Shown here piece after piece: positions 1 to 64,000 of a stretch of 64,000 bases of DNA. A program made the translations under genes and the position numbers. The notes beneath the pieces are model-generated. The model was not told the DNA's origin, did no database searches, and saw nothing but the letters and a program-made list of their open reading frames with translations. Source of the DNA: Sphingobium sp. (lineage in GTDB: Bacteria > Pseudomonadota > Alphaproteobacteria > Sphingomonadales > Sphingomonadaceae); assembly GCA_035196065.1 (NCBI GenBank), contig CP136575.1, positions 1,145,001 to 1,209,000 of the forward strand. Direction: 5' to 3'. Within the stretch, counting starts at the first letter, position 1, and every line of letters starts with the position of its first letter.

Positions 1-411
1 CCGGCAGGAACCGTCCATGCGATCGGCGCGGGCATCACTTTGGTCGAGGTGCAGCAATATGCCGACATCACTTATCGGCTGTATGATTATGGCCGTCCGC
101 GCGAACTTCATCTGGATGATGGGGTCGCGGTGTCGAAGGCGACGCCTTATGCCGATGCCCGGTCTGGACGGGCAGAAGGGAATATGCGGCTGGTCGATGG
201 ACCGTTTTTCGAACTTGACCATGTCAACAGCACATCTGCACTTGCCCGGATCAACGGCGATGGTCCTTTTTGGGTTATCCCGATCAAGGGTGAAACGCAA
301 ATTGGTGGTGTGGCGGCAGGGCCAGGGGAATGCCTTTTGCTCGATAGCCTTGCACCGGTTGTCCCCGGCCCGAATGCAACATTGCTGGTCGCACGTGCGG
401 CTGAGGCTTGA
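1..411 (+). CDS. Class I mannose-6-phosphate isomerase, C-terminal part (5' end outside window)
   Basis: The reading frame is open from the first base and ends at a TGA at 409-411, so about 136 C-terminal residues are visible. The visible start, PAGTVHAIGAG followed by EVQQYADITYRLYDYGR, is the cupin core typical of type I phosphomannose isomerases, which interconvert mannose-6-phosphate and fructose-6-phosphate in the cytoplasm with a bound metal. The remaining residues, including a late IKGETQIGG stretch, fit the second cupin-like half. Activity would feed GDP-mannose and polysaccharide synthesis, and a phosphomannomutase-type gene lies 24 kb downstream. The catalytic N-terminal half cannot be checked, so a bifunctional form is not excluded. 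Confidence 0.82.
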   Translation, partial: PAGTVHAIGAGITLVEVQQYADITYRLYDYGRPRELHLDDGVAVSKATPYADARSGRAEGNMRLVDGPFFELDHVNSTSALARINGDGPFWVIPIKGETQIGGVAAGPGECLLLDSLAPVVPGPNATLLVARAAEA

Positions 412-526
412 TCCTTGGGAATTATATGCATTTTGAATACTTGATCGGTCAGCAGGCGTGACCTAAGTGCCTTGAATATACAAAGGTCGGCAAATGACCT
501 GCCACTCATCGGGTAAACGAGTTTAG

Positions 527-667
527 ATGGAAAATCGCGAAATTGTTGGGTTCGCTATTTTGGGCGCAATGGCACTCATTGGCATCGTCATTTATGCACG
601 TTGGGCAAGCAAGAAGCGCGCCTTCCAACGGCGGCAAGCCGGACGCGGCAAGAGTGACGTCAACTGA
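527..667 (+). CDS. Small single-pass membrane protein, 46 aa
   Basis: The ATG at 527 opens a 46-residue frame. After six polar residues (MENREI) comes one hydrophobic segment, about residues 7-23 (VGFAILGAMALIGIVIY), and then a strongly basic tail with KK and RR pairs (about residues 29-43). This layout fits a small inner-membrane protein with a positive cytoplasmic tail. The gene stands 115 bp after the isomerase gene and ends 7 bp before the convergent DUF1801 gene. I do not recognise a family. No strong Shine-Dalgarno is visible, so it is supported mainly by its clean hydrophobic/basic pattern and by filling the gap. Confidence 0.5.
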   Translation: MENREIVGFAILGAMALIGIVIYARWASKKRAFQRRQAGRGKSDVN

Positions 668-674
668 TCGTTAA

Positions 675-1103
675 TCAGCTCTCCGGATATTCCGCCGCCA
701 TATAGGCAAGCGAAGACCGGCACATGTCTTCGAGCACCACCAGATCGATATCCGAGAGCCGTTTCACATAGAGGCACGACTTACCGGTCTTGTGCTTGCC
801 GAGTTTGGCCATCAGTTCAGCATGGCCTTTAAAGCCGTCAATCAGATACAGCACCGTCTGTCCCTTGCGCGGCGAAAATCCGATCCGGCACATTTCGCCT
901 TCCCGGCCGCTGTTGTAGCGGTAACGGTAGCGGCCGAAACCGATGATCGACGGCCCCCACATTGTCGCAGGTTCACCGCTTAACCGCGTCATCAGTGCGA
1001 TCAGGCTGCGCGCATCCGCGCGTTGATTTTCGTCCGCTATGCCTGTGACAAAATCTTCGACGCGCGCCACAGTCGCTTGCGTCTTGTTTTCCGCCTTTGT
1101 CAT
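675..1103 (-). CDS. DUF1801 (YdhG-like) domain protein
   Basis: A 142-aa cytoplasmic protein. The core MWGPSIIGFGRYRYRY, followed by EMCRIGFSPRKGQTVLYL and a C-terminal CLYVKRLSDIDL, matches the DUF1801/YdhG family, whose molecular role is not settled. The ATG at 1103 is chosen because AGGAGG lies a few bases upstream on the minus strand. The frame stays open much further upstream, but that extension runs across the riboswitch and the opposite-strand exporter gene and is not real. It is divergent from the riboswitch-controlled exporter gene, so the 1104-1146 interval must hold both promoters or the promoters overlap. Confidence 0.82.
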   Translation of the reverse strand: MTKAENKTQATVARVEDFVTGIADENQRADARSLIALMTRLSGEPATMWGPSIIGFGRYRYRYNSGREGEMCRIGFSPRKGQTVLYLIDGFKGHAELMAKLGKHKTGKSCLYVKRLSDIDLVVLEDMCRSSLAYMAAEYPES

Positions 1104-1142
1104 GGCTTGCCTCCTTTCAGCCGCTCGACTAGAGGCTAGCGC

Positions 1143-1275
1143 GTCAACTGGGGAGTAGCCAGCCGTTTTTGGGAACGGGTTGTGTGTCAACATATTTGGC
1201 CGAGAGGTCATGGCGCATAAGGGGCGGCGACTGTCGAAAGGCTTGTCGCTCAAGGCGAGACCAATGGCATTGGCG
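1143..1275 (+). promoter_or_regulatory. yybP-ykoY manganese riboswitch (aptamer)
   Basis: The leader carries the signature GGGGAGTAGCC at 1150-1160, then GTCAACATA at about 1186, a GGCCGAGAGGTC hairpin segment, a GGCGACTG...TTGTCGC stem and a GCGAGACC element near 1255. These fit the order of conserved elements in the yybP-ykoY class, including GGGGAGUA and the late (A)AGACC strand that docks at the Mn2+ site. The gene it precedes is a GDT1/UPF0016 exporter, one of the families known to be controlled by this riboswitch. The boundaries are by eye; a covariance-model search would fix them. Confidence 0.78.
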
Positions 1276-1281
1276 ACCTGT

Positions 1282-1336
1282 TCCGGCCGGACAGGGGTGG
1301 CCGGTGACATTGTGTCTGTTTCCTGTCCGGCCCGGA
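1282..1336 (+). promoter_or_regulatory. Riboswitch expression platform: hairpin masking the ribosome-binding site
   Basis: The segment 1282-1295 (TCCGGCCGGACAGG) is complementary to 1322-1336 (CCTGTCCGGCCCGGA) apart from one bulged C, giving about 14 base pairs. The 3' arm runs into the Shine-Dalgarno of the exporter (GGAGA at 1334-1338, ATG at 1345). No T-run follows, so control of translation rather than termination is the likely mechanism. It lies directly after the riboswitch aptamer. Confidence 0.68.
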
Positions 1337-1344
1337 GAATCCGA

Positions 1345-1908
1345 ATGGAAGCCTTTCTTGCCTCGACCGCGGTCGTCACCTTTGCCGAAATCGGTGACAA
1401 GACGATGCTGCTCGCCATCGTACTGGCGACACGCTTTCGCGCGCCGCTGCCCATTATCGCGGGGATATTTGCAGCAACACTGCTCAACCACGCGTTGGCG
1501 GCCTTTGCCGGGCAGCAGGTGGCGGGCCTGCTTGACGCGCCCTGGTTCCGCTGGGCGGTGGCATTGGGTTTTGTCGCAATGGCGTTGTGGACGCTGGTTC
1601 CTGACACAATTGATGAGGATGAAGGCGATGTCGCGCATAGGGGTAGCGTGTTTCTGACCACCGCGATTGCCTTTTTCATTGTCGAAATGGGTGACAAGAC
1701 ACAGGTCGCGACCATCGCACTGGGCGCGCAATATCAATCGGTTTTGTGGGTTGCCGCCGGGACGACACTTGGCATGATGATCGCCAATGTGCCCGCCGTC
1801 TATCTGGGCGAGGAACTGGTGAAGCGTGTGCCGCTCCACATCATGCGCTGGACGGCAGCTTTGCTTTTCCTTGTGCTCGGGCTTTGGCAGATCGCTGCCT
1901 TGATCTGA
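1345..1908 (+). CDS. GDT1/TMEM165 (UPF0016) family putative Mn2+ exporter
   Basis: A 187-aa integral membrane protein. It has the two family motifs E-x-G-D-K-T, one near the N terminus (FAEIGDKTML) and one past the middle (VEMGDKTQV), in the pseudo-symmetric two-times-three-helix layout of UPF0016 proteins. Family members move Mn2+ or Ca2+ out of the cytoplasm, and bacterial ones relieve Mn2+ toxicity. The start at 1345 is preferred because GGAGA sits six bases upstream and earlier in-frame codons fall inside the riboswitch. Mn2+ is expected to raise expression through the leader. The last hydrophobic helix ends at residue 187, matching the usual length. Confidence 0.85.
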   Translation: MEAFLASTAVVTFAEIGDKTMLLAIVLATRFRAPLPIIAGIFAATLLNHALAAFAGQQVAGLLDAPWFRWAVALGFVAMALWTLVPDTIDEDEGDVAHRGSVFLTTAIAFFIVEMGDKTQVATIALGAQYQSVLWVAAGTTLGMMIANVPAVYLGEELVKRVPLHIMRWTAALLFLVLGLWQIAALI

Positions 1909-2079
1909 TGCGCGCAGGACGCGTTGCCCTCTGCTCTGCTGTTTGCCTACCAGCGCCAGTTTCCTGACCGCCCGAACCAAGCGCGGCCCTAAAGCCGGTA
2001 ACGACCTCACTTGCACGGCGTTCCTTCAACTCGGCGAACTTCGATTGCATAGCCAAGGTGATGAGTTCATACTTTGTCG

Positions 2080-3666
2080 ATGCGGCCGGACATAGTTGCT
2101 CCCAAACCCGTCTGGGCCACTTCGCTGTGGCTGTGGTTGGGTATCACCATCTTGGTCATATCGTTCGCGGTAGGCTACCGTGAATATCGCGAAGCACAGG
2201 CACTCAACCGGATCAAATTCGAACGGGCAGTCGATAGCAGTGCGTCGACGCTGCGGATCAGCCTGCGCATGCGAGAAAGCATTACCGAGGCCGCTGCGGC
2301 TGCCTATCGTCCGGCTGCGCTGCTATTTGATGGTGAACTTGAAACGATCGACGAGAGGCTTCTAGACTATATCGGCAACGTCTATTCGTTTGTTTGGGCG
2401 CCGCTGATTACGCCTGCAGACCAAGCGTCGGCCGTTCCCGTGCTTGCGGAAAATGCAGGGCGTCCTGTCCAGCTTTTTGGCGGTCAGCGCAGATCGTTGA
2501 CACCGGCCGAGCAGAACAAGCCACTGGTCGTGATCGCCGATATCATTCCGCGAACTTATGCCAACCGCTCCTCTATCGGGCTGGCGCTGAACAGCATGCC
2601 AATCCCCAGCGCTGCTTTGGCCGATGCACGCAAAAGCGGCAGGGTCACGGCAACCGCGCCGCTGTCTTTGGTTCAACTGCCTGGCGAAAAATCTGTGGTG
2701 CTCTATGCGCCGGTGCGGGATCAGCGCAGCCTGATCGGCTATATTGGCATATCCTATCGGGTGAAGGATCTACTCGGCGGTGTGCAGGAGTCCGGCCCAA
2801 CCGGGTTGCTGCGCATATCCGATGTCGGCCCGGGAACAGGTGGTGGCCTGCTTTTTGAAAGCGACAGCTGGGCACCAATGCGCGCGGTTTCGACCCGGCA
2901 GGTCAAATTTGGCGGCCGGATCTGGGAAGTCGCCTATGCCCGTCCCGCGCAGGACGATGCCGCCATCCAGCGGGGTTTTGCGGCGGGCATGGCCGCCATG
3001 CTGCTGCTGCTGGCGATTGTTGGCATCGCGCTATATCTGATTGATCGCAACCGACGGTTGCAGAAGGCTTTGATCGCACATGGCGAGGCTGAGGAACAGC
3101 TGAAGATCATCGCCGGTGAACTCGCGCACAGGGTGAAAAACGCCTATATGGTTGCGCTTGCGTTGGCTTCGCAAACATTGGGGCGCGATGATCAGGAAGG
3201 GCTGCGCAGCTTTTCGGGCCGGATGCGCGCATTGGCAAAGGCTGCCGATGCCCTGACCGACGGGCGCCAACAATCCGCGTCGCTGCGCGCCGTGTTGGAG
3301 GCTGAACTTCCGGCAAGCGACCAGATTGCCTGCAATGGCCCAGACATTTCTATGCCTGCGGACGCAGTGCAGAACATCCATTTGATGTTTCACGAACTTG
3401 CGACAAATGCCGCAAAACATGGCGCGCTGGCGACGGCCGATGGCAGGGTCAGGGTGGACTGGCAATTGATCGACGGTTCGATCGATTTGGTCTGGCAGGA
3501 AGTCTGCGCCTCGGCACCGGCGGATCTCCCATCGCAAAAGGGCTTTGGGCGCAGCCTTTTGGAAACCATGGTGCCCGAACAGTTGCTTGGCACAGGCGAA
3601 CTTTCGATGACGGCTGAAGGATTGCGCTATGCGATCCGCTTTCCCTTTCCGCACCCTGTGCCTTAG
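2080..3666 (+). CDS. CHASE-domain sensor histidine kinase, HWE/HisKA_2 type
   Basis: A 528-aa inner-membrane kinase. A first membrane helix (about residues 13-33) is followed by an extracytoplasmic CHASE-like region to about residue 300, a second helix (about 303-325), a short coiled linker and the kinase core. The phosphoacceptor lies in LAHRVKN (His about 350). The ATP-binding N-box is HELATNAAKHGA (about 438-449), and the WxE signature of HWE kinases is present (VWQEV). No response regulator adjoins it, so it is an orphan kinase. In alphaproteobacteria HWE kinases often act on the PhyR general-stress circuit, but this link is only inferred. The ATG at 2080 was chosen; an in-frame TTG at 2074 is possible. 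Confidence 0.85.
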   Translation: MRPDIVAPKPVWATSLWLWLGITILVISFAVGYREYREAQALNRIKFERAVDSSASTLRISLRMRESITEAAAAAYRPAALLFDGELETIDERLLDYIGNVYSFVWAPLITPADQASAVPVLAENAGRPVQLFGGQRRSLTPAEQNKPLVVIADIIPRTYANRSSIGLALNSMPIPSAALADARKSGRVTATAPLSLVQLPGEKSVVLYAPVRDQRSLIGYIGISYRVKDLLGGVQESGPTGLLRISDVGPGTGGGLLFESDSWAPMRAVSTRQVKFGGRIWEVAYARPAQDDAAIQRGFAAGMAAMLLLLAIVGIALYLIDRNRRLQKALIAHGEAEEQLKIIAGELAHRVKNAYMVALALASQTLGRDDQEGLRSFSGRMRALAKAADALTDGRQQSASLRAVLEAELPASDQIACNGPDISMPADAVQNIHLMFHELATNAAKHGALATADGRVRVDWQLIDGSIDLVWQEVCASAPADLPSQKGFGRSLLETMVPEQLLGTGELSMTAEGLRYAIRFPFPHPVP

Positions 3667-3736
3667 CGCCAGCCTTGCACGGCGCCGCGCCCCCTGCTAG
3701 CCGCGCCGCAACAGTGGCTCGCGCAAAGGTTCCCCC

Positions 3737-4957
3737 ATGAAAGATTCGATCAAACGTGTCGTCCTCGCTTATTCCGGAGGGCTCGACACCAGCGTCATCC
3801 TGAAATGGCTGCAGGTTGAATATGGCTGTGAGGTTGTGACTTTCACCGCCGATCTTGGGCAGGGCGAAGAACTGGAACCCGCGCGCCAGAAGGCTGTGCT
3901 GATGGGTATCCCTGATCACCATATCTATATCGACGATCTGCGTGAGGAGTTTGTTCGCGACTTCGTCTTCCCGATGATGCGCGCCAACGCCCGTTATGAA
4001 GGCGATTACCTGCTCGGCACATCGATCGCACGGCCGCTGATTTCAAAACGGCTGATCGAAATTGCTCAGGAAACTGGCGCCGATGCCGTCGCCCATGGCG
4101 CAACCGGCAAGGGCAATGACCAGGTGCGGTTCGAATTGTCTGCCTATGCGCTCAACCCCGATATCAAGGTTATCGCCCCTTGGCGCGAATGGGATCTTAC
4201 CAGCCGCACCCGCCTGATCGAATGGGCCGAACAGCATCAGATTCCGGTGCCCAAGGATAAGCGCGGCGAGAGCCCCTTTTCGACAGACGCGAACCTGCTT
4301 CATACTTCGTCCGAAGGCAAATGCCTTGAGGATCCGTGGGAAGAAACCCCCGACTATGTCTATTCGCGCACCGTCAATCCCGAAGATGCGCCGGACAGCC
4401 CTGAATACATCACCATCGATTTCGAAAAGGGCGACGGTGTCGCGCTGAATGGTGAGGCGATGAGCCCCGCGACTCTGCTGGCGGCGTTGAACGATCTGGG
4501 CCGCAAACATGGCATTGGCCGGCTCGATCTGGTCGAGAACCGCTTTGTCGGCATGAAGTCACGCGGCATGTATGAGACGCCCGGTGGTGAAATCTATGCG
4601 CGTGCACATCGCGGTATTGAAAGCATCACATTGGATCGCGGCGCAGCGCATCTGAAAGATGAACTGATGCCCAAATATGCCGAGCTGATTTACAACGGTT
4701 TCTGGTTCTCGCCCGAACGCGAAATGCTGCAGGCGGCGATCGATCATAGCCAAGCCAATGTTTCAGGTACCGTCCGGTTGAAGCTTTACAAGGGCAATGC
4801 CTCAGTCGTCGGGCGCAAGTCGCCTTATAGCCTGTACAGCGAAAAGGTTGTGACATTCGAGGATGATGCCGGTGCCTATGACCAGAAGGATGCGGCAGGC
4901 TTTATCAAACTGAACGCCCTGCGCCTGCGCTTGCTGGCGCGGCAGGGACGCGACTGA
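3737..4957 (+). CDS. argG: Argininosuccinate synthase
   Basis: A 406-aa cytoplasmic enzyme that joins citrulline and aspartate with ATP to form argininosuccinate, the penultimate step of arginine synthesis. The N-terminal PP-loop AYSGGLDTS (residues 11-19) and the ATP/substrate segments [13 protein letters not shown] and [11 protein letters not shown] are all present. The length matches the type I family (about 400 aa). The ATG is 70 bp after the kinase gene, and no terminator is seen before it. No other arg gene is in the window. Confidence 0.97.
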
Positions 4958-5011
4958 CGCTGCTGGCAAGGCAATCGCTTTCTTAACCAATTTGCGCTAG
5001 GCGCGGTTGCT

Positions 5012-6367
5012 GTGACACAGCCTGAAACAGCGCCGCACGATCCGCGCCCGATATCTGCCGTCAGTTCGGCGGTCGGGTTGGCGGGGCTTGCCGGATTGGC
5101 GCTGGCGATTGTTGTTGCGCGCAATTTCGGCGCGATGATGAATGGCCTTGGCTTTCCGGGTTGGCCCGAACGTGCCGATGGTCCGCTTTCCGCTCTGGTG
5201 GCCGTTGCGGCTTGCTGCCTGCCGATGGTGTTTTGGTCGCTTTGGGTTGAAAAAGTGCACCGCCGCGCATCGACCGGGATTGATTGGTCGCTTGCCCGGC
5301 CAGTGGCTGAGGTGCTCGACACGAGCATCGTCAAGATTGCCGGGTTATGGGCAACATGGTCCGGGATTGCCGCGCTCTATGCGCTGTGCCGCTGGTATTG
5401 GGACGGGCAATATCTGTTTTCGATGGAGATTTTCTCCGCCGCAGCAATTCCGCTGGTGATTGCGTCAGTGCCTTATGTGATCTGGCTCGATCGCTACCTC
5501 GTCGATCCGCGCGACGGCAGTTGGCATTTCGGTGCTTGGATTGCCGGCCGTAACGATTGGGATGGAGAGGAAATCCGCCACCATTTGCGGGCGTGGGCCG
5601 TTAAAGGATTTTTCCTTGCCTTCATGATCTCGATCGTTCCTGGCGGGTTCAAGGAACTGGTCAATCTGGATGTGGCGGCGGTGCTCGGCAATCCTGTCTT
5701 GCTGGCCAGTGCGCTGATCGCCGCGATGTTTGTTGTCGACGTGCAATTTGCAACTGTCGGTTACATGCTGACGATGAAGCCGCTCGACGCGCATATCCGC
5801 ACTGCCAACCCCTATCTGTCGGGTTGGGTCGCGGCGCTGATTTGCTATCCACCCTTCATTCTGATGAACAATGGCGGGCCATTGGATTATCATGTTGCGA
5901 CCAGCGATTGGGCCTATTGGTTCGAGGGGCAAACGCTATTGCTCTGGGTCTGGGGCGCGATCCTTGTCCTCCTCACCGCCATCTATGCCTGGGCGACCGT
6001 CGCCTTCGGGCTGCGATTTTCGAACCTCACCCATCGCGGCATTTTGACGCATGGTCCCTATCGCTGGACGAAACATCCCGCGTATTTGTCCAAAAATGCT
6101 TATTGGTGGCTGGCGACGTTACCTTTTCTTGTTACCAGTGGCAGCATGACCGACATGATCCGCAATACCGCGCTGCTCATCATGGTTAGCGCTGTTTATT
6201 ACTGGCGCGCAAAGACCGAGGAGAAGCATCTGCTTTCTGATCCGGCCTATGCCGAATATGCCGCATGGATGGATCGCAACGCGCCGGTCACACGTGGCTT
6301 CAATCGTTTGCGGGTGTTATTGCGCGCGCGCATCCGGCCCCAATCTGGACCGCATCCAGCCGAATAG
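5012..6367 (+). CDS. Polytopic membrane protein with C-terminal isoprenylcysteine/phospholipid methyltransferase-like domain
   Basis: A 451-aa protein with roughly ten hydrophobic segments. The last about 120 residues carry the ICMT/PEMT-like signature: RGILTHGPYRWTKHPAYL for the cofactor-binding turn and TEEKHLLSDPAYAEYAAW for the conserved E-x..Y tail. These enzymes methylate membrane lipids or thiols with S-adenosylmethionine. The preceding 300 residues are additional membrane helices of unknown role, so the protein is about twice the size of a minimal family member. It starts at a GTG, 54 bp after argG, with a weak ribosome site. The substrate cannot be inferred. Confidence 0.72.
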   Translation: MTQPETAPHDPRPISAVSSAVGLAGLAGLALAIVVARNFGAMMNGLGFPGWPERADGPLSALVAVAACCLPMVFWSLWVEKVHRRASTGIDWSLARPVAEVLDTSIVKIAGLWATWSGIAALYALCRWYWDGQYLFSMEIFSAAAIPLVIASVPYVIWLDRYLVDPRDGSWHFGAWIAGRNDWDGEEIRHHLRAWAVKGFFLAFMISIVPGGFKELVNLDVAAVLGNPVLLASALIAAMFVVDVQFATVGYMLTMKPLDAHIRTANPYLSGWVAALICYPPFILMNNGGPLDYHVATSDWAYWFEGQTLLLWVWGAILVLLTAIYAWATVAFGLRFSNLTHRGILTHGPYRWTKHPAYLSKNAYWWLATLPFLVTSGSMTDMIRNTALLIMVSAVYYWRAKTEEKHLLSDPAYAEYAAWMDRNAPVTRGFNRLRVLLRARIRPQSGPHPAE

Positions 6368-6434
6368 GGCTTTAACCGCACGATTAATATGATAGCTTCT
6401 CCGCTTGAAATCGAGCGAGGAGGAGAGTCGCGCC

Positions 6435-8183
6435 ATGCATGATATGGTCATTCGCGGCGGTACCATTGTCGATGGTACTGGTGCTGCACGTTTCACCGGC
6501 GATATCGCCATTGATAATGGCCTGATTTCGCAGGTCGGCAAAGTCAGTGGCAGTGGTAAGGAAGAGATTGACGCCGCGGGCATGATTGTCGCGCCGGGCT
6601 GGGTAGATGTGCATACCCATTATGACGGGCAGGCGACCTGGGATCAGGAAATGGCGCCGTCCAGCTGGCACGGGGTGACAACGGTGATTATGGGTAATTG
6701 CGGCGTCGGCTTTGCCCCTGCAAAACCCGACCGGCATGAATGGCTGATCAGCCTGATGGAAGGGGTTGAGGATATCCCCGGGACCGCCCTTGCCGAAGGG
6801 ATGACCTGGAATTGGGAAACCTTCCCCGAATATCTTGATGAACTGGAGAGGTTGCCACGTACCGTCGATGTTGGCACCCATGTGCCGCATGGCGCAGTGC
6901 GCGCCTATGTGCTGGGCGACCGCGAAAAGCCCGGTGCTGTTCCGACGCAGCATGATATTAGCGAAATGTCGCGCATCGTCGAGGAAGGCGTGCGCGCCGG
7001 CGCGCTTGGTTTTTCGACATCGCGCACCGTCCTCCATCGCTCGGTCGATGGCGAACTGGTGCCCGGAACCACGGCGACGGCAGAGGAACTGATTGAGATT
7101 GGCCGCGGCATGGGCCGTGTCGGCTATGGCGTGTTCGAAATGGCGTCGGACCTGATGCGCGATTGGGACGAATTTGGCTGGATGGGCAAAATGAGCCGCG
7201 AAACGGGTCTTCCCGTAACCTTCGCTGCGCTCCAGTCGATTGCCAAGGAACAGCCACTCGATGAGCAGATTCAGCGGATGCGCGCCGAAAATGACAATGG
7301 TGCCAATATCGTTGCGCAGATTGCGCTGCGCGGCAATGGCATCATCATGGCATGGCAGGGTACCGTCCATCCCTTCCGCCTTCGTCCCAGTTGGAAGGCG
7401 ATCGCTGACCTGCCCTGGGCTGAGCAAAAGGCAAAGCTGCTCGATCCGGCTTTCCGCGCACAAATGCTCGCCGATCCGAATGATTTCAGCGAAGTACCCG
7501 ATGACCTGAAAGGCGTTGCCTTCATAATCGGTGCGGGCTGGACGATGCAGTTCGAAATGGATGATGATTTCGATTATGAACCGCAGGCTGATGCCAGCAT
7601 CCAGACGCGCGCCGCCGCAAAGGGGATCAGCGCCGATGAATATGCCTATGATCTGCTGTGTCAGAATGATGGCTCTGGCTTCATCTACCTACCGCTTTTG
7701 AATTATGCCGACGGAAATCTCGACTTCCTCGAAGCGCTTCAGGAATCGGATGATACGGTGAACTCGCTTTCTGATGGCGGCGCGCACTGCGGCACCATCT
7801 GCGACGCTGCCTCGCCCACGTTCATGCTTCAGCATTGGGTGCGTGATCGCAAGCGCGGCAAGCGGATCAGTCTTGAAAATGCCGTCAAGCGCCAGTGCCG
7901 GGATACGGCGGTGCTTTACGGTCTTGAAGATCGAGGCGTTATCGCGCCCGGATATCTTGCCGACCTCAACATCATCGACCTGGACCGTCTGAAACTGGGC
8001 AAGCCCTGGCTCGCCTTTGACCTTCCGGCAGGTGGCAAGCGGCTGCTGCAAAAAGCGGATGGCTATGTCGCGACGATCAAGACGGGTCAGGTGACATTCC
8101 GCGATGGAAAGTGTCAGGGGGCCTATCCCGGTGGTCTCATCCGCGGCCCGCAGCGTGTAGAAATGGCGATAGCCGCCGAATAG
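6435..8183 (+). CDS. N-acyl-D-amino-acid deacylase (amidohydrolase family)
   Basis: A 582-aa metal-dependent hydrolase of the D-aminoacylase branch. The N-terminal beta-sandwich start ([12 protein letters not shown]) leads into the metal motif [10 protein letters not shown] (His60 and His62). A family Cys lies in [10 protein letters not shown], and SDGGAHCG is the late aspartate motif. The C terminus ([13 protein letters not shown]) closes the sandwich. It would release D-amino acids from N-acyl forms, but the exact substrate is unknown. The ATG at 6435 is chosen for the GAGGAGGAGAG about ten bases upstream; a TTG at 6405 would precede that site. A strong terminator follows at 8210. Confidence 0.88.
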
Positions 8184-8209
8184 GTGATCGGTACCATGCA
8201 AAGTTCAGA

Positions 8210-8237
8210 TGGGCGCCCGCGTGGCGCCCATTTTTTT
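8210..8237 (+). terminator. Rho-independent terminator after the deacylase gene
   Basis: TGGGCGCC pairs with GGCGCCCA (8210-8217 with 8223-8230) around a five-base loop, followed immediately by seven T residues. It closes the transcription unit ending with the deacylase gene 27 bp upstream. Confidence 0.9.
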
Positions 8238-8335
8238 GCTTACTGCCGCGTTAACCCCATCCCTAGGCGGCAAGTTAACTGCAGTCGGCGATAAATTTGT
8301 TCATCAGCAAATAGGTCATTGCCGAGGAGGAAGAC

Positions 8336-8578
8336 ATGTCGCCCGATTCCACACTGATCGCCGTCACTGCTTTGAGCTTTGCCACGGTGTTTCTCGCGCT
8401 CGTCATCGGCATGTCGGGCGGCGACGCCAAGGCGCTGGCTTCCTCGGTTTCGAAGATGACTCCTGCCGCCCGCAAGCAGGCGCGGATAGATCATCTGAAT
8501 TACCTTACCGAGATTGCCGATGAAGCGATCGAAGCCCGACGAAACGGCAAGAAATTGGGTCGTTGGGACGGCGAATAA
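8336..8578 (+). CDS. Small membrane-anchored hypothetical protein, 80 aa
   Basis: An 80-residue protein with one N-terminal hydrophobic helix (about residues 6-26, IAVTALSFATVFLALVIGM) and a charged cytoplasmic tail (MTPAARKQARIDHLNYLTEIADEA and on) that looks helical. An excellent ribosome site (GAGGAGGAAG) precedes the ATG at 8336. It lies alone between two rho-independent terminators, so it is its own transcript. I do not recognise the family. The clean initiation region and isolated transcript make it a confident gene of unknown role. Confidence 0.78.
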   Translation: MSPDSTLIAVTALSFATVFLALVIGMSGGDAKALASSVSKMTPAARKQARIDHLNYLTEIADEAIEARRNGKKLGRWDGE

Positions 8579-8656
8579 GACATTAATCCCTGGGGCCTTG
8601 GTCCACGATCCCAGCGGTTTGGCAATTCACGCCACCACCGTTTTTCCCCAGGTATT

Positions 8657-8693
8657 GGCGGCCGCACGATCCCCCGGTGCGGCCGCCTTTTTT
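8657..8693 (+). terminator. Rho-independent terminator
   Basis: GGCGGCCGCAC (8657-8667) pairs perfectly with GTGCGGCCGCC (8677-8687), then six T residues. It ends the transcript of the 80-aa membrane protein and stands between it and the convergent lipoprotein gene. Confidence 0.92.
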
Positions 8694-8700
8694 CGAAAGA

Positions 8701-9684
8701 TCAATCTTCCTGACGTCGATCCGGTTCGTCCCGCATGCTGGGCTGTTCGCTGACGGCCCGGTTGGGTCTTGGTGCCCGGGGTTGCGGTGCCGGGGCGGCA
8801 TTACCCTGCGGTGCCTGCGGGGTCGGCGGTGCTTGCCAGTTGCTGCGATTGCCTTCGCGCATCCGTGGGCGCGGTGCAGCATCGCTGCCTTCATTCATTC
8901 CGCCACGGCGCCAACGACCGGGCGAAGGGGGCGCATCGGTTTGTCCGCTGACGGGCGGCGGGGTGGGGATGGCGTTGTTGCCACTGCCTTGCCAGCCATT
9001 GTCCTGCCAATTGCGGCGGCCTTCACGCCGGCGATCCTCTCCACGCCGCTGGCGGTCACCATTCCAGCGCGGGGGTGTCGTGCCGACAGCAGGCGCCGCC
9101 TGCGCGTCGGGCATGGCCTCCGGTTGCGGAACAGGGATCCCGCCGCGCAGCCGCTCGCCATCGCGCCCGCGATCCCCGCGACCGTCTCCGCGTCTGCGAT
9201 CGTCGCCGCGCCAGCTTTCACGCCGGTTATCGTCATTGCGCCAACCATCACGCCTACGCTCGCCATCGCGACGATTATCGTCGCCGTTTCGCCAGCCATA
9301 GCCACCGCCGCGCCGTTTGTTATGATCACGATACCATTCATAACGGCGGCCGGCCCAGTAGCGACGGTGATTGTCGTACATCTTGTAGCGGCGTCCGCCG
9401 CGATCGAAGATGTAGAAGCCATAGCCCGGATACCAGTAATCCTGATACCAGCCGCCGCGATAGCCTATATTGTAAAAGCCGCCGCGATAGTCACAGTCAT
9501 AATAGCGGTCGAAGGGGCTATAGGGATCGCAGTCATAGCGGCCATAGTCATAGCCGCCATAATCATAACCATCGTCATAATAACCAAGGCCGGCACCAGC
9601 GTCGTAATAGCAGGCCGATAGGGCCATCGTTGCGGCACCCAGTGCCGCTATTCGCGCGATCAGCTTTCCACGCCATCCAGCCAT
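8701..9684 (-). CDS. Arg/Gly/Asp/Tyr-rich low-complexity lipoprotein
   Basis: A 327-aa protein with a lipoprotein signal ending in the lipobox LSAC (Cys about 24). The first part of the mature region (about 25-120) is tyrosine/aspartate/glycine-rich (YYDDGYDYGGYDYG). The middle (about 120-180) is dense in arginine, aspartate and glycine, and the rest is proline/glutamine/arginine-rich. No catalytic domain is visible. It is presumably held in the outer membrane and extended in the periplasm, and such polar repeats could bind polyanions or metals. The ATG at 9684 has AGGGG upstream; a GTG at 9693 is an alternative. Many spurious frames overlap it because of the repeated codons. Confidence 0.7.
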   Translation of the reverse strand: MAGWRGKLIARIAALGAATMALSACYYDAGAGLGYYDDGYDYGGYDYGRYDCDPYSPFDRYYDCDYRGGFYNIGYRGGWYQDYWYPGYGFYIFDRGGRRYKMYDNHRRYWAGRRYEWYRDHNKRRGGGYGWRNGDDNRRDGERRRDGWRNDDNRRESWRGDDRRRGDGRGDRGRDGERLRGGIPVPQPEAMPDAQAAPAVGTTPPRWNGDRQRRGEDRRREGRRNWQDNGWQGSGNNAIPTPPPVSGQTDAPPSPGRWRRGGMNEGSDAAPRPRMREGNRSNWQAPPTPQAPQGNAAPAPQPRAPRPNRAVSEQPSMRDEPDRRQED

Positions 9685-9876
9685 GTCATTCACCCCTTAT
9701 TCCTTGTGCCTGTCCGACATGTTTGGCTTGTCGATTCGAAGGCACTGTCCATCGTAGAATCGGAATTGGACCCCGCCAGTTGAATTCTGTCTGAATGCAC
9801 CTGTTGGCTGGCGTTCAGCTTCGTAAAGTATTTTATCGTTTGCTTGCCCCTTGTTAACATCAATGGCAGTAAGCAT

Positions 9877-9894
9877 TTTAATCAAATAATTAAA
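9877..9894. promoter_or_regulatory. AT-rich inverted repeat upstream of the P450 gene
   Basis: TTTAAT and ATTAAA flank a six-base spacer (9877-9882 and 9889-9894) in an unusually AT-rich stretch, 21 bp before the P450 start. It could be an operator or part of the promoter of the divergent P450/lipoprotein pair. AT-rich promoters make chance palindromes common. Confidence 0.3.
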
Positions 9895-9914
9895 TTCGAC
9901 CGGAGACATGCCCG

Positions 9915-11282
9915 ATGGCCCTTGCCAGCAGTGAAGCCGCAAACCCGCATTGGACGCCCCGTGCAACGCCGCAATCGCTGGACCATATACCCGGCGAAAA
10001 TGGCCCGCCGATTATTGGCAATACCTTCCGCATTTTGCGGGATCCGCCGGCATTCAATCGTTATATGATCGAAAAATATGGCAGGGTGTATCGCTCCAAA
10101 GCCTTTGGCGCTGTCAACCTGACGCTTATCGGGGCAGAGGCGAATGAGCTGATGCTGTTCGATCGGGACAAGCTGTTTTCATCCGAACAGGGATGGGGCC
10201 CGGTTCTCAACCTGCTCTTCCCGCGCGGTCTGATGCTTATGGATTTTGATCACCACCGCATGGATCGTCGCGCGCTCGGCATCGCTTTCAAGCCGGAGCC
10301 GATGCGCGGCTACGTCGCCGACATGAACCGCATCTTTGCCGAACAATTGCCTAAATGGCGCGGCGATATGCTCTTCTATCCGGCGATCAAGCAATTGACC
10401 CTTGATGTTGCCGCCGATGCTTTCCTTGGCGTGCCGCTGGGTCCCGAGGCGGACCGGATCAACACGGCCTTTGTCGATATGGTCGCAGCGTCGGTTTCTC
10501 CCGTCCGCCGGCCGCTGCCCTTCACGCAAATGGGTCGAGGTGTTGCGGGGCGCAATTATCTGATCAACTATTTCGGCCCGCAGATCGAAGAACGGCGCCG
10601 CAACCCCAATCGGCAGGATATGTTTAGCCAATTCTGCCGCGCCACCCGCGACGACGGCGAATATATGACTGATGGCGAAATTATCGACCATATGAACTTC
10701 CTGATGATGGCTGCGCACGACACCATCACTTCGTCGGTGACATCGATGGTCTGGCTGCTCGCTAAGAACCCCGAATGGCAGGAAAGGCTGCGCGCCGAAT
10801 GTCTGTCGATTGCCCCTGCCGGAAGTGCCATCCCCTCTGATAAACTAGACGATTTTGTGCTTGCGGAATATGCTTTCAAGGAATCGCTGCGGATGATCCC
10901 GCCAGTGCCCTCGATCCCGCGTCGCGCGCTGCGCGATTTTGAGTTCATGGGCTACAAGATACCGAAGGGCACAACCGTGAGCATCAACCCGACGGTCACG
11001 CACATGATGTCGGAATATTGGGAAAATCCTGAAATATTCGATCCGATGCGCTTCACGCCAGAAAATTCAAAGGGGCGGCACAAATATGCCTGGGTCCCCT
11101 TTGGCGGTGGCGCGCATATGTGCCTTGGCTTGCACTTTGCCTATATGCAGATGAAGCTATTCATGCACCATTTGCTGACGCAGGTGCGCGTCGAGATTGC
11201 AGATGGCTATACCCCCGAATGGCAGGCTTGGCCGATCCCGAAGCCCAAGGATGGCCTGCGGGTTCGGTTCACGGAACTCTAA
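9915..11282 (+). CDS. Cytochrome P450
   Basis: A 455-aa soluble heme monooxygenase. The heme-thiolate loop is PFGGGAHMCLG (Cys about 403), the I-helix oxygen-binding motif is MMAAHDTITSS, and the K-helix ExxR is KESLRM. A PERF-like RFTPE segment lies between the last two. The length and the lack of an N-terminal anchor fit a class I bacterial enzyme that needs separate redox partners, none of which is nearby. The overall style recalls sterol/retinoid-type bacterial P450s, but the substrate is not inferable. It is divergent from the low-complexity lipoprotein gene and followed by a palindromic repeat that may end the transcript. Confidence 0.95.
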   Translation: MALASSEAANPHWTPRATPQSLDHIPGENGPPIIGNTFRILRDPPAFNRYMIEKYGRVYRSKAFGAVNLTLIGAEANELMLFDRDKLFSSEQGWGPVLNLLFPRGLMLMDFDHHRMDRRALGIAFKPEPMRGYVADMNRIFAEQLPKWRGDMLFYPAIKQLTLDVAADAFLGVPLGPEADRINTAFVDMVAASVSPVRRPLPFTQMGRGVAGRNYLINYFGPQIEERRRNPNRQDMFSQFCRATRDDGEYMTDGEIIDHMNFLMMAAHDTITSSVTSMVWLLAKNPEWQERLRAECLSIAPAGSAIPSDKLDDFVLAEYAFKESLRMIPPVPSIPRRALRDFEFMGYKIPKGTTVSINPTVTHMMSEYWENPEIFDPMRFTPENSKGRHKYAWVPFGGGAHMCLGLHFAYMQMKLFMHHLLTQVRVEIADGYTPEWQAWPIPKPKDGLRVRFTEL

Positions 11283-11290
11283 TTGCTGTT

Positions 11291-11397
11291 ATTCCCGCGA
11301 AAGCGGGGATCCATGGTTTCAGATAGCTGCGCCAAAAACGTCGCCAGTCTAAATTCGAATGTCAGGTCATGGATCCCCGATCAAGTCGGGGATCACA
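11291..11397. repeat. Paired palindromic intergenic repeat between convergent genes
   Basis: The segment beginning CCCGCGAAAGCGGGG (about 11294-11308) and the one with CCCCGATCAAGTCGGGG (about 11375-11391) are each small hairpins. They also carry mutually inverted CGGGGATCCATG / CATGGATCCCCG tails, so the whole 107 bases can fold as one large stem-loop. The left unit reads IPAKAGIH in one frame, a familiar artefact of dispersed proteobacterial palindromes. It sits between the convergent P450 and DUF885 genes and may act as a transcription end. Confidence 0.72.
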
Positions 11398-11431
11398 GAG
11401 ATTGCGTTTTAAACTGGAACATCTGACTTTG

Positions 11432-13264
11432 TTATTTCTGAGCAGCGATCCAAGCGTCCACCTGTTCTTCGAGCACATCAAGCGGCACGGGGCCGGATTT
11501 TAGAACGGTGTCGTGGAAACCGCGCACATCGAAACGCTTGCCCAGCGCCTTTTGCGCCTTGTCGCGCAGTTCGCTGATTTTCAGCCGGCCGACCATATAG
11601 GCGGTCGCCTGACCTGGATAGACGATATAGCGTTCGATCGCCTTCACGATCCCGCCCGGTGCATCGGCGCTGTTATCCTCGACATATTTGATAGCCTGCT
11701 CGCGCGTCCACCGCTTATGGTGCAGACCTGAATCGACGACCAGACGGATCGCACGGTGCAGTTCGAGCTGCAAACGGCCGAAATCGCGTGCCGGATCAGT
11801 GTAGAGCCCCATATCCTTGGCAAGCTTCTCGGAATAGAGGCCCCAGCCTTCCGAATAGGCGGTAACGCCGCCAAATTTGCGGAATGCCGGCACGTCTTTC
11901 AGTTCGGTCTGGATCGCGAGCTGCAGATGGTGGCCGGGTATGCCTTCATGATAGAACAGCGCGTCGACCTCTGTTAGTGGCATGTCTGACATGCGATAGA
12001 GGTTGGCATAATAGGTGCCGGGGCGCGAACCATCGGGGGCAGGGCGCTGGTAAAAGGCCTTGCCGGCCGATTTCTCGCGAAACTCCTCGACGCGTTTCAC
12101 GACCAGCGGCGCCTGCGGCAGCACGCCGAACCATTGCGGTAGCAGCGGTTTAACCGCGTCATAGGCCTTTTGCGTCTCGGCGAGGTAAAGTGCCCGGCCC
12201 TCATCATTCTCAGGTGCGTAGAACTTCTTGTCCTCGCGCATATATTTGAAAAAGGCCTGCAAATTGCCCTTGAAGCCCATTTTCTTGGCGACGCCTTGCA
12301 TCTCGCGATGGATGCGCGCGACCTGGGCTAGACCAAGTTCATGGATTTGGTCGGCGGTCATGCCGGTGGTGGTGTAATTGGTCAGTCGTTCCGCATAATA
12401 ATCGGCGCCATCCTTGAACCGCCACACACCGTCATCGCTGCTGGCGACCTTTTCCTGGGTGGCCATTTCCGCGATCAGTGCCTCATAGGCAGGTTTGACG
12501 GCGGCATTCAGTGCATCTGCAGCTTCGGCGACCAGAAGTTCCTTTTCGACGTCGCTGATCTTAAGCTTTGTGACCTTGGCCTTGAAATCGGCAAACAGGG
12601 GTGCGTCGGGCCCTTCCCCAAATGGCGCCCCGCTGATCACGTTGCGCGCATCGCTGATCACATAGGGATAGACCCATTTGGGCGGCATCACGCCGTTCGC
12701 TGCGCGCGCCTTGGATGTCGCGACCGCCTGCGCAAGTGCAGGGCCGATGCCATAAAGGCGATTGATATAGGCCCGGGCGTCGGCCTTGCTGTCGATCCGG
12801 TGGATGTTGATCAGAAACGCCGGAATCTGGCTTTGCGCGCCATTCATCTGGTCAAACACATAACCATTATGGTTGAACGCATAGGCCGCGATCCTGCGTT
12901 CGGCCTGCTTTTCGTAAAGGTCGAAGGACAGCCGGTTTTCAGGGCTCAGCTTTGCCGGATCGAAACGGGCGCGCAGTTCCTTCAGTGCGGCGACCGTGGC
13001 GGCATAGGCGCGGGCGTCGGCTGCCTCGCTATTGTCGTCCCATCGGCCATAATCGGCGTCCTTGATGCCGCGATAGGATTTGGACAGCGGTGAACGGGCA
13101 AGCTGCTCTGCATCCTGTTCCTCGAAAAAGGCCGTGATTGCGGCGTTCTGGTCAATTTCGGTAGCAACTGCACTGCTAGCCTTCTGGGCAAATGCAGGCG
13201 CGTTCAGGCCCAGACTGGCAACAACCATTGCGGCAGCAGAAAGAGCAGTTCTCGAGATACGCAT
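11432..13264 (-). CDS. DUF885 family exported protein (putative metallopeptidase-like)
   Basis: A 610-aa protein with a Sec signal peptide (about residues 1-26, ending APAFAQ). The family hallmark HEGIPGHHLQ, a gluzincin-like HExxxxH arrangement, lies about two-thirds along. A downstream YSEGWGLYSEKL segment supplies the further conserved glutamate. DUF885 proteins are common and often multicopy in sphingomonads. They are thought to be secreted or periplasmic peptidases, but few have been tested. It stands alone, convergent to the P450 and divergent from the 353-aa unknown gene. Confidence 0.88.
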   Translation of the reverse strand: MRISRTALSAAAMVVASLGLNAPAFAQKASSAVATEIDQNAAITAFFEEQDAEQLARSPLSKSYRGIKDADYGRWDDNSEAADARAYAATVAALKELRARFDPAKLSPENRLSFDLYEKQAERRIAAYAFNHNGYVFDQMNGAQSQIPAFLINIHRIDSKADARAYINRLYGIGPALAQAVATSKARAANGVMPPKWVYPYVISDARNVISGAPFGEGPDAPLFADFKAKVTKLKISDVEKELLVAEAADALNAAVKPAYEALIAEMATQEKVASSDDGVWRFKDGADYYAERLTNYTTTGMTADQIHELGLAQVARIHREMQGVAKKMGFKGNLQAFFKYMREDKKFYAPENDEGRALYLAETQKAYDAVKPLLPQWFGVLPQAPLVVKRVEEFREKSAGKAFYQRPAPDGSRPGTYYANLYRMSDMPLTEVDALFYHEGIPGHHLQLAIQTELKDVPAFRKFGGVTAYSEGWGLYSEKLAKDMGLYTDPARDFGRLQLELHRAIRLVVDSGLHHKRWTREQAIKYVEDNSADAPGGIVKAIERYIVYPGQATAYMVGRLKISELRDKAQKALGKRFDVRGFHDTVLKSGPVPLDVLEEQVDAWIAAQK

Positions 13265-13478
13265 ATAAGTCTCTCCGGATCATTCACTATGCCGTTGCTG
13301 TAACAGCGACGGGACCAAGGTGAAGATGTTATCTTACGCCTTGTTACAGTATCTGTGCACGCGATGCGAAAATCCACCTTGTGGGGTGAAAGCGAAATTG
13401 CGACACGCCTCCAATGTTTATGGACCAAATCACGTGAGTCTATTTTTCTGGCTCGCTTCAATTGGATCGTTCACCCAG

Positions 13479-14540
13479 ATGGTCAACGATCGGGAGGAAA
13501 TGCGCTTCTGCGCGGTCGGGACGGAAATTTTCGCAGAAGCTGCGCGCAAACGGGATGGCGCGACAAGCGACGATGCGCAATTTTTTGACATCATCGGTTA
13601 CCGCTATTCGAACCGACTCGTCGAACTTGGGGGTGCCGACCCTGAAGCGAACCAGCGTCTGAAGGCGCAATTGACCGGACCATTGGCCGGTTTCTTTGCG
13701 GATGAGACGGCGACAGAAACCTTCTCGCCGGAAGTTCAGCGCTTTTCAAAATGCCTCAATCTGGCGTTCGGGGCGATGGAGAATGAGGCGATTGTCGAAA
13801 CCGCAAGGAATCTCGACGCGAATGAGGTCGCGAAATTGCAACCCTCTTTGGAGGCGGCAGATGGAGATATCGTCAAACTTGGCTTTAACCCGATTGAACT
13901 GCTTGCGCTTGCAAGTATCGGCGAGGCACGAAAGTTCGAATTGCGCTGCGCGGTATTTGCGCAGGCCTATGTGAATGATCCGAATGCCGTTCCACAACTG
14001 GCCCCAGCCGGATTGACGACCGGCAAGGTGGCCGCATTGCGTGACCAGCTTTCAAAGCTGATCATTACAGAAAGCGGCGTCAGCCAGGCGGGTATCGACG
14101 GCTTGTTTGCCATGATAGTCAAGGATGTCGGCGCAATTCCGGATGAGGAAGCCAAAGTTTGCACGCCTCTATTCCGGAGCATCGCAACCAGCCCTGAAGG
14201 CCTGACAACTATCGCACTTTCGCCTGCCGTGCCACCAGATCAGCCAACCTTGCCGCGCTGCTATGCCATTTTGACGCGGAATGCGGACGGATTGATAGGC
14301 GAAGCTGGCGCAGATGCGGAACGGGAGTCGGATTATCGTCTAGCCGAGAGACTGGCCGATGCCTTTCTGATGCAAAATGCAGCCGATCCGGAGCGGGCGG
14401 GAGCGGAAATCGGCCTGGCTGTGGCCCATCTGAATGACAATGCGCATAAGGGAATTGTTGATCCCGACCTGCAAACCCGGCTCAATGCATGCCGGACCAT
14501 CGCCTCTGCTGTGCCCGATGTAGAAGCTGTTTCGAACTAG
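13479..14540 (+). CDS. Hypothetical protein, 353 aa, no recognised family
   Basis: The frame has the codon bias of the surrounding genes from about 13479 to its TAG at 14540. Upstream in-frame codons (to 13326) are rich in TTA, CCT and GGA and look non-coding, so I place the start at ATG 13479. ATG 13500, right behind GGGAGG, is another option. The protein is soluble-looking, alpha-helical and rich in Ala, Glu and Asp, with a handful of cysteines spaced through the chain. No motif suggests an enzyme. Its stop overlaps the stop of the convergent ppc gene by 4 bp. Confidence 0.6.
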   Translation: MVNDREEMRFCAVGTEIFAEAARKRDGATSDDAQFFDIIGYRYSNRLVELGGADPEANQRLKAQLTGPLAGFFADETATETFSPEVQRFSKCLNLAFGAMENEAIVETARNLDANEVAKLQPSLEAADGDIVKLGFNPIELLALASIGEARKFELRCAVFAQAYVNDPNAVPQLAPAGLTTGKVAALRDQLSKLIITESGVSQAGIDGLFAMIVKDVGAIPDEEAKVCTPLFRSIATSPEGLTTIALSPAVPPDQPTLPRCYAILTRNADGLIGEAGADAERESDYRLAERLADAFLMQNAADPERAGAEIGLAVAHLNDNAHKGIVDPDLQTRLNACRTIASAVPDVEAVSN

Positions 14541-17218
14541 CCGCTGTTGCGCAGAGCCGTCGCGATGGCATTGATCGTGAGTTGAATGCCTTCACCGATG
14601 CGGGCGTCATCCTCACCCGCACGGTGGCGTTTCATCAGTTCGATCTGCAGATGGTTGAGCGGTTCGATATAAGGCATCCGCAACCGGATCGAATTGTTGA
14701 GCGCAGGGCTGGCTTCGAGCAGCGCCGACTGGCCGGTCGCGGCGAGCAGTTCGTCATGCGCCGCGCCCCAACCGCTGCGGATCGTCCCGAAAAGTCGGTC
14801 GGCCAGCGCGCGATCTTCGACAAGGTCGGCATAATGGGCGGCAATCTCCATGTCCGATTTTGCCAGCACCATTTCCATATTGCTTAGGATCGTCTGGAAA
14901 AAGGGCCAGCTTTGCGCCATCGCTCGGGTCAGCCCCTTGTCCTCAAAAGCTGAAAGCGCATGCCCTGCACCATACCAACCGGGCAGCATCACTCGCGCCT
15001 GAGCCCAGCTGAACACCCAGGGGATGGCGCGCAGATCCTCGATCCGCTGGCTTTTGGCTCTGCTCGATGGACGCGATCCGATCTTGAGCGTGGCAATTTC
15101 CGATATTGGTGTCATTTGTCGGAAGAAAGTTGTGAATCCGTCGGTTTCGTAAACCAGTCCGCGATAGGCGGCAAAGGCTGTGGCCGACAGTTCATCCATC
15201 GCGGCGGCAAATCGTTTGGCATCGGCTGCGGGCAGCGGGTCCGGCTCCAGCGAGGCGAGCAAGGTTGCCGCTGCGATCGTCTCCAGATTGGCGACGGCAT
15301 TGTCGACCGTTCCATATTTCGCCGCGATAACCTCGCCCTGTTCGGTGATGCGGATGCGGCCGTTGACGGTGCCGCGCGGTTGCGCCTGAATCGCGCCAAA
15401 GGCAGAGCCGCCGCCGCGTCCCACTGCTCCGCCCCGGCCATGGAACAACTGCATGGTCACGCCTGCTGCGGCAAATACCGGGGCAAGTGCGAGAGAGGCC
15501 TGCTGCAGACCCCATGTCGAGGTGAGATAGCCGCCATCCTTGTTCGAATCGGAATAGCCGATCATCACTTCTTGATGGCCGCGCGCTCTGGCCAATGCAT
15601 GCATCGCGGGTAGCGCAAAAAAGGCCGACATGATCGCCGGCGCGGCTTCAAGATCGCCGATCGTCTCGAACAGAGGCACGACCATGATCGGCGCGTGTGG
15701 AGTGCCGTCGCTGCTGATCCGGTACAGTCCCGCTTCCTTCAGTAGGATATAGACTTCTAGCAGATCGGACAGGCTGGTCGTCTTGCTGATGATATAGGTC
15801 GTGATCGCTGCGGACCCGAACGTTTCATGCGCTTGCGCCGCGGCACGGATGATGGCTAGTTCGTGCGTGCTTTCTTCGCCCAGTTCGCTGGCGGCACCCA
15901 CTAGCGGCCGATTATTCCCCAGCTCGCTGCATAGCAGCGCAACCCTTGCGTCTTCGCTCAGCCCGGCATAATCGGCCTCAACGGCTGCGTTGCGGAGCAG
16001 TTCGCCGACAACCCGTTCATGCACGTCGCTATTCTGGCGAAGGTCAAGCGTTGCCAGATGGAAACCAAAGGTTTCGACGGTGCGGATCAGCCGGCCAAGC
16101 GCGCCGCCGCTGGCCAATGCCCCCTCTCCGGCAGAGGCGAGGGCCGAAGCGATGGTGACCAAGTCGTGGCGAAAGGCTTCGGGCGTTGCATAGGCGTCGC
16201 CGTGCTGCCGTGCAGGCCTAGGCGGCGAATCGCCTGCAATTCCGCGAAAAGTGGCATCGAGCCGTGCATAAATGCCCGACAGCGCCCGGCGGTAGGGTTC
16301 ATCGCTGCGGCTGGCCGCATTGTCGCCGCTTGCATCGGCAAGGTCGAGCACCGCTTGCGGGACGATTGCGAGCTCTGACGAAATCGATATCTCCGCCCCC
16401 AATTGGTGGACTGCTTCGAGATAATGACCCAGCACCGTTGCCGCCCCGCGGGTGAGCGCATTCTTGAGAGTGTCTGCATTGACAAAGGGGTTGCCGTCGC
16501 GGTCCCCGCCGATCCAACTGCCCAGCCGCAGGAAGGATGGCGGGCGTTGTCCCAGATCACGTTCCCAGCGGGCATATAGCTTGGGCAGGGCGATAAGGAA
16601 CACATCTTCCATATAGGCGCGTGCATTTTCGATCTCGTCAGCAACGACCAGTTTTTCGCGGCGCAGCGGCCGGGTTTGCCATAAAAGCGCGATCTGCCGG
16701 TAAATGGCATTATCGACCTGGTCGCCGGCTTCGGTTACTTCGACCCCGGCATCGCGCATCCGCATCAGTGCCGCGATGCGGTTCTTGTGGTCGATCATGC
16801 TCTTGCGCCGCACCTCGGTGGGGTGTGCGGTCAGCACGGGCACGATCAGGCTTTCGCCTAGTAGTTGACCGACCGTGCTTGGCTCAATCCCTTCGGCCTT
16901 GAGGCGCGCGACTGCCTCGGCAAGGGTTGCGCCATTCTCCTTCAGATTCGTCTGCCGATCCTCAGCAAGGTTGGCGAGCAGTGAGAACAGCATGAAGCCC
17001 CTTACAAAGGCGATTGTATCGTCAAGGTTTAGCGCCTCCAGGCCGGTGTCAACAGGCCCACCCAGCCCGCGATGGCGATCGACGCTGGTCGCGCGGATAT
17101 ATTCAGTCTGGCGGAACAGTTTTTCGCCGCCATAGGCCCGGATCACATCGCCGAGCATCTTGCCGAGGAAGCGTATGTCCGGGTTTTGCTGGATCGGCTG
17201 GGGCGCGGTGCGGTTCAT
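14537..17218 (-). CDS. ppc: Phosphoenolpyruvate carboxylase
   Basis: An 893-aa cytoplasmic enzyme that carboxylates PEP with bicarbonate to oxaloacetate, the main anaplerotic step on sugars. The first active-site signature LTAHPTEVRRKSM, the second MIGYSDSNKDGGYLTSTW and the mobile loop HGRGGAVGRGGG are all intact. The length fits the bacterial family (about 880-930). I start at the ATG at 17218; a GTG ten codons earlier is less likely. No clear Shine-Dalgarno is seen. It follows a lipoprotein gene on the same strand by 58 bp and overlaps the convergent gene's stop. Confidence 0.96.
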   Translation of the reverse strand: MNRTAPQPIQQNPDIRFLGKMLGDVIRAYGGEKLFRQTEYIRATSVDRHRGLGGPVDTGLEALNLDDTIAFVRGFMLFSLLANLAEDRQTNLKENGATLAEAVARLKAEGIEPSTVGQLLGESLIVPVLTAHPTEVRRKSMIDHKNRIAALMRMRDAGVEVTEAGDQVDNAIYRQIALLWQTRPLRREKLVVADEIENARAYMEDVFLIALPKLYARWERDLGQRPPSFLRLGSWIGGDRDGNPFVNADTLKNALTRGAATVLGHYLEAVHQLGAEISISSELAIVPQAVLDLADASGDNAASRSDEPYRRALSGIYARLDATFRGIAGDSPPRPARQHGDAYATPEAFRHDLVTIASALASAGEGALASGGALGRLIRTVETFGFHLATLDLRQNSDVHERVVGELLRNAAVEADYAGLSEDARVALLCSELGNNRPLVGAASELGEESTHELAIIRAAAQAHETFGSAAITTYIISKTTSLSDLLEVYILLKEAGLYRISSDGTPHAPIMVVPLFETIGDLEAAPAIMSAFFALPAMHALARARGHQEVMIGYSDSNKDGGYLTSTWGLQQASLALAPVFAAAGVTMQLFHGRGGAVGRGGGSAFGAIQAQPRGTVNGRIRITEQGEVIAAKYGTVDNAVANLETIAAATLLASLEPDPLPAADAKRFAAAMDELSATAFAAYRGLVYETDGFTTFFRQMTPISEIATLKIGSRPSSRAKSQRIEDLRAIPWVFSWAQARVMLPGWYGAGHALSAFEDKGLTRAMAQSWPFFQTILSNMEMVLAKSDMEIAAHYADLVEDRALADRLFGTIRSGWGAAHDELLAATGQSALLEASPALNNSIRLRMPYIEPLNHLQIELMKRHRAGEDDARIGEGIQLTINAIATALRNSG

Positions 17219-17276
17219 GATGCAAAGGATTGTGGGGTGCAGCACCACCCGTCAAGCGGCATAGCTATGCCGAAGC

Positions 17277-17798
17277 TCAGCCGATCCGGTTGGTCAATTC
17301 CATGATGACTGCTGTTTGCGCCTCAACTGCACGCTGCACGCGCTGCTGGTATGCCTCCATCAGGCCAATCACGCCTGCATCGCTGCCGCGCAGGCGCTCG
17401 GCTGCGATCAGCTTGTCGATATCGGCAAGCGCCGCCGTCGAATCGGCGCGCATTTTTTCAAGGCGGGTTACCTGGAGGTGCGCATTGACCCAGCTTTCGC
17501 TTCCAGTCGCGGCTCCTGCCGCAGCGTTCGCACTTTCGCGTGCTCCGGTTAGCGCGGCTCGAAATGCGGAATCAGCGGCATTATGGCGTGATTCGAGTGC
17601 TAGCAGTTGGTTTCGCAGATCATCAGCTAGGCTGGTGCTGAGCTGGGCCGGCTCTGCCGCAGCTTCTGCTATCGGATCGCTGTTCTCATAGGGGCGTTTG
17701 GCAAGCGAGGGAAAATCGCCCTTGGGCAGCGAACAGCCACTGGTAAGAAGGCTGCAGCCAGCAAGCAGGGCGAGGGGGATGCGGTTGACGCGATGCAT
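17277..17798 (-). CDS. Putative lipoprotein with helical, coiled-coil-prone body
   Basis: A 173-aa protein with a lipoprotein signal ending in LTSGC (Cys about 22). The mature part is almost entirely Ala/Glu/Arg/Leu helix (about residues 50-170), with a heptad-like pattern suggesting a coiled coil. It is probably a periplasmic lipoprotein of unknown role. It lies upstream of ppc on the same strand with a 58-bp gap and may share a transcript, but no functional link is evident. Confidence 0.68.
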   Translation of the reverse strand: MHRVNRIPLALLAGCSLLTSGCSLPKGDFPSLAKRPYENSDPIAEAAAEPAQLSTSLADDLRNQLLALESRHNAADSAFRAALTGARESANAAAGAATGSESWVNAHLQVTRLEKMRADSTAALADIDKLIAAERLRGSDAGVIGLMEAYQQRVQRAVEAQTAVIMELTNRIG

Positions 17799-18036
17799 CG
17801 GACAGGTTTAGTCGGCACGGACAGCGCAGGCAAGCATCGCGGCATATTTCGGCTGAAACCCGCTTTAAATGCCGATTGGCACGTTGACAAAGCCGACTCA
17901 ATCAACTAGCTGCGCGCCTTCCAATGCGGGCCTGTGGGACTCGCGTCTTATTGTTGCGCATTGGAAACGGCCCTATTCCTCGGATTAATTCAGGGAAATG
18001 GGCGAGAAGCAGATATAAAGAGATTGAGACAAAGCC

Positions 18037-18444
18037 ATGTTCGCTATCGTGCGCACAGGCGGCAAGCAATATCGCGTCGCCGCCGGAGACAAGATTGCAG
18101 TTGAAAAGCTGCCCGGAAACGCTGGTGACACCGTGTCGCTGGACGATGTGTTGCTCGCGGGCGACGGTGGCGAGGTCAAGGACGCAAAGGGCCTTGTAGT
18201 CTCTGCTGAAATCATCGCGCAGGAGCGCGGCGAGAAGGTGATCGTTTTCAAAAAGCGTCGCCGTCACAATTATCGCCGTAAGCAGGGTCACCGCCAGTCG
18301 CTGACTTTGCTCCGCATCACCGCTGTTGGTGGCGCTGCGCCCAAAAAGGCTGCAGCCAAGGCTGAAAAGGCAGATGATGCCGTCGAAGCCGCCCCCGCTA
18401 AAAAGGCCGCGCCTAAAAAGGCCGCAGCCAAGACCGCAGAATAA
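18037..18444 (+). CDS. rplU: 50S ribosomal protein L21 with Ala/Lys-rich tail
   Basis: A 135-aa ribosomal protein. Residues 1-100 are canonical L21 ([20 protein letters not shown] at the start, [16 protein letters not shown] near 70-85). The last about 35 residues are a low-complexity tail of [12 protein letters not shown] repeats, as found in several sphingomonads, making it longer than the usual 103 aa. rpmA follows after 18 bp in the standard order. A perfect TTGACA at 17884-17889 in the 238-bp upstream gap could be a -35 box, but no good -10 is at the right distance. Confidence 0.98.
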
Positions 18445-18462
18445 GTTTCAGGAGTTTAGACC

Positions 18463-18732
18463 ATGGCACATAAAAAAGCAGGTGGTTCCAGCCGCAACGG
18501 TCGCGACTCAGCCGGCCGTCGCCTTGGCGTGAAGAAGTTCGGCGGTCAGGAAGTGATCGGCGGCAATATCATTATTCGTCAGCGCGGAACCAAGGTGTAT
18601 CCGGGTGCCAATGTCGGCATGGGCAAGGATCACACCCTGTTTGCGCTGACCGAAGGCCGCGTCCGATTCCATGCCGGCAAACTCGGTCGCAAATATGTCT
18701 CGGTAGACATGATGGCCGAAGCCGCAGAATAA
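18463..18732 (+). CDS. rpmA: 50S ribosomal protein L27
   Basis: An 89-aa ribosomal protein with the invariant start [20 protein letters not shown] and the [21 protein letters not shown] core. The N terminus reaches the peptidyl-transferase centre in the family and needs no cleavage here. It shares a transcript with rplU (18 bp apart, GGAG upstream of the ATG). A hairpin without a T-run (18737-18759) and a terminator (18803-18837) follow. Confidence 0.98.
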
Positions 18733-18736
18733 CATA

Positions 18737-18759
18737 GGACAACCAACAAGGGGTTGTCC
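18737..18759 (+). other. Hairpin after rpmA without T-run
   Basis: GGACAACC (18737-18744) pairs perfectly with GGTTGTCC (18752-18759) around AACAAGG. It begins four bases after the rpmA stop. With no T-run it is more likely an RNA 3'-end stabiliser or the first of two stop signals than a terminator by itself. Confidence 0.5.
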
Positions 18760-18802
18760 GTCTGGACGACCCGGGGAGAGTGGCAACACCTCCCATCACG
18801 CA

Positions 18803-18837
18803 AGGGAGACGGGTCATCCGGCTCCCTTTTTCTTTTT
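18803..18837 (+). terminator. Probable rho-independent terminator of rplU-rpmA
   Basis: GGGAG and CTCCC enclose a loop that can partly pair internally (CGGGTCATCCG), followed by TTTTTCTTTTTG. It lies 71 bp after the rpmA stop and before the GNAT gene. Confidence 0.65.
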
Positions 18838-18936
18838 GTCCCATTCTCCCTGCAATCCGTCCCGACGGGGTGGCGTGTTTCACAAGGCTGTCACTAAAAC
18901 CCTTCAAGGGGCGGCCAGACGAACAGGAGAAACAGA

Positions 18937-19536
18937 ATGTTCGCAAGGACCGAAAGACTATTGCTCCGGCCCAGCTGGCCCGAAGATGCGAGCGCAATTC
19001 ATCAAGCGGTCGCGGACGAGGGCATTGTGCGCAACCTTGCGTTGGTGCCTTGGCCCTATACGCAAGATGATGCGGCTGAATTCGCTGCGCTTGACCATGA
19101 CTTTGACTATCCCAATTTCATGCTGATGCTGCGCACCAATGGCGCGCCAAAGCTGATCGGATCGTGCGGACTGGCTCGGCGCGACGGCGCGGTAGAATTG
19201 GGCTACTGGATTTCCCGGCCATTTTGGGGTCAGGGCTTGGCGACAGAGGCCGGCCGGGCGGTTATCGATGTTGCGCGTGCGCTCGGGCACAGGCGACTGG
19301 TGTCAGGGCATTTTACTGACAACCCCGCGTCGGGAAGGGTGCTGCGCAAGCTGGGTTTCCGACCGACCGGCCGGATCGAGCAACGCTTCAGCGTGGGGCG
19401 GGGCCGTTATGTCAGCTGCGCGTTGTTCGAACGGCAATTGGCTGCAGACAGCGATGCGCTTTCAGGCACCCAATCGGCTATTGCCATGCCGACCCGAACA
19501 GGAATAGCCGACCCGATTATGCCGCGCGCTGCCTGA
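18937..19536 (+). CDS. GNAT acetyltransferase, RimJ/RimL-like
   Basis: A 199-aa acetyltransferase. The N terminus TERLLLRP is the usual RimJ/RimL opening, and ELGYWISRPFWGQGLATEA carries the acetyl-CoA-binding Q/RxxGxG/A loop. DNPASGRVLRKLGF is the C-terminal alpha4/beta motif. A GNAT gene downstream of rplU-rpmA is common in alphaproteobacteria, often followed by obgE, which is absent here. The last 30 residues extend past the family core. ACAGGAGAAAC gives a good ribosome site. The acceptor, possibly a protein N terminus or small molecule, is unknown. Confidence 0.9.
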   Translation: MFARTERLLLRPSWPEDASAIHQAVADEGIVRNLALVPWPYTQDDAAEFAALDHDFDYPNFMLMLRTNGAPKLIGSCGLARRDGAVELGYWISRPFWGQGLATEAGRAVIDVARALGHRRLVSGHFTDNPASGRVLRKLGFRPTGRIEQRFSVGRGRYVSCALFERQLAADSDALSGTQSAIAMPTRTGIADPIMPRAA

Positions 19537-19546
19537 GCGTATTGCG

Positions 19547-20491
19547 TCAGGCTGCGACTGCGGCCGAGGCAGTGTCTGTCTCGCCACGGTTGGCGATAGA
19601 GCCTGCCGAGCCTTCGGTTACCAGTTTGATCGCGGCGAGCATATTTTCTCCGCGGACCAGCAGTTCGCGGTCGTCGATCTGGTTCGGGTGAAACCCGGGC
19701 ATGAAAAAATGGGTCCACGGCCCCAGGACATTGCGTCCGATTGATCCCTTGGCAAAGCCGCGCCTTATGCTCAGCGCCCAGCCGCGCCATTTGGGCAGGC
19801 CATCCTGACGGAGTAGTTCGACCTGACCGCGCGTGCGGTTGATGAAAAAGCTGATGGTGACGGCGAGCAGGAGCGTGCTGCGGGTCAGCCAGCGGCGCGT
19901 GCCGCTCCATTCGCGGGTGGCGAACATCCACACGTCAAAGGCCACTGCCTTATGCTCGACCTCTTCGATTGCATGCCATAGCCACAATTTGCGCAGTTCA
20001 AGGTCGGTGCCTTCCAGATGCGACCGGTTCTTGAGCATTTCGGCAGCAACGATCGCCGTCAGATGCTCGATGCACATCGTGGCACCCAGCTTGGTGACTT
20101 CGCCGCAGCCCGAAAAGAAGGAAACAAACTGGCGGATCGCCCGATCGAGCGATTCGATGTCATAGCCGGCGTTGATGATCGCCCGGTTGAAACCGATATG
20201 TTCGCGGCTATGTGCTGCTTCCTGCGCGATAAAAGCGGCGACGTCCTTGGCAAGCTGCCCCTCGGTGCGATTGCGCCAAGGGTGCAGCGCCTCGATCATG
20301 AATGTTTCGCCGCGCGGAAAAACAACCGAAAGTGCGTTGAGGAAAGCGGTAGCAAACATGTCTCCGCGAACCCAATGGCGTGTCGTCAGCTTTGCGTTAT
20401 TCCCCCGAAACGGGCGCACGTTCATACGTTGTGCGGTGCCGGTTTCCATCGGTGCCGTTGTTGCGGTTGCTGGGTTCGACCTTTGCTTCAT
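19547..20491 (-). CDS. PF10118-type predicted metal-dependent hydrolase (copy 1)
   Basis: A 314-aa protein with the family's histidine/glutamate-rich motifs: QEAAHSREHIGFN (about residues 90-102), IEHLTAI and WHAIEEVEHKAVAFD. The spacing of E, E..H and EExEH resembles a four-helix di-iron fold, although the family is annotated only as predicted hydrolase. A hydrophobic segment follows near residue 205. It is a paralogue of the next gene upstream, which has the same motifs. The frame begins with a poorly conserved 25-residue stretch, so MNVRPF (start 20425) is an alternative start. Confidence 0.8.
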   Translation of the reverse strand: MKQRSNPATATTAPMETGTAQRMNVRPFRGNNAKLTTRHWVRGDMFATAFLNALSVVFPRGETFMIEALHPWRNRTEGQLAKDVAAFIAQEAAHSREHIGFNRAIINAGYDIESLDRAIRQFVSFFSGCGEVTKLGATMCIEHLTAIVAAEMLKNRSHLEGTDLELRKLWLWHAIEEVEHKAVAFDVWMFATREWSGTRRWLTRSTLLLAVTISFFINRTRGQVELLRQDGLPKWRGWALSIRRGFAKGSIGRNVLGPWTHFFMPGFHPNQIDDRELLVRGENMLAAIKLVTEGSAGSIANRGETDTASAAVAA

Positions 20492-20598
20492 CCGCCAAGT
20501 GGTAAGCGCGCAGCGATAATTTGCCGCTAACGGTCAAGGTTAACAAATTTCAATTGGTTTCATTTTTGCTGTTTTGACAGCTATTTGCGCGCTTAATG

Positions 20599-21489
20599 CT
20601 ATGTTGCCGCCGGTTGCGGATGCGATGCTTCATAGGCCGTGATCAGATGGCGTTCATCGCTGTTCCACGGATGGAAGCCAGGCAGGAAATAAGACGCCCA
20701 AGCGCCCAATATCGTGCGGAACATCCCGGGCTTGCCAAAGGCATACCAGAGGATGCCGCGCCGCGCCTTCCAGCCGGTGATCCCATCTTGTTCAAGCAGG
20801 TTGAGCATGCCCTTGATGCGTTCGGGAATGAATTTTATGGTGATGATCAACATCATCAGTGATTTCAGTTTCCACCGGCGCCAGCGGCTCCAGCCCTTGG
20901 TTGCGTGCAGCCAAGTGTCATAGGCGACCGCCTTATGTTCAATTTCTTCGACCGCGTGCCAGCGCCACAAATTTGCGGCCTCGGTCTCCGCGCCGTTCAG
21001 GTGCGCGGGATTTTCCAGCAATTCGCGCGCGAGGATCGCTGTGAAATGTTCAAGCGCCATGGTTGCGGCCAGATTGACAATGGCAGGGCGCGTCTTGATC
21101 AGCCCCAGCACATGATCGACCTGTGCATCGAGGAAGCTGACGTCATAGCCGCTGTCGATGACCCGCCGATTGAACGCGACATGTTCACGTGAATGAATCA
21201 CTTCCTGCATCGTAAACGCTCGGATTTCCTCGGCAAGCTTGGGCGGCGTGCCATTGCGAAATGCCTTTACGCTATCGATGAAAAACGCTTCGCCCTTGGG
21301 AAAGGTGCTCGACAGCGCATTGTAAAAGGCGGTCGCAAGGGGATCCCCGCCATGCCACCAGCGATGCTGCACATGATCTTCGCTGCGACCGAAACGGCGA
21401 TCACGCGGCGTGATGACAAGCTCCACCGGCACCGGGCTAGGTGCTGCTTCGTGCAATTCAGACGTTTCAAACTTGACAGGGGCGTTCAT
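20599..21489 (-). CDS. PF10118-type predicted metal-dependent hydrolase (copy 2)
   Basis: A 296-aa paralogue of the protein encoded downstream. It has QEVIHSREHVAFN, LEHFTAI and WHAVEEIEHKAVAYD in the same order, and a hydrophobic helix about residue 190 (LMMLIITIKFI). A duplication within this locus is the simplest explanation, although the two have diverged well outside the motifs. The 107-bp gap between the copies allows separate expression. The start at 21489 lies 59 bp from a divergent TetR gene, and inverted repeats lie in that gap. Some homologous pairs sit in lipid- or steroid-degrading loci, but no substrate can be read here. Confidence 0.82.
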   Translation of the reverse strand: MNAPVKFETSELHEAAPSPVPVELVITPRDRRFGRSEDHVQHRWWHGGDPLATAFYNALSSTFPKGEAFFIDSVKAFRNGTPPKLAEEIRAFTMQEVIHSREHVAFNRRVIDSGYDVSFLDAQVDHVLGLIKTRPAIVNLAATMALEHFTAILARELLENPAHLNGAETEAANLWRWHAVEEIEHKAVAYDTWLHATKGWSRWRRWKLKSLMMLIITIKFIPERIKGMLNLLEQDGITGWKARRGILWYAFGKPGMFRTILGAWASYFLPGFHPWNSDERHLITAYEASHPQPAAT

Positions 21490-21492
21490 GGC

Positions 21493-21507
21493 ATGTCCCT
21501 ATGACAT
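21493..21507. promoter_or_regulatory. Candidate TetR operator 1
   Basis: ATGTC and GACAT flank a five-base spacer (21493-21497 and 21503-21507), just upstream of the hydrolase copy 2 start and in the 59-bp divergent gap with the TetR gene. The same half-sites recur at 21541-21554. Confidence 0.45.
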
Positions 21508-21540
21508 CGGGGAAATAGGGCAACAGCAATACAGGGTAAC

Positions 21541-21554
21541 TGACATTTATGTCA
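21541..21554. promoter_or_regulatory. Candidate TetR operator 2, overlapping the TetR start codon
   Basis: TGACATTTATGTCA is a perfect inverted repeat (TGACAT/ATGTCA around TT). It contains the ATG (21549-21551) of the TetR-type gene, so a bound repressor could block its own expression. It shares GACAT/ATGTC half-sites with the element at 21493. Confidence 0.5.
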
Positions 21555-22169
21555 ATATTGAACTTTCCATCCGAGGCAGCGGGCCGTAAACGCCTGTCGC
21601 CCGAAGCAAGCCGCCTTGCCGCGCTCGAGGCTGCGCGCGAACTGTTGATTGAGGCAGGGCCGCAGGCGGTGACATTGAAGGCGGTCGGTGCGCGTATCGG
21701 GCGCACCCATGCCAATCTGCTCCACCATTTCGGTTCGGCGTCGGGGTTGCAGCGGGCGTTGGCGGCGCATCATGCAGAACAGATTTGTTCGATCATCGGC
21801 GACCAGATTTTCCGGATGCGTGAAGGCGCGATCAGCGCGCGTGAAATGGTCGACCTGATCTTTGATTCGTTCGACAGGGATGGCGCGGGCGCTCTTGCTG
21901 CATGGATGCTGCTCAGTGGGAATGAAGATGCGCTCAATCCGGTGGTAGAGGCGATCCACCGCCTGGTCGACAAGGTGGGTGAAGGCGGCCACGAGGACAG
22001 CAACCTCCATTATTTGACGATGGAATTGGTGCTTCTTGCGCTCGGGGATTCGCTGCTTGGCGGGCCGCTTGCGGCATCGCTCGGCCTTAATCGCAGTGCC
22101 GGCCGGGAAATTGCGGCTGAACGTCTGGCGCAATCCTTCGCGCAGTGGACGCTGCGCAGCGCCGAATAG
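21549..22169 (+). CDS. TetR/AcrR-family transcriptional regulator
   Basis: A 206-aa one-component regulator. Residues about 20-65 form the TetR-type helix-turn-helix (AARELLIEAGPQAVTLKAVG, then GRTHANLLHHFGSASGLQRAL), where the usual YYHF is LLHHF. The rest is the helical ligand/dimer domain with no recognised ligand. It is divergent from the PF10118 gene pair, which it most likely controls, with candidate operators at 21493 and 21541. TetR proteins are usually repressors relieved by a small molecule; the ligand here is unknown. Confidence 0.88.
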   Translation: MSILNFPSEAAGRKRLSPEASRLAALEAARELLIEAGPQAVTLKAVGARIGRTHANLLHHFGSASGLQRALAAHHAEQICSIIGDQIFRMREGAISAREMVDLIFDSFDRDGAGALAAWMLLSGNEDALNPVVEAIHRLVDKVGEGGHEDSNLHYLTMELVLLALGDSLLGGPLAASLGLNRSAGREIAAERLAQSFAQWTLRSAE

Positions 22170-22217
22170 GCGCTAGGCAAGCCAACAAGGCGTTTTGCAC
22201 CATTTGCTTACGCAAAA

Positions 22218-22292
22218 GCGGTCGTAGCTCAGTTGGCAGAACGGAGCTTTTGCAATGATGAGGTCGCGGGTTCTTTAGCCCTTCGACTCGAC
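22218..22292 (+). pseudogene. Decayed tRNA-Ala-like sequence (anticodon TGC)
   Basis: GCGGTCGTAGCTCAGTTGG reads as a tRNA 5' half with an intact D-arm (GCTC...GAAC). A TTTGCAA loop gives the alanine anticodon TGC with U33 and A37. AGGTCGCGGGTTC follows as variable loop and T-arm. The anticodon stem arms (GAGCT and TGATG) pair at only two of five positions. The T-arm 3' strand is degraded, and no acceptor 3' half or CCA matches the 5' end. It is therefore a remnant and not a working tRNA. It lies between the TetR and Sel1 genes, with nothing recognisable as an integrase nearby. Confidence 0.62.
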
Positions 22293-22341
22293 GAGCCTTT
22301 ACCCCTTAAAATCTTCGGCTGTTTCGTCTGCCCGCAGGTTA

Positions 22342-22638
22342 TTATGCCGCGCGGCGTTGGGTGGCATTGAGCCAGGCGCGGGCGGCTTTTTGCGCCTCAG
22401 CAATTTCGCGCGCGGTCATCTCGTCCGATATTTCTGCACGGCAGTGAACAGCTTCTTCATTGCCATTCAGCGCGGCAAGGTTGAACCATTTATGCGCCTC
22501 GATCAGATCGACATCGATGCCCCCGCTGCCGGTTGAATAGGCGACACCCAGATCAAACAGCGCCTGCACATTGCCCCGCGCCGCGTCCGCAAGTCGGCTG
22601 TCCATAAGAAAGGCTGCGCTTTTCAGACTGTTGGCCAT
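22342..22638 (-). CDS. Small Sel1-like repeat protein
   Basis: A 98-aa protein. Residues about 20-65 (DAARGNVQALFDLGVAYSTG, then DLIEAHKWFNLAALNGNEEA) form one full Sel1/TPR-like helix pair with the typical LG-AY-G and A-KWF-AA-G spacing. No signal peptide is seen, so it is cytoplasmic and probably mediates protein contacts. The ATG at 22638 is preceded by GGGAAG about eight bases upstream; a TTG two codons earlier is less likely. It stands alone between the tRNA-like remnant and panC. Confidence 0.72.
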   Translation of the reverse strand: MANSLKSAAFLMDSRLADAARGNVQALFDLGVAYSTGSGGIDVDLIEAHKWFNLAALNGNEEAVHCRAEISDEMTAREIAEAQKAARAWLNATQRRAA

Positions 22639-22736
22639 GATCAAACTTCCCCTTTGTTGATGGGACAGTGATCACCCGAGTATGGCTAACAAATGGTTAA
22701 CGGAAATCGAACTTTTTTAAACCATATCGGCGGAAA

Positions 22737-23579
22737 TCATCCTACGGCGAGATTGTCGATCAACCTTGTTTTACCGATTTTGGCCGCTGCAAGCAGCCTT
22801 AACGGCTGTTGGCTCACCATATCGATCTCAACCAGCGTCGTGGCGTCAACAAGTGTAAAATAATCCACATTGGTAAAGCCAGCGTCGAGAATGGCCTTTT
22901 TCGAGTCCGCAAGAATCATCTTAACCTCGCCGCCTGTCAGGACCGCGCGGCGTGCTTCCTGCAGGGCACGGGGCAGTGCCAGTGCGGCTTCGCGCTCGGC
23001 AGGCGAAAGATAGGCGTTGCGTGAAGACAAGGCGAGCCCGTCTGCATCACGAACGATCGGAACGCCGACAATGTCGATATCGATATCCAGATCGCGCACA
23101 AATTGCCGGATGACGGCGAGTTGCTGGAAATCCTTTTCGCCGAACAGCGCAACATCGGGTTCGACCTGGTTAAACAATTTGGTCACGACCAGTGCGACAC
23201 CATCAAAATGGCCGGGCCGCGTTCCCCCGCAATAGCCGATGCTCGGCCCTCCCACATGAATGCTGGTCGCAAAGCCTGTCGGATAGACCTCGGCCACCTC
23301 CGGCGTCCAAAGCAGGTCTGCGCCGATATCGCGCAATTTTGCCGCATCATCCTCCAGCATACGGGGATAGGCGTCCAGATCCTCATTAGGGCCGAATTGG
23401 GTCGGGTTGACGAAGATCGACACCGCCACTGCATCTGCGCGGGCTTTTGCCTCTTCCACCAGCTTTAGATGGCCGGCATGCAGCGCACCCATTGTCGGAA
23501 CTAGTGCAAGTGACTTATCCGCAGCTTTCAGCATTGCGACAGCGGATCGTAGCTCGGTGAGCCGATTGATGATTTGCAC
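22737..23579 (-). CDS. panC: Pantothenate synthetase
   Basis: A 280-aa cytoplasmic enzyme that joins pantoate and beta-alanine using ATP, the last step of pantothenate (vitamin B5) synthesis. It has the nucleotidyltransferase signature [14 protein letters not shown] (HxGH), the pantoate-binding VFVNPTQF-type segment ([14 protein letters not shown]), and GEKDFQQL and SSRNAYLS near the C-terminal domain. GTG 23579 gives the usual length; the frame stays open 27 codons upstream into poorly conserved sequence. It is divergent from mipZ with about 97 bp between starts. Confidence 0.96.
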
Positions 23580-23676
23580 GGACTGGGGGCCTTGTTTATT
23601 GCATTCGGATAATGAGGGGGAGATAGCAGCCCCTGCCGTCAAGCTGAACCATTTTTGCAAGGGACGACGCCGCCAT

Positions 23677-24459
23677 ATGGCTAAAGCGCATCATATCGTA
23701 TTTGCCAATGAAAAGGGCGGAACCGGCAAATCAACCACCGCGATCCATGTCGCCATCGCGCTCGCTTCGCGCGGCGCGCGAGTCGCTTGCCTTGATCTCG
23801 ATTCCCGCCAGCGCACGCTCTACCGCTATCTGGAAAACCGGCGCGATACGATGGCACGCCGCGATATCAGTCTGCCGCTCCCTGCGTTCGATGTGTTCGA
23901 ACAGGAATCGCAAGCGCGATTGGAAGAGCAGATCGCCGCGATGGAGGCCGACGCCGACTTTCTGGTTTTTGACACCCCCGGCCGTGACGATCCCTATGCC
24001 CGTTATGTGGCAACGCGCGCCAATACACTAATTACGCCGATCAATGACAGCTTCATAGATTTTGACCTGATGGGCCGGGTCGATGCTGAAAACTTCAAGG
24101 TCAAGAAACTGAGTTTTTATGCCGAGCTGATGTGGGAAGCCCGCATGGCGCGCGCCCGGGCCGACGGTGCGACCATCGACTGGGTGGTGCTGCGCAACCG
24201 GCTTCATAACATGGAGGCCCGCAACCAGCAGCGCATGACAGAAGCGATTGCCGAACTGTCCAAGCGCGCCGGTTTCCGCGTTGTTCCCGGCCTGAATGAA
24301 CGCGTCATCTATCGCGAACTTTTCCCTTCGGGGCTGACGCTGGTCGACAAGGGATATCTCGGCAATCTGGGCACGGCGCATATCGTTGCCCGGCAGGAAT
24401 TGCGCGAGTTGGTCTCTGCGCTTACCCTTCCCGAATTCAACCAGCCGGCCCTGGTCTAG
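23677..24459 (+). CDS. mipZ: Division-plane positioning ATPase MipZ
   Basis: A 260-aa ParA/MinD-family ATPase. The deviant Walker A KGGTGKST is at residues 13-20 and the [17 protein letters not shown] segment is characteristic of MipZ. In alphaproteobacteria MipZ binds ParB near the pole, forms a gradient over the nucleoid and keeps FtsZ at midcell. Only the ATG at 23677 places the Walker motif correctly; the open frame upstream lies over the panC promoter. A J-like membrane protein gene follows 8 bp later and is probably co-transcribed. Confidence 0.95.
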
Positions 24460-24467
24460 GCCGCTTC

Positions 24468-24884
24468 ATGGTGGCCGTCCTCATCCTGCTTGCTGCAATT
24501 GCCGGAATCGGCTGGGGTCTCTGGTCGGGTAAGCTGATGCCCAAACAGATTCTGCCGCTGGTACTGATGATTGCTGGCGCAGGGGTTGCGCTGCGCGGCG
24601 GCTGGTTGCTCGGATTGCCCGCAATCGCGATCGGCTTTTTCTGGTATCGCGGGATCACCGCGCGCCTTTCCAGGATTCCGCATATTGCTAGCAGCGAATA
24701 TGAACTTGCCGCTGCGCGCTGGATGCTGGGTGTGTCTGCCAATGATGATGCCGAACGGATCAAAATACGCCACAAAGAGTTGATGGCAAAAGACGACCCG
24801 GCGCGGGGCGACAAAGGAGAGCGGATCCGCAAGCTTAATGAAGCGCGCGATCTGCTGCTCGCCGATCTCAAGCGGAAAAAATAA
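24468..24884 (+). CDS. Membrane protein with degenerate J-domain
   Basis: A 138-aa protein. Two N-terminal hydrophobic segments (about residues 2-18 and 28-58) anchor it. Residues about 75-135 have the helical pattern of a DnaJ domain (AARWMLGVSANDDAERIKIR, then ERIRKLNEARDLLL), but the catalytic HPD loop is replaced by KDDPARG. It is therefore unlikely to stimulate DnaK by the standard route. It resembles membrane-anchored Tim14/Pam18-like J-proteins found in sphingomonads. It lies 8 bp after mipZ and may serve as an adaptor; no functional proof exists in the sequence. Confidence 0.75.
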   Translation: MVAVLILLAAIAGIGWGLWSGKLMPKQILPLVLMIAGAGVALRGGWLLGLPAIAIGFFWYRGITARLSRIPHIASSEYELAAARWMLGVSANDDAERIKIRHKELMAKDDPARGDKGERIRKLNEARDLLLADLKRKK

Positions 24885-24966
24885 TAGTTTTACCGATCGT
24901 TTGAGAATAAGCCGGCGCTGACTTTCAGGCGGCGGCAATCAAGAACAACACAATCGGAGATGTAAC

Positions 24967-26358
24967 TTGCCCTCTTCCCATAATTTTCATCCAACATCAC
25001 TGCGCGAATATGATATTCGTGGGATTATTGGCGAAACATTGGGTGAGGCGGATGCCTATGCCATTGGGCGCGGTTTTGCGACTTTGCTGGGTCGCGCCGG
25101 CGGGCGCAAAGTCGCCGTCGGCTATGATGGCCGCATCAGTTCACCGATGCTTGAAGCTGCATTGATGAAGGGGATTACTGATAGTGGGCTCGACGCAGTC
25201 TCTATCGGCCTCGGCCCGACACCGATGTTATATTATGCCGAAGCCGTGCTGGATGACGTTGATGGCGGCATACAGATAACCGGCAGCCACAACCCCGCCA
25301 ATTATAACGGCTTCAAGATGGTCTTCCAGGGACGTCCCTTTTTCGGGGCTGATATCCAGAAGTTGGGGACGATGGCGGCGGCAGGGGATTGGGCCGAGGG
25401 TGCGGGCAGCACCTCCACCCTTGACATCATGGATACCTATGTCGCGCGCATTGCCGAAGCGGCGCCCGACAAGCCGTTCCGCATTGCTTGGGACGCGGGC
25501 AATGGGGCTGCCGGCCCGGTGATCGAACGGCTGGTGAAATTGTTGCCGGGTGAACATTATCTGCTGTTTACCGACGTTGATGGCAATTTTCCAAATCATC
25601 ATCCTGATCCCACTGAAGAAAAAAACCTTGTCGATCTGAAACGGCTTGTCGCGGAAAAGAGCCTCGATTTCGGACTGGCTTTTGACGGGGATGGCGACCG
25701 GATTGGCGCGATCGATGGCGAAGGTCGGGTGATCTGGGGTGATCAGTTGTTGCAGATCTTTGCCGAAGATGTGCTTGCCGAAGTGCCGGGGGCGGTGATT
25801 ATTGCCGATGTGAAGGCGTCACAGGCGCTGTTTGATCGGGTCACTGCCCTGGGCGGTAAACCGCTGATGTGGAAGACCGGGCACAGCCTGATAAAATCCA
25901 AAATGAAGGAGGTTGGTTCTCCGCTTGCAGGCGAGATGAGCGGGCATATCTTCTTCAAGCATGATTATTATGGTTTTGACGACGCGATCTATGCCGGCCT
26001 TCGGTTGATGCGCGCATCGGCTCGGCTCGGTAAAAGCGTCACCGAATTGCGCTCTGCGATGCCCGAAATGATCAATACCCCCGAAATGCGCTTCCAAGTT
26101 GATGAGAGTCGCAAATTCGCAGTGATCGACGAAGTGCTGGCGCGGCTGTCAGCCGATGGGGCCGATGTGAACGCCACCGATGGTGCGCGGGTGAACACCG
26201 CCGATGGCTGGTGGTTGCTTCGCGCATCAAACACGCAGGATGTGCTGGTCGCCCGGGCGGAGGCGTCGAGCGAGGCTGGGCTTGAACGCCTGATGGCACA
26301 GATCGACGCGCAGCTTGCAGCAAGCGGGCTTGAGCGTGGGGAGCAGGCGGGGCATTAA
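24967..26358 (+). CDS. Phosphomannomutase/phosphoglucomutase
   Basis: A 463-aa alpha-D-phosphohexomutase. The active-site phosphoserine lies in ITGSHNP (Ser107), the Mg2+ loop is FDGDGDRIGA, and the substrate loop reads GEMSGHIFF. The C-terminal domain has the family phosphate-binding RASNTQ segment. The enzyme interconverts hexose 1- and 6-phosphates for polysaccharide and LPS precursors. The start is a TTG at 24967 preceded by CGGAG, and no better start is in frame. The helicase gene starts seven bases after its stop, so they may be co-transcribed. manB/pgm/algC naming is uncertain. Confidence 0.93.
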   Translation: MPSSHNFHPTSLREYDIRGIIGETLGEADAYAIGRGFATLLGRAGGRKVAVGYDGRISSPMLEAALMKGITDSGLDAVSIGLGPTPMLYYAEAVLDDVDGGIQITGSHNPANYNGFKMVFQGRPFFGADIQKLGTMAAAGDWAEGAGSTSTLDIMDTYVARIAEAAPDKPFRIAWDAGNGAAGPVIERLVKLLPGEHYLLFTDVDGNFPNHHPDPTEEKNLVDLKRLVAEKSLDFGLAFDGDGDRIGAIDGEGRVIWGDQLLQIFAEDVLAEVPGAVIIADVKASQALFDRVTALGGKPLMWKTGHSLIKSKMKEVGSPLAGEMSGHIFFKHDYYGFDDAIYAGLRLMRASARLGKSVTELRSAMPEMINTPEMRFQVDESRKFAVIDEVLARLSADGADVNATDGARVNTADGWWLLRASNTQDVLVARAEASSEAGLERLMAQIDAQLAASGLERGEQAGH

Positions 26359-26364
26359 GCCCCG

Positions 26365-28866
26365 GTGACGCTCCCTCCCATCATCACTGACTGGTTCGCC
26401 TCACGCGGTTGGGTGCCGCGGCGGCATCAGCTGGAGATGGTCGACGCGGCGGCGGAAGGGCGGCACGCCCTGCTCGTCGCGGCAACTGGCGCGGGAAAGA
26501 CACTGGCCGGCTTTTTGCCGACTTTGGCGGAGCTGATTTCTGACCCCGATTTTGACGGTCTCCAGACCCTCTACATCTCTCCGTTAAAAGCGCTTGCGGT
26601 CGATGTGCGGCGCAACCTTCTGATGCCGGTCGAGGAAATGGGTCTGCCGATCCGGATCGAGACACGCACCGGCGATACATCGTCGGACAAAAAGGCGCGG
26701 CAACGGGCGCGGCCGCCGCATATCTTGCTGACCACGCCAGAATCGCTGTCGCTGCTGCTGAGCCATGAAGACAGCCTGCTGATGTTTGCGGGGTTGAAGC
26801 GGGTGATCATCGACGAGGTCCACGCCTTTGCCAATTCAAAGCGTGGCGACTTGCTGTCTCTCAGCCTGGCACGGCTGCAGGCGATCAGCCCGAAAATGCA
26901 GCGCGTCGGCCTGTCCGCAACGATATCCGATCCCGATGCCTATCGCGGCTGGCTCGCACCCTATGGCGATATCGATGCCGTGCGGCCGGTTGAAGGCGAG
27001 GCTGCGGCTGATCCCGATTTGCAGATATTGCTGCCCGAGGGCCGGGTGCCCTGGTCGGGGCATAGCGGCCATTATGCGATCCCGCAGCTGATCGAGGAAA
27101 TTGGCCGCAACCGCACGACGCTGATTTTCTGCAACACGCGCTTCCTTGCCGAATTCATCTTCCAGAAATTATGGGATGCGAATGATCCCAAATATCCGAT
27201 CGGGATCCATCATGGATCGCTGTCGGTAGAGGCGCGGCGTAAGGTTGAGAGCGCGATGGCAGCTGGCGAGCTACGCGCCCTTGTTTGCACCGCCAGCCTC
27301 GATCTCGGCGTTGACTGGGGCGATGTCGATTGCGTGATTCAGATGGGGGCGCCCAAGGGAAGCTCGCGGTTGTTGCAGCGTATCGGCCGGTCGAACCACC
27401 GGATGGACGAACCGAGCAAGGCGCTTCTCGTTCCCGGCAACCGTTTCGAATATCTTGAGGCGCAGGCGGCGTTCGATGCGGTGGAGGAGGGCGTGCGCGA
27501 TGGCGAAGTCTTCCGCCCCGGTGCCTATGATGTCCTGGCGCAACATGTCATGGCCTGTGCTTGTGCCGCGCCATTTAACGAGGCCGATCTGCTTGACGAA
27601 GTGCGTTCGGCCATGCCCTATAGCGCGATCAATGCCGAAACCTTTGCCCGGGTGATCGAATTTGTCGCAACCGGTGGTTATGCGCTGAAAGCCTATGATA
27701 AGTTCCGCAAGCTTATTCCGTTCTCTTCCCTCCCGCTTGCGGGAGGAGGCGGGGGAGGGCCTGAGGGCGCACAAAGCCCGCTTCGCTCGCTCGCTCCCCT
27801 AACCCCTCCCGCAAGCGGGACAGGGATGTCGTGGCGGCTCTCCCACCCCAAATTTGCCGCGCAGCATCGCTTCAACGCCGGGATTATCGTTGATGCGCCG
27901 ATGCTCGATGTCCGCTTCAAAAATGGCCGCACTCTCGGGCGAGTCGAGGAAAATTTCGCATCGCAGCTGCGCCCCGGCAATGCCTTTATCTTTGCAGGGA
28001 TTGCGGTCGAGGTGGAGGCTATCCGTGACCTTGATCTGATCGTGCGCGCCGCAAAAAAGGCGACGCAAATCCCATCCTATATGGGCGCACGGATGCCGCT
28101 GACGACGCATCTCGCAAGCCGGGTGCGCGCCTTCCTGACGGACCGGGCAGGATGGGCGCGTTTCCCCGACGATGTACGCGAATGGCTGGAAATGCAGGAT
28201 TGGCGCAGCGCGCTTCCCGAACCGGGGCAATTGCTTGCCGAAACCTTCCCGCATGAAGGACGGCATTATCTGGTGGTTTATCCCTTTGAAGGGTGGAATG
28301 CACACCAGTCGCTCGGGATGTTGGTCACCAAAAGGATGGAGATGCGCGGGCTGAAGCCGATGGGTTTTGTCGCCAATGATTATGCTCTCGGCGTCTGGGG
28401 GCTGGAAGAGATCAGCGATCCCGCCGCGCTCTTTTCTGCCGATATCCTTGCCGACGAATTTGTTGAATGGGTAGAAAATAGCTACCTGTTAAAGCGTGCC
28501 TTTCGCGAGGTTGCCGTCATTTCGGGGCTGGTGGAGCGCCAGCACCCGGGCAAGCGTAAATCGGGCAAGCAGGTCACTTTTTCGACCGACCTGATTTATG
28601 ATGTGCTGCGCAAATATGAACCCGATCATCTGCTGCTCGAAGCCGCATGGGCTGATGCGCGCGAACGCTTGACCGATGTCGGCAGGCTTGGCGACCTGCT
28701 TGATCGGGCGGCTGACACGATGCTGCACATGCAGCTTGAAAAGGTCAGCCCGATGGCGGTGCCGCTGATGGTGATGATCGGGCGCGAAAGCGTGGCGCAA
28801 GGCTCGGTTGACGATGCACTCCTCGCCGAGGCGGAGAGCCTTGCCGGGATTGCGATGACGCCCTGA
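26365..28866 (+). CDS. Ligase-associated DNA-damage-response DEXH-box helicase (Lhr-type) with in-frame repeat insertion
   Basis: An 833-aa Lhr-like helicase. It has Walker A ATGAGKTLAGF (about residues 38-48), DEVHAF (motif II), SAT and the motif VI RIGRSNHRM, then Lhr core domains. In many bacteria this subtype is encoded with an ATP-dependent DNA ligase, an exonuclease and PdeM. Here PdeM lies 1.9 kb downstream. Residues about 453-489 are a Gly/Pro/Ser-rich stretch encoded by a palindromic repeat (27724-27831). Flanking residues (AYDKFRKLIP and WRLSHPKFAAQHR) look like contiguous family sequence, so the stretch is an insertion tolerated in frame. The GTG start has a weak ribosome site. Confidence 0.88.
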   Translation: MTLPPIITDWFASRGWVPRRHQLEMVDAAAEGRHALLVAATGAGKTLAGFLPTLAELISDPDFDGLQTLYISPLKALAVDVRRNLLMPVEEMGLPIRIETRTGDTSSDKKARQRARPPHILLTTPESLSLLLSHEDSLLMFAGLKRVIIDEVHAFANSKRGDLLSLSLARLQAISPKMQRVGLSATISDPDAYRGWLAPYGDIDAVRPVEGEAAADPDLQILLPEGRVPWSGHSGHYAIPQLIEEIGRNRTTLIFCNTRFLAEFIFQKLWDANDPKYPIGIHHGSLSVEARRKVESAMAAGELRALVCTASLDLGVDWGDVDCVIQMGAPKGSSRLLQRIGRSNHRMDEPSKALLVPGNRFEYLEAQAAFDAVEEGVRDGEVFRPGAYDVLAQHVMACACAAPFNEADLLDEVRSAMPYSAINAETFARVIEFVATGGYALKAYDKFRKLIPFSSLPLAGGGGGGPEGAQSPLRSLAPLTPPASGTGMSWRLSHPKFAAQHRFNAGIIVDAPMLDVRFKNGRTLGRVEENFASQLRPGNAFIFAGIAVEVEAIRDLDLIVRAAKKATQIPSYMGARMPLTTHLASRVRAFLTDRAGWARFPDDVREWLEMQDWRSALPEPGQLLAETFPHEGRHYLVVYPFEGWNAHQSLGMLVTKRMEMRGLKPMGFVANDYALGVWGLEEISDPAALFSADILADEFVEWVENSYLLKRAFREVAVISGLVERQHPGKRKSGKQVTFSTDLIYDVLRKYEPDHLLLEAAWADARERLTDVGRLGDLLDRAADTMLHMQLEKVSPMAVPLMVMIGRESVAQGSVDDALLAEAESLAGIAMTP
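27724..27831. repeat. Palindromic repeat inserted in frame in the helicase gene
   Basis: Two hairpin-forming arms, CCTCCCGCTTGCGGGAGG (near 27729-27746) and TCCCGCAAGCGGGA (near 27807-27820), are inverted relative to each other. They enclose GC-rich linker sequence. The 108 bases are divisible by three with no stop in the helicase frame. A related element lies at 61083-61172 between yebC and ruvC. The structure and in-frame behaviour recall the palindromic elements found in Rickettsia coding sequences, but the sequence is different. Confidence 0.75.
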
Positions 28867-28934
28867 TCATTTCGTCGAAAAGCCCTTTGCAGTGGCGCAG
28901 GTGCGCTTACTATGCAGGGCAGGAGGAGAGGCCG

Positions 28935-29927
28935 ATGATGCGACGGGCTCTGGTTTCTGCGGTGATAATCGGTTCCATGCTGTTTGCAGCAACGGCAATG
29001 TCTGCGCCGACTGGTGGCCCAGCACCTGCGGAGGGGGAGGATATTGCCGTCATCCCTTCCTCCTTTGTGCAGGAATTCGAGGTTGACCGGTCGGACCGGA
29101 TGACGGTGCCGGTGCGGATTAATGGCAGTGAACCTTATCCCTTCATCGTCGATACCGGCGCTGAACGCACGGTGATTGCCACCGATCTGGCCCGGCGACT
29201 TGCGCTTGCGCCCGGTCCGAAGCTGACGCTTGCAACGATCACCGGGCGCACTGTCTCTGAATCCTTCCTGATCGAAAATCTGGCGATGAACACGATCAAG
29301 GTGGAGATGATCGAGGCACCGGGGCTCGAACGCGGGAATCTGGGCGCTTATGGCCTGCTGGGGATCGACAGCCTTGAGGACCATAAACTGCTGCTCGATT
29401 TTGCGGCGCAGAAAATGGATGTGCTCGCCTCGCCACGCCGATCGCGCCCGGGACGCGAGGAAGCGGGGATGATCATTGTAACTGCCAAGCGCAAGGCCGG
29501 CCGGATGATCCTATCCAACGCGGAAATTGGTGGGCTGAAAGTCGACATCATCCTTGATACCGGCGCGCAATCGAGCATGGGCAATTTCGCTTTGCGCGAC
29601 AGGATGCGTAAACGCGACCGCCGGTTTGACTATATGCCGGTGCAGATGCGTAGCGTCACCGGCGACATATTGCTTGGTGATTTCACGCAGATCCGCACGA
29701 TCAAGATTGGCGGGGTCGACATTAACGACCTGCCGATTACCTTTGCCGATAATTATGCCTTCAAGGCCCTCAATCTGGATCGGAAGCCTGCGATCCTGCT
29801 TGGCATGGACGCGATGAAACTGTTTGATCGGATATTGATCGATTTCACGAATCGCCGTGTTGGCTTTGATCTGCCGCGCGGCGCTCAGCGCAAGGTACCT
29901 GTTCTGCTGGCGTTTAACGGGCAATAA
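28935..29927 (+). CDS. Exported two-domain retropepsin-like aspartic protease family protein
   Basis: A 330-aa protein with a signal peptide (about residues 1-24). Two tandem retroviral-type aspartic protease repeats each carry the catalytic triplet: FIVDTGAERT (about residue 75) and ILDTGAQSS (about 210). Each is followed by a family LLGID / LLGMD glycine motif. Two such domains in one chain could form an intramolecular pair of active-site aspartates. It probably acts in the periplasm. The start at 28935 has AGGAGGAGAG upstream. It lies between the helicase and trhO, convergent to trhO. Confidence 0.83.
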   Translation: MMRRALVSAVIIGSMLFAATAMSAPTGGPAPAEGEDIAVIPSSFVQEFEVDRSDRMTVPVRINGSEPYPFIVDTGAERTVIATDLARRLALAPGPKLTLATITGRTVSESFLIENLAMNTIKVEMIEAPGLERGNLGAYGLLGIDSLEDHKLLLDFAAQKMDVLASPRRSRPGREEAGMIIVTAKRKAGRMILSNAEIGGLKVDIILDTGAQSSMGNFALRDRMRKRDRRFDYMPVQMRSVTGDILLGDFTQIRTIKIGGVDINDLPITFADNYAFKALNLDRKPAILLGMDAMKLFDRILIDFTNRRVGFDLPRGAQRKVPVLLAFNGQ

Positions 29928-29939
29928 GCGGCTACGGCT

Positions 29940-30671
29940 TTATTTGGGAGCGATCTCCAGCCCTTCGATCAGGCCCTCCCGCTCGTCAAAGACGAAGCAG
30001 CTGCCGTGCCATCGGCTTTCTTCGGTGGGGATTTCCTCCAGATATTTGAGGATGCCGCCCTTCAGATGATACACCTCATCAAATCCTTTTGAACGCACAT
30101 AGGCGGTCGCCTTTTCGCAGCGAATGCCGCCGGTGCAGAACATCGCGAATTTGGGAGTCCGGCCTTCGGCAAGCAGTTTTTCCGCTTCGGCATCGAACCA
30201 TGCAGGGAATTGGCGAAAGGAGAGGGTGTGTGGATTGACGGCATTTTCAAACGTTCCCGCCTGCACTTCGAAATCATTGCGCGTATCGATGACGATCGCG
30301 TCGGGATCGCTGATCAGCGCATTCCAGTCCTTTGCCTCGACATAATGGCCCGCGTCGGAGCGCGGATCGATGCCCTCGACGCCCATAGTGACAATTTCAC
30401 GCTTCACCTTCACCTTCATGCGCCCGAACGGCATGGTTTCGGCGTGCGAATATTTGACCTCTGTCGCCGCAAAGCCTGGCCAGCTGCGGATATGCTCTAC
30501 AATTGCGTCCAGCCCGGCGCGGCGGCCCGCAATCGTCCCATTCAGCCCTTCGTGAGCGAGCAGCAAAGTGCCTTTGATTTTTTGCGCTTCGCAGAGCGCA
30601 AAAAGCGGTTCGCGCAGCCCATGGGGATCTTCGATCGGGGCAAAATGGTAAAGAGCGACGACAGACAGCAT
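29940..30671 (-). CDS. trhO: tRNA uridine(34) hydroxylase (rhodanese-like)
   Basis: A 243-aa cytoplasmic protein (YceA family). An N-terminal acylphosphatase-like region with GLNGTIAG is followed by a rhodanese domain whose catalytic loop is FCTGGIRCEK. TrhO makes 5-hydroxyuridine at position 34 of certain tRNAs, an early step toward cmo5U/mo5U. The ATG at 30671 is chosen so the N terminus begins MLSVVALYHF; five codons upstream also form a possible start. It is divergent from pdeM, and the longest pdeM frame would overlap its start codon. Confidence 0.92.
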   Translation of the reverse strand: MLSVVALYHFAPIEDPHGLREPLFALCEAQKIKGTLLLAHEGLNGTIAGRRAGLDAIVEHIRSWPGFAATEVKYSHAETMPFGRMKVKVKREIVTMGVEGIDPRSDAGHYVEAKDWNALISDPDAIVIDTRNDFEVQAGTFENAVNPHTLSFRQFPAWFDAEAEKLLAEGRTPKFAMFCTGGIRCEKATAYVRSKGFDEVYHLKGGILKYLEEIPTEESRWHGSCFVFDEREGLIEGLEIAPK

Positions 30672-30738
30672 GATGGCCCGCCCCATAAGGCAAAGCAGCG
30701 CGCTTGTCAGCCTGCGCAGCGATCTCCATAGCAGCAGC

Positions 30739-31419
30739 GTGACGGCAGTGATCCAGTTTGGCGGCCAGGATTTCGCATTGGCAGGGGAGGCAGCGCTTTT
30801 CTGGCCTGCGCAGCGCGCGCTGCTGGTTGCGGATCTGCATCTGGAAAAGGCATCAAGCTATGCACTGGGCGGGCAATTCCTGCCGCCCTATGACAGCCGC
30901 GCAACTTTGGAAGAACTGACGGCGCTGGCGCAGAAATTTGATGTCGAGACGATTTACTGCCTCGGCGACAATTTTCACGATAGCGAAGGCGAAACCCGCC
31001 TCGAAGGCGTGGCAGCCGACATGCTGTTCCAATTGGCGCGCAATTATGACTGGCGTTGGATCGTTGGAAACCATGATCCGGGGATTGGTGCGCGCTGGGG
31101 CGGCTGTGTACATGAAGAGGCTGAGGTCGCCGGAATCACGCTTCGCCATGAAGCGCAGTTGGCCTTTGCCGGGCCTGAAATGTCGGGCCATTTCCATCCG
31201 AAATTCCGCCAACAGATTCGCGGGCGAATGGTATCGCGTCGCTGTTTTGTGCGCAGCGCATCGAAACTGATTCTGCCGGCTTTTGGCGCGCTGACGGGCG
31301 GGCTCGACGCCGAAGACCCGGCGATCTGCCGTGCCTTGGGTGATACGCAAACCCAAGCGTTGGTTTATGCGGGCGGGCGTGCACTATGCTTTCCGCTCGC
31401 GCGTATTGCGCTGTCCTAA
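30739..31419 (+). CDS. pdeM: Ligase-associated DNA-damage-response endonuclease PdeM
   Basis: A 226-aa calcineurin-type metallophosphoesterase. The motifs VADLHLEK, GDNFHD, GNHDPG and GHFHPK follow the order D-x-H, G-D-x-x-x-D/H, G-N-H-D and G-H-x-H of this family and match the PdeM subtype. PdeM works with the Lhr-type helicase, ATP-dependent ligase and exonuclease. The helicase is 1.9 kb upstream on the same strand. I prefer the GTG at 30739, where conserved sequence begins; ATG 30670 would add 23 poorly conserved residues and overlap the divergent trhO start. It ends 9 bp before the convergent YggS gene. Confidence 0.88.
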   Translation: MTAVIQFGGQDFALAGEAALFWPAQRALLVADLHLEKASSYALGGQFLPPYDSRATLEELTALAQKFDVETIYCLGDNFHDSEGETRLEGVAADMLFQLARNYDWRWIVGNHDPGIGARWGGCVHEEAEVAGITLRHEAQLAFAGPEMSGHFHPKFRQQIRGRMVSRRCFVRSASKLILPAFGALTGGLDAEDPAICRALGDTQTQALVYAGGRALCFPLARIALS

Positions 31420-31428
31420 TCTGCCGGG

Positions 31429-32106
31429 CTAGGCGCGGGGCCCGAACAGGGCGGTGCCAATCCGAACATGCGTCGCGCCAAGCTGTATGGCGGTGGCAAA
31501 ATCATCGGACATGCCCATGCTGAGCTGATCAATCCCTTGCCGCGCGGCCAACTCGGCTAGCAGCGCGAAATAAGGCGCTGGTTCGACATCTGCAGGCGGC
31601 AGGCACATCAGACCGCATACCTTTATGCCCTTTTCCTTTGCTGCGACCAGTAATGTGGGAAGTTCGGCGATTGCGCAGCCGCCTTTCTGATCCTCGGAAC
31701 CGATATTGACTTGGATGAAGCAAGGAATGGAGCGCCCGCTTTTCGCCATGGCCCTGGCCAAAGCCTCGAGGAGTGACATCCGGTCGAGCGAATGGATGCA
31801 GTCGAACAGCGCCACCGCCTCTTCAGCCTTGTTCGACTGCAACTGGCCGATGAGGTGCAATTCGACATCAGGATAGTCGGCCCGCAGCTCGGGCCATTTG
31901 GCGGCGGCCTCCTGCACACGATTTTCACCGAAGATGCGATGGCCCGATTCAAGTAGCGGCCGAATCTCATCTGCACTGCGTGTCTTGGACACAGCGATCA
32001 AAGCCACATCGTTGTTTTTGCGGCCGGCAATCGCGCAGGCCTTTGCCATTTCGGCCTTTATTGCATCCAGGCGCTGGGCGGAATTTTGGGGAGTCGCATC
32101 GGGCAT
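31429..32106 (-). CDS. YggS-family pyridoxal-phosphate homeostasis protein
   Basis: A 225-aa single-domain PLP-binding protein with the TIM-barrel of alanine racemase. The PLP lysine lies in LIAVSKTRS (about residue 40), followed by FGENRVQEA and HLIGQLQSNK. GLMCLPP and SMGMSDDF are the phosphate/ring segments. YggS proteins buffer free PLP and affect amino-acid metabolism rather than catalysing a known reaction. It is divergent from the thiamine-phosphate-synthase-like gene, with 23 bp between start codons, so the promoters are embedded in each other's coding sequence or leader. Confidence 0.93.
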   Translation of the reverse strand: MPDATPQNSAQRLDAIKAEMAKACAIAGRKNNDVALIAVSKTRSADEIRPLLESGHRIFGENRVQEAAAKWPELRADYPDVELHLIGQLQSNKAEEAVALFDCIHSLDRMSLLEALARAMAKSGRSIPCFIQVNIGSEDQKGGCAIAELPTLLVAAKEKGIKVCGLMCLPPADVEPAPYFALLAELAARQGIDQLSMGMSDDFATAIQLGATHVRIGTALFGPRA

Positions 32107-32129
32107 GGTCGGGCGCTATAGCGGCTGCC

Positions 32130-32675
32130 ATGCCTGCCCGCCAGCCATCGCGAAAGCCAGTCCCACGCATCTGGCTTATGACAGATCCCAGACTGGATGA
32201 CCGGTTGCTCGCCGCAATCCGGAAATTGCCGCAGGGTTCAGGCGTTATCTTTCGCCATTATGGCTTGCCAGCGGACCAAAGGCGACTGCTGTTTGCTAAG
32301 GTCCGCCATGTCTGTCGCCAGCGTGGTCACCGGCTTTTGCTTGCGGACGACGCGGCGACCGCGCGACGCTGGGGCGCCGATGGCGTGCACCGGCGCGGTC
32401 GTTCGCATGGCGCCGCATTGCATAGCGCCCCAGTTCATGATGTGCGCGAAATTGGCGAAGCCTTGCGGACAGGCGCAACGTTGCTGTTTCTTTCACCATT
32501 GCGCGCGACGCGCAGCCATCCGGGGCAGCGCCCGCTTGGCCCGACGCGGTTTGCGATGCTGGCGCGGCTATGCCGGCCAGCGAAGGTAATCGCGCTGGGC
32601 GGGATGAACCGCGCGCATGTCGGCAAATGGTCACGCAGCATCGTCCATGGCTGGGCTGCCATCGACGCATTCTAA
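32130..32675 (+). CDS. Thiamine phosphate synthase-like protein
   Basis: A 181-aa TIM-barrel protein. WLMTDPRLDDRLLAAI at the start, FRHYGLPADQR, LLLADDAATARRWGADGVH and the C-terminal VIALGGMNRAH match the TenI/ThiE fold. In true ThiE, thiazole phosphate and HMP-PP are joined. This short variant keeps ADDAATARRWGADGVHRRG but not the full pyrophosphate-binding set, and may be a TenI-like relative. The ATG at 32130 is used; MTDPR 16 codons on is a possible shorter start. It is divergent from the YggS gene and convergent with the FTPAG-repeat gene. Confidence 0.72.
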   Translation: MPARQPSRKPVPRIWLMTDPRLDDRLLAAIRKLPQGSGVIFRHYGLPADQRRLLFAKVRHVCRQRGHRLLLADDAATARRWGADGVHRRGRSHGAALHSAPVHDVREIGEALRTGATLLFLSPLRATRSHPGQRPLGPTRFAMLARLCRPAKVIALGGMNRAHVGKWSRSIVHGWAAIDAF

Positions 32676-32688
32676 CAATCGAGGAATA

Positions 32689-33438
32689 TCAGAAGCGGAT
32701 CTTGGTTCCGACGTAAACGGCTTCGCTATCCGGCTGAGTCGGCGCAGCGGGCGTCAGACGGTCACGCTCGCTGGCGTAACGCACCCCAGCTGTCACGTCG
32801 ATACGACGCGAGATTGTGAAGCTACCGCCGACATTGAAGGCATAATCGCCGGCTGCTGCGGCGCCGCGCGGATTGGGCGCGGCATTGCCAACACGGGCTA
32901 CACGAACGTCCGGATTAAATCGGCTCGGCTTGGCACTGGATGCACCATCGAGGCGGAAATCGCCCTTGCCGACCATTGCCGATAGACGGGGCTGTTCAAC
33001 CTGCACGGCGTTGGCCGGTAGCCTGAAACCTTGCCAGCCACGAGCTGCGGTGAGCTGATAATTAGAATTGGCCAAACGGACGGTCGAGCGGTTTCCGGCT
33101 TCGATCTGTGCGATTGCCGAGCGAATCGAAACGGCATCCGCCGAATCGGCACGGGCCGCGACTGTCATCACCTTGGGTCCGCGACCGTCGAGGCCAGCGG
33201 GGGTGAAACGAAATGCTTCGTTGCTGGCTACAGCTTTGCGTTCGATTTTGGATACGAGCCGGCTATCGACCCCTGCGGGGGTGAAGCGGCTCATCCAGTC
33301 GGACGATGTCGTTGAAACCGAAGCAAACTGGGCCGCGAATGCGGGAACGATAACAGGCGATAGCAACAAGCCCGCGCCCGCCAAAATGGCGGCGAAACGG
33401 CGTCCCGAACGGGCCGTTTTGGCTTTACCCCGTTGCAT
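32689..33438 (-). CDS. Exported protein with FTPAG repeats and barrel-like C terminus
   Basis: A 249-aa protein with a signal sequence (about residues 10-35, ending APAFAA-like: VPAFAAQ). Two copies of a motif follow, RFTPAGVDSRLVSK and RFTPAGLDGRGPKV (about residues 50 and 77). The last about 70 residues (YAFNVGGSFTISRRIDVTAG, then YVGTKIRF) look like outer-membrane beta strands ending in phenylalanine. This suggests an outer-membrane or surface protein, but there are too few strands for a full barrel. The ATG at 33438 fits the signal peptide. I do not recognise the family. Confidence 0.68.
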   Translation of the reverse strand: MQRGKAKTARSGRRFAAILAGAGLLLSPVIVPAFAAQFASVSTTSSDWMSRFTPAGVDSRLVSKIERKAVASNEAFRFTPAGLDGRGPKVMTVAARADSADAVSIRSAIAQIEAGNRSTVRLANSNYQLTAARGWQGFRLPANAVQVEQPRLSAMVGKGDFRLDGASSAKPSRFNPDVRVARVGNAAPNPRGAAAAGDYAFNVGGSFTISRRIDVTAGVRYASERDRLTPAAPTQPDSEAVYVGTKIRF

Positions 33439-33692
33439 GTCGGTCTTTCTCGACTCCTTTATCTTGTGAATATAGGCAGGGCTTTCCCTGACATAAAGGC
33501 TTTTATCCGTATCCGAACGATTTTTATAACATTGTTGCAAAGACTCAACAGCCGCCTTTGATTGCCATCGGTCGCATCGTTTCAAACAGGCTTTTTCGAA
33601 CGCAAAATCGGTTCAGTTTCGCGAAAGCTTGCCCGCGCCAACAAAGCCGCATAGAGACAGCGGAAATCACAGCGAATTCGCGAGGGAATATC

Positions 33693-34121
33693 ATGCGTTT
33701 TAACCGGTTCGTCCTGGTAACGGCCTCTGTTCTGGCTCTGGCTGCCTGTGGCGGCAAGGAGCGTCCGAAGACCGATCTGGCTGCTAGCCAAGTGACTACG
33801 ATCGGCGTGAACAGTTATTTGTGGCGCGCGTCACTCGATGCGCTGTCCTTCATGCCGTTGGTTCAGACTGACAGTGCAGGAGGCGTGATTGTGACCGACT
33901 GGTATGTCAATCCGAACAGCCCCGGCGAACGTATGAAGCTGACCGTGTCGATCCTCGACCAGGATCTGCGTGCGGATGCCCTGCGCGTTGCCGCAAGCCG
34001 GCAGGTGTTGCAGGATGGGCAGTGGGTGGCAGCGTCGACACGCGCGGCCACCGTGCAAAAGCTTGAAGGCATCATCCTAACCAAGGCGCGCGACCTTCGT
34101 CGCAGTGCGATTGCCGACTAA
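33693..34121 (+). CDS. DUF3576-family lipoprotein
   Basis: A 142-aa protein with a lipoprotein signal ending LAAC (Cys about 19). The GVNSYLWRASLDALSFMPL segment is the DUF3576 hallmark. DUF3576 genes in alphaproteobacteria usually lie next to leuS-lptE-holA, as here. The function is unknown; the location suggests the cell envelope. GAGGG lies upstream of the ATG at 33693. The leuS start follows 60 bp after the stop across a strong hairpin. Confidence 0.88.
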   Translation: MRFNRFVLVTASVLALAACGGKERPKTDLAASQVTTIGVNSYLWRASLDALSFMPLVQTDSAGGVIVTDWYVNPNSPGERMKLTVSILDQDLRADALRVAASRQVLQDGQWVAASTRAATVQKLEGIILTKARDLRRSAIAD

Positions 34122-34136
34122 TCTACATATTCCTGC

Positions 34137-34161
34137 GTCTTCGCGTTGAAGGCGCGAAGAC
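34137..34161 (+). other. Nine-base-pair hairpin in the leuS leader
   Basis: GTCTTCGCG (34137-34145) pairs perfectly with CGCGAAGAC (34153-34161) around a seven-base loop. It lies 20 bp before the leuS ATG. No T-run follows, so it is not a standard terminator; it may affect RNA processing or leuS translation. Confidence 0.55.
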
Positions 34162-34181
34162 AAACAGGGAAACAGCCGGTC

Positions 34182-36692
34182 ATGGCGTCACGATTCAACC
34201 CGTTCAAGGCGGACGGGCATTGGCAGAAAATATGGGAAGAGCGGGGGGTGTTCAACGCACCGCCTGCCACCGATCCGCGCCCGAAAAGCTATATCTTGGA
34301 GATGTTCCCCTATCCGTCGGGGCGCATTCATATGGGCCATGTGCGCAACTACACCATGGGTGATGTGCTTGCGCGCTACAAGGCGATGACTGGCCATGCC
34401 GTGCTGCATCCGATGGGCTGGGACAGTTTCGGGATGCCCGCCGAAAATGCCGCCATGGAAAAGAAGGTGCATCCCGGTGCCTGGACGCGTTCCAACATCG
34501 AGGCGATGAAGAAGCAGTTGAAGCGCCTCGGTCTTGCTATTGACTGGAGCAGGGAGCTTTCGACCTGCGAGCCCGAATATTACGGCCATGAGCAGGCACT
34601 GTTTCTTGATTTCTACAAGGCGGGCCTCGTCTATCGCAAAGAAAGCGAGGTCAATTGGGATCCGGTCGACATGACTGTGCTGGCCAACGAACAGGTGATC
34701 GACGGGCGAGGCTGGCGTTCGGGCGCGCTGGTTGAGCGTAAGAAACTGAACCAGTGGTTCCTGAAGATCACCGATTTTGCCGAGGAATTGCTTGAAGGCC
34801 TCGATAGCCTCGACAAATGGCCCGACAAGGTGCGGCTGATGCAGGAAAACTGGATCGGCAAGTCCAAGGGTTTGCGTCTGACTTTCAACCTTGCCGGATC
34901 GCATGACGGCATTGATGTGTTCACGACGCGGCCCGACACGCTTTACGGTGCCAGCTTTGTTGCGATTGCTGCCGACCATCCGCTGGCGCAGAGCCTTTCA
35001 GAAAACGCGCCCGCGCTGCAGGATTTCATCGCCGAGTGCAAAAGGGGCGGGACGACTGCAGCCGAACTTGAGACCGCCGAGAAAATGGGTTTCAATACCG
35101 GGCTTTCGGTAGAACATCCGCTTGATCCCGATTGGCATCTGCCGGTCTATGTCGCCAATTTCGTGCTGATGGATTATGGTACCGGCGCCGTCTTTGGTTG
35201 TCCGGCACACGACCAGCGCGACCTTGATTTTGCCCGTAAATATGACCTGCCGGTGCGCCGCGTGGTTGCCGATGGTGATCATGCCGCCTCTGAATTTGAA
35301 GGCGATACCGCTTACACCGGGCCGGGGCAGATCGTGAATTCGCGCTGGATGGACGGGATGAGCGTCGACGAGGCGAAGGCTGCGATCATCGCCAAGGCTG
35401 AAAATGAAGGCTGGGGCGAGGGGCAGACGCAATATCGCCTGCGCGACTGGGGCGTTTCGCGCCAGCGTTACTGGGGTACGCCGATACCGATCATTCATTG
35501 CCAGTTCTGCGGCGTATTGCCGGTCCCACGCCCCCAATTGCCGGTAAAGTTACCCGATGATGTCAGCTTTGATGTTCCCGGAAATCCGCTCGACCGGCAT
35601 CCAACATGGAAGCATGTCGATTGCCCCAATTGCGGCGAGCCTGCGCAGCGCGAGACTGACACGCTCGATACCTTTGCAGATTCGAGCTGGTATTTTATCC
35701 GCTTCGCCAGCCAACCCGACGACAAGCCGTTCGACAAGGCAGAGGCCGAAGCATGGCTTCCCGTCGGCCAATATATTGGCGGCATCGAACATGCGATCCT
35801 TCATCTGCTCTATGCCCGGTTCTGGACGCGCGCCTTGCAAAAGGTCGGCAAGATCGACTTGGCCGAACCGTTTGGTGCGCTGTTCACCCAGGGGATGGTG
35901 ACGCATGAAACCTACAAATCGACCGAGGGCGCCTGGCTGTCGCCCGAAGATGTGAAGTTTGACGGGGACGTGGTGACAACGCTCGATGGCGCGCCGGTTA
36001 CCCGCGGCCGTATTGAGAAAATGTCGAAATCAAAGAAGAATGTTGTCGATCCCGATCCGATGTTCGACCAATATGGTGCCGACGCCGTGCGCTGGTTCAT
36101 GCTGTCTGACAGTCCGCCCGAGCGCGACCTTGAATGGTCCGAAAGTGGCATCGAGGGAACCTGGCGTTTCGTGAACCGCGTATGGCGGTTGATCGATGGC
36201 TTGCAGCCCGGTGAGGGTGCGGACAAGGCGCTCGACAAGAGCCTGCACCGTGCGATTGCCGGAATTGCGACCGATATCGAGGCGCTACACTTCAACAAGG
36301 CGGTGGCGAAGGTCCATGGCCTCGTCAACGATATCGAAAAGGCTCAGCCTTCCGCTTCCCGGGAACATGCGATCCGCACCTTGCCTCTGCTCGTTGCGCC
36401 GATGCTGCCGCATCTGGCCGAAGAGGCCTGGGCAGCACTGGGCCATGATGGGTTGATTGCTGGCCAGCCCTGGCCTGCACATGACACGGCGCTGCTCGTT
36501 GATGATGAAGTCACCGTTGCGGTTCAGGTGATGGGCAAGCTGCGCGATACGCTGACCGTTGCCAAGGGTACAGCGAAAGACAGCCTCGAAGCGCTTGCGC
36601 TGGGAAGCGAGAAGGTGCAGCGTGCTATGGACGGCGCAAGCCCGAAGAAGATCATCGTCGTACCCGACCGGTTGGTGAATATCGTTATATGA
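34182..36692 (+). CDS. leuS: Leucyl-tRNA synthetase
   Basis: An 836-aa class I synthetase that charges tRNA-Leu. The N-terminal HIGH-type motif [11 protein letters not shown] (residues about 44-54) and the KMSKS loop EKMSKSKKN (about 618) are present, with the CP1 editing domain between (TTRPDTLYG). The CP1 tip keeps the editing threonines and aspartate region. The ATG at 34182 gives [15 protein letters not shown]. lptE overlaps its stop (ATGA), so leuS, lptE and holA are co-transcribed, a conserved arrangement. Confidence 0.97.
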
Positions 36693-37183
36693 TGCGACTG
36701 TTGCCCCTGTTCCTTGCTTCGCTGCTGCTTTCGGCATGCGGTCTCAAGCCGATGTACAGCGGCGGATCGCAGGGACAGGTTTCCGCTTTGCTGGGTTCGA
36801 TCACGGTGGAGCCGATCGAAGGTAAAAATGGCTGGCTGATGCGCAATGCGCTCAACGACCGCCTCGCGGTTGGCAGCAGCGGTAATGGTGTACGCTACCG
36901 GCTGGTGGTCAAACTTGATGACCAGATTGAAGGTTTTGGCGTGCGCGCAGACGATACCGTTACGCGTGAACGACGCACCTTACGGGCGCGTTACCAGTTG
37001 ATTGACCTCAACAATGGCGAAACCGTGCTTGATGCGACTGCTGGCTGGGATGCTGGCATCGATGTTGTCAGTTCGGAATATGCCACAATTTCTGCGGAAA
37101 ATAGTGCGCTTGAAAATCTGACGCAGAAGATAGCTGAACAGATCGTCACGCGCATATCGCTTTACGCGCCGTCGGCGCGGTAG
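36689..37183 (+). CDS. lptE: LPS-assembly lipoprotein LptE
   Basis: A 164-aa protein with lipobox LSAC (Cys about 17) followed by GLKPMYS, typical of LptE. LptE plugs the LptD barrel and assists LPS insertion at the outer membrane. The body is alpha/beta with the family's conserved [15 protein letters not shown] and [12 protein letters not shown] segments. Its ATG overlaps the leuS stop, and holA starts nine bases after its stop. Confidence 0.9.
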
Positions 37184-37191
37184 GTTCCCAT

Positions 37192-38217
37192 ATGAGCGGC
37201 AAGCTGCGTGAGCAGGATTTCATCGCCGCAGCCGGCAGCCGGCAGGATATCCGGCTGTTCCTAGTTTTCGGGCAGGATGAATCGGCGATAGCCTCGATCG
37301 CTTCGGCGATGGTCGTCCGGCTGGGTGACAGTGAAGCCATCGAAATCGATAGCAGCAAGTTGCGCTCCGATCCTGCTCTGCTCGCCGATGAGGCGGCCTC
37401 GCAATCACTTTTCGGGGGTACCCGCCATATTCGCCTTACCTTCGCGCGGGAAGAGGCGCTGGATGCAGTCGCCAACCTTCTGTCGGCCGAACATGCCGGC
37501 AACCCCGTTATTGCGACAGCTGGTGATTTGAAAAAGGGCAGCAAGCTGCGTACGCTCGTCGAAGGATCTCAGCGCGCATTAAGTTATGTCTGCTACCCGC
37601 CCAGCGAGGGTGAAGCGATCGACCAGGCGGTTGCGATGGCGTCAGGGCTTGGTCTGCGGCTTGATCGAACGCTTGCGGCCCACATCGTGCGTTATACCGG
37701 GCAGGATCGGCGGCTGGCGGCCATGGAACTGGAAAAGCTGTCGCTCTATTATGATGCGGGGCCTGACCGTATGATGACTGTCGAGCGCGATGCGCTTGGT
37801 GCACTTGCCGCCGAAACTGCGGAGGAAGATATTGGCGCGCTCGTCAACCAGTTGATGAACGGCGACATCAAACTGCTGGGCCGCAATATTGTTGAGGCGC
37901 GGGCAGTGGGTATCGAGGGGATCCGGGTCGTGCGCGCCCTCCAGCGCCGCGTCGCCCAGCTTACCGGTCTTCGCGCCAAGGTTGAGGCGGGCGCTGATGC
38001 TGGCGCGGTCGTGCGCGGCAATAGGACGATTTTCTGGAAAGAACAGGAGGTTTTCATCCGCCAGGTGCGGCAGTGGAATTCGGTCCGGCTCGCCGGCTTG
38101 AATGCGCATCTGATCGAGCTGGAAGCGCGTCTGATGGCGGCAGGCGCCGACCTGGGCGAAACGATGATCGAACAGGAAATGGTGCGCGTGGCGCGTGCCG
38201 CCGGGCGCAGCCGTTAA
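37192..38217 (+). CDS. holA: DNA polymerase III delta subunit
   Basis: A 341-aa clamp-loader subunit. The N-terminal AAA+-like region has the family FLVFGQDESA start and the middle has ALSYVCYPPSEG. The C-terminal part has RRLAAMELEKLSLY and MNGDIKLLGRN. Delta opens the beta clamp within the polymerase III clamp loader. holA directly follows lptE, the usual order in alphaproteobacteria. It ends 13 bp before the convergent DUF4402 gene. Confidence 0.93.
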   Translation: MSGKLREQDFIAAAGSRQDIRLFLVFGQDESAIASIASAMVVRLGDSEAIEIDSSKLRSDPALLADEAASQSLFGGTRHIRLTFAREEALDAVANLLSAEHAGNPVIATAGDLKKGSKLRTLVEGSQRALSYVCYPPSEGEAIDQAVAMASGLGLRLDRTLAAHIVRYTGQDRRLAAMELEKLSLYYDAGPDRMMTVERDALGALAAETAEEDIGALVNQLMNGDIKLLGRNIVEARAVGIEGIRVVRALQRRVAQLTGLRAKVEAGADAGAVVRGNRTIFWKEQEVFIRQVRQWNSVRLAGLNAHLIELEARLMAAGADLGETMIEQEMVRVARAAGRSR

Positions 38218-38229
38218 GCCGCTGCGCTT

Positions 38230-38742
38230 TTATTCATATTCGGCTGTAATCGGTATCCGTCCACGAAAATTGCCGGCCATGGCACCCTTGATAAGTAGGT
38301 CGCCGCCAAAGGCAAATTCGAGCCGCCCGGTCAGGTCCAGTCGCGGCGCAGGCGGTAAATTGGTGCGCAGGTTGACGATTTGCACCGAACCGCCGGTGAT
38401 GCTGGCAAGCCGGATTGACGGCGGCATTTCAATGCGCACGGCACGCCCCGGTTCGCCCGTCACGATGGCGCTGCCGGCAAAGGCCGAACCGCCAAGGTCG
38501 ATAATGTCGCCGCTGACCGAGCGTGCGCCACTATCGGGATCAATTGCAATTTGCCCGCCATTGGCGCCGGTCGCGGTAGCGCGACTGAAATTGAGCGAGC
38601 TGCGAATTTCGATATCCAGCGGCCTTTCGGTGCCGCTCCCTTGTCGTCCAAACGCACCCGACGACAGGCTTTGTGCTGCTGTCGGTCCGACAGCTGCAAG
38701 GCAAAGCCCAAGTCCGAACAGCCATGAAAGACGGGGATACAT
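38230..38742 (-). CDS. DUF4402 exported protein
   Basis: A 170-aa protein with a signal peptide (about residues 1-23, ending AQ). DUF4402 covers most of the mature part, with FSRATATGANGGQIAIDPDSG and the FGGDLLIKGAMAGNFRG tail. The family is beta-sandwich, predicted to be extracellular or periplasmic, and is common in sphingomonads. The function is unknown. It is convergent to holA and divergent from msrB, with a 94-bp gap. Confidence 0.82.
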   Translation of the reverse strand: MYPRLSWLFGLGLCLAAVGPTAAQSLSSGAFGRQGSGTERPLDIEIRSSLNFSRATATGANGGQIAIDPDSGARSVSGDIIDLGGSAFAGSAIVTGEPGRAVRIEMPPSIRLASITGGSVQIVNLRTNLPPAPRLDLTGRLEFAFGGDLLIKGAMAGNFRGRIPITAEYE

Positions 38743-38836
38743 GCTGTGCGTATCTGCTCGACATGGTTAAATTCTGGTGAAGGCGCGTTATCACGCCGGA
38801 CTTGACCGCTCCGACGGCTGCGCCCACATTGGAAAC

Positions 38837-39229
38837 ATGGACAAGATTGAATTGAACGAAGAAGAATGGCGGCAGCGCCTTTCGCCGGTGCAATATCATG
38901 TTTTGCGTGAGGCGGGCACTGAGCGGGCGTTTAGCGGGTCTTTGAATCTGGAAAAGCGCGACGGTGAATTTCTGTGCGGCGGATGCGGCGGGTTGCTGTT
39001 CCGTTCTGCCGACAAATATGACAGCGGTTCGGGCTGGCCCAGCTTTACCGAACCTGCCAGCCCTGACGCGATAACTGAACGCCGCGATGTATCGCACGGG
39101 ATGGTCCGGATTGAGGTATGCTGCGCGCGCTGCGACGGGCATTTGGGGCATGTGTTTCCCGATGGCCCAGGACCCACCGGCTTGCGCTATTGCATCAATA
39201 GTGTGTCGTTGGATTTCGAACCCGATTGA
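38837..39229 (+). CDS. msrB: Peptide-methionine (R)-S-oxide reductase
   Basis: A 130-aa repair enzyme that reduces methionine-R-sulfoxide in proteins. Two CxxC zinc motifs (CGGCGG and CARC) are present. The catalytic cysteine lies in RYCINSVSL and the substrate pocket in SGSGWPSF. The start at ATG 38837 gives the usual length of about 130 aa; the frame upstream reads into the divergent promoter gap. A large PBP gene follows 84 bp later. Confidence 0.95.
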
Positions 39230-39313
39230 TCGAAATGCCCCTGCAAGTGCAAAGGCAGCGGCAAGGCTGTTTCGCGCTTGTTCGACTTGGGTCAAAAAGC
39301 TAACAGGCTGGCG

Positions 39314-41344
39314 ATGGCAAAAGCTCGAAAAACGGGTGCACAAGGATCGCGCTTCAAACGCTGGACGATCAGTGCGCTAAAACTCGGCTCGATTGCCGCG
39401 CTTCTGGGACTAATGGTCATTACGATTTTTGTGGTGATTGCGCGCGGCGAGATCGACAGTTTCGAAAATCTGAAGGCATCGCCCAACGGGCAGATGATCC
39501 GCGTTCGCGCGGTGGACGGCACAGTGATCCAGTCGCTTGGCCCCAGTTTCGGGCGCTGGATCCCGATTGATGAAATCCCTGGCGACATGAAAGACGCGAT
39601 GGTCGCTGTCGAGGACCGGCGTTACTACATGCATCCTGGGGTAGATCCCATCGGTATTGCCCGTTCGCTTTGGGTGCGGGTGCAGCGCGGCTATTGGGCG
39701 CAGGGCGGATCGACGATCACGCAGCAATTGGCGCGTAATGTTTACCTCAACAATAATCGTGAATTCGGCCGCAAGGTGCGCGAAATCATCCTTGCGATGG
39801 CGATCGAGACAAAGTTCAGCAAGGAGGAAATACTCGAACTTTATCTGAACAAGGTGTATTTCGGCGGCGGTGCCTATGGGGTAGACGCTGCGTCGCGCCT
39901 GTTCTTTGATCATGGCGCCGAGGACATCAGCCTTGCCGAGGCAACAATCATCGCAGGCCTTGTAAAGGCACCTTCGCGCTATTCGCCAACTGCCGACGCC
40001 AAGGCCGCCATCGGCCGCGCGGGTGTGGTGCTCGAAGTGATGCAGGATGCCGGCATGATCACTGCCGAGCAGGCAGCCATGGTGGAGCCTGCAAAGGTGA
40101 AGCTGGCCCCCGAACCGAGGCAGGATAGTGTCCGCTATTTCACCGACTGGGCCTTGCCGCAGTTGGATAATTTGATCGACGAGACCGAAAAGGCAATTGA
40201 CGTCTGGACGACGATCGATCTGGGAATGCAGCGCGCCGCCAACACGGCGATCCAGCAGAATGTGCCGGGCGGTGCGCAAGGCGCGCTCGTCTCAATCGAC
40301 CGTGACGGTGCAGTGCGGGCGATGGTTGGCGGCACCGATTATGCAAGCAGCAATTATAACCGGGCGGTCACTGCGGTGCGCCAGCCGGGGTCGGCATGGA
40401 AATTGTTCGTTTATCTGGCCGCGCTTGAGGCCGGCTATCGCCCCGAAGACAAGGTTGTCGACGAGCCGGTGACGATTGGCGGATGGACTCCGCGCAACAG
40501 CGGCGGCAGTTTTGCCGGCGAAATCACCTTGCGCACCGCCTTTGCCTACTCGAAAAACACGGTCGCCGCGACCTTGGGTGAGGAGATCGGCACCAGCAGC
40601 ATTGCGAGCATGGCACGCCGTTTTGGCATTACCACACCAATCAGCACGACGCCGTCGATGGTGCTCGGCACATCCGACGTTCGCGTGATTGATATGACCC
40701 GCGCCTTTGCCGCGGTTTCGGCGCGCGGGCGCAGCGTCACGCCCTATGCGATCACCAAAGTGACCACGATCGATGGCGACGTGATCTATCGCCACAAGCC
40801 ACCCCGCGAGGTGCAATTGGTCGAGGAATATGTGGCAGGCGCGATGACTGACTTGATGCAGAGTGCGGTGGCGACGGGCACGGGCCGTGCGGCTGCAATC
40901 GGCCGTCCGGTTGCGGGCAAGACCGGCACCACCAGCAGCAATAAGGATGGCTGGTTCCTCGGTTTTTCCTCGGGTCTAACTACCGGCGTCTGGATGGGAC
41001 GTGATGATGCGCGGGCGGTCGGCAATTTGCAGGGGGGAACAGCACCTGCGCGCGCATGGTCCAATTTCATGCAGGTCGCGGTCGCGCGTCGGCCAGTGGA
41101 GCAGTTCGACACCGAAGTGACCTTCCCCGAACGGCTCGATGAAGAGGAAATATTGATCGGCGAAGATGGCGAACCGATCCTGTTTGATGAAAATGGCAAT
41201 CCTATTGGCGGCGCTCCGATTGGTGATGCAGGGGGCGTGCCTTCAGAACTGACCGAACCCGAGGCTTTGGACGAGGCATGGGTCGATCGTGCTCTGGGCC
41301 GAAGCGGCGATGGAGAAGGCTCCGACGCGCCGCAGCCCCGATAA
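39314..41344 (+). CDS. Class A penicillin-binding protein (PBP1a-type)
   Basis: A 676-aa inner-membrane bifunctional cell-wall synthase. A single helix near residues 22-44 anchors it. The glycosyltransferase domain has VEDRRYYMHPGVDP and GGSTITQQLARNV. The transpeptidase has SxxK (GSAWKLF), SxN (SKNT) and KTGT (GKTGTTSS). An acidic C-terminal tail with DEEEILIGEDGEP follows the transpeptidase. A PBP1a role in elongation or division is likely. The start at ATG 39314 keeps the basic N terminus before the helix. No partner lipoprotein gene is adjacent. Confidence 0.94.
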   Translation: MAKARKTGAQGSRFKRWTISALKLGSIAALLGLMVITIFVVIARGEIDSFENLKASPNGQMIRVRAVDGTVIQSLGPSFGRWIPIDEIPGDMKDAMVAVEDRRYYMHPGVDPIGIARSLWVRVQRGYWAQGGSTITQQLARNVYLNNNREFGRKVREIILAMAIETKFSKEEILELYLNKVYFGGGAYGVDAASRLFFDHGAEDISLAEATIIAGLVKAPSRYSPTADAKAAIGRAGVVLEVMQDAGMITAEQAAMVEPAKVKLAPEPRQDSVRYFTDWALPQLDNLIDETEKAIDVWTTIDLGMQRAANTAIQQNVPGGAQGALVSIDRDGAVRAMVGGTDYASSNYNRAVTAVRQPGSAWKLFVYLAALEAGYRPEDKVVDEPVTIGGWTPRNSGGSFAGEITLRTAFAYSKNTVAATLGEEIGTSSIASMARRFGITTPISTTPSMVLGTSDVRVIDMTRAFAAVSARGRSVTPYAITKVTTIDGDVIYRHKPPREVQLVEEYVAGAMTDLMQSAVATGTGRAAAIGRPVAGKTGTTSSNKDGWFLGFSSGLTTGVWMGRDDARAVGNLQGGTAPARAWSNFMQVAVARRPVEQFDTEVTFPERLDEEEILIGEDGEPILFDENGNPIGGAPIGDAGGVPSELTEPEALDEAWVDRALGRSGDGEGSDAPQPR

Positions 41345-41428
41345 TCCTTTACTTTTCCGATATCCCATTCAAATTGCAAGGAATGGACCGGGGCATAAGG
41401 CCGGCAAAAACAAGAACAGAGTCGGATC

Positions 41429-42361
41429 GTGACGATAAATGGGGTCGAAACAGCAGGCGGATTAGTGGGAGCGGATTCCCTTTCGTTCGGCCTTGTCGCG
41501 CCCGCCCAAATTGAGGTGGCACAATTTCCCCCGCCACCAGCGCTCGCCCCCTTCGTGACCCAGATTTATCATTTCCGGTGCGAAGAGGCCCGGATACGGG
41601 ACACATTGCCGGCCGCACTCGGACATCTAATTTTCTACCTTCGCGGCTGCGGCACTTTGCGGTTCGAAGATGGTAAAACCTATGCGACGACGCCGTCGGC
41701 ATTGTTCGGGCCTGGAATGGCGCATGGCGAGTTTGACCTTGAGGGGCCGTTCGAAAATCTGGGCCTTGCACTGTCACCTCTGGGTTTTGTTGCACTGACC
41801 GGAAAGCATGCCTTCGACTATTCGGATCGCATGGTCGATGCGGCGAGCCTGTTCGGCCCGAACATAAACGGTCTTGCTCGCGAATTTCAGGCAGCTCGGG
41901 CAGATGGTACAATAAGCGTAAGGGAAATGGTTGAAAGGGTGGCCCACTTCCTCGGGCGCTTTGTCCGTCCCGTTCCGCCCAGTCATCTTGCCGTGATCCA
42001 GGCGGTCAGCCAGTGGCTTTCCAGCGGCTTTGATCCTGATGTCGAAGAGCTTTTCGCACACATCGACAAGTCGCGCAGCACGGCAACCCGGATCATCCGC
42101 CAATATTTTGGTGCCTCGCCCAAGCAGTTGACGCGCAAATATCGGGCGTTGCGTGCTGCGATCGTGCTGGTCGATCCAGAGGCTTCGGCGGACTTGAAGG
42201 CGATGGTTGAATCGCTGTTTTACGACCAGTCACATATGATTCGCGAAATCCGTCATTTTACCGGCCGGACCCCCGGTGCGCTCGACAGCGACGACAGCAA
42301 AATCCTTCGTATCTGGCTTTCAAAGGATAATTTGCGCCAACTTGAGGCCTATCCGGGTTGA
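41429..42361 (+). CDS. AraC-family transcriptional regulator
   Basis: A 310-aa regulator. The N-terminal domain (about 1-180) is a cupin-like ligand domain. The C-terminal two helix-turn-helix motifs (about 200-300) include the second-helix FYDQSHMIREIRHFTGRTPG, in which DQSH-F...F-G-TP is the AraC hallmark. It is an AraC with a DUF6597-like domain, not a known sugar or stress sensor. GTG 41429 is the likely start. It lies in the gap between the PBP and suf operons, and its target may be neither. Confidence 0.85.
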   Translation: MTINGVETAGGLVGADSLSFGLVAPAQIEVAQFPPPPALAPFVTQIYHFRCEEARIRDTLPAALGHLIFYLRGCGTLRFEDGKTYATTPSALFGPGMAHGEFDLEGPFENLGLALSPLGFVALTGKHAFDYSDRMVDAASLFGPNINGLAREFQAARADGTISVREMVERVAHFLGRFVRPVPPSHLAVIQAVSQWLSSGFDPDVEELFAHIDKSRSTATRIIRQYFGASPKQLTRKYRALRAAIVLVDPEASADLKAMVESLFYDQSHMIREIRHFTGRTPGALDSDDSKILRIWLSKDNLRQLEAYPG

Positions 42362-42386
42362 TCTTTTACGTAAATGCGCGCATATA

Positions 42387-42409
42387 AATCGGAGTAATCT
42401 AATCCGATT
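42387..42409. promoter_or_regulatory. Inverted repeat at the suf operon promoter, candidate Rrf2/IscR-type operator
   Basis: AATCGGA (42387-42393) and TCCGATT (42403-42409) are perfect inverted half-sites with a nine-base AT-rich spacer. They lie 27 bp before the start of the Rrf2 gene, in the region where the -10 or start site is expected (TATAAA at 42383-42388 overlaps the left arm). This is a plausible autorepression and suf-control site. Confidence 0.6.
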
Positions 42410-42436
42410 ATGTGGGAAACAGGCTGGAGCGCGTAA

Positions 42437-42844
42437 ATGCGGCTTTCGAATATGGCTGACTATGCCGTCGTCGTGATGGGTGCTGCTGCGCGCCATTGCG
42501 GCGGTGTGCGCACGTCTGCCACGGCACTTTCAGAGGAAACAGGCATTGCGCTGCCCACGGTCCAGAAACTGGTCAGTATCTTGACCAAGGGCGGGCTTTT
42601 GCGCTCGGTACGCGGAGCGGGTGGAGGGATCCAGCTTTCTCGTCCGGCGGCGGCGATCACTTTGGCGGATATTATCGAGGCGGTCGAAGGTCCGATAGCA
42701 ATGACCAGTTGCGTTAATGCAACTAGCTGCAACTGCGTGATTGAGCCTGATTGCAACGTCAAGCCGCATTGGACTGCGGTGAACCAAGCCATACGCGGAG
42801 CGCTCGCCGACGTTTCCCTCAGCAGCCTTGCAGCAGGACGATAA
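42437..42844 (+). CDS. Rrf2-family SUF-system regulator (SufR/IscR-like)
   Basis: A 135-aa winged-helix regulator. The DNA-binding domain [14 protein letters not shown] through [23 protein letters not shown] is standard Rrf2. A cysteine cluster (Cys about 92, 98, 100 and 106: [10 protein letters not shown]...DC) can hold a Fe-S cluster. Family members sense cluster supply and repress suf until clusters fall short. The gene heads the operon; its stop overlaps the sufB start by one base. An inverted repeat upstream (42387-42409) is a likely own-site. Confidence 0.92.
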
Positions 42845-44340
42845 TGACCGACGAAATCGACATCAGGGCCGGTGGAGGCCGGGATTTGGCTGCGCGCGAG
42901 GCCGCGGATCGGGTTGCCGACTATGAACATGGCTGGTCGGCGGACATCGACACGGAATTTGCGCCCAAAGGACTGAGCGAAGATACTGTACGCTTCATCA
43001 GCGCGAAGAAGAACGAGCCTGAATGGATGCTCGAATGGCGGCTAAAGGCCTTTGCCATGTGGCAGAAAATGACGCCGCCCGACTGGGCGAAGCTCAACGT
43101 GCCGCCAATCGACTATCAGGACGCCTATTATTACGCCGCACCCAAGGCCAAGAAGAAGCTGGAGAGCCTAGACGAGGTTGATCCGGAGATTCTGCGGGTC
43201 TACGAAAAGCTCGGTATTCCCATTGAAGAGCAAAAGGTCCTTGCCGGAGTAGAGGGTGCGCGCAAGGTTGCGGTCGATGCAGTGTTTGACTCGGTTTCGG
43301 TTGCGACGACCTTTCGTGCCGAGTTGGAACGCGCTGGGGTAATTTTCCGTTCGATCAGCGAGGCGATCAAGGAATATCCGGAGCTGGTGAAGAAGTGGCT
43401 CGGCAAGGTTGTGCCGATGCACGACAATTATTTTGCAACACTGAACTGCGCGGTCTTCAGCGATGGCACCTTCGTCTATATCCCCGAAGGCGTGCGCTGC
43501 CCTATGGAGCTGAGCACATATTTCCGCATAAATGCAGAGAATACGGGGCAGTTTGAACGCACCTTGATCGTCGCCGACAAGGGCTCTTACGTCAGCTATC
43601 TCGAAGGCTGCACCGCGCCGATGCGCGATGAAAACCAGCTGCACGCAGCCGTCGTTGAACTGGTCGCATTGGACGATGCGGAGATCAAGTACAGCACCGT
43701 ACAGAATTGGTATCCCGGCGATGCAGAAGGGCGCGGAGGGATCTACAATTTTGTGACCAAGCGCGCGCTTTGCCAGGGGCGCAACAGCAAGGTTAGTTGG
43801 ACACAGGTTGAAACCGGCAGTGCCGTCACTTGGAAATATCCCAGCTGCGTCCTGAACGGCGAAAACAGCGTTGGCGAATTTTATTCGGTCGCGGTCACGA
43901 ACAATTACCAGCAGGCCGATACCGGCACCAAGATGATCCACAATGGCAAGGGATCGCGTAGTACAATCATCTCCAAGGGCATCAGCGCCGGAAAAAGCAA
44001 CAACACCTATCGCGGGCTGGTGCGCGTGGCACCCAACGCCGATGGCGTGCGCAATTTCACCCAGTGCGATAGCCTGCTGCTCGGTGACAAATGTGGCGCG
44101 CATACCGTGCCCTATATCGAGGTGCGCAATCCCGGCGCGCAGATCGAGCATGAGGCGACCACAAGCAAGATTTCCGACGACCAACTTTTCTATGCGATGC
44201 AGCGTGGCTTGGGCCAGGAAGAAGCGGTGGCGCTGATCGTCAACGGCTTTGCCAAGGAAGTGCTGCAGAAACTCCCGATGGAATTTGCTGTCGAAGCGCA
44301 GAAATTGCTCGGTATCAGCCTTGAAGGCAGCGTTGGCTGA
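42844..44340 (+). CDS. sufB: Fe-S cluster assembly protein SufB
   Basis: A 498-aa scaffold subunit of the SufBC2D complex. The C-terminal half has the family beta-helix ([44 protein letters not shown]), and the N-terminal region includes [12 protein letters not shown]. SufB receives sulfur from SufS and builds nascent clusters. The ATG overlaps the Rrf2 stop (TAATG). An 87-aa unknown gene follows it 114 bp later, unlike the usual immediate sufC. Confidence 0.97.
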
Positions 44341-44454
44341 TGGCGCGCATACCTCGCCTTTTTATTGCATCAAGACCGCATCGGGGGACATGTGGCGCGC
44401 CCGCTTTGCGATATCCTTTGCCCGAATCGGATTTGGGTGACGGGAGAGCGCAAG

Positions 44455-44718
44455 ATGGCAAGAGTGATCGAATTCAACTGGGCCGAGGCGGATATCGTCG
44501 TGCACCCGGTGCAGGCAGTTGCGGTCTATCCGGGGCAGGCGGGCGTGATCATTCGCCAGCAAAAGTCATCGGAACGCGATCGGGACGATTTGATCACTAT
44601 CCCGCATCATGCGCTGGGTCTGTTCATCGGCCGGCTGCAATCGATCCATTATGGCAACACGATCGAGGCGGTGCCCGATACCAGTTCCGAACTGATCGAC
44701 GTTTACGCGGTCGACTGA
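44455..44718 (+). CDS. Unknown 87-aa protein encoded inside the suf operon
   Basis: An 87-residue protein, MARVIEFNWAEADIVVHP to LIDVYAVD, predicted beta-rich with no transmembrane segment, signal or cysteine. The interior reads VYPGQAGVIIRQQ then ITIPHHALGLFIGRLQSI, a possible small beta-barrel or SH3-like fold. GGGAGAGC precedes the ATG. Codon use matches neighbours. It sits between sufB and sufC on the same strand with 114 bp before it and 90 bp after it. I do not recognise the family; the position suggests a part in cluster assembly or regulation, but this is inference only. Confidence 0.72.
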   Translation: MARVIEFNWAEADIVVHPVQAVAVYPGQAGVIIRQQKSSERDRDDLITIPHHALGLFIGRLQSIHYGNTIEAVPDTSSELIDVYAVD

Positions 44719-44808
44719 CTTCCATTTTCTTTGAACGCGCGGCCCTTGGGCTGTGCAAGGGTCCTGTCGTTCGCGGCCGGGGCCCATTTGCCATGTCGAA
44801 AGTCTCCC

Positions 44809-45548
<740 letters not shown>

Positions 45549-45552
<4 letters not shown>

Positions 45553-46298
45553 CAGCGCTACCCACCCGCCACGATGAGGAATGGCGCTATGCGCCGGCAG
45601 GGGTGCTCGCCGCGCTGAAGGCGCTGCCAGAGGCGGAAAATATCGCCGTCGCCGCGGGAGTGACTCATCCGCTGTACACTTGCATTTCGACTGGGGCTGA
45701 AAGCAAGGTCGAGATCCAGCGTTATAAGATCGATATTGCTGAGGGCGCGCGCTGTGAGGCGTTTTTCCTTCTGACCGGTAGCGGCTACAAACGGCTGGAT
45801 ATTGATGTGACGCTCGCTGAAGGTGCGCATTTTGAGTTGGGTGCAGTCGGCATCGGGCGTGGTGACGAGGTGACCGAAATCGTGACCCGTTTGCGCCATG
45901 TTGCGCCGCGCGCGACATCGAACCAGATCATGCGTGGCATCGCGATGGACCGCGCGACACTGACGATGATTGGACGGATCGATGTCGCCAAAGATGCACA
46001 GCAGACCGATGCGGCATTGGGGGCAAAGGGCCTGTTGCTGGATCGTACCGCGACGATCAACGCCAAGCCTGAACTCGAAATCTATGCCGATGACGTCAAA
46101 TGCGCGCATGGTTGCGCGATCGGCCAGCTTGATGAAATGGCGCTTTTTTATGCGCAGCAACGCGGGCTCCCCTTGGCCGAGGCACGCAACCTTTTGATGC
46201 AGGCCTTTGTCGCCGAAGCCTATGGCGCAATTGACGATGCTGAATGGCGCGAGCGGATGATCGGTCATGCCGAAGCCGCGCTGAGGGGCACGTCTTGA
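45549..46298 (+). CDS. sufD: Fe-S cluster assembly protein SufD
   Basis: A 249-aa paralogue of SufB, notably short compared with the 380-440 aa of many SufD proteins. The retained C-terminal beta-helix has the SufBD pattern TINAKPELEIYADDVKCAHG and AIGQLDEMALFYAQQRGL, including the conserved HG motif. The N-terminal accessory domain is reduced. The GTG start overlaps the sufC stop, and the sufS ATG overlaps its stop, so translation is coupled. Confidence 0.9.
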
Positions 46299-47494
46299 TG
46301 GACATGGCAGCAATCAGAAGCCAATTTCCGGGCCTTGCCAATGATTGGCGCTATCTGGATACGGCCGCGACCGCGCAAAAGCCGCAGGTCGTGCTGGACG
46401 CTATGATGCGTGCCGGGGGAACTGATTACGCCACCGTACATCGCGGCGTTTATGCGCGTTCGGCCAATATGACGCTGGCTTTTGAGGCAGCACGCGAACG
46501 TGCCGCCCGTTTTATCGGTGCAGCGTCGCCCAATGAGATCATCTTCGTGCGCGGCGCGACCGAGGGCATCAACCTTGTCGCACAAAGCTGGGGGGCAGCG
46601 AACCTGAAGGCTGGCGACCGTATCATGCTGTCCCAGCTTGAACATCACAGCAATATCGTGCCTTGGCAGATGTTGGCGGAAAAGGTTGGAGCGCATATCG
46701 ATGTGTGTCCATTGACCGGTGACGGCCTGATCGACCTTGATTGGCTGGAGGCGCATCTGACGCCCGCGCACAAGCTGGTCGCGCTGGCGCATGTTTCCAA
46801 TGTGCTTGGGTCCATCCTTGGGGCAAAGCGTGCAGCGAAGGCGGCCCATGCCGTGGGTGCCAAGCTTTTGCTCGACGGCTGCCAGGCTGCGCCGCGGATG
46901 CGGCTCAACATGGCCGAACTTGGCTGCGACTTTTATGTGCTATCCGCTCACAAGCTTTACGGGCCGACCGGGGTCGGCGTCTTGTGGGCAAAGGCGGAGA
47001 CGCTGGATGCCATGCCGCCATGGCAGGGCGGCGGCGCAATGATCGACCGGGTGACATTTGGAAAGACGACCTATGCGCCGGCCCCTGCGCGCTTTGAGGC
47101 GGGCACGCCCATGATCATCGAGGTGATCGGCTTGCATGCCGCTATGGATTTTGTCGACAGCTTTGGTCCTGAGGAAATCTTCGCCCATGAAAGCGCCCTT
47201 GCTGCGCAAACGCGGGATGCCTTGAGCACGATCAACTCGATCACGCTATACGGGCCGGAAAAATCGGCCGGGATTGTCTCTTTCACAATGGAAGGGGTGC
47301 ATCCGCACGACATCGGCACCATATTGGACGAAGAGGGCGTCGCGATCCGCGCCGGCCATCATTGCGCCCAGCCGCTGATGGAGCATCTGGGCGTTGCCGC
47401 AACGGCGCGCGCCAGTTTTGGTATCTACAATGATGAACAGGATGTTGCGGCGTTGGTTCGCGGCCTGGAACGGGTAAAAAGGATCTTCGGATGA
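46298..47494 (+). CDS. sufS: Cysteine desulfurase SufS
   Basis: A 398-aa PLP enzyme of the group II cysteine desulfurases that releases sulfur from L-cysteine. The PLP lysine lies in SAHKLYGPTG (Lys about 219). The catalytic cysteine is in GHHCAQPL (Cys about 356). RGATEGINLVAQSW and LEHHSNIVPWQ are further family motifs. No sufE gene is adjacent in this operon, and a separate sulfur acceptor may be needed. ATG 46298 overlaps the sufD stop. Confidence 0.97.
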   Translation: MDMAAIRSQFPGLANDWRYLDTAATAQKPQVVLDAMMRAGGTDYATVHRGVYARSANMTLAFEAARERAARFIGAASPNEIIFVRGATEGINLVAQSWGAANLKAGDRIMLSQLEHHSNIVPWQMLAEKVGAHIDVCPLTGDGLIDLDWLEAHLTPAHKLVALAHVSNVLGSILGAKRAAKAAHAVGAKLLLDGCQAAPRMRLNMAELGCDFYVLSAHKLYGPTGVGVLWAKAETLDAMPPWQGGGAMIDRVTFGKTTYAPAPARFEAGTPMIIEVIGLHAAMDFVDSFGPEEIFAHESALAAQTRDALSTINSITLYGPEKSAGIVSFTMEGVHPHDIGTILDEEGVAIRAGHHCAQPLMEHLGVAATARASFGIYNDEQDVAALVRGLERVKRIFG

Positions 47495-47958
47495 GCGAAG
47501 AACAGAAAATTATCGTCGAGGAAGTTGACAGCGTGGAGACGCCGCCGCGCGCGCGCGTTGAAGATATGGAAAGCCCTGCTGAAAAGCTGGAGCGGAAAAA
47601 GGATTATCTCGAAGGTTTTCTTGCCCAAAAGCCGCAGCCCGTCGTCGCAGAAGGCGATGAGGCGTTGCACTTGGCTGTGATCGAAGCGCTGAAGGAAATC
47701 TACGATCCCGAAATCCCGGTGAATATCTACGACCTTGGCCTCATCTATAATGTCGAGATCAATCAGGGCCATGCGCTGGTAACGATGACATTGACGACCC
47801 CGCACTGCCCGGTCGCTGAAAGCATGCCCGGCGAGGTTGAACTGCGCGTCGGGGCTGTCCCCGGGATAGGGGATGCTGAGGTCAATCTGGTCTGGGATCC
47901 GCCATGGGGCCCAGACAAGATGACCGACGAAGCGCGCCTCGAACTGGGAATGTTGTGA
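47491..47958 (+). CDS. SufT-like DUF59/MIP18-family Fe-S protein
   Basis: A 155-aa protein. An acidic, probably flexible N terminus of about 55 residues precedes the MIP18/DUF59 core (AVIEALKEIYDPEIPVNIYD, then LGLIYNVEI). A conserved cysteine is in TTPHCPVAESMP. Family members help cluster maturation under heavy demand. It overlaps sufS (ATGA) and is directly followed by a SufA-type carrier gene. Confidence 0.9.
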   Translation: MSEEQKIIVEEVDSVETPPRARVEDMESPAEKLERKKDYLEGFLAQKPQPVVAEGDEALHLAVIEALKEIYDPEIPVNIYDLGLIYNVEINQGHALVTMTLTTPHCPVAESMPGEVELRVGAVPGIGDAEVNLVWDPPWGPDKMTDEARLELGML

Positions 47959-48320
47959 TGACAACCGAGACAAAGACTCGCCGACCGCTGCCCGCCGCCG
48001 TCACGCTGACGCCATCGGCAGAGGCGCGCATTGCAGAGTTGATGAAGAGCGCCCCTGAAGATGCGATCGGCGTCAAACTGTCAACCCCGCGACGCGGCTG
48101 TTCGGGGCTGGCCTATTCGGTCGATTATGTGAACGAGGCTAGTGCATTTGACGAACGGATCGAAACGCCCGGTGGCACATTCTTCATCGATGGCGGCTCG
48201 GTGCTCTATCTCGTCGGCTCTGTGATGGACTGGCAGGAAGATGATTTCACTGCCGGTTTCGTCTTCAATAATCCCAACGCAACCGGCAGCTGCGGTTGCG
48301 GAGAGAGCTTTACCGTCTAG
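47958..48320 (+). CDS. SufA/ErpA-type Fe-S cluster carrier
   Basis: A 120-aa A-type carrier. Its three cysteines lie in RRGCSGLAYSVDY and the tail GSCGCGESFTV, in the usual spacing for cluster transfer. LTPSAEARIAELM opens the domain. ATG 47958 overlaps the stop of the DUF59 gene (TGATG), so it is coupled. A/ErpA naming cannot be settled without phylogeny. Confidence 0.93.
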   Translation: MTTETKTRRPLPAAVTLTPSAEARIAELMKSAPEDAIGVKLSTPRRGCSGLAYSVDYVNEASAFDERIETPGGTFFIDGGSVLYLVGSVMDWQEDDFTAGFVFNNPNATGSCGCGESFTV

Positions 48321-48324
48321 TCTG

Positions 48325-48783
48325 GTGCGGACCGTCGAGTTATCTGTTTATCTCGGTGCATCGCCCGAAACGATTTGGGATCATGTCCAGAATTCCAAAT
48401 TGCTCCATTATGTGGCGCGCGGCCTGATCCGTTTTGTTCCGCAGGGACAGGCCTTTCCGGAACGATGGGTACCTGGTGAGTATCGGACGTGGATGTTTCT
48501 TTTCGGCATCCTGCCGCTTGGCTGGCAGGCTGTAGGCATTGAAATGCCGGAACAGCTGGCAGGGCGCTATGTTTTGCGTGACAATGGTTACGGCCCCTTG
48601 ATCAAGCGATGGGACCACTGGATTGAAATCTACGCAGAAGGCACCGGCACTCGATATGTCGACCGCGTTCATATTGATGCCGGCGTTCTCACACCCCTGA
48701 TCTGTGGCTTTGCCAGATTATTTTATGCCCATCGTCAACGGCGTTGGCGTCAATTTGTGGCCCGCAATTTTGATTATCGCTGA
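48325..48783 (+). CDS. SRPBCC-like (START-domain) ligand-binding protein
   Basis: A 152-aa protein with the SRPBCC layout: VRTVELSVYLGASPETIWDHV at the start, a central beta-sheet (GKYVLRDNGYGPLI-type stretch GRYVLRDNGYGPL) and a C-terminal helix LTPLICGFARLFYAHRQRRW. Such proteins carry hydrophobic or aromatic ligands. The GTG at 48325 is four bases after the SufA stop, so it is the last gene of the suf transcript, convergent to the S8 peptidase. No Fe-S function is evident. Confidence 0.7.
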   Translation: MRTVELSVYLGASPETIWDHVQNSKLLHYVARGLIRFVPQGQAFPERWVPGEYRTWMFLFGILPLGWQAVGIEMPEQLAGRYVLRDNGYGPLIKRWDHWIEIYAEGTGTRYVDRVHIDAGVLTPLICGFARLFYAHRQRRWRQFVARNFDYR

Positions 48784-48786
48784 AGG

Positions 48787-51114
48787 CTAGAATTTCCGCA
48801 GGAAGCGCAGCGTGACGCCGACATCGTTATCGGCGCGCTCGATATGACCCGGTTCCTGCCGCCAAAAGGCATTGGCCGATAGCGAACCGCCTGCCCAAGG
48901 TGTGGCATAGGCAGCCTCCATGTCCATTTCGCGACCGGTTGGAGCAAGTGATACAAATTGGCGGCCAAATTCTGCGCTCAGCGTCGAATAACTATAACCG
49001 ACCGGAAGTGTCAGGTTCAGGCCGCCGCTGCGCACCCGCAAGGGCTGCGAGACACGCAGGGCGAAGCTATCGTGCAGCGAGAACAGGCCAATGCGGGTAA
49101 CATCGGCAGACCATGCGTCGGTCTGCAGCCAATCTGCGCCGTCGCGAAGGCCGGCCGCGCCTATGCGTGTCCAGCCGCGGCGATAAGCTGCACTCCATTG
49201 CCAGTGGCCGTCGGGTGCAAAACGCAGCCTTGCATCGGCAAACCAACTCGACGCGCCGACGGTACCGGTCCATATGTTCGAAGCTCCGCCAAGGATCGTC
49301 TCGCGTTCTTCAAGCGCCGTGCCGGCAAATTCGGCTTTCCATGCGCCAATCGCCCGGTCGACCCCGACACGCGCTAAGGTATAGCCATGGCCTTGATAAC
49401 GGCTACGCAGCGGGTCTCCGGCATAGTCTTGCCATAGCCGCACATCGCCATTTTCGCCGCTGACGGTCAAACCAAAGTCGCCGCGCGTCTGCCGATAGGC
49501 AAAGGCGGTGGCGGGGCGCGCGAAAAAGCCGAGCGAATCCTGCGCGGCATCGGCCGCGATAAAGGCCGCGGCGCGATCGACCGTCATCTGGCCGACCAAG
49601 GCACCGCTGCTGCGCGCTATGCCGATCCCCGCCTGCCGGTCCTGACCCAGCCGGGCGATGACTGCGCCTGCAACCGCGCGCGCCTGAACGCGTTCCCGCG
49701 GGCTGAGATCGAGCCGATCGGGACCGACGCCGTCACGGCGTTGCGCGACCGAAAGGGTGACCGCGAAATTTGAGTTGGCGGCGATCTGTGTGTTCATCCC
49801 GATGGCCAGCGCGGGAGCGAGCTTGGGCGTTGCCCGCGCCGCGCGCATCGTTCCGCTGAAGTCGACGTTGAAGGCGCGGCCATAACTGTCGAGGATGATC
49901 GACTTGGGCCCTTGGTTGCCGCCTGCATCGCCCAGCGGTCCGCCCAAGGTGCCGGTGGCGCCAGTGAGGACGGGAATGGGTGTGCCTGCGATCGACGCCG
50001 ACCCGACAGGTTGGAATGCCTTGGCAATGTTCAGTTCGCCTCGGCCATAGATATTGTCGATGCCAGACGTGCCCAGGTCCGTCGCCGTGGTCAGCAAAAG
50101 GTTGACGATCTGCTGGCTGGTCAGATTGGGAAATGCCTGGGCGAGCAAGGCGACCGCGCCGGCGATGATTGGTGCCGAAAAGCTGGTGCCGCTCCATAGG
50201 AATTGGGCTCCGGTCTCATCAGGCGCGCGCACGCGCACGCCCAATGCGGTCAGATAGAAATTCTGGCCCGTGCCGGCACGGTTGGAAAAGGCCGAAATCG
50301 CCTGTGTGGAATCGGTCGCGCCGGCGATGATAATCTGGCCGCGCGCAATCGGATCGATCGCGATCATCGCCATCGGATCGGGGTTTATGGCAGTGGCTGG
50401 TTCGGTATCAAAATCATTGCCTGCCGATATGACGAATATGATGCCTGCGGCTGTCGCTCTGTCGACTGCAGCACGCAGCGTCGCATTCATGGGCGATCCG
50501 CCGAGCGACATGTTGATGACCTTGGCACCGGCCTGCACCGCGCGGTCGACGGCACGCGCCATGTTGTTGTCGCTATGAGTGCAGCCCTTGTCCGGTTCTG
50601 TCGTGGCGCAAGTTCCCGCCGTATCAGTGCGCAGTACCAGCAATGTTGCGCCAAAGGCGATGCCATGCGTGTCGGTATCATTTTTTGCGGCCAGCAGTAC
50701 GGCCGACACTGCGCTGCCATGTCCGCCTTCATCCTGAAGGCCACGGTTTCCAGCGAAATCGCCCGAAAGCGGGTGGATCTTGCCTGAAAATTCGGGGCTG
50801 TCGACGTTAATGCCGCTATCGATGACGCCGGCGATCACTCCCGCACCGGTTGCGCCTGCATTATAGGCGGTAATTGCCTGTGCCTGCACCGCGCCGTTCG
50901 ACCGCTGATATTCGAGCGTGTTGAAATTGGCCGGCGGAGGAGGCGGAGGTGGCGGCGGCGGAGGCGGAGGCGGAGGCGGCGCTGGCGGGGTCACCGCTGG
51001 GGGGACGGGGGTTGAACCCACGCCGCCGCCTCCACCGCCGCAGGCAGACAGCGTCAGTGCGAAAACCAGCGATGTACCAATGGCAATGTTACGACCCTTG
51101 CCCTGTTCGGCCAT
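48787..51114 (-). CDS. S8 (subtilisin-type) serine peptidase, exported lipoprotein with polyproline spacer and barrel-like C terminus
   Basis: A 775-aa protein. The lipobox LSAC (Cys25) ends the signal, then a glycine run and about 17 consecutive prolines (after about residue 45). The subtilisin domain (about 65-360) holds the catalytic triad: Asp in GVIDSG (about 99), His in GGHGSAV and Ser in SGTSFSAPI. A C-terminal part of about 250 residues ends in LRFLRKF and has beta strands typical of an autotransporter-like or outer-membrane domain. The proline run is a rigid spacer. It is probably surface-exposed. No inhibitor gene is nearby. Confidence 0.92.
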   Translation of the reverse strand: MAEQGKGRNIAIGTSLVFALTLSACGGGGGGVGSTPVPPAVTPPAPPPPPPPPPPPPPPPPANFNTLEYQRSNGAVQAQAITAYNAGATGAGVIAGVIDSGINVDSPEFSGKIHPLSGDFAGNRGLQDEGGHGSAVSAVLLAAKNDTDTHGIAFGATLLVLRTDTAGTCATTEPDKGCTHSDNNMARAVDRAVQAGAKVINMSLGGSPMNATLRAAVDRATAAGIIFVISAGNDFDTEPATAINPDPMAMIAIDPIARGQIIIAGATDSTQAISAFSNRAGTGQNFYLTALGVRVRAPDETGAQFLWSGTSFSAPIIAGAVALLAQAFPNLTSQQIVNLLLTTATDLGTSGIDNIYGRGELNIAKAFQPVGSASIAGTPIPVLTGATGTLGGPLGDAGGNQGPKSIILDSYGRAFNVDFSGTMRAARATPKLAPALAIGMNTQIAANSNFAVTLSVAQRRDGVGPDRLDLSPRERVQARAVAGAVIARLGQDRQAGIGIARSSGALVGQMTVDRAAAFIAADAAQDSLGFFARPATAFAYRQTRGDFGLTVSGENGDVRLWQDYAGDPLRSRYQGHGYTLARVGVDRAIGAWKAEFAGTALEERETILGGASNIWTGTVGASSWFADARLRFAPDGHWQWSAAYRRGWTRIGAAGLRDGADWLQTDAWSADVTRIGLFSLHDSFALRVSQPLRVRSGGLNLTLPVGYSYSTLSAEFGRQFVSLAPTGREMDMEAAYATPWAGGSLSANAFWRQEPGHIERADNDVGVTLRFLRKF

Positions 51115-51226
51115 TTTGATTCTATCCTCTTTTAGGCCCCTGCTCTTAATGTGGTCGCAATGCTTGCACCAGTCTTAACGCAGATGATGGTTGCGCCTTT
51201 TACCCGCGCTGGTTAACGCGGCGGCC

Positions 51227-51913
51227 ATGTCAGCAGCGCTCTTTCCCGATCTCGATCATGTCGACACTTGGATTTTCGACCTTGATCTGACGCTATATGC
51301 GCCCGAACATAATATCATGGAGCAGGTGCGCGATCGCATCGCGCTCTATGTCGAAGATTGTTTCAAGGTCGATGCAAAGCGGGCGCATGAAATCCGCTAT
51401 AATTACTGGCGCAGCCATGGCACCACGTTGGGCGGGTTGATGGCTGAACATGGCGTTGATCCGCATGGCTATCTCGATTTTGTCCATGATGTCGACATGT
51501 CTCTCCTGCAACCCTGCGCGCAGCTTCGTGCAGGGATCGAAGCATTGCCGGGACGAAAGTTGATCTTCACCAACGCCGATGCCCCTTACGCGCGGCGCGT
51601 GCTGACCGCGCGCGGCCTTGATGGCCTGTTCGAGGATATGTTCGATATCCACCAGATGCAGCATCGGCCCAAGCCTGACCTGCGCAGCTATCACAGCCTA
51701 TGCGAACGGCACGCTATCGATCCGGCCCGGGCAATCTTTTTTGAAGATTCGGTTCATAATCTTCAACCGGCAAAAACACTGGGCATGACAACTGCCTGGA
51801 TCAACCATAGCGACGACCATGAAGGTAGTGGCGAATGCCCCGAATTTGTGGATCATGAAATCAGCGATCTGGCCAAATGGTTGGGCATCTTGAAGGAACG
51901 GGAACTGGCATGA
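51227..51913 (+). CDS. HAD-family pyrimidine 5'-nucleotidase
   Basis: A 228-aa HAD hydrolase. The nucleophile motif I is FDLDLTLY (Asp18, Asp20), motif II is [12 protein letters not shown], and motif IV is FFEDSVHNL. The cap and overall pattern match the pyrimidine 5'-nucleotidase subfamily. It would dephosphorylate UMP or CMP-like nucleotides, but the substrate is inferred. The start at ATG 51227 is 113 bp from the divergent S8 gene. Its stop overlaps the dapD start (ATGA), suggesting co-transcription. Confidence 0.86.
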
Positions 51914-52749
51914 GCAGCGATTTGCAGGCAATTATCGAAAAGGCTTGGGATGAACGCGATGCCATCACCATTGGCACCGGCGGCGAAGTGCGCGCGGCCG
52001 TGGTCGAGGCGCTTAATCTTCTCGATAGCGGCGACCGCCGCGTCGCCGAGAAGGTTGATGGCAACTGGCAGGTCAATCAATGGCTGAAAAAGGCGGTTCT
52101 GCTCTCTTTCCGCCTGAACGACATGGAGACGATTCCGGGTGGACCGGGTGGTGCGCACTGGTGGGATAAGGTGCCCTCGAAATTTGCCAACTGGGACGAA
52201 AACCGGTTTCGCGCAGCGGGCTTTCGGGCCGTTCCGGGTAGCATTGTCCGCCACAGCGCTCATATCGGCAAGGGCGTCGTCCTCATGCCCAGCTTTGTCA
52301 ATCTGGGGGCCTATGTTGACGAAGGCACGATGGTCGATACCTGGGCGACGGTAGGTAGTTGTGCGCAGATCGGCAAGAATGTCCATCTGTCGGGCGGCGT
52401 CGGCATTGGCGGCGTACTCGAACCTCTTCAAGCGGGACCGGTGATCATTGAGGACGATTGTTTCATCGGTGCTCGGTCCGAAGTCGTCGAAGGTGTTGTG
52501 GTTGAACAGGGAGCCGTGCTGGCGATGGGTGTGTTCCTTTCTTCGACCACCAAAATCGTTGATCGCGCCACGGGCGAGGTCTTTGTCGGCCGCGTCCCTG
52601 CCTATTCGGTGGTGGTGCCGGGATCGTTGCCGGGCAAGCCATTGCCTGACGGTTCGCCCGGTCCCGGCCTTGCTTGTGCGGTCATCGTTAAGCGTGTCGA
52701 TGCGCAAACGCGCAGTAAAACAGCGATTAACGAGCTTTTGCGCGACTAA
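51910..52749 (+). CDS. dapD: 2,3,4,5-tetrahydropyridine-2,6-dicarboxylate N-succinyltransferase
   Basis: A 279-aa left-handed beta-helix enzyme in the succinylase branch of lysine and diaminopimelate synthesis. [11 protein letters not shown] opens the core. [17 protein letters not shown] and [20 protein letters not shown] are the hexapeptide-repeat part. [14 protein letters not shown] and [10 protein letters not shown] complete it. ATG 51910 overlaps the nucleotidase stop. dapD next to a HAD nucleotidase is a common alphaproteobacterial pairing. Confidence 0.97.
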
Positions 52750-52983
52750 GCGCCGCGCATTGGCGACGAACCGAATTCCGGTTTCGCTTGCATATAAGAA
52801 CGAATCGCTCTAATTTGCTTGTGCGGACCGGGCCCCTCTGGCGCTCGCTTCTTCGGAAGGAACGTGATGTCGGCCGCATCGGATCTCCGGTGCTAGGTTT
52901 TGCGGTCCCTGTTTCCCCCGAATACCCTCGCCTGGCATCGGAGCATCCGATTGAGCAAAACATTGTTCAAGAGGAGCTTTATC

Positions 52984-53169
52984 ATGTCGGAACGCGATTT
53001 CCGTCTATTGCAATATCACCAGAAACTCGATGATGAGCTGCGGTCTGAAATCCGGCGCGCTTGGCCCAGCTTTGACCGCATCCAGCGATTGAAGCGTATG
53101 AAGCTCGCCGTAAAGGACAAGCTGCAACACGTCGTGACAAAAGGCCGAAAGCGCCCTGAGCCCGCCTGA
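52984..53169 (+). CDS. DUF465/YdcH-family small helical protein
   Basis: A 61-aa basic protein. MSERDFRLLQYHQKLDDELR and SFDRIQRLKRMKLAVKDKL form a two-helix DUF465-type coiled coil of unknown role. AAGAGGAGC precedes the ATG at 52984. The 234-bp interval from dapD is long and holds no other convincing gene. A perfect 11-bp hairpin follows (53191-53225). Confidence 0.82.
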   Translation: MSERDFRLLQYHQKLDDELRSEIRRAWPSFDRIQRLKRMKLAVKDKLQHVVTKGRKRPEPA

Positions 53170-53190
53170 TATCGTTGCTCAGGCGGTAGC

Positions 53191-53225
53191 TGCAGGGACG
53201 GATATCAGGTGATACCGTCCCTGCA
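53191..53225. terminator. Perfect hairpin between convergent genes, possible bidirectional transcription end
   Basis: TGCAGGGACGG (53191-53201) pairs perfectly with CCGTCCCTGCA (53215-53225) around a 13-base loop. It lies between the DUF465 gene and the minus-strand HNH gene. No T-run follows on either strand, so intrinsic termination is uncertain. Confidence 0.45.
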
Positions 53226-53232
53226 TTGCTGC

Positions 53233-53556
53233 TCACCGTCGGTCTTTGGTCGGCACGTAGAAATCCGGATCCTTGTTCGCGACCCAATCGACGAAACGGC
53301 GGATTTCGGTATGGCCGAGCAATGCCACTGCCGTTGAATAGCGCCGTTCCAGTTCGCTGTTGGTGAAATTGGCGTGGATTGTCCGGTGGCAGATCGGGTG
53401 GATCGGCTCGCGTGACCGCCCACCCCTGCTCTTCGGTATCGGATGATGCCATTCGACGGTTTCACCGATCGTGCGGCTGCATAGCCAGCAGGTCTGCACG
53501 ACCACTGCCTCATCCGCCGCTTCATCGGCATCCTCCCATCTCTGTTTCCGGGCCAT
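53233..53556 (-). CDS. HNH-endonuclease-domain protein
   Basis: A 107-aa protein. CWLCSRTIGETVEWHHPIP carries a CxxC and the HNH-type histidines (WHHP), and PICHRTIHANFT supplies the C/H of the zinc-supported beta-beta-alpha metal fold. The short size leaves no separate DNA-binding domain. It may be a nicking or repair nuclease rather than a toxin. It is the last gene of a minus-strand set, starting 8 bp after the serine hydrolase gene. No inteins, homing elements or phage genes adjoin. Confidence 0.8.
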   Translation of the reverse strand: MARKQRWEDADEAADEAVVVQTCWLCSRTIGETVEWHHPIPKSRGGRSREPIHPICHRTIHANFTNSELERRYSTAVALLGHTEIRRFVDWVANKDPDFYVPTKDRR

Positions 53557-53564
53557 GCGATGCT

Positions 53565-54704
53565 CTAAGGGCAGGTTTCAAGGCAATGGCCAACCGGCGT
53601 TTCCGCTGGGACCATCGTCACAAACTGGGCAAAGCCGCGCCGCGTCTTCGGGTTGACCCAAAGGCCGGCGCGCAAGGCATAGGCCTCACCTACATGGCCG
53701 ATCCATCGCGTGCCCTTGCTATCCTGGTGGATGTGCACGCCAAGGCCATAGGCGTTGAAATAGCCGCGATCATCGTCCCCGTTGGCGCCATTGAACCGCC
53801 ATTGCATCTTTGTCATTTCGGCAAAGGCCTTGCTCGACAAAAGCGGACGACCGCCATTGATCAGCACCTGCCCGATCTTGGACAAGCCCTGAGCTGAAAT
53901 CCGCAGGCCGCCCTGCGGGCTGAAGGATGAGCCATTTTCTCCTATCCGGTAACGACCAAGATCGCAGCTGCCATCACTAGCTGCAAGCACAGGGCAAGGA
54001 TCGGCACCCTGAATTGCCGCATCACGAGCAAGATCGCCATTGGTCCGCAGCAAGGTGACTGCTTGGCTCCGCCTTTGCGGAGAACAGCCCGAGCCCCAAT
54101 TGAAGCAGGCGTCTAGCCTTAGCGGGGCCAGTACCTGCTTTGCGACAATGCGGTCAAACCGCTCGCGCGTGGCCGCTTCTATGGTCGCCGCGATGACCGG
54201 CGAATTGAGGTTGGCATAGCTGAAATAGTCGCCCGGTTCATGGATCGGGTTCCATGCGTCGGGATTTGCGAGAACGGTTGCGAGCTTGCCATCAAGCGGG
54301 ATCAGATAATCGATGTTGTCGCGTATGCCCGATGTGTGCGCCAGCAAATGGCGCAGCGTGATCTTGCGGTCGGGAAAGGCCGGGTTGCGGATACTGTAAC
54401 CCAAATAGTCGTTTATATCGCGATCAAGATCGATACGCCTCTGATCGACCAACCGCATTACCGCCAAGGCACCCACCAGTTTCGAGATTGATGCAACGCG
54501 CGCCGGATCGTTGATGGTCACGGGTCGTCCGACAACGCCGGCTTCGCCTGTCGCAGAATGTGCGGTGATTGCCGTCGCGCTGAAATCGACCCGCACTTGG
54601 GCCGGCTCGGGCAAACGCGAAGGGCTTTCGGCCATGGCCGGCGGTCCAGCCAGGAACGTTATGGTCGCGGAGATCAGCGCGCGCCGGGCAAAGCTGATGC
54701 TCAC
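53565..54704 (-). CDS. Serine hydrolase of the beta-lactamase (class C/esterase) family
   Basis: A 379-aa exported protein with a signal peptide (about residues 1-25). The SxxK motif is ASISKL, the YxN is YAN (in FSYANLNSP), and a HVGEAYALR segment stands for the third motif. This set is shared by class C beta-lactamases, DD-peptidases and esterases; which of these cannot be told. GTG 54704 is preferred because its GTGA overlaps the TGA of the upstream DUF3617 gene; a start five codons earlier would overlap more. Several cysteines in the middle could be disulfide-bonded. Confidence 0.85.
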   Translation of the reverse strand: MSISFARRALISATITFLAGPPAMAESPSRLPEPAQVRVDFSATAITAHSATGEAGVVGRPVTINDPARVASISKLVGALAVMRLVDQRRIDLDRDINDYLGYSIRNPAFPDRKITLRHLLAHTSGIRDNIDYLIPLDGKLATVLANPDAWNPIHEPGDYFSYANLNSPVIAATIEAATRERFDRIVAKQVLAPLRLDACFNWGSGCSPQRRSQAVTLLRTNGDLARDAAIQGADPCPVLAASDGSCDLGRYRIGENGSSFSPQGGLRISAQGLSKIGQVLINGGRPLLSSKAFAEMTKMQWRFNGANGDDDRGYFNAYGLGVHIHQDSKGTRWIGHVGEAYALRAGLWVNPKTRRGFAQFVTMVPAETPVGHCLETCP

Positions 54705-55258
54705 TCGTCGCCCCGGCATTCGCCTTCATGCGTGCCCTGCATCGTGCCCTTTAGCGTGATCTTGCCTGCCATAGGGACATGCACCTGCAGATCGGTATCG
54801 AACGCGAAATCTCGATCGCCGACGGTGCCGTTCAGATCTATGTTCGCTTTGCCAAGATCGCCCATGCCACACACCAGTTTCATCGTGACCCTGTTGCCGG
54901 CAATGTCGAATTGTTGGTAGCTGCAGTCTTCCGCGCCTTTGCCGCCGAAGAAATCGGGGCCGGGCTTTGCCGCTTCTGTTTTGCTGAGGCAGGATGCGCC
55001 CGATGCGCCTTTGGCGAGTTCGGACTTGATACTGGCTTTTTCATCATTGCCCAACCGCGGCACGTCGATTTCGGTAAAGGCAAAGGCCATGCGCCAACGG
55101 CCTGGTTCCATGGCCAGATAGCCATCGCGCTGCATTTCGGTGGCCCGCTCCTGACGGGAAACGACGCCGTCGCCATTGGTGTCTGCATTGTCGGCGCATC
55201 CTGTAATGGTCAACAACAGGGCGACGGGTGCGAAAGTTTTCAAAGCGGTTTTCATCAT
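54701..55258 (-). CDS. EF-hand/DUF3617 lipoprotein (copy 1)
   Basis: A 185-aa lipoprotein. After the lipobox ITGC (Cys about 21) comes an EF-hand-like loop, DTNGDGVVSRQE, and then DUF3617 (AMEPGRWRMAFAFTEID, SCLSKTEAAKPGPDF, DCSYQQFDIAGN). DUF3617 has a small beta-sheet fold of unknown role in periplasmic proteins. It is a paralogue of the upstream gene, whose stop overlaps its ATG (ATGA). Both keep four cysteines in similar places. It is translationally coupled to the serine hydrolase. Confidence 0.85.
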   Translation of the reverse strand: MMKTALKTFAPVALLLTITGCADNADTNGDGVVSRQERATEMQRDGYLAMEPGRWRMAFAFTEIDVPRLGNDEKASIKSELAKGASGASCLSKTEAAKPGPDFFGGKGAEDCSYQQFDIAGNRVTMKLVCGMGDLGKANIDLNGTVGDRDFAFDTDLQVHVPMAGKITLKGTMQGTHEGECRGDE

Positions 55259-55809
55259 GACTGTGCCGGGCACTCCCCGATGCGCTTGCCTTCGACTTTG
55301 CCCTTCATCGTCAGATCCCCCATCGGCGTTCCGCCACTTTTCTGTTCCATGGTCATTGTGTAGCTTTCCTTGGCAAAGCTGCCATCCATCTTGCTGGCGA
55401 TGGTCATTCCGCCTTGCGGTTTGCAGGTCATTTCGACTGCGATATTGTTACCGTTGCGGTCCAGTTTGGCAAATGTGCAATTGCTTTGTTCGTCGCCGCC
55501 AAAAAAATCGACGCCGGGATTTTCAGCCTGCTCCTTGGTGAGGCAGGATTGCACCGACATGCCGTTGCCCATTGCCTTCAGCATCTGGTCCTTGACTTCG
55601 GCCGGCAATTTGGGGGCGTCGATGCTGCTAAAGCTGATCTTCACTTCCCAAAGCCCGGGCTGCATTGCCATGGCCCCGTCTTGCGCCAGTTCGGCCTGAG
55701 CCTCTGCCGTGCTGACTTTGCCGTCACCATCCGAATCAGCCCCTTTGTTGGAACAACCCGACAGCGCAACCAATGCCGTTACCATTCCGATCGCCAGTAA
55801 AGGCTTCAT
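55255..55809 (-). CDS. EF-hand/DUF3617 lipoprotein (copy 2), first gene of the operon
   Basis: A 184-aa lipoprotein. The lipobox is LSGC (Cys about 19), followed by the EF-hand-like loop DSDGDGKVSTAE and DUF3617 (AMQPGLWEVKISFSSIDAP, SCLTKEQAENPGVDF, NCTFAKLDRNGNN). The start at ATG 55809 has AGGAGAG upstream, while the longer frame lacks a ribosome site. It heads a four-gene minus-strand operon: copy 2, copy 1, serine hydrolase, HNH. The paired EF-hand-like loops hint at calcium or metal binding. Confidence 0.85.
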   Translation of the reverse strand: MKPLLAIGMVTALVALSGCSNKGADSDGDGKVSTAEAQAELAQDGAMAMQPGLWEVKISFSSIDAPKLPAEVKDQMLKAMGNGMSVQSCLTKEQAENPGVDFFGGDEQSNCTFAKLDRNGNNIAVEMTCKPQGGMTIASKMDGSFAKESYTMTMEQKSGGTPMGDLTMKGKVEGKRIGECPAQS

Positions 55810-55965
55810 AACTTGTCTCTCCTGGTCCCAAATACTCTTGAGAGCCCATGTTGTCGCCAAATATTCATGTTGGCAACCGTTTTACAGGAACGTCGCTTCG
55901 TTCATGACAAGGACAGTTCGGCTCGCTAAGGAGGCGCAATTGAGATCAAGGGAGTGTGCCCCAGC

Positions 55966-56616
55966 ATGTTGCGTTTTTTGGCTTATCTGATGATTTCGCT
56001 GTTCGGTCTGTCAGCGGCATATGCGCAGGATGCGGTTCCCGCGCCTGTTGCCCCGGCTGCGGATCCAGCGGAAAATACGCTGCATCTCGACCTGTCTACT
56101 GGCGGGCGCGTGACAATTTTGATGTTCCCCGATGTTGCGCCTGCGCATGTTGAGCGGATCAAGACGCTGGCGCGCCAGGGCTTTTACAATGGCGTGGTCT
56201 TCCACCGCGTAATTGAAGGGTTTATGGCGCAGACCGGCGATCCGACAGGCACCGGCACAGGTGGTTCGCCGCTCCCTGACCTTAAGGCGGAATTCAATGA
56301 TCGTGCGCATTTGCGCGGCACGGTTTCTATGGCGCGCGCGCAGGGTGATGACAGCGCAAACAGCCAGTTCTTCATCTGCTTTCTGCCGCGTTTTGGCCTC
56401 GACAAGAAATATACGGTTTTCGGTCGGGTGATCTCGGGGATGCAGTTTGTCGATGCGATCCAGCGCGGCGAGCCGCCGGCAACCCCGGACCGCATCGTGC
56501 AGGCGTCGATCGCTGCTGACAAATTGCCCCCGCCCGATTTTGCGGCTCTGGCGAAACCTGCCGCACCGGCAGCCCCCCAGATCAGCGTCTCTGACCTCAA
56601 CCGGCCGCTTAACTGA
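55966..56616 (+). CDS. Periplasmic cyclophilin-type peptidyl-prolyl isomerase
   Basis: A 216-aa protein with a signal peptide (about 1-21, ending AYAQ). The cyclophilin core (about 40-180) has FYNGVVFHRVIEGFMAQTGD and DDSANSQFFICF, covering the catalytic and substrate-binding residues. It catalyses proline isomerisation of exported proteins. The C terminus is an extra 30-residue Pro/Ala-rich tail. ATG 55966 was chosen to start the signal peptide. queA follows after nine bases, a common pairing. Confidence 0.92.
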   Translation: MLRFLAYLMISLFGLSAAYAQDAVPAPVAPAADPAENTLHLDLSTGGRVTILMFPDVAPAHVERIKTLARQGFYNGVVFHRVIEGFMAQTGDPTGTGTGGSPLPDLKAEFNDRAHLRGTVSMARAQGDDSANSQFFICFLPRFGLDKKYTVFGRVISGMQFVDAIQRGEPPATPDRIVQASIAADKLPPPDFAALAKPAAPAAPQISVSDLNRPLN

Positions 56617-56625
56617 TCCACAAAA

Positions 56626-57654
56626 ATGCGCGTAGACCTATTTGATTTCGAGCTCCCTCCGGAGCGCATTGCGCTGCGTCCGGTTTCTCCGCGCGATGCG
56701 GCGCGAATGTTATGTGTTTCCGGTGATGGCCCGATGGAGGATGCGCATGTGCGCGACCTTCCGTTGCGACTGCGCAAAGGTGACTGCCTTGTGTTCAACG
56801 ACACCCGCGTGATCCCGGCACAGCTTGAAGGGCGGCGCGGAGCCGCCGGAATTGGCGCAACGCTTCACAAACGCATCGATCTGCGCCGCTGGCAGGCATT
56901 CATCCGCAACGCCAAACGGCTGAAGCCGGGGGACGAGATCATCTTCGGCGGCGGCGTGACCGTGACGGCGGAAGAACGGCTGGAGGACGGCAGCTTCATC
57001 CTCCTCTTCCATGGCGAGGAGGCGGTAGAAATTTTGCTTGATAGGGCGGGCACGATGCCGCTGCCGCCCTATATCGCCAGCAAGCGCGCAATCGATGAAG
57101 CCGACAAGAGCGATTATCAGACGATGTTCGCACAAAAGGACGGGGCGGTTGCTGCGCCTACGGCATCGCTGCACTTCACTCCTAAATTGATGGATGCACT
57201 TGCTGGCGCGGGCATCGGCCATGAAACACTGACGCTCCATGTTGGCGCGGGTACTTTTCTGCCGGTGAAGGCGGATGATACCGAAGAGCATAAGATGCAT
57301 AGCGAATGGGGCCGGATCGATCCGGCGACTGCCGACCGGTTGAATGCTGTGCGCGATGCCGGTGGGCGGATCATCGCAGTCGGCACTACGGTGCTGCGCC
57401 TATTGGAAAGCGCGGCGAGCGAGGATCGACGCATACTTCCGTTCGAAGGTGATACCGACATCTTCATCACGCCAGGCTATCGCTTCAAGGGCGTTGACGG
57501 TCTGATGACCAATTTTCACTTGCCCAAATCGACACTGTTCATGCTGGTCAGTGCGTTGATGGGGCTCGATAGGATGCGCGCTGCTTATGCGCACGCAATC
57601 GAGACGGAATATCGTTTCTACAGCTATGGGGATTCGAGTCTGCTGATCCCTTAA
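56626..57654 (+). CDS. queA: S-adenosylmethionine:tRNA ribosyltransferase-isomerase
   Basis: A 342-aa enzyme of queuosine synthesis that transfers the ribosyl part of S-adenosylmethionine to preQ1 in tRNA, giving epoxyqueuosine. [17 protein letters not shown] at the start, [20 protein letters not shown] and [10 protein letters not shown] are the family motifs. [16 protein letters not shown] and [16 protein letters not shown] close the protein. In many alphaproteobacteria tgt follows; here the convergent pyk gene comes next, so tgt must be elsewhere. It ends 4 bp from pyk. Confidence 0.96.
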
Positions 57655-57658
57655 GGGA

Positions 57659-59107
57659 TCAATGGCCCTTCAACTCGTCCCCGGTCAGCCGCACGACGTG
57701 GAGCACGTTGGTTGAACCCGGCGTGCCGAAGGGAACGCCTGCCATCATGATCAATCGTGCACCGGCGCTGCCTAGATGATAGCGTAGCGCCATACGCTTG
57801 CCCTTCGCGACCATGTCTTCAAAACTGTCAATATCGCGGGTGCGCACGGCAAAGGCACCCCATAACAGTCCGAGCCGACGCGCAGTCTGTTGCGACGCGG
57901 TCAGCACCAACAACGGCACGGAGGGGCGCTCACGTGAAATGCGGCGCGCGGTCGAGCCTGACGATGTGAAGCAGACGATCGCGCTTGTTTCCACTGTATC
58001 GGCAATACGGCCGCTTGCCTCGGCCAAGGCATCGGCAGTGGTCGCATCGGCCGGGGTTTCGGTAAAGTGGATACGCTTGAAGAAATCCGGGTCGCTTTCG
58101 ACCTGCTGCGCGATCCGGTCCATGATCGACACGGCCTCGATCGGCCATGCGCCCGCGGCGGTTTCAGCGGACAGCATCACCGCGTCAGCGCCATCGTAGA
58201 TTGCAGTCGCTACGTCGGAGACTTCGGCGCGCGTCGGGGTCGGCGATACGATCATCGATTCCAGCATCTGCGTTGCGACAACAACCGGCTTGCCCATTTG
58301 CCGCGCGGTCGAGACAATCTTTTTCTGCAGCGGCGGCACCTGTTCGGGCGGCAGTTCTACGCCCAAATCGCCGCGCGCGACCATCACGCCATCGGCAAGC
58401 TCAAGGATTTCCTCCAGCCGGTGGATTGCCGCAGGCTTTTCGATTTTGGCCAGCAGCGATGCCTTGCCGCCGATCAACTTCTTGCCCTCGGCGACGTCTT
58501 CGGGTCGCTGCACGAAAGACATGGCAACCCAATCGACACCTTGCGCCAGCGCAAAGGCAAGATCCGACCGGTCCTTTTCGGTTAACGCCGCAATCGGCAC
58601 GACAACATCGGGAACATTCAGCCCCTTGCGATCTGACAGCGCCCCGCCAACTTCGACGCGGGTGTCGATATGGTCGGGGCCGATATCGGTGACGCGCAGC
58701 ACAACCTTGCCATCGTCAAGCAGCAAGCGCGTGCCTATTTCGAGCGCGGCATAGATTTCGGGGTGCGGTAAATGCACTCGGGTCGCGTCACCCGGCGTCT
58801 TGTTGGTATCAAGCCGAAAGGGAGCGCCGGTTTCCAGTGCAACCTTGCCGCCGGTAAAAGTGCCGACGCGCAGTTTGGGCCCTTGCAGGTCGACAAGGAT
58901 CGTCGTCGGCCGGTTATAGGCCTTTTCCAGCGCCCGGATATTGGCGATCAGCTTCGCTTTGTCGGCCTGTTCGCCATGGCTCATATTGACGCGAAACGCA
59001 TCGGCGCCGTTGCGGAACAGCTTCTCGATCATCTCTGGCGTATCGCTTGCCGGGCCTAATGTCGCGAGGATGCGGACCTTGCGCATGCGCGGCTTATGAT
59101 ATTGCAT
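57659..59107 (-). CDS. pyk: Pyruvate kinase
   Basis: A 482-aa glycolytic enzyme that makes pyruvate and ATP from PEP and ADP. KVRILATLGPAS opens the protein, and FRVNMSHGEQADK, ILVDLQGPKLRVG and the catalytic-site LLAKIEKPAAIHRLEEIL with MVARGDLGVELP are intact. The C-terminal domain (about 350-480) is the standard regulatory domain. The ATG at 59107 puts seven extra residues before MRKVRIL. It is divergent from the DUF1244 gene with an 85-bp gap. Confidence 0.96.
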   Translation of the reverse strand: MQYHKPRMRKVRILATLGPASDTPEMIEKLFRNGADAFRVNMSHGEQADKAKLIANIRALEKAYNRPTTILVDLQGPKLRVGTFTGGKVALETGAPFRLDTNKTPGDATRVHLPHPEIYAALEIGTRLLLDDGKVVLRVTDIGPDHIDTRVEVGGALSDRKGLNVPDVVVPIAALTEKDRSDLAFALAQGVDWVAMSFVQRPEDVAEGKKLIGGKASLLAKIEKPAAIHRLEEILELADGVMVARGDLGVELPPEQVPPLQKKIVSTARQMGKPVVVATQMLESMIVSPTPTRAEVSDVATAIYDGADAVMLSAETAAGAWPIEAVSIMDRIAQQVESDPDFFKRIHFTETPADATTADALAEASGRIADTVETSAIVCFTSSGSTARRISRERPSVPLLVLTASQQTARRLGLLWGAFAVRTRDIDSFEDMVAKGKRMALRYHLGSAGARLIMMAGVPFGTPGSTNVLHVVRLTGDELKGH

Positions 59108-59192
59108 AGGGGAAAGCTCTCTTGCGGCTCTGGAATTTACGTCTTCGGCCCCCCATAACGATCAACGTCTGCAACGGGAAGGGAACATAGCT

Positions 59193-59495
59193 ATGCCAAA
59201 CGACAAATCCATCAGCGACGCCGCCGCGGCATCTGCCTTTCGCCGGCTGGTCGCGCACTTGCAGCATCGCCATGACGCGGAAAATATCGACCTGATGGGC
59301 CTTGCCGGTTTCTGCCGCAACTGTCTGGCCGACTGGGTGATGGAAGCGCAACCGGAATTGAACAAGGAAGAGGCGCGCACATTGATCCACGGCATGCCGT
59401 CTGCTGAATGGAAAGCGCAATACCAATCAGAGGCGACGCCGGCGCAGTTGCAGCGCATGCAGGAGAGTGTGGCGAAGAACGCGCCAAGCCACTAA
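59193..59495 (+). CDS. DUF1244 family protein
   Basis: A 100-aa soluble protein. LVAHLQHRHDAENIDLMGLA and GFCRNCLADWVMEA, with a conserved CxxC, then ARTLIHGMPSAEWKAQYQ, match the DUF1244 family of alphaproteobacteria and plants, a small helical metal-associated domain. The function is unknown. GGAAGGGA lies about ten bases upstream of the ATG. GapR follows 55 bp later. Confidence 0.92.
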   Translation: MPNDKSISDAAAASAFRRLVAHLQHRHDAENIDLMGLAGFCRNCLADWVMEAQPELNKEEARTLIHGMPSAEWKAQYQSEATPAQLQRMQESVAKNAPSH

Positions 59496-59550
59496 GCGGG
59501 ACGCATTCTGATTCGGGCCATGTCCGGCCCACAACCAACCGGAGAATATC

Positions 59551-59793
59551 ATGTCCGAAGGCAATATCGCCGCAGACCAGTTGCGCCTGTTCATCGAACG
59601 CATCGAACGGCTTGAGGAAGAGAAAAAGGGCATCGCCGACGATATCCGTGACGTCTATTCCGAGGCGAAAAGCCAAGGCTATGACACCAAGATCATGCGC
59701 CAGATCGTTCGCCTGCGCAAAATGGAAACCCATGACAGGCAGGAAATGGAAGCGATCCTCGAAACCTATAAGTCGGCACTCGGGCTGGCGTAA
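59551..59793 (+). CDS. gapR: GapR-type (DUF2312) DNA-binding protein
   Basis: An 80-aa protein. [20 protein letters not shown] and [20 protein letters not shown], with [19 protein letters not shown], match DUF2312. In Caulobacter this protein, GapR, coats overtwisted DNA ahead of replication and transcription. The gene is small, highly conserved in alphaproteobacteria and preceded by a good ribosome site (CCGGAG). A CCTGAACTTGTTTCAGG palindrome follows. Confidence 0.92.
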
Positions 59794-59818
59794 CTGCTGC
59801 CTTTCCCAGCAACGGCGC

Positions 59819-59835
59819 CCTGAACTTGTTTCAGG
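59819..59835. repeat. Short palindrome of a dispersed type
   Basis: CCTGAACTTGTTTCAGG has perfect CCTGAA/TTCAGG arms about a five-base loop. This sequence, often part of larger dispersed elements in sphingomonads, is 25 bp after gapR. It could also serve as a weak transcription end. Confidence 0.5.
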
Positions 59836-59939
59836 ATGCCTTGTCCGCGATGTAAATTTTGCGGGTCCGCTATGTATTAGGGCCTTCGCGCCAAAGGCGT
59901 TTTCGATTAGATATCGGGGTGACCAGTAGGAGAGCCACG

Positions 59940-60260
59940 ATGCTGCTTACCACCACCTCCACCGTCGAGGGGCGCCCCGTCGTCCAGTATCTGGGCGTTT
60001 TGACCGGCGAAGTCATTGTCGGCGCGAATATTTTCAAGGATCTGTTTGCAGGTATCCGCGACATTGTTGGCGGCCGATCAGGCGCATATGAAAACTCGCT
60101 GCGCGATGCCCGCGAAACCGCATTGAAGGAACTGGCCGACGAAGCCCGCGCACTGGGCGCAGACGGCGTGATCGGCATCGACCTTGATTATGAGGTTATG
60201 GGTCAGGGCGGCTCGATGTTGATGGTGAGCGCGTCAGGGACTGCGGTGAAGCTGGGGTAA
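59940..60260 (+). CDS. YbjQ/UPF0145 family protein
   Basis: A 106-aa protein. [20 protein letters not shown] and [20 protein letters not shown], then [20 protein letters not shown], match the YbjQ/DUF74 heavy-metal-binding-like family, forming pentameric rings. The function is unclear. The start at ATG 59940 has AGGAGAGCC upstream and gives the usual length; the upstream frame is intergenic. Confidence 0.92.
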
Positions 60261-60335
60261 TCTGTGTGGCTTGCCGAAGGCGCGGTCCCTGATGTAAGGG
60301 CGCGCCTTCAGTTTCTTACAGCCGGGAAGAGAGCC

Positions 60336-61079
60336 ATGGCAGGCCATAGCAAATTCAAGAATATCATGCACCGCAAGGGCGCGCAGGATAAGAAGCGCTC
60401 CGCGATGTTTTCCAAGCTAAGCCGCGAAATTACCGTCGCGGCAAAAATGGGGATGCCCGACCCCGATATGAACCCGCGCCTGCGGCTCGCGGTCAATGCG
60501 GCCAAGGCGCAGTCGATGCCCAAGGACAATATCCAGCGCGCCATCGACAAGGCGAGCGGCGGCGATGCTGAAAATTACGAAGAAATCCGCTATGAAGGCT
60601 ATGGCCCGGGCGGCGTTGCCGTGATCGTCGAAGCGTTGACTGACAATCGCAATCGCACCGCCACCAATGTGCGCACTGCGTTCAGCAAGAATGGCGGCAA
60701 TTTGGGCGCGTCAGGTGCAGTGAGCCACGGTTTTGACCGTATGGGCCTGATCACCTATCCAGCCAGCGCGGGCGATGCCGACGCCATGTTTGAAGCTGCG
60801 CTGGAGGCGGGTGCCGAGGATGTTGAAAGCGGCGAGGAAGAGCACAGCATCTGGACTGCGATGGACGCGCTGCACGAAGTTTCCAAGGCACTAGAAGCTA
60901 CGCTGGGCGCGGCCGATAGTGCGAAGCTTGCCTGGCGCCCCCAAACGCAGGTCGAGGTGGACGAAGCCAATGCCGCAACCTTGCTCAAGATGATCGACAC
61001 GCTTGAAGACGATGATGATGTCCAGACTGTCTGGGGCAATTATGATGTTTCCGACGAAGTGATGGCGAAGCTGGGTTAA
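60336..61079 (+). CDS. YebC/PmpR-family protein
   Basis: A 247-aa DNA/RNA-binding protein. [20 protein letters not shown] is the invariant start, and [30 protein letters not shown] and [18 protein letters not shown] are core motifs. YebC was classed as a transcriptional regulator and more recently as a ribosome-associated factor that helps difficult peptide-bond sequences. It lies before ruvCAB in many bacteria, as here, although a repeat separates them. Confidence 0.96.
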
Positions 61080-61082
61080 GTC

Positions 61083-61172
61083 AGTCCCCCTCCCGCATGC
61101 GGGAGGGCCTATAACCCTCGATCGTCCTTGGGACAGGCCCTCCCCAGGCCCTCCCGCAAGTGGGAGAGGAAG
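61083..61172. repeat. Palindromic repeat between yebC and ruvC, related to the helicase insertion
   Basis: CCCTCCCGCATGCGGGAGGG (61087-61106) is a perfect palindrome. CCTCCCGCAAGTGGGAGAGG (near 61150-61169) is its shorter counterpart at the other end, and the linker contains GGACAGGCCCTCCCC. The form (hairpin, GC-rich linker, hairpin) is like the element at 27724. The right edge reaches the ribosome-binding site of ruvC (GAGAGGAAG). Confidence 0.75.
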
Positions 61173-61174
61173 CT

Positions 61175-61642
61175 ATGATCATTTTGGGCCTCGACCCCGG
61201 CCTTGGCACCACAGGCTGGGGCGTCATCGCAAAGGATGGCAACCGCCTCAGCCATATCGACAATGGCGAGATCAGCACCGATGCGAAATTGCCGCTGGCG
61301 AACCGGCTGGTGCTACTCGACGAAAAACTGCGCGCGGTGATTGAGCATTTCCGTCCTGAACAGGCGGCGGTTGAGGAAGTGTTCGTCAACAAGAATGCGC
61401 AATCGACGCTGAAGTTGGGGCAGGCGCGCGGGGTGGTGCTGCTTGGTGCAGCGCGCAGCCGCATTCCCGTTACGGAATATGCAGCCCGGCTGGTCAAGAA
61501 ATCGGTTGTCGGCACCGGCAAGGCCGACAAGGCGCAGATCGCGGCGATGCTGCGCGTCTTGATGCCCGGGCTGAAACTGGCCGGCGAGGATGCGGCGGAT
61601 GCGCTCGCCGTGGCAGTGACGCACGCGCATCATACTCGCTGA
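61175..61642 (+). CDS. ruvC: Crossover junction endodeoxyribonuclease RuvC
   Basis: A 155-aa Holliday-junction resolvase. The catalytic acids are Asp7 ([16 protein letters not shown]), Glu in [11 protein letters not shown], and the C-terminal [18 protein letters not shown] 61175 is chosen for GAGGAAG upstream. The partner genes ruvA and ruvB follow. The shortened form near 155 aa fits the family. Confidence 0.96.
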
Positions 61643-61731
61643 TATTGCGCTCCTGTGGGAGAGGGACATAATCGTTCTTACGATGTTCTCTTTTGCTTGC
61701 CGATTGCCTGCACCGGCGCTAACCAAATGAT

Positions 61732-62340
61732 ATGATCGCGAAACTTAATGGCCGCATCGATGAAACGGGCGTCGACAGCCTGGTGATCGACGTGAACGGC
61801 GTCGGCTATCTGGTGCAGGCAAGCGCGCGGACGCTGGCGGCATTGGGCTGTGCCGGTGATTTTGCCACAGTCTTCACCGAAATGCTGGTGAGCGAAAATG
61901 ACCAGCGGCTGATCGGCTTTGCCAGCCGAGAGGAACGTGACTGGTTTCGCTTGCTGATCGGGGTGCAGGGCGTGGGTGCCAAGGTCGCGCTGGCCATTCT
62001 TTCAGCGCTGGAGGCGGACGATCTGACCATCGCGATTGCCAATGGCGACAGCGCGATGGTTGCGCGCGCCAACGGCGTCGGCCCGAAACTTGCCAGCCGC
62101 ATTGTCAATGAATTGCGCGACAAGGTCGGCGCGCTGGCCGGAATCGGTGGCGGCGCGAAGCTGGCGGCGGCCGCCAAGGCCGGGAACAACAATGTGTCGG
62201 ATGCCGTTGCTGCGCTCACCGGCCTCGGCTTCAAACCCGGTGAGGCGCAGGGTGCAGTCGCGCTGGCGCTGGAAGAATTGGGTGATGGCGCGACATTGGA
62301 TGCGCTGGTGCGGCTGGCGCTGAAGAGAGCGGCGAAGTGA
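61732..62340 (+). CDS. ruvA: Holliday junction branch-migration protein RuvA
   Basis: A 202-aa protein. [20 protein letters not shown] is the OB-fold start, and [17 protein letters not shown] and [20 protein letters not shown] are the two helix-hairpin-helix regions. The C-terminal UBA-like domain ([20 protein letters not shown]) follows an Ala-rich linker and contacts RuvB. RuvA tetramers hold the junction. The ruvC stop is 89 bp upstream, a longer gap than usual, and ruvB overlaps the stop (GTGA). Confidence 0.96.
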
Positions 62341-63359
62341 CCGATAACCCCCACCTTACCCCGATGCGCAAGCCTGAAGATGTTGACGCCGCGCTGCGTC
62401 CCAAATCGCTGACCGAATTTATCGGGCAGCAGGCGGCGCGAGAGAATTTGCGCGTCTTTATCGAGGCGGCAAAATCGCGGGGCGATGCGCTTGACCATGT
62501 GCTCTTCTTCGGCCCGCCTGGCTTGGGCAAGACCACGCTGGCGCAGATTGTCGCAAAGGAAATGGGCGTCGGGTTCCGCTCGACCTCGGGCCCCGTCATC
62601 GCCAAGTCGGGCGACCTTGCGGCCTTGTTGACAACATTGGAAGAAGGCGACGTCCTGTTCATCGACGAGATTCACAGGCTCAATCCGGTGGTTGAGGAAA
62701 TCCTCTATCCGGCGATGGAGGACCGCGCGCTCGATATCATGATCGGCGAAGGGCCGTCGGCGCGCTCAGTGCGCATCGACCTGCCTGCTTTCACGCTGGT
62801 CGGTGCGACGACGCGGCAGGGATTGCTGACCACGCCGCTGCGGGACCGTTTCGGCATTCCGGTGCGATTGAATTTCTACACGCATGACGAACTGGAGCTA
62901 GTCGTTACGCGAGCGGCGAAACTGCTCGGCCTCGAGATCGCCCCCGATGGTGCGCGCGAGGTTGCGAAGCGCTCACGCGGCACGCCACGTATCGCCGGGC
63001 GATTGCTGCGCCGCGTGCGCGATTTTGCAAATGTAGCGGGTGAAGAACTGGTTACGGCGAGCATCGCCGATGCCGCGCTGAACCGGCTTGAGGTCGACAG
63101 CCTTGGCCTTGATGCGATGGACCGCCGCTATCTGATGATGATCGCCGATATCTATCGCGGCGGGCCGGTGGGGGTAGAGGCGTTGGCGGCGGGGCTTTCG
63201 GAGCCGCGCGATACGATCGAGGATGTGGTGGAGCCCTATCTGCTCCAGCTTGGTCTGATCGCTCGCACCGCTCGCGGTCGGCAGTTGAACGGGCCGGGGT
63301 GGAAGCATCTGGGTATCACGCCGCCATCGGCTGTGCAGGACGGGTTGTTTGATAAATAG
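62337..63359 (+). CDS. ruvB: Holliday junction DNA helicase RuvB
   Basis: A 340-aa AAA+ motor. Walker A is [13 protein letters not shown], Walker B is [11 protein letters not shown], and sensor motif [18 protein letters not shown] is present. The C-terminal winged helix has [16 protein letters not shown] 62337 overlaps the ruvA stop, so they are translationally coupled. RuvB drives branch migration of Holliday junctions on RuvA. Confidence 0.98.
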
Positions 63360-63503
63360 TCGCGCGGTTGTTTTTGATTTGTCATTCCGGTCGGGGGTGA
63401 CACTTAAATTCTTGGACAGCCCGAGTCATTTCATCGGCCAACGGAGTCTCTGCCGGTATAACCCCCTTCCGATACGAGAATCCTTGCGTTAAGCCACTGG
63501 AGT

Positions 63504-63962
63504 ATGAGCGGCACGCAACCCTATCACGGCCATTTCGCCAAATCCGAAGATGGGGTGCGCCGCCACCTGTTTGCAGTGCGGGTCTATTTCGAGGACACTG
63601 ACTTTTCCGGTGTCGTCTATCACAGCCGCTACCTCCATTTCATGGAACGCGCCCGATCCGACATGCTGACCGTCGCGGGCATTGACCAGCGCAGCGCCTA
63701 TGCAGGTGGGGAGGGTGTTTATGCGGTCGCTGACCTCCACATCAAATATCGTGCGCCGGCGCATTTTGACGACGCGCTCCTCGTCGTCTCGACGGTTGAA
63801 GAAATTCGGGGCGCAAGCGTTGTTATTCATCAGGCAGTCATGCGCGGCGACCAAATCCTGACCGAGGCAGAAGTCACCGCCGCATTCCTGACACCAGAGG
63901 GCCGTCCGCGTCGGCAACCCAAGGCGTGGCTCGAATTATTTGAAGCGATCAAGGCAAGGTAG
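63504..63962 (+). CDS. ybgC: Tol-pal-associated acyl-CoA thioesterase
   Basis: A 152-aa hot-dog-fold thioesterase. RVYFEDTDFSGVVYHSRYLHFMERAR holds the YbgC signature, including the catalytic Asp and the substrate tyrosine. YbgC acts on acyl-CoA or acyl-carrier-protein forms near the Tol-Pal complex. ATG 63504 is used. tolQ begins 11 bases after its stop. Confidence 0.94.
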   Translation: MSGTQPYHGHFAKSEDGVRRHLFAVRVYFEDTDFSGVVYHSRYLHFMERARSDMLTVAGIDQRSAYAGGEGVYAVADLHIKYRAPAHFDDALLVVSTVEEIRGASVVIHQAVMRGDQILTEAEVTAAFLTPEGRPRRQPKAWLELFEAIKAR

Positions 63963-63973
63963 AAAGACATTTA

Positions 63974-64000
63974 TGGATTTACCGATTCTGGCCCAGGGCG
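63974..64000 (+). CDS. tolQ: Beginning of tolQ (truncated by window end)
   Basis: ATG at 63974 opens MDLPILAQG before the window ends. The position, 11 bases after ybgC, is where tolQ, the inner-membrane proton-channel partner of TolR and TolA, is found in the conserved ybgC-tolQRAB-pal cluster. Only nine codons are visible, so the name rests on location. Confidence 0.55.

What the first reader, a model, noticed from the sequence alone, without database searches (positions are those of the whole stretch)
27724..27831. Palindromic repeat translated in frame inside the Lhr-type helicase
The helicase frame runs through a 108-base, inverted-arm repeat and gains about 36 Gly/Pro/Ser/Ala-rich residues (about 453-489) without a stop or shift. 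Flanking residues AYDKFRKLIP and WRLSHPKFAAQHR are family-like on both sides, so a mobile or dispersed element has entered a gene and been tolerated as a surface loop. The analogous case known to me is the palindromic elements in Rickettsia genes. A sister copy sits at 61083.
Basis: partly seen in the sequence, partly recalled or inferred. Interest (0 to 1): 0.7.

Follow-up and report, generated by a model that had tools for sequence, protein, structure and literature searches.

The report
Mobile palindrome inside helicase, nuclease-linked
A short repeated DNA palindrome has slipped into a DNA-repair helicase gene without breaking it, and its ends match those around a small nuclease gene that may be the missing enzyme behind this kind of bacterial repeat.

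Summary
The helicase frame (26365-28866) runs through a palindrome pair at 27724-27831, where homologues have a turn of about six residues. The pair is a dispersed element, and in its own genome it also lies in frame in ImuB-like and DnaE2-like genes. In one small Sphingorhabdus-related clade, four species hold palindrome pairs of different sequence at this same helicase turn and two hold none. That needs at least three arrivals if element kinds do not interconvert. The structure model puts the insert as a low-confidence (probably disordered) loop on the winged-helix wing.

Going further, the element's ends match the ends of a unit in the same genome that encloses a DUF559 nuclease gene. In the genus, 48 of 57 testable DUF559 genes are bracketed by matched inverted repeats, against 0 of 425 ORFs in the helicase neighbourhood. 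Palindrome type tends to follow the DUF559 tree. Of 15 plasmid DUF559 genes fetched, 9 show bracketing, Sinorhizobium and Deinococcus among them. RAYT, the known REP transposase, was not found in this genome. A DUF559 profile matches a solved mobile-intron protein. I propose DUF559 as the cognate enzyme of these repeats, a RAYT analogue. Cutting and movement are inferred.

The parts
26365..28866 (+). Lhr-type / ligase-associated DEXH helicase ORF, 833 aa, GTG start
   Evidence: Pfam DEAD, Helicase_C, WH_Lhr, DEAD_assoc; some plasmid homologues annotated ligase-associated DNA damage response DEXH box helicase
27508..28068 (+). winged-helix domain WH_Lhr (residues 382-568) that contains the insert
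   Evidence: AF2 model: residues 456-486 pLDDT<50, between strands 450-453 and 489-492
27724..27831 (+). type-A palindrome-pair element translated in frame
   Evidence: ends match the DUF559 unit ends at 29 of 34 and 31 of 35 aligned positions
27728..27745 (.). left palindromic head
27804..27820 (.). right palindromic head
61087..61169 (.). sister palindrome-pair copy, between two ORFs

Best explanation
The insert is a non-autonomous palindrome-pair element, about 100 bp with inverted ends of about 36 nt that each contain a hairpin. It landed in the tight turn of the helicase's winged-helix wing, replaced that turn in frame, and is translated as a Gly/Pro/Ser-rich loop. It belongs to a population of repeats whose full unit in the same genome is the same left end, a DUF559 nuclease gene (128 aa) and the same right end (G000:C1:1897587-1898009, outside the window; the ORF ends at 1898015, so its last codons run through the right end). 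Shown: the dispersal, the in-frame insertion, the matching ends, the bracketing of most tested genus DUF559 genes by matched inverted repeats, and the joint variation of nuclease and palindrome type. Inferred: that the DUF559 protein recognises and nicks or cuts the hairpins, and that this, with host repair, copies the short elements to new places, as RAYT transposases are thought to do for REPs. The nuclease gene itself mostly stays put and passes on vertically. Inside genes, only copies of frame-keeping length and open frame survive.
For: Dispersal. Unit ends equal element ends: (helicase insert scores 24 and 27 against the unit ends; 50 shuffles reach at most 11 for the left end; because the ends are inverted repeats of each other, both orientations score alike). 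Bracketing: 48 of 57 testable DUF559 genes in the genus and 9 of 15 fetched plasmid DUF559 genes have flank inverted repeats scoring >=16; controls 1 of 960 random positions, 0 of 425 ORF boundaries in helicase loci and 2 of 83 neighbour ORFs. Pairing is specific: own flank pairs 57 of 70, crossed pairs 191 of 2000. Type tends to follow the DUF559 tree: 22 changes against a shuffled mean of 49.7, 0 of 200 as low. The 9 genomes with a type-A DUF559 unit hold 4-27 type-A heads beyond two per unit; the 16 genomes without any PF04480 match hold 0-3. The DUF559 profile matches 3hrl (1e-34) and 3r3p 'Mobile intron protein' (2.3e-5). RAYT family PF01797 not found in this genome. In-frame copies in ImuB-like and DnaE2-like ORFs. 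In Caulobacter the SOS response of a methylase mutant depends on a DUF559 protein (PMC12907096, passages).
Against: No cutting or movement was seen. DUF559 units mostly sit at orthologous sites. 9 of 57 genus and 6 of 15 plasmid DUF559 genes show no matched flanks (two of the 9 are cut off by contig ends). Of 36 genus genomes without a type-A unit, 8 hold four or more type-A heads, among them G015 (66), G437 (32) and G431 (16). Type D does not cluster on the tree (104 of 500 shuffles as low). The type labels are my own text patterns, and orthologous near-copies favour clustering. No target duplication was established. The Caulobacter study reads its DUF559 protein as a mismatch-repair enzyme.
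Confidence: 0.6

Rival explanations
1. The element is an ordinary REP or REPIN moved by a RAYT tyrosine transposase that was lost from this genome or acts from elsewhere.
For: Two palindromes in inverted orientation as in REPINs; RAYT-like ORFs exist in G431 and G437.
Against: No PF01797 match in this genome, and a match in only 4 of 45 genus genomes. No type-A palindrome was seen in the loci of the G431 and G437 ORFs (2.2-2.3 kb each), and in G431 the palindromes nearby are of another sequence. No consistent tag: in 12 copies GTAG occurs once, inside a head, and CGTC at an element end twice.
Confidence: 0.12
2. DUF559 is a Vsr-like repair nuclease. The palindromes around it are its regulators, terminators or binding sites, and the dispersed copies spread by recombination or an unknown enzyme.
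For: Caulobacter VsrA with a DUF559 domain is interpreted as a mismatch-repair endonuclease (PMC12907096, passages). DUF559 genes are mostly vertical.
Against: Other ORFs lack such bracketing (0 of 425 and 2 of 83); the flanks share extended ends with the dispersed elements; nuclease and palindrome type vary together.
Confidence: 0.25
3. One old insertion in the clade ancestor drifted or was converted into the different sequences now seen at the helicase site, with two later losses.
For: All occupied species fall in one clade. Inserts of the window species and of L180 are alike (92 of 108 aligned bases), and those of L182 and L183 also align better than shuffles (score 32 against at most 14.5).
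Against: The inserts of L182 and L183 have relatives in their own genomes. The sister of L182, L128, is empty. The window insert against L183 aligns no better than the best of 200 shuffles (14.5 and 14.5).
Confidence: 0.3
4. The loop is a functional protein feature selected for helicase activity.
For: It has stayed open and in frame in four species.
Against: Low model confidence; unlike sequences occupy the same place. Between two genomes of one species the insert has 2 synonymous and 2 non-synonymous base differences in 39 codons, the rest 30 and 19 in 772, too few to judge selection.
Confidence: 0.05

Closest known systems
REPINs with RAYT transposases (PMC3116915, search listing only; PMC3733652, passages and section 15)
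   Same: Short palindromes in inverted pairs, dispersed; a gene flanked by the same palindromes; some copies inside repair genes including DnaE2
   Different: No RAYT found here; no consistent GTAG tag; the flanked gene is a DUF559 nuclease
Rickettsia palindromic elements (PMC3767692, passages)
   Same: 100-150 bp palindromic repeats, some in frame inside genes; different element groups in some orthologues; encoded parts in solvent-exposed areas
   Different: Sequence kinship not tested; no nuclease link in the passages read
CGTC-tagged REPs of alphaproteobacteria (PMC3733652, passages)
   Same: Inverted dimers, mostly in the same bacterial class; the paper says they apparently lack a dedicated transposase
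   Different: CGTC at an element end in only 2 of 12 copies here
[quoted passage not shown]
   Same: As recalled, about 108 bp with two palindromes; the Sinorhizobium DUF559 gene is flanked by palindrome pairs of a dispersed repeat
   Different: Identity with RIME not tested; the original paper is not held
EDxHD homing endonucleases such as I-Bth0305I (PMC3943268, passages)
   Same: Profile match of DUF559 to a solved mobile intron protein (that this entry is I-Bth0305I is recalled); PMC9403480 (passage) also puts a DUF559 gene in this family
   Different: Bracketed by inverted palindromes; no intron or intein was looked for
Caulobacter VsrA, a DUF559 protein (PMC12907096, passages)
   Same: DUF559 nuclease of an alphaproteobacterium, linked to DNA damage in vivo
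   Different: Interpreted as mismatch repair; the word stem palindrom does not occur in that text

Membership tests
REPIN/RAYT system | pair of palindromes in inverted orientation, many copies | tested here: met
REPIN/RAYT system | RAYT (Y1 transposase) gene in the genome | tested here: not met
   with positive controls in 5 of 14 genomes
REPIN/RAYT system | GTAG-type tag at the palindrome | tested here: not met
   GTAG in 1 of 12 copies, inside a head
MITE | terminal inverted repeats shared with a coding parent | tested here: met
   ends shared with the DUF559 unit
MITE | target site duplication | tested here: inconclusive
   none evident by eye in the flanks printed; no clean empty site available
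MITE | parent encodes an active transposase | not testable with these tools
   DUF559 activity on these ends unknown
Rickettsia palindromic element | translated in frame inside preexisting genes | tested here: met
   (open frames; translation itself not measured)
Rickettsia palindromic element | sequence similarity to RPE families | not tested
   no RPE sequence was fetched
EDxHD nuclease (DUF559) | conserved E, D, H, D residues | tested here: met
   E25, D54, E65, D67, G68 and H71 invariant and D78 nearly so in 43 sequences; the mapping to the EDxHD motif is my reading
EDxHD nuclease (DUF559) | nuclease activity on its own element | not testable with these tools
   needs purified protein

The most novel reading that the evidence does not exclude
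DUF559 proteins are the mobilising enzymes of a widespread class of GC-rich palindrome-pair repeats in alphaproteobacteria and beyond (a Deinococcus plasmid included). They would be a second, homing-endonuclease-like solution to the REP problem, independent of RAYT transposases, and would explain repeats such as those around the Sinorhizobium gene.
Probability: 0.5. Interest if true: 0.9.

Novelty: new variant of a known kind. Interest (0 to 1): 0.74.

Why it matters
For one large group of alphaproteobacterial palindromic repeats the literature says that no dedicated transposase is apparent (PMC3733652). A nuclease gene framed by matching palindromes, whose family tree tends to follow palindrome type, gives a concrete candidate for repeats of this general sort that can be tested with one purified protein. 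It also gives a setting outside Rickettsia where small repeats add segments to what look like working proteins.

Tried and rejected
RAYT as the driver: rejected for this genome; no type-A palindrome seen beside the RAYT-like ORFs of two relatives. Known RNA families: none at the element. Viral contigs: no DUF559 relative. Empty site of a DUF559 unit: not found. Sinorhizobium strains K101 and C101 both carry the unit. The Shinella stretch L406 was fetched but not analysed. L407 holds about 1.16 kb more than L391 at the repeat beside DUF559, not identified. One shared origin of all helicase inserts: not supported, not excluded. RIME identity: original paper not held, passages only in another paper, and a search with the name RIME1 found none. 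One search failed by a script error and was rerun. In one search the N-terminal part of the two-genome helicase comparison was spoiled by an indel; redid it. (Sinorhizobium region) included an IS4-like transposase, so its place counts say nothing on the repeat; one search repeated it with the repeat alone.

Full report
Observation. The helicase frame 26365-28866 is open through a 108-base palindrome pair at 27724-27831. Pfam places the insert inside the Lhr winged-helix domain, residues 382-568. In the AF2 model, residues 456-486 have pLDDT below 50 and lie between strands 450-453 and 489-492, so the insert sits at a hairpin turn, the wing (30 sequences, mean pLDDT 73.5). The other rows of the alignment have a turn of about six residues there. 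Of 92 helicase ORFs read, 69 have 19-25 residues between the two flanking motifs, 7 have 51-70, and 16 were not parsed. Several rows, among them two of the 7, are second fetches of one locus.

Distribution. Of 45 genus genomes, 38 gave a match. Five carry an insert here (the window genome, G433 of the same species, G001, G436, G437) and 33 show none. At family level 371 of 397 genomes matched, and by the match counts only the window genome is split at one locus (the match list was cut short). On trees built without the insert, the occupied species plus two empty ones (L181, L128) form one clade with ultrafast bootstrap 95 (codons) and 99 (protein). The branching order is L183 occupied, window species occupied, L180 occupied, L181 empty, then L182 occupied with L128 empty. 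The window insert and that of L180 are one kind. Those of L182 and L183 form one or two further kinds: they align with each other better than shuffles but differ in length and heads. L182 also aligns above shuffles with the window species and L180 (25 against 21.5, 34.5 against 15). Each has relatives elsewhere in its own genome. On this tree, if kinds do not turn into each other, at least three arrivals are needed whether there are two kinds or three.

Other genes. In the window's genome an element of this kind is also in frame in a DnaE2-like and an ImuB-like ORF about 2 kb apart. The left end of the DnaE2 insert matches the unit end at 29 of 35 positions (score 23, shuffles at most 11); its right end is degenerate (score 14 against 12). 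In the 12 listed plasmid homologues of each (of 494 and 1869 records) the matched stretch is shorter than the query by about 20-30 residues for ImuB and 35-44 for DnaE2. Of the other copies whose ORFs I read, several lie just upstream of a gene start; the rest were not classified. Di Nocera and colleagues already reported REPs inside repair genes including DnaE2 (PMC3733652, section 15), so that part is not new.

The nuclease link. One place in the genome (C1:1897587-1898009) has the same left end, a DUF559 ORF and the same right end. The ends agree with dispersed copies beyond the palindrome. The nuclease frame is open through both ends, and its stop lies just after the right end. The ImuB insert reads like that frame with its middle missing (my reading).

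Bracketing test. One search found 65 DUF559 matches in 29 of 45 genus genomes. I located 58 by tblastn; 3 fetched loci were not located, one partial match in a long ORF was dropped, and 3 were not fetched. Of 57 testable, 48 have flank inverted repeats at score 16 or more; two of the 9 misses are cut off by contig ends. Of 15 plasmid loci, picked by hand from 38 records with a match, 9 pass. Controls: 1 of 960 random positions, 0 of 425 ORF boundaries, 2 of 83 neighbour ORFs, one of the two being itself a DUF559 gene. Limits of the controls: the 960 and the 425 come from 80 helicase loci, which are the same neighbourhood in many species, and the 83 count some ORFs twice. Own flanks match in 57 of 70, crossed flanks, same-type pairs included, in 191 of 2000.

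Coevolution. On a tree of 73 DUF559 proteins, nine flank classes ('none' 16 rows, 'other' 5 rows included) need 22 changes against 49.7 shuffled, 0 of 200 as low. For the 52 typed rows alone 9 changes are needed, the least possible being 6. Types were assigned by my own text patterns, type E is a mixed bag, type D does not cluster, orthologous near-copies favour clustering, and many forks are open. Type-A head counts are higher in the 9 genomes with a type-A unit (Mann-Whitney p=1.7e-4, not corrected for phylogeny); G433 was counted as having one on its downstream flank only. Eight of the 36 genomes without a type-A unit hold four or more heads.

What DUF559 is. The profile of 43 DUF559 proteins matches PDB 3hrl (1e-34) and 3r3p, named Mobile intron protein (2.3e-5). 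PMC9403480 (passage) puts a DUF559 gene in the EDxHD homing endonuclease family, and PMC12907096 (passages) links a Caulobacter DUF559 protein to DNA damage. Of the 14 library papers holding the word DUF559 I read passages of four; one of these, PMC9927313, proved to be a match to DUF5590. None of the passages mentions palindromic repeats beside DUF559. The searches gave no paper that, by title and abstract start, links the two. This covers the open library only.

Elsewhere. The Sinorhizobium DUF559 gene has palindrome pairs on both sides. Its upstream repeat alone matches 93 plasmid records at 255 places, 19 of them in the record of the query; 4 records hold most of it, and the listed others match about a third of it.

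Against. No movement was shown. DUF559 genes are mostly at orthologous sites, which resembles RAYT genes as I recall them but also fits a plain repair gene; only the type-E units were 70-81% alike without shared flanks. No target duplication and no clean empty site of a unit were found. On selection in the loop the two-genome comparison is too small to tell.

Noticed in passing
61087-61169: Sister palindrome pair between a YebC-like ORF and a RuvC-like ORF, with a RuvA-like ORF next (names recalled from sequence).
   Followed up: partly
1137-1333: Manganese (yybP-ykoY) riboswitch above the Rfam gathering score.
   Followed up: no
52820-52881: terC RNA above the Rfam gathering score.
   Followed up: no
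L400, L399, L389: In Sphingomonas parapaucimobilis a DUF559 gene sits between sufB and sufC, between transhydrogenase subunit genes, and between a GatB/YqeY gene and dnaG.
   Followed up: no
L260, L261: RAYT-like ORFs of two relatives; in L260 the palindromes nearby are of a GTCCC..GGGAC kind, in L261 the scan found none.
   Followed up: no
L392, L404, L405: Sinorhizobium DUF559 gene with palindrome pairs on both sides; the upstream repeat alone has 19 places in one record.
   Followed up: partly
L178, L176: G437 (7% contamination) holds two different helicase copies, one with and one without an insert.
   Followed up: no
L344, L365, L350: Some DUF559 flanks (types C and D) look like two nested stems rather than one (my reading; not folded).
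   Followed up: no
L090:1834-1950: A type-A copy of G001 lies on the N-terminal side of an aminotransferase-like ORF and is open in its frame (name recalled).
   Followed up: no
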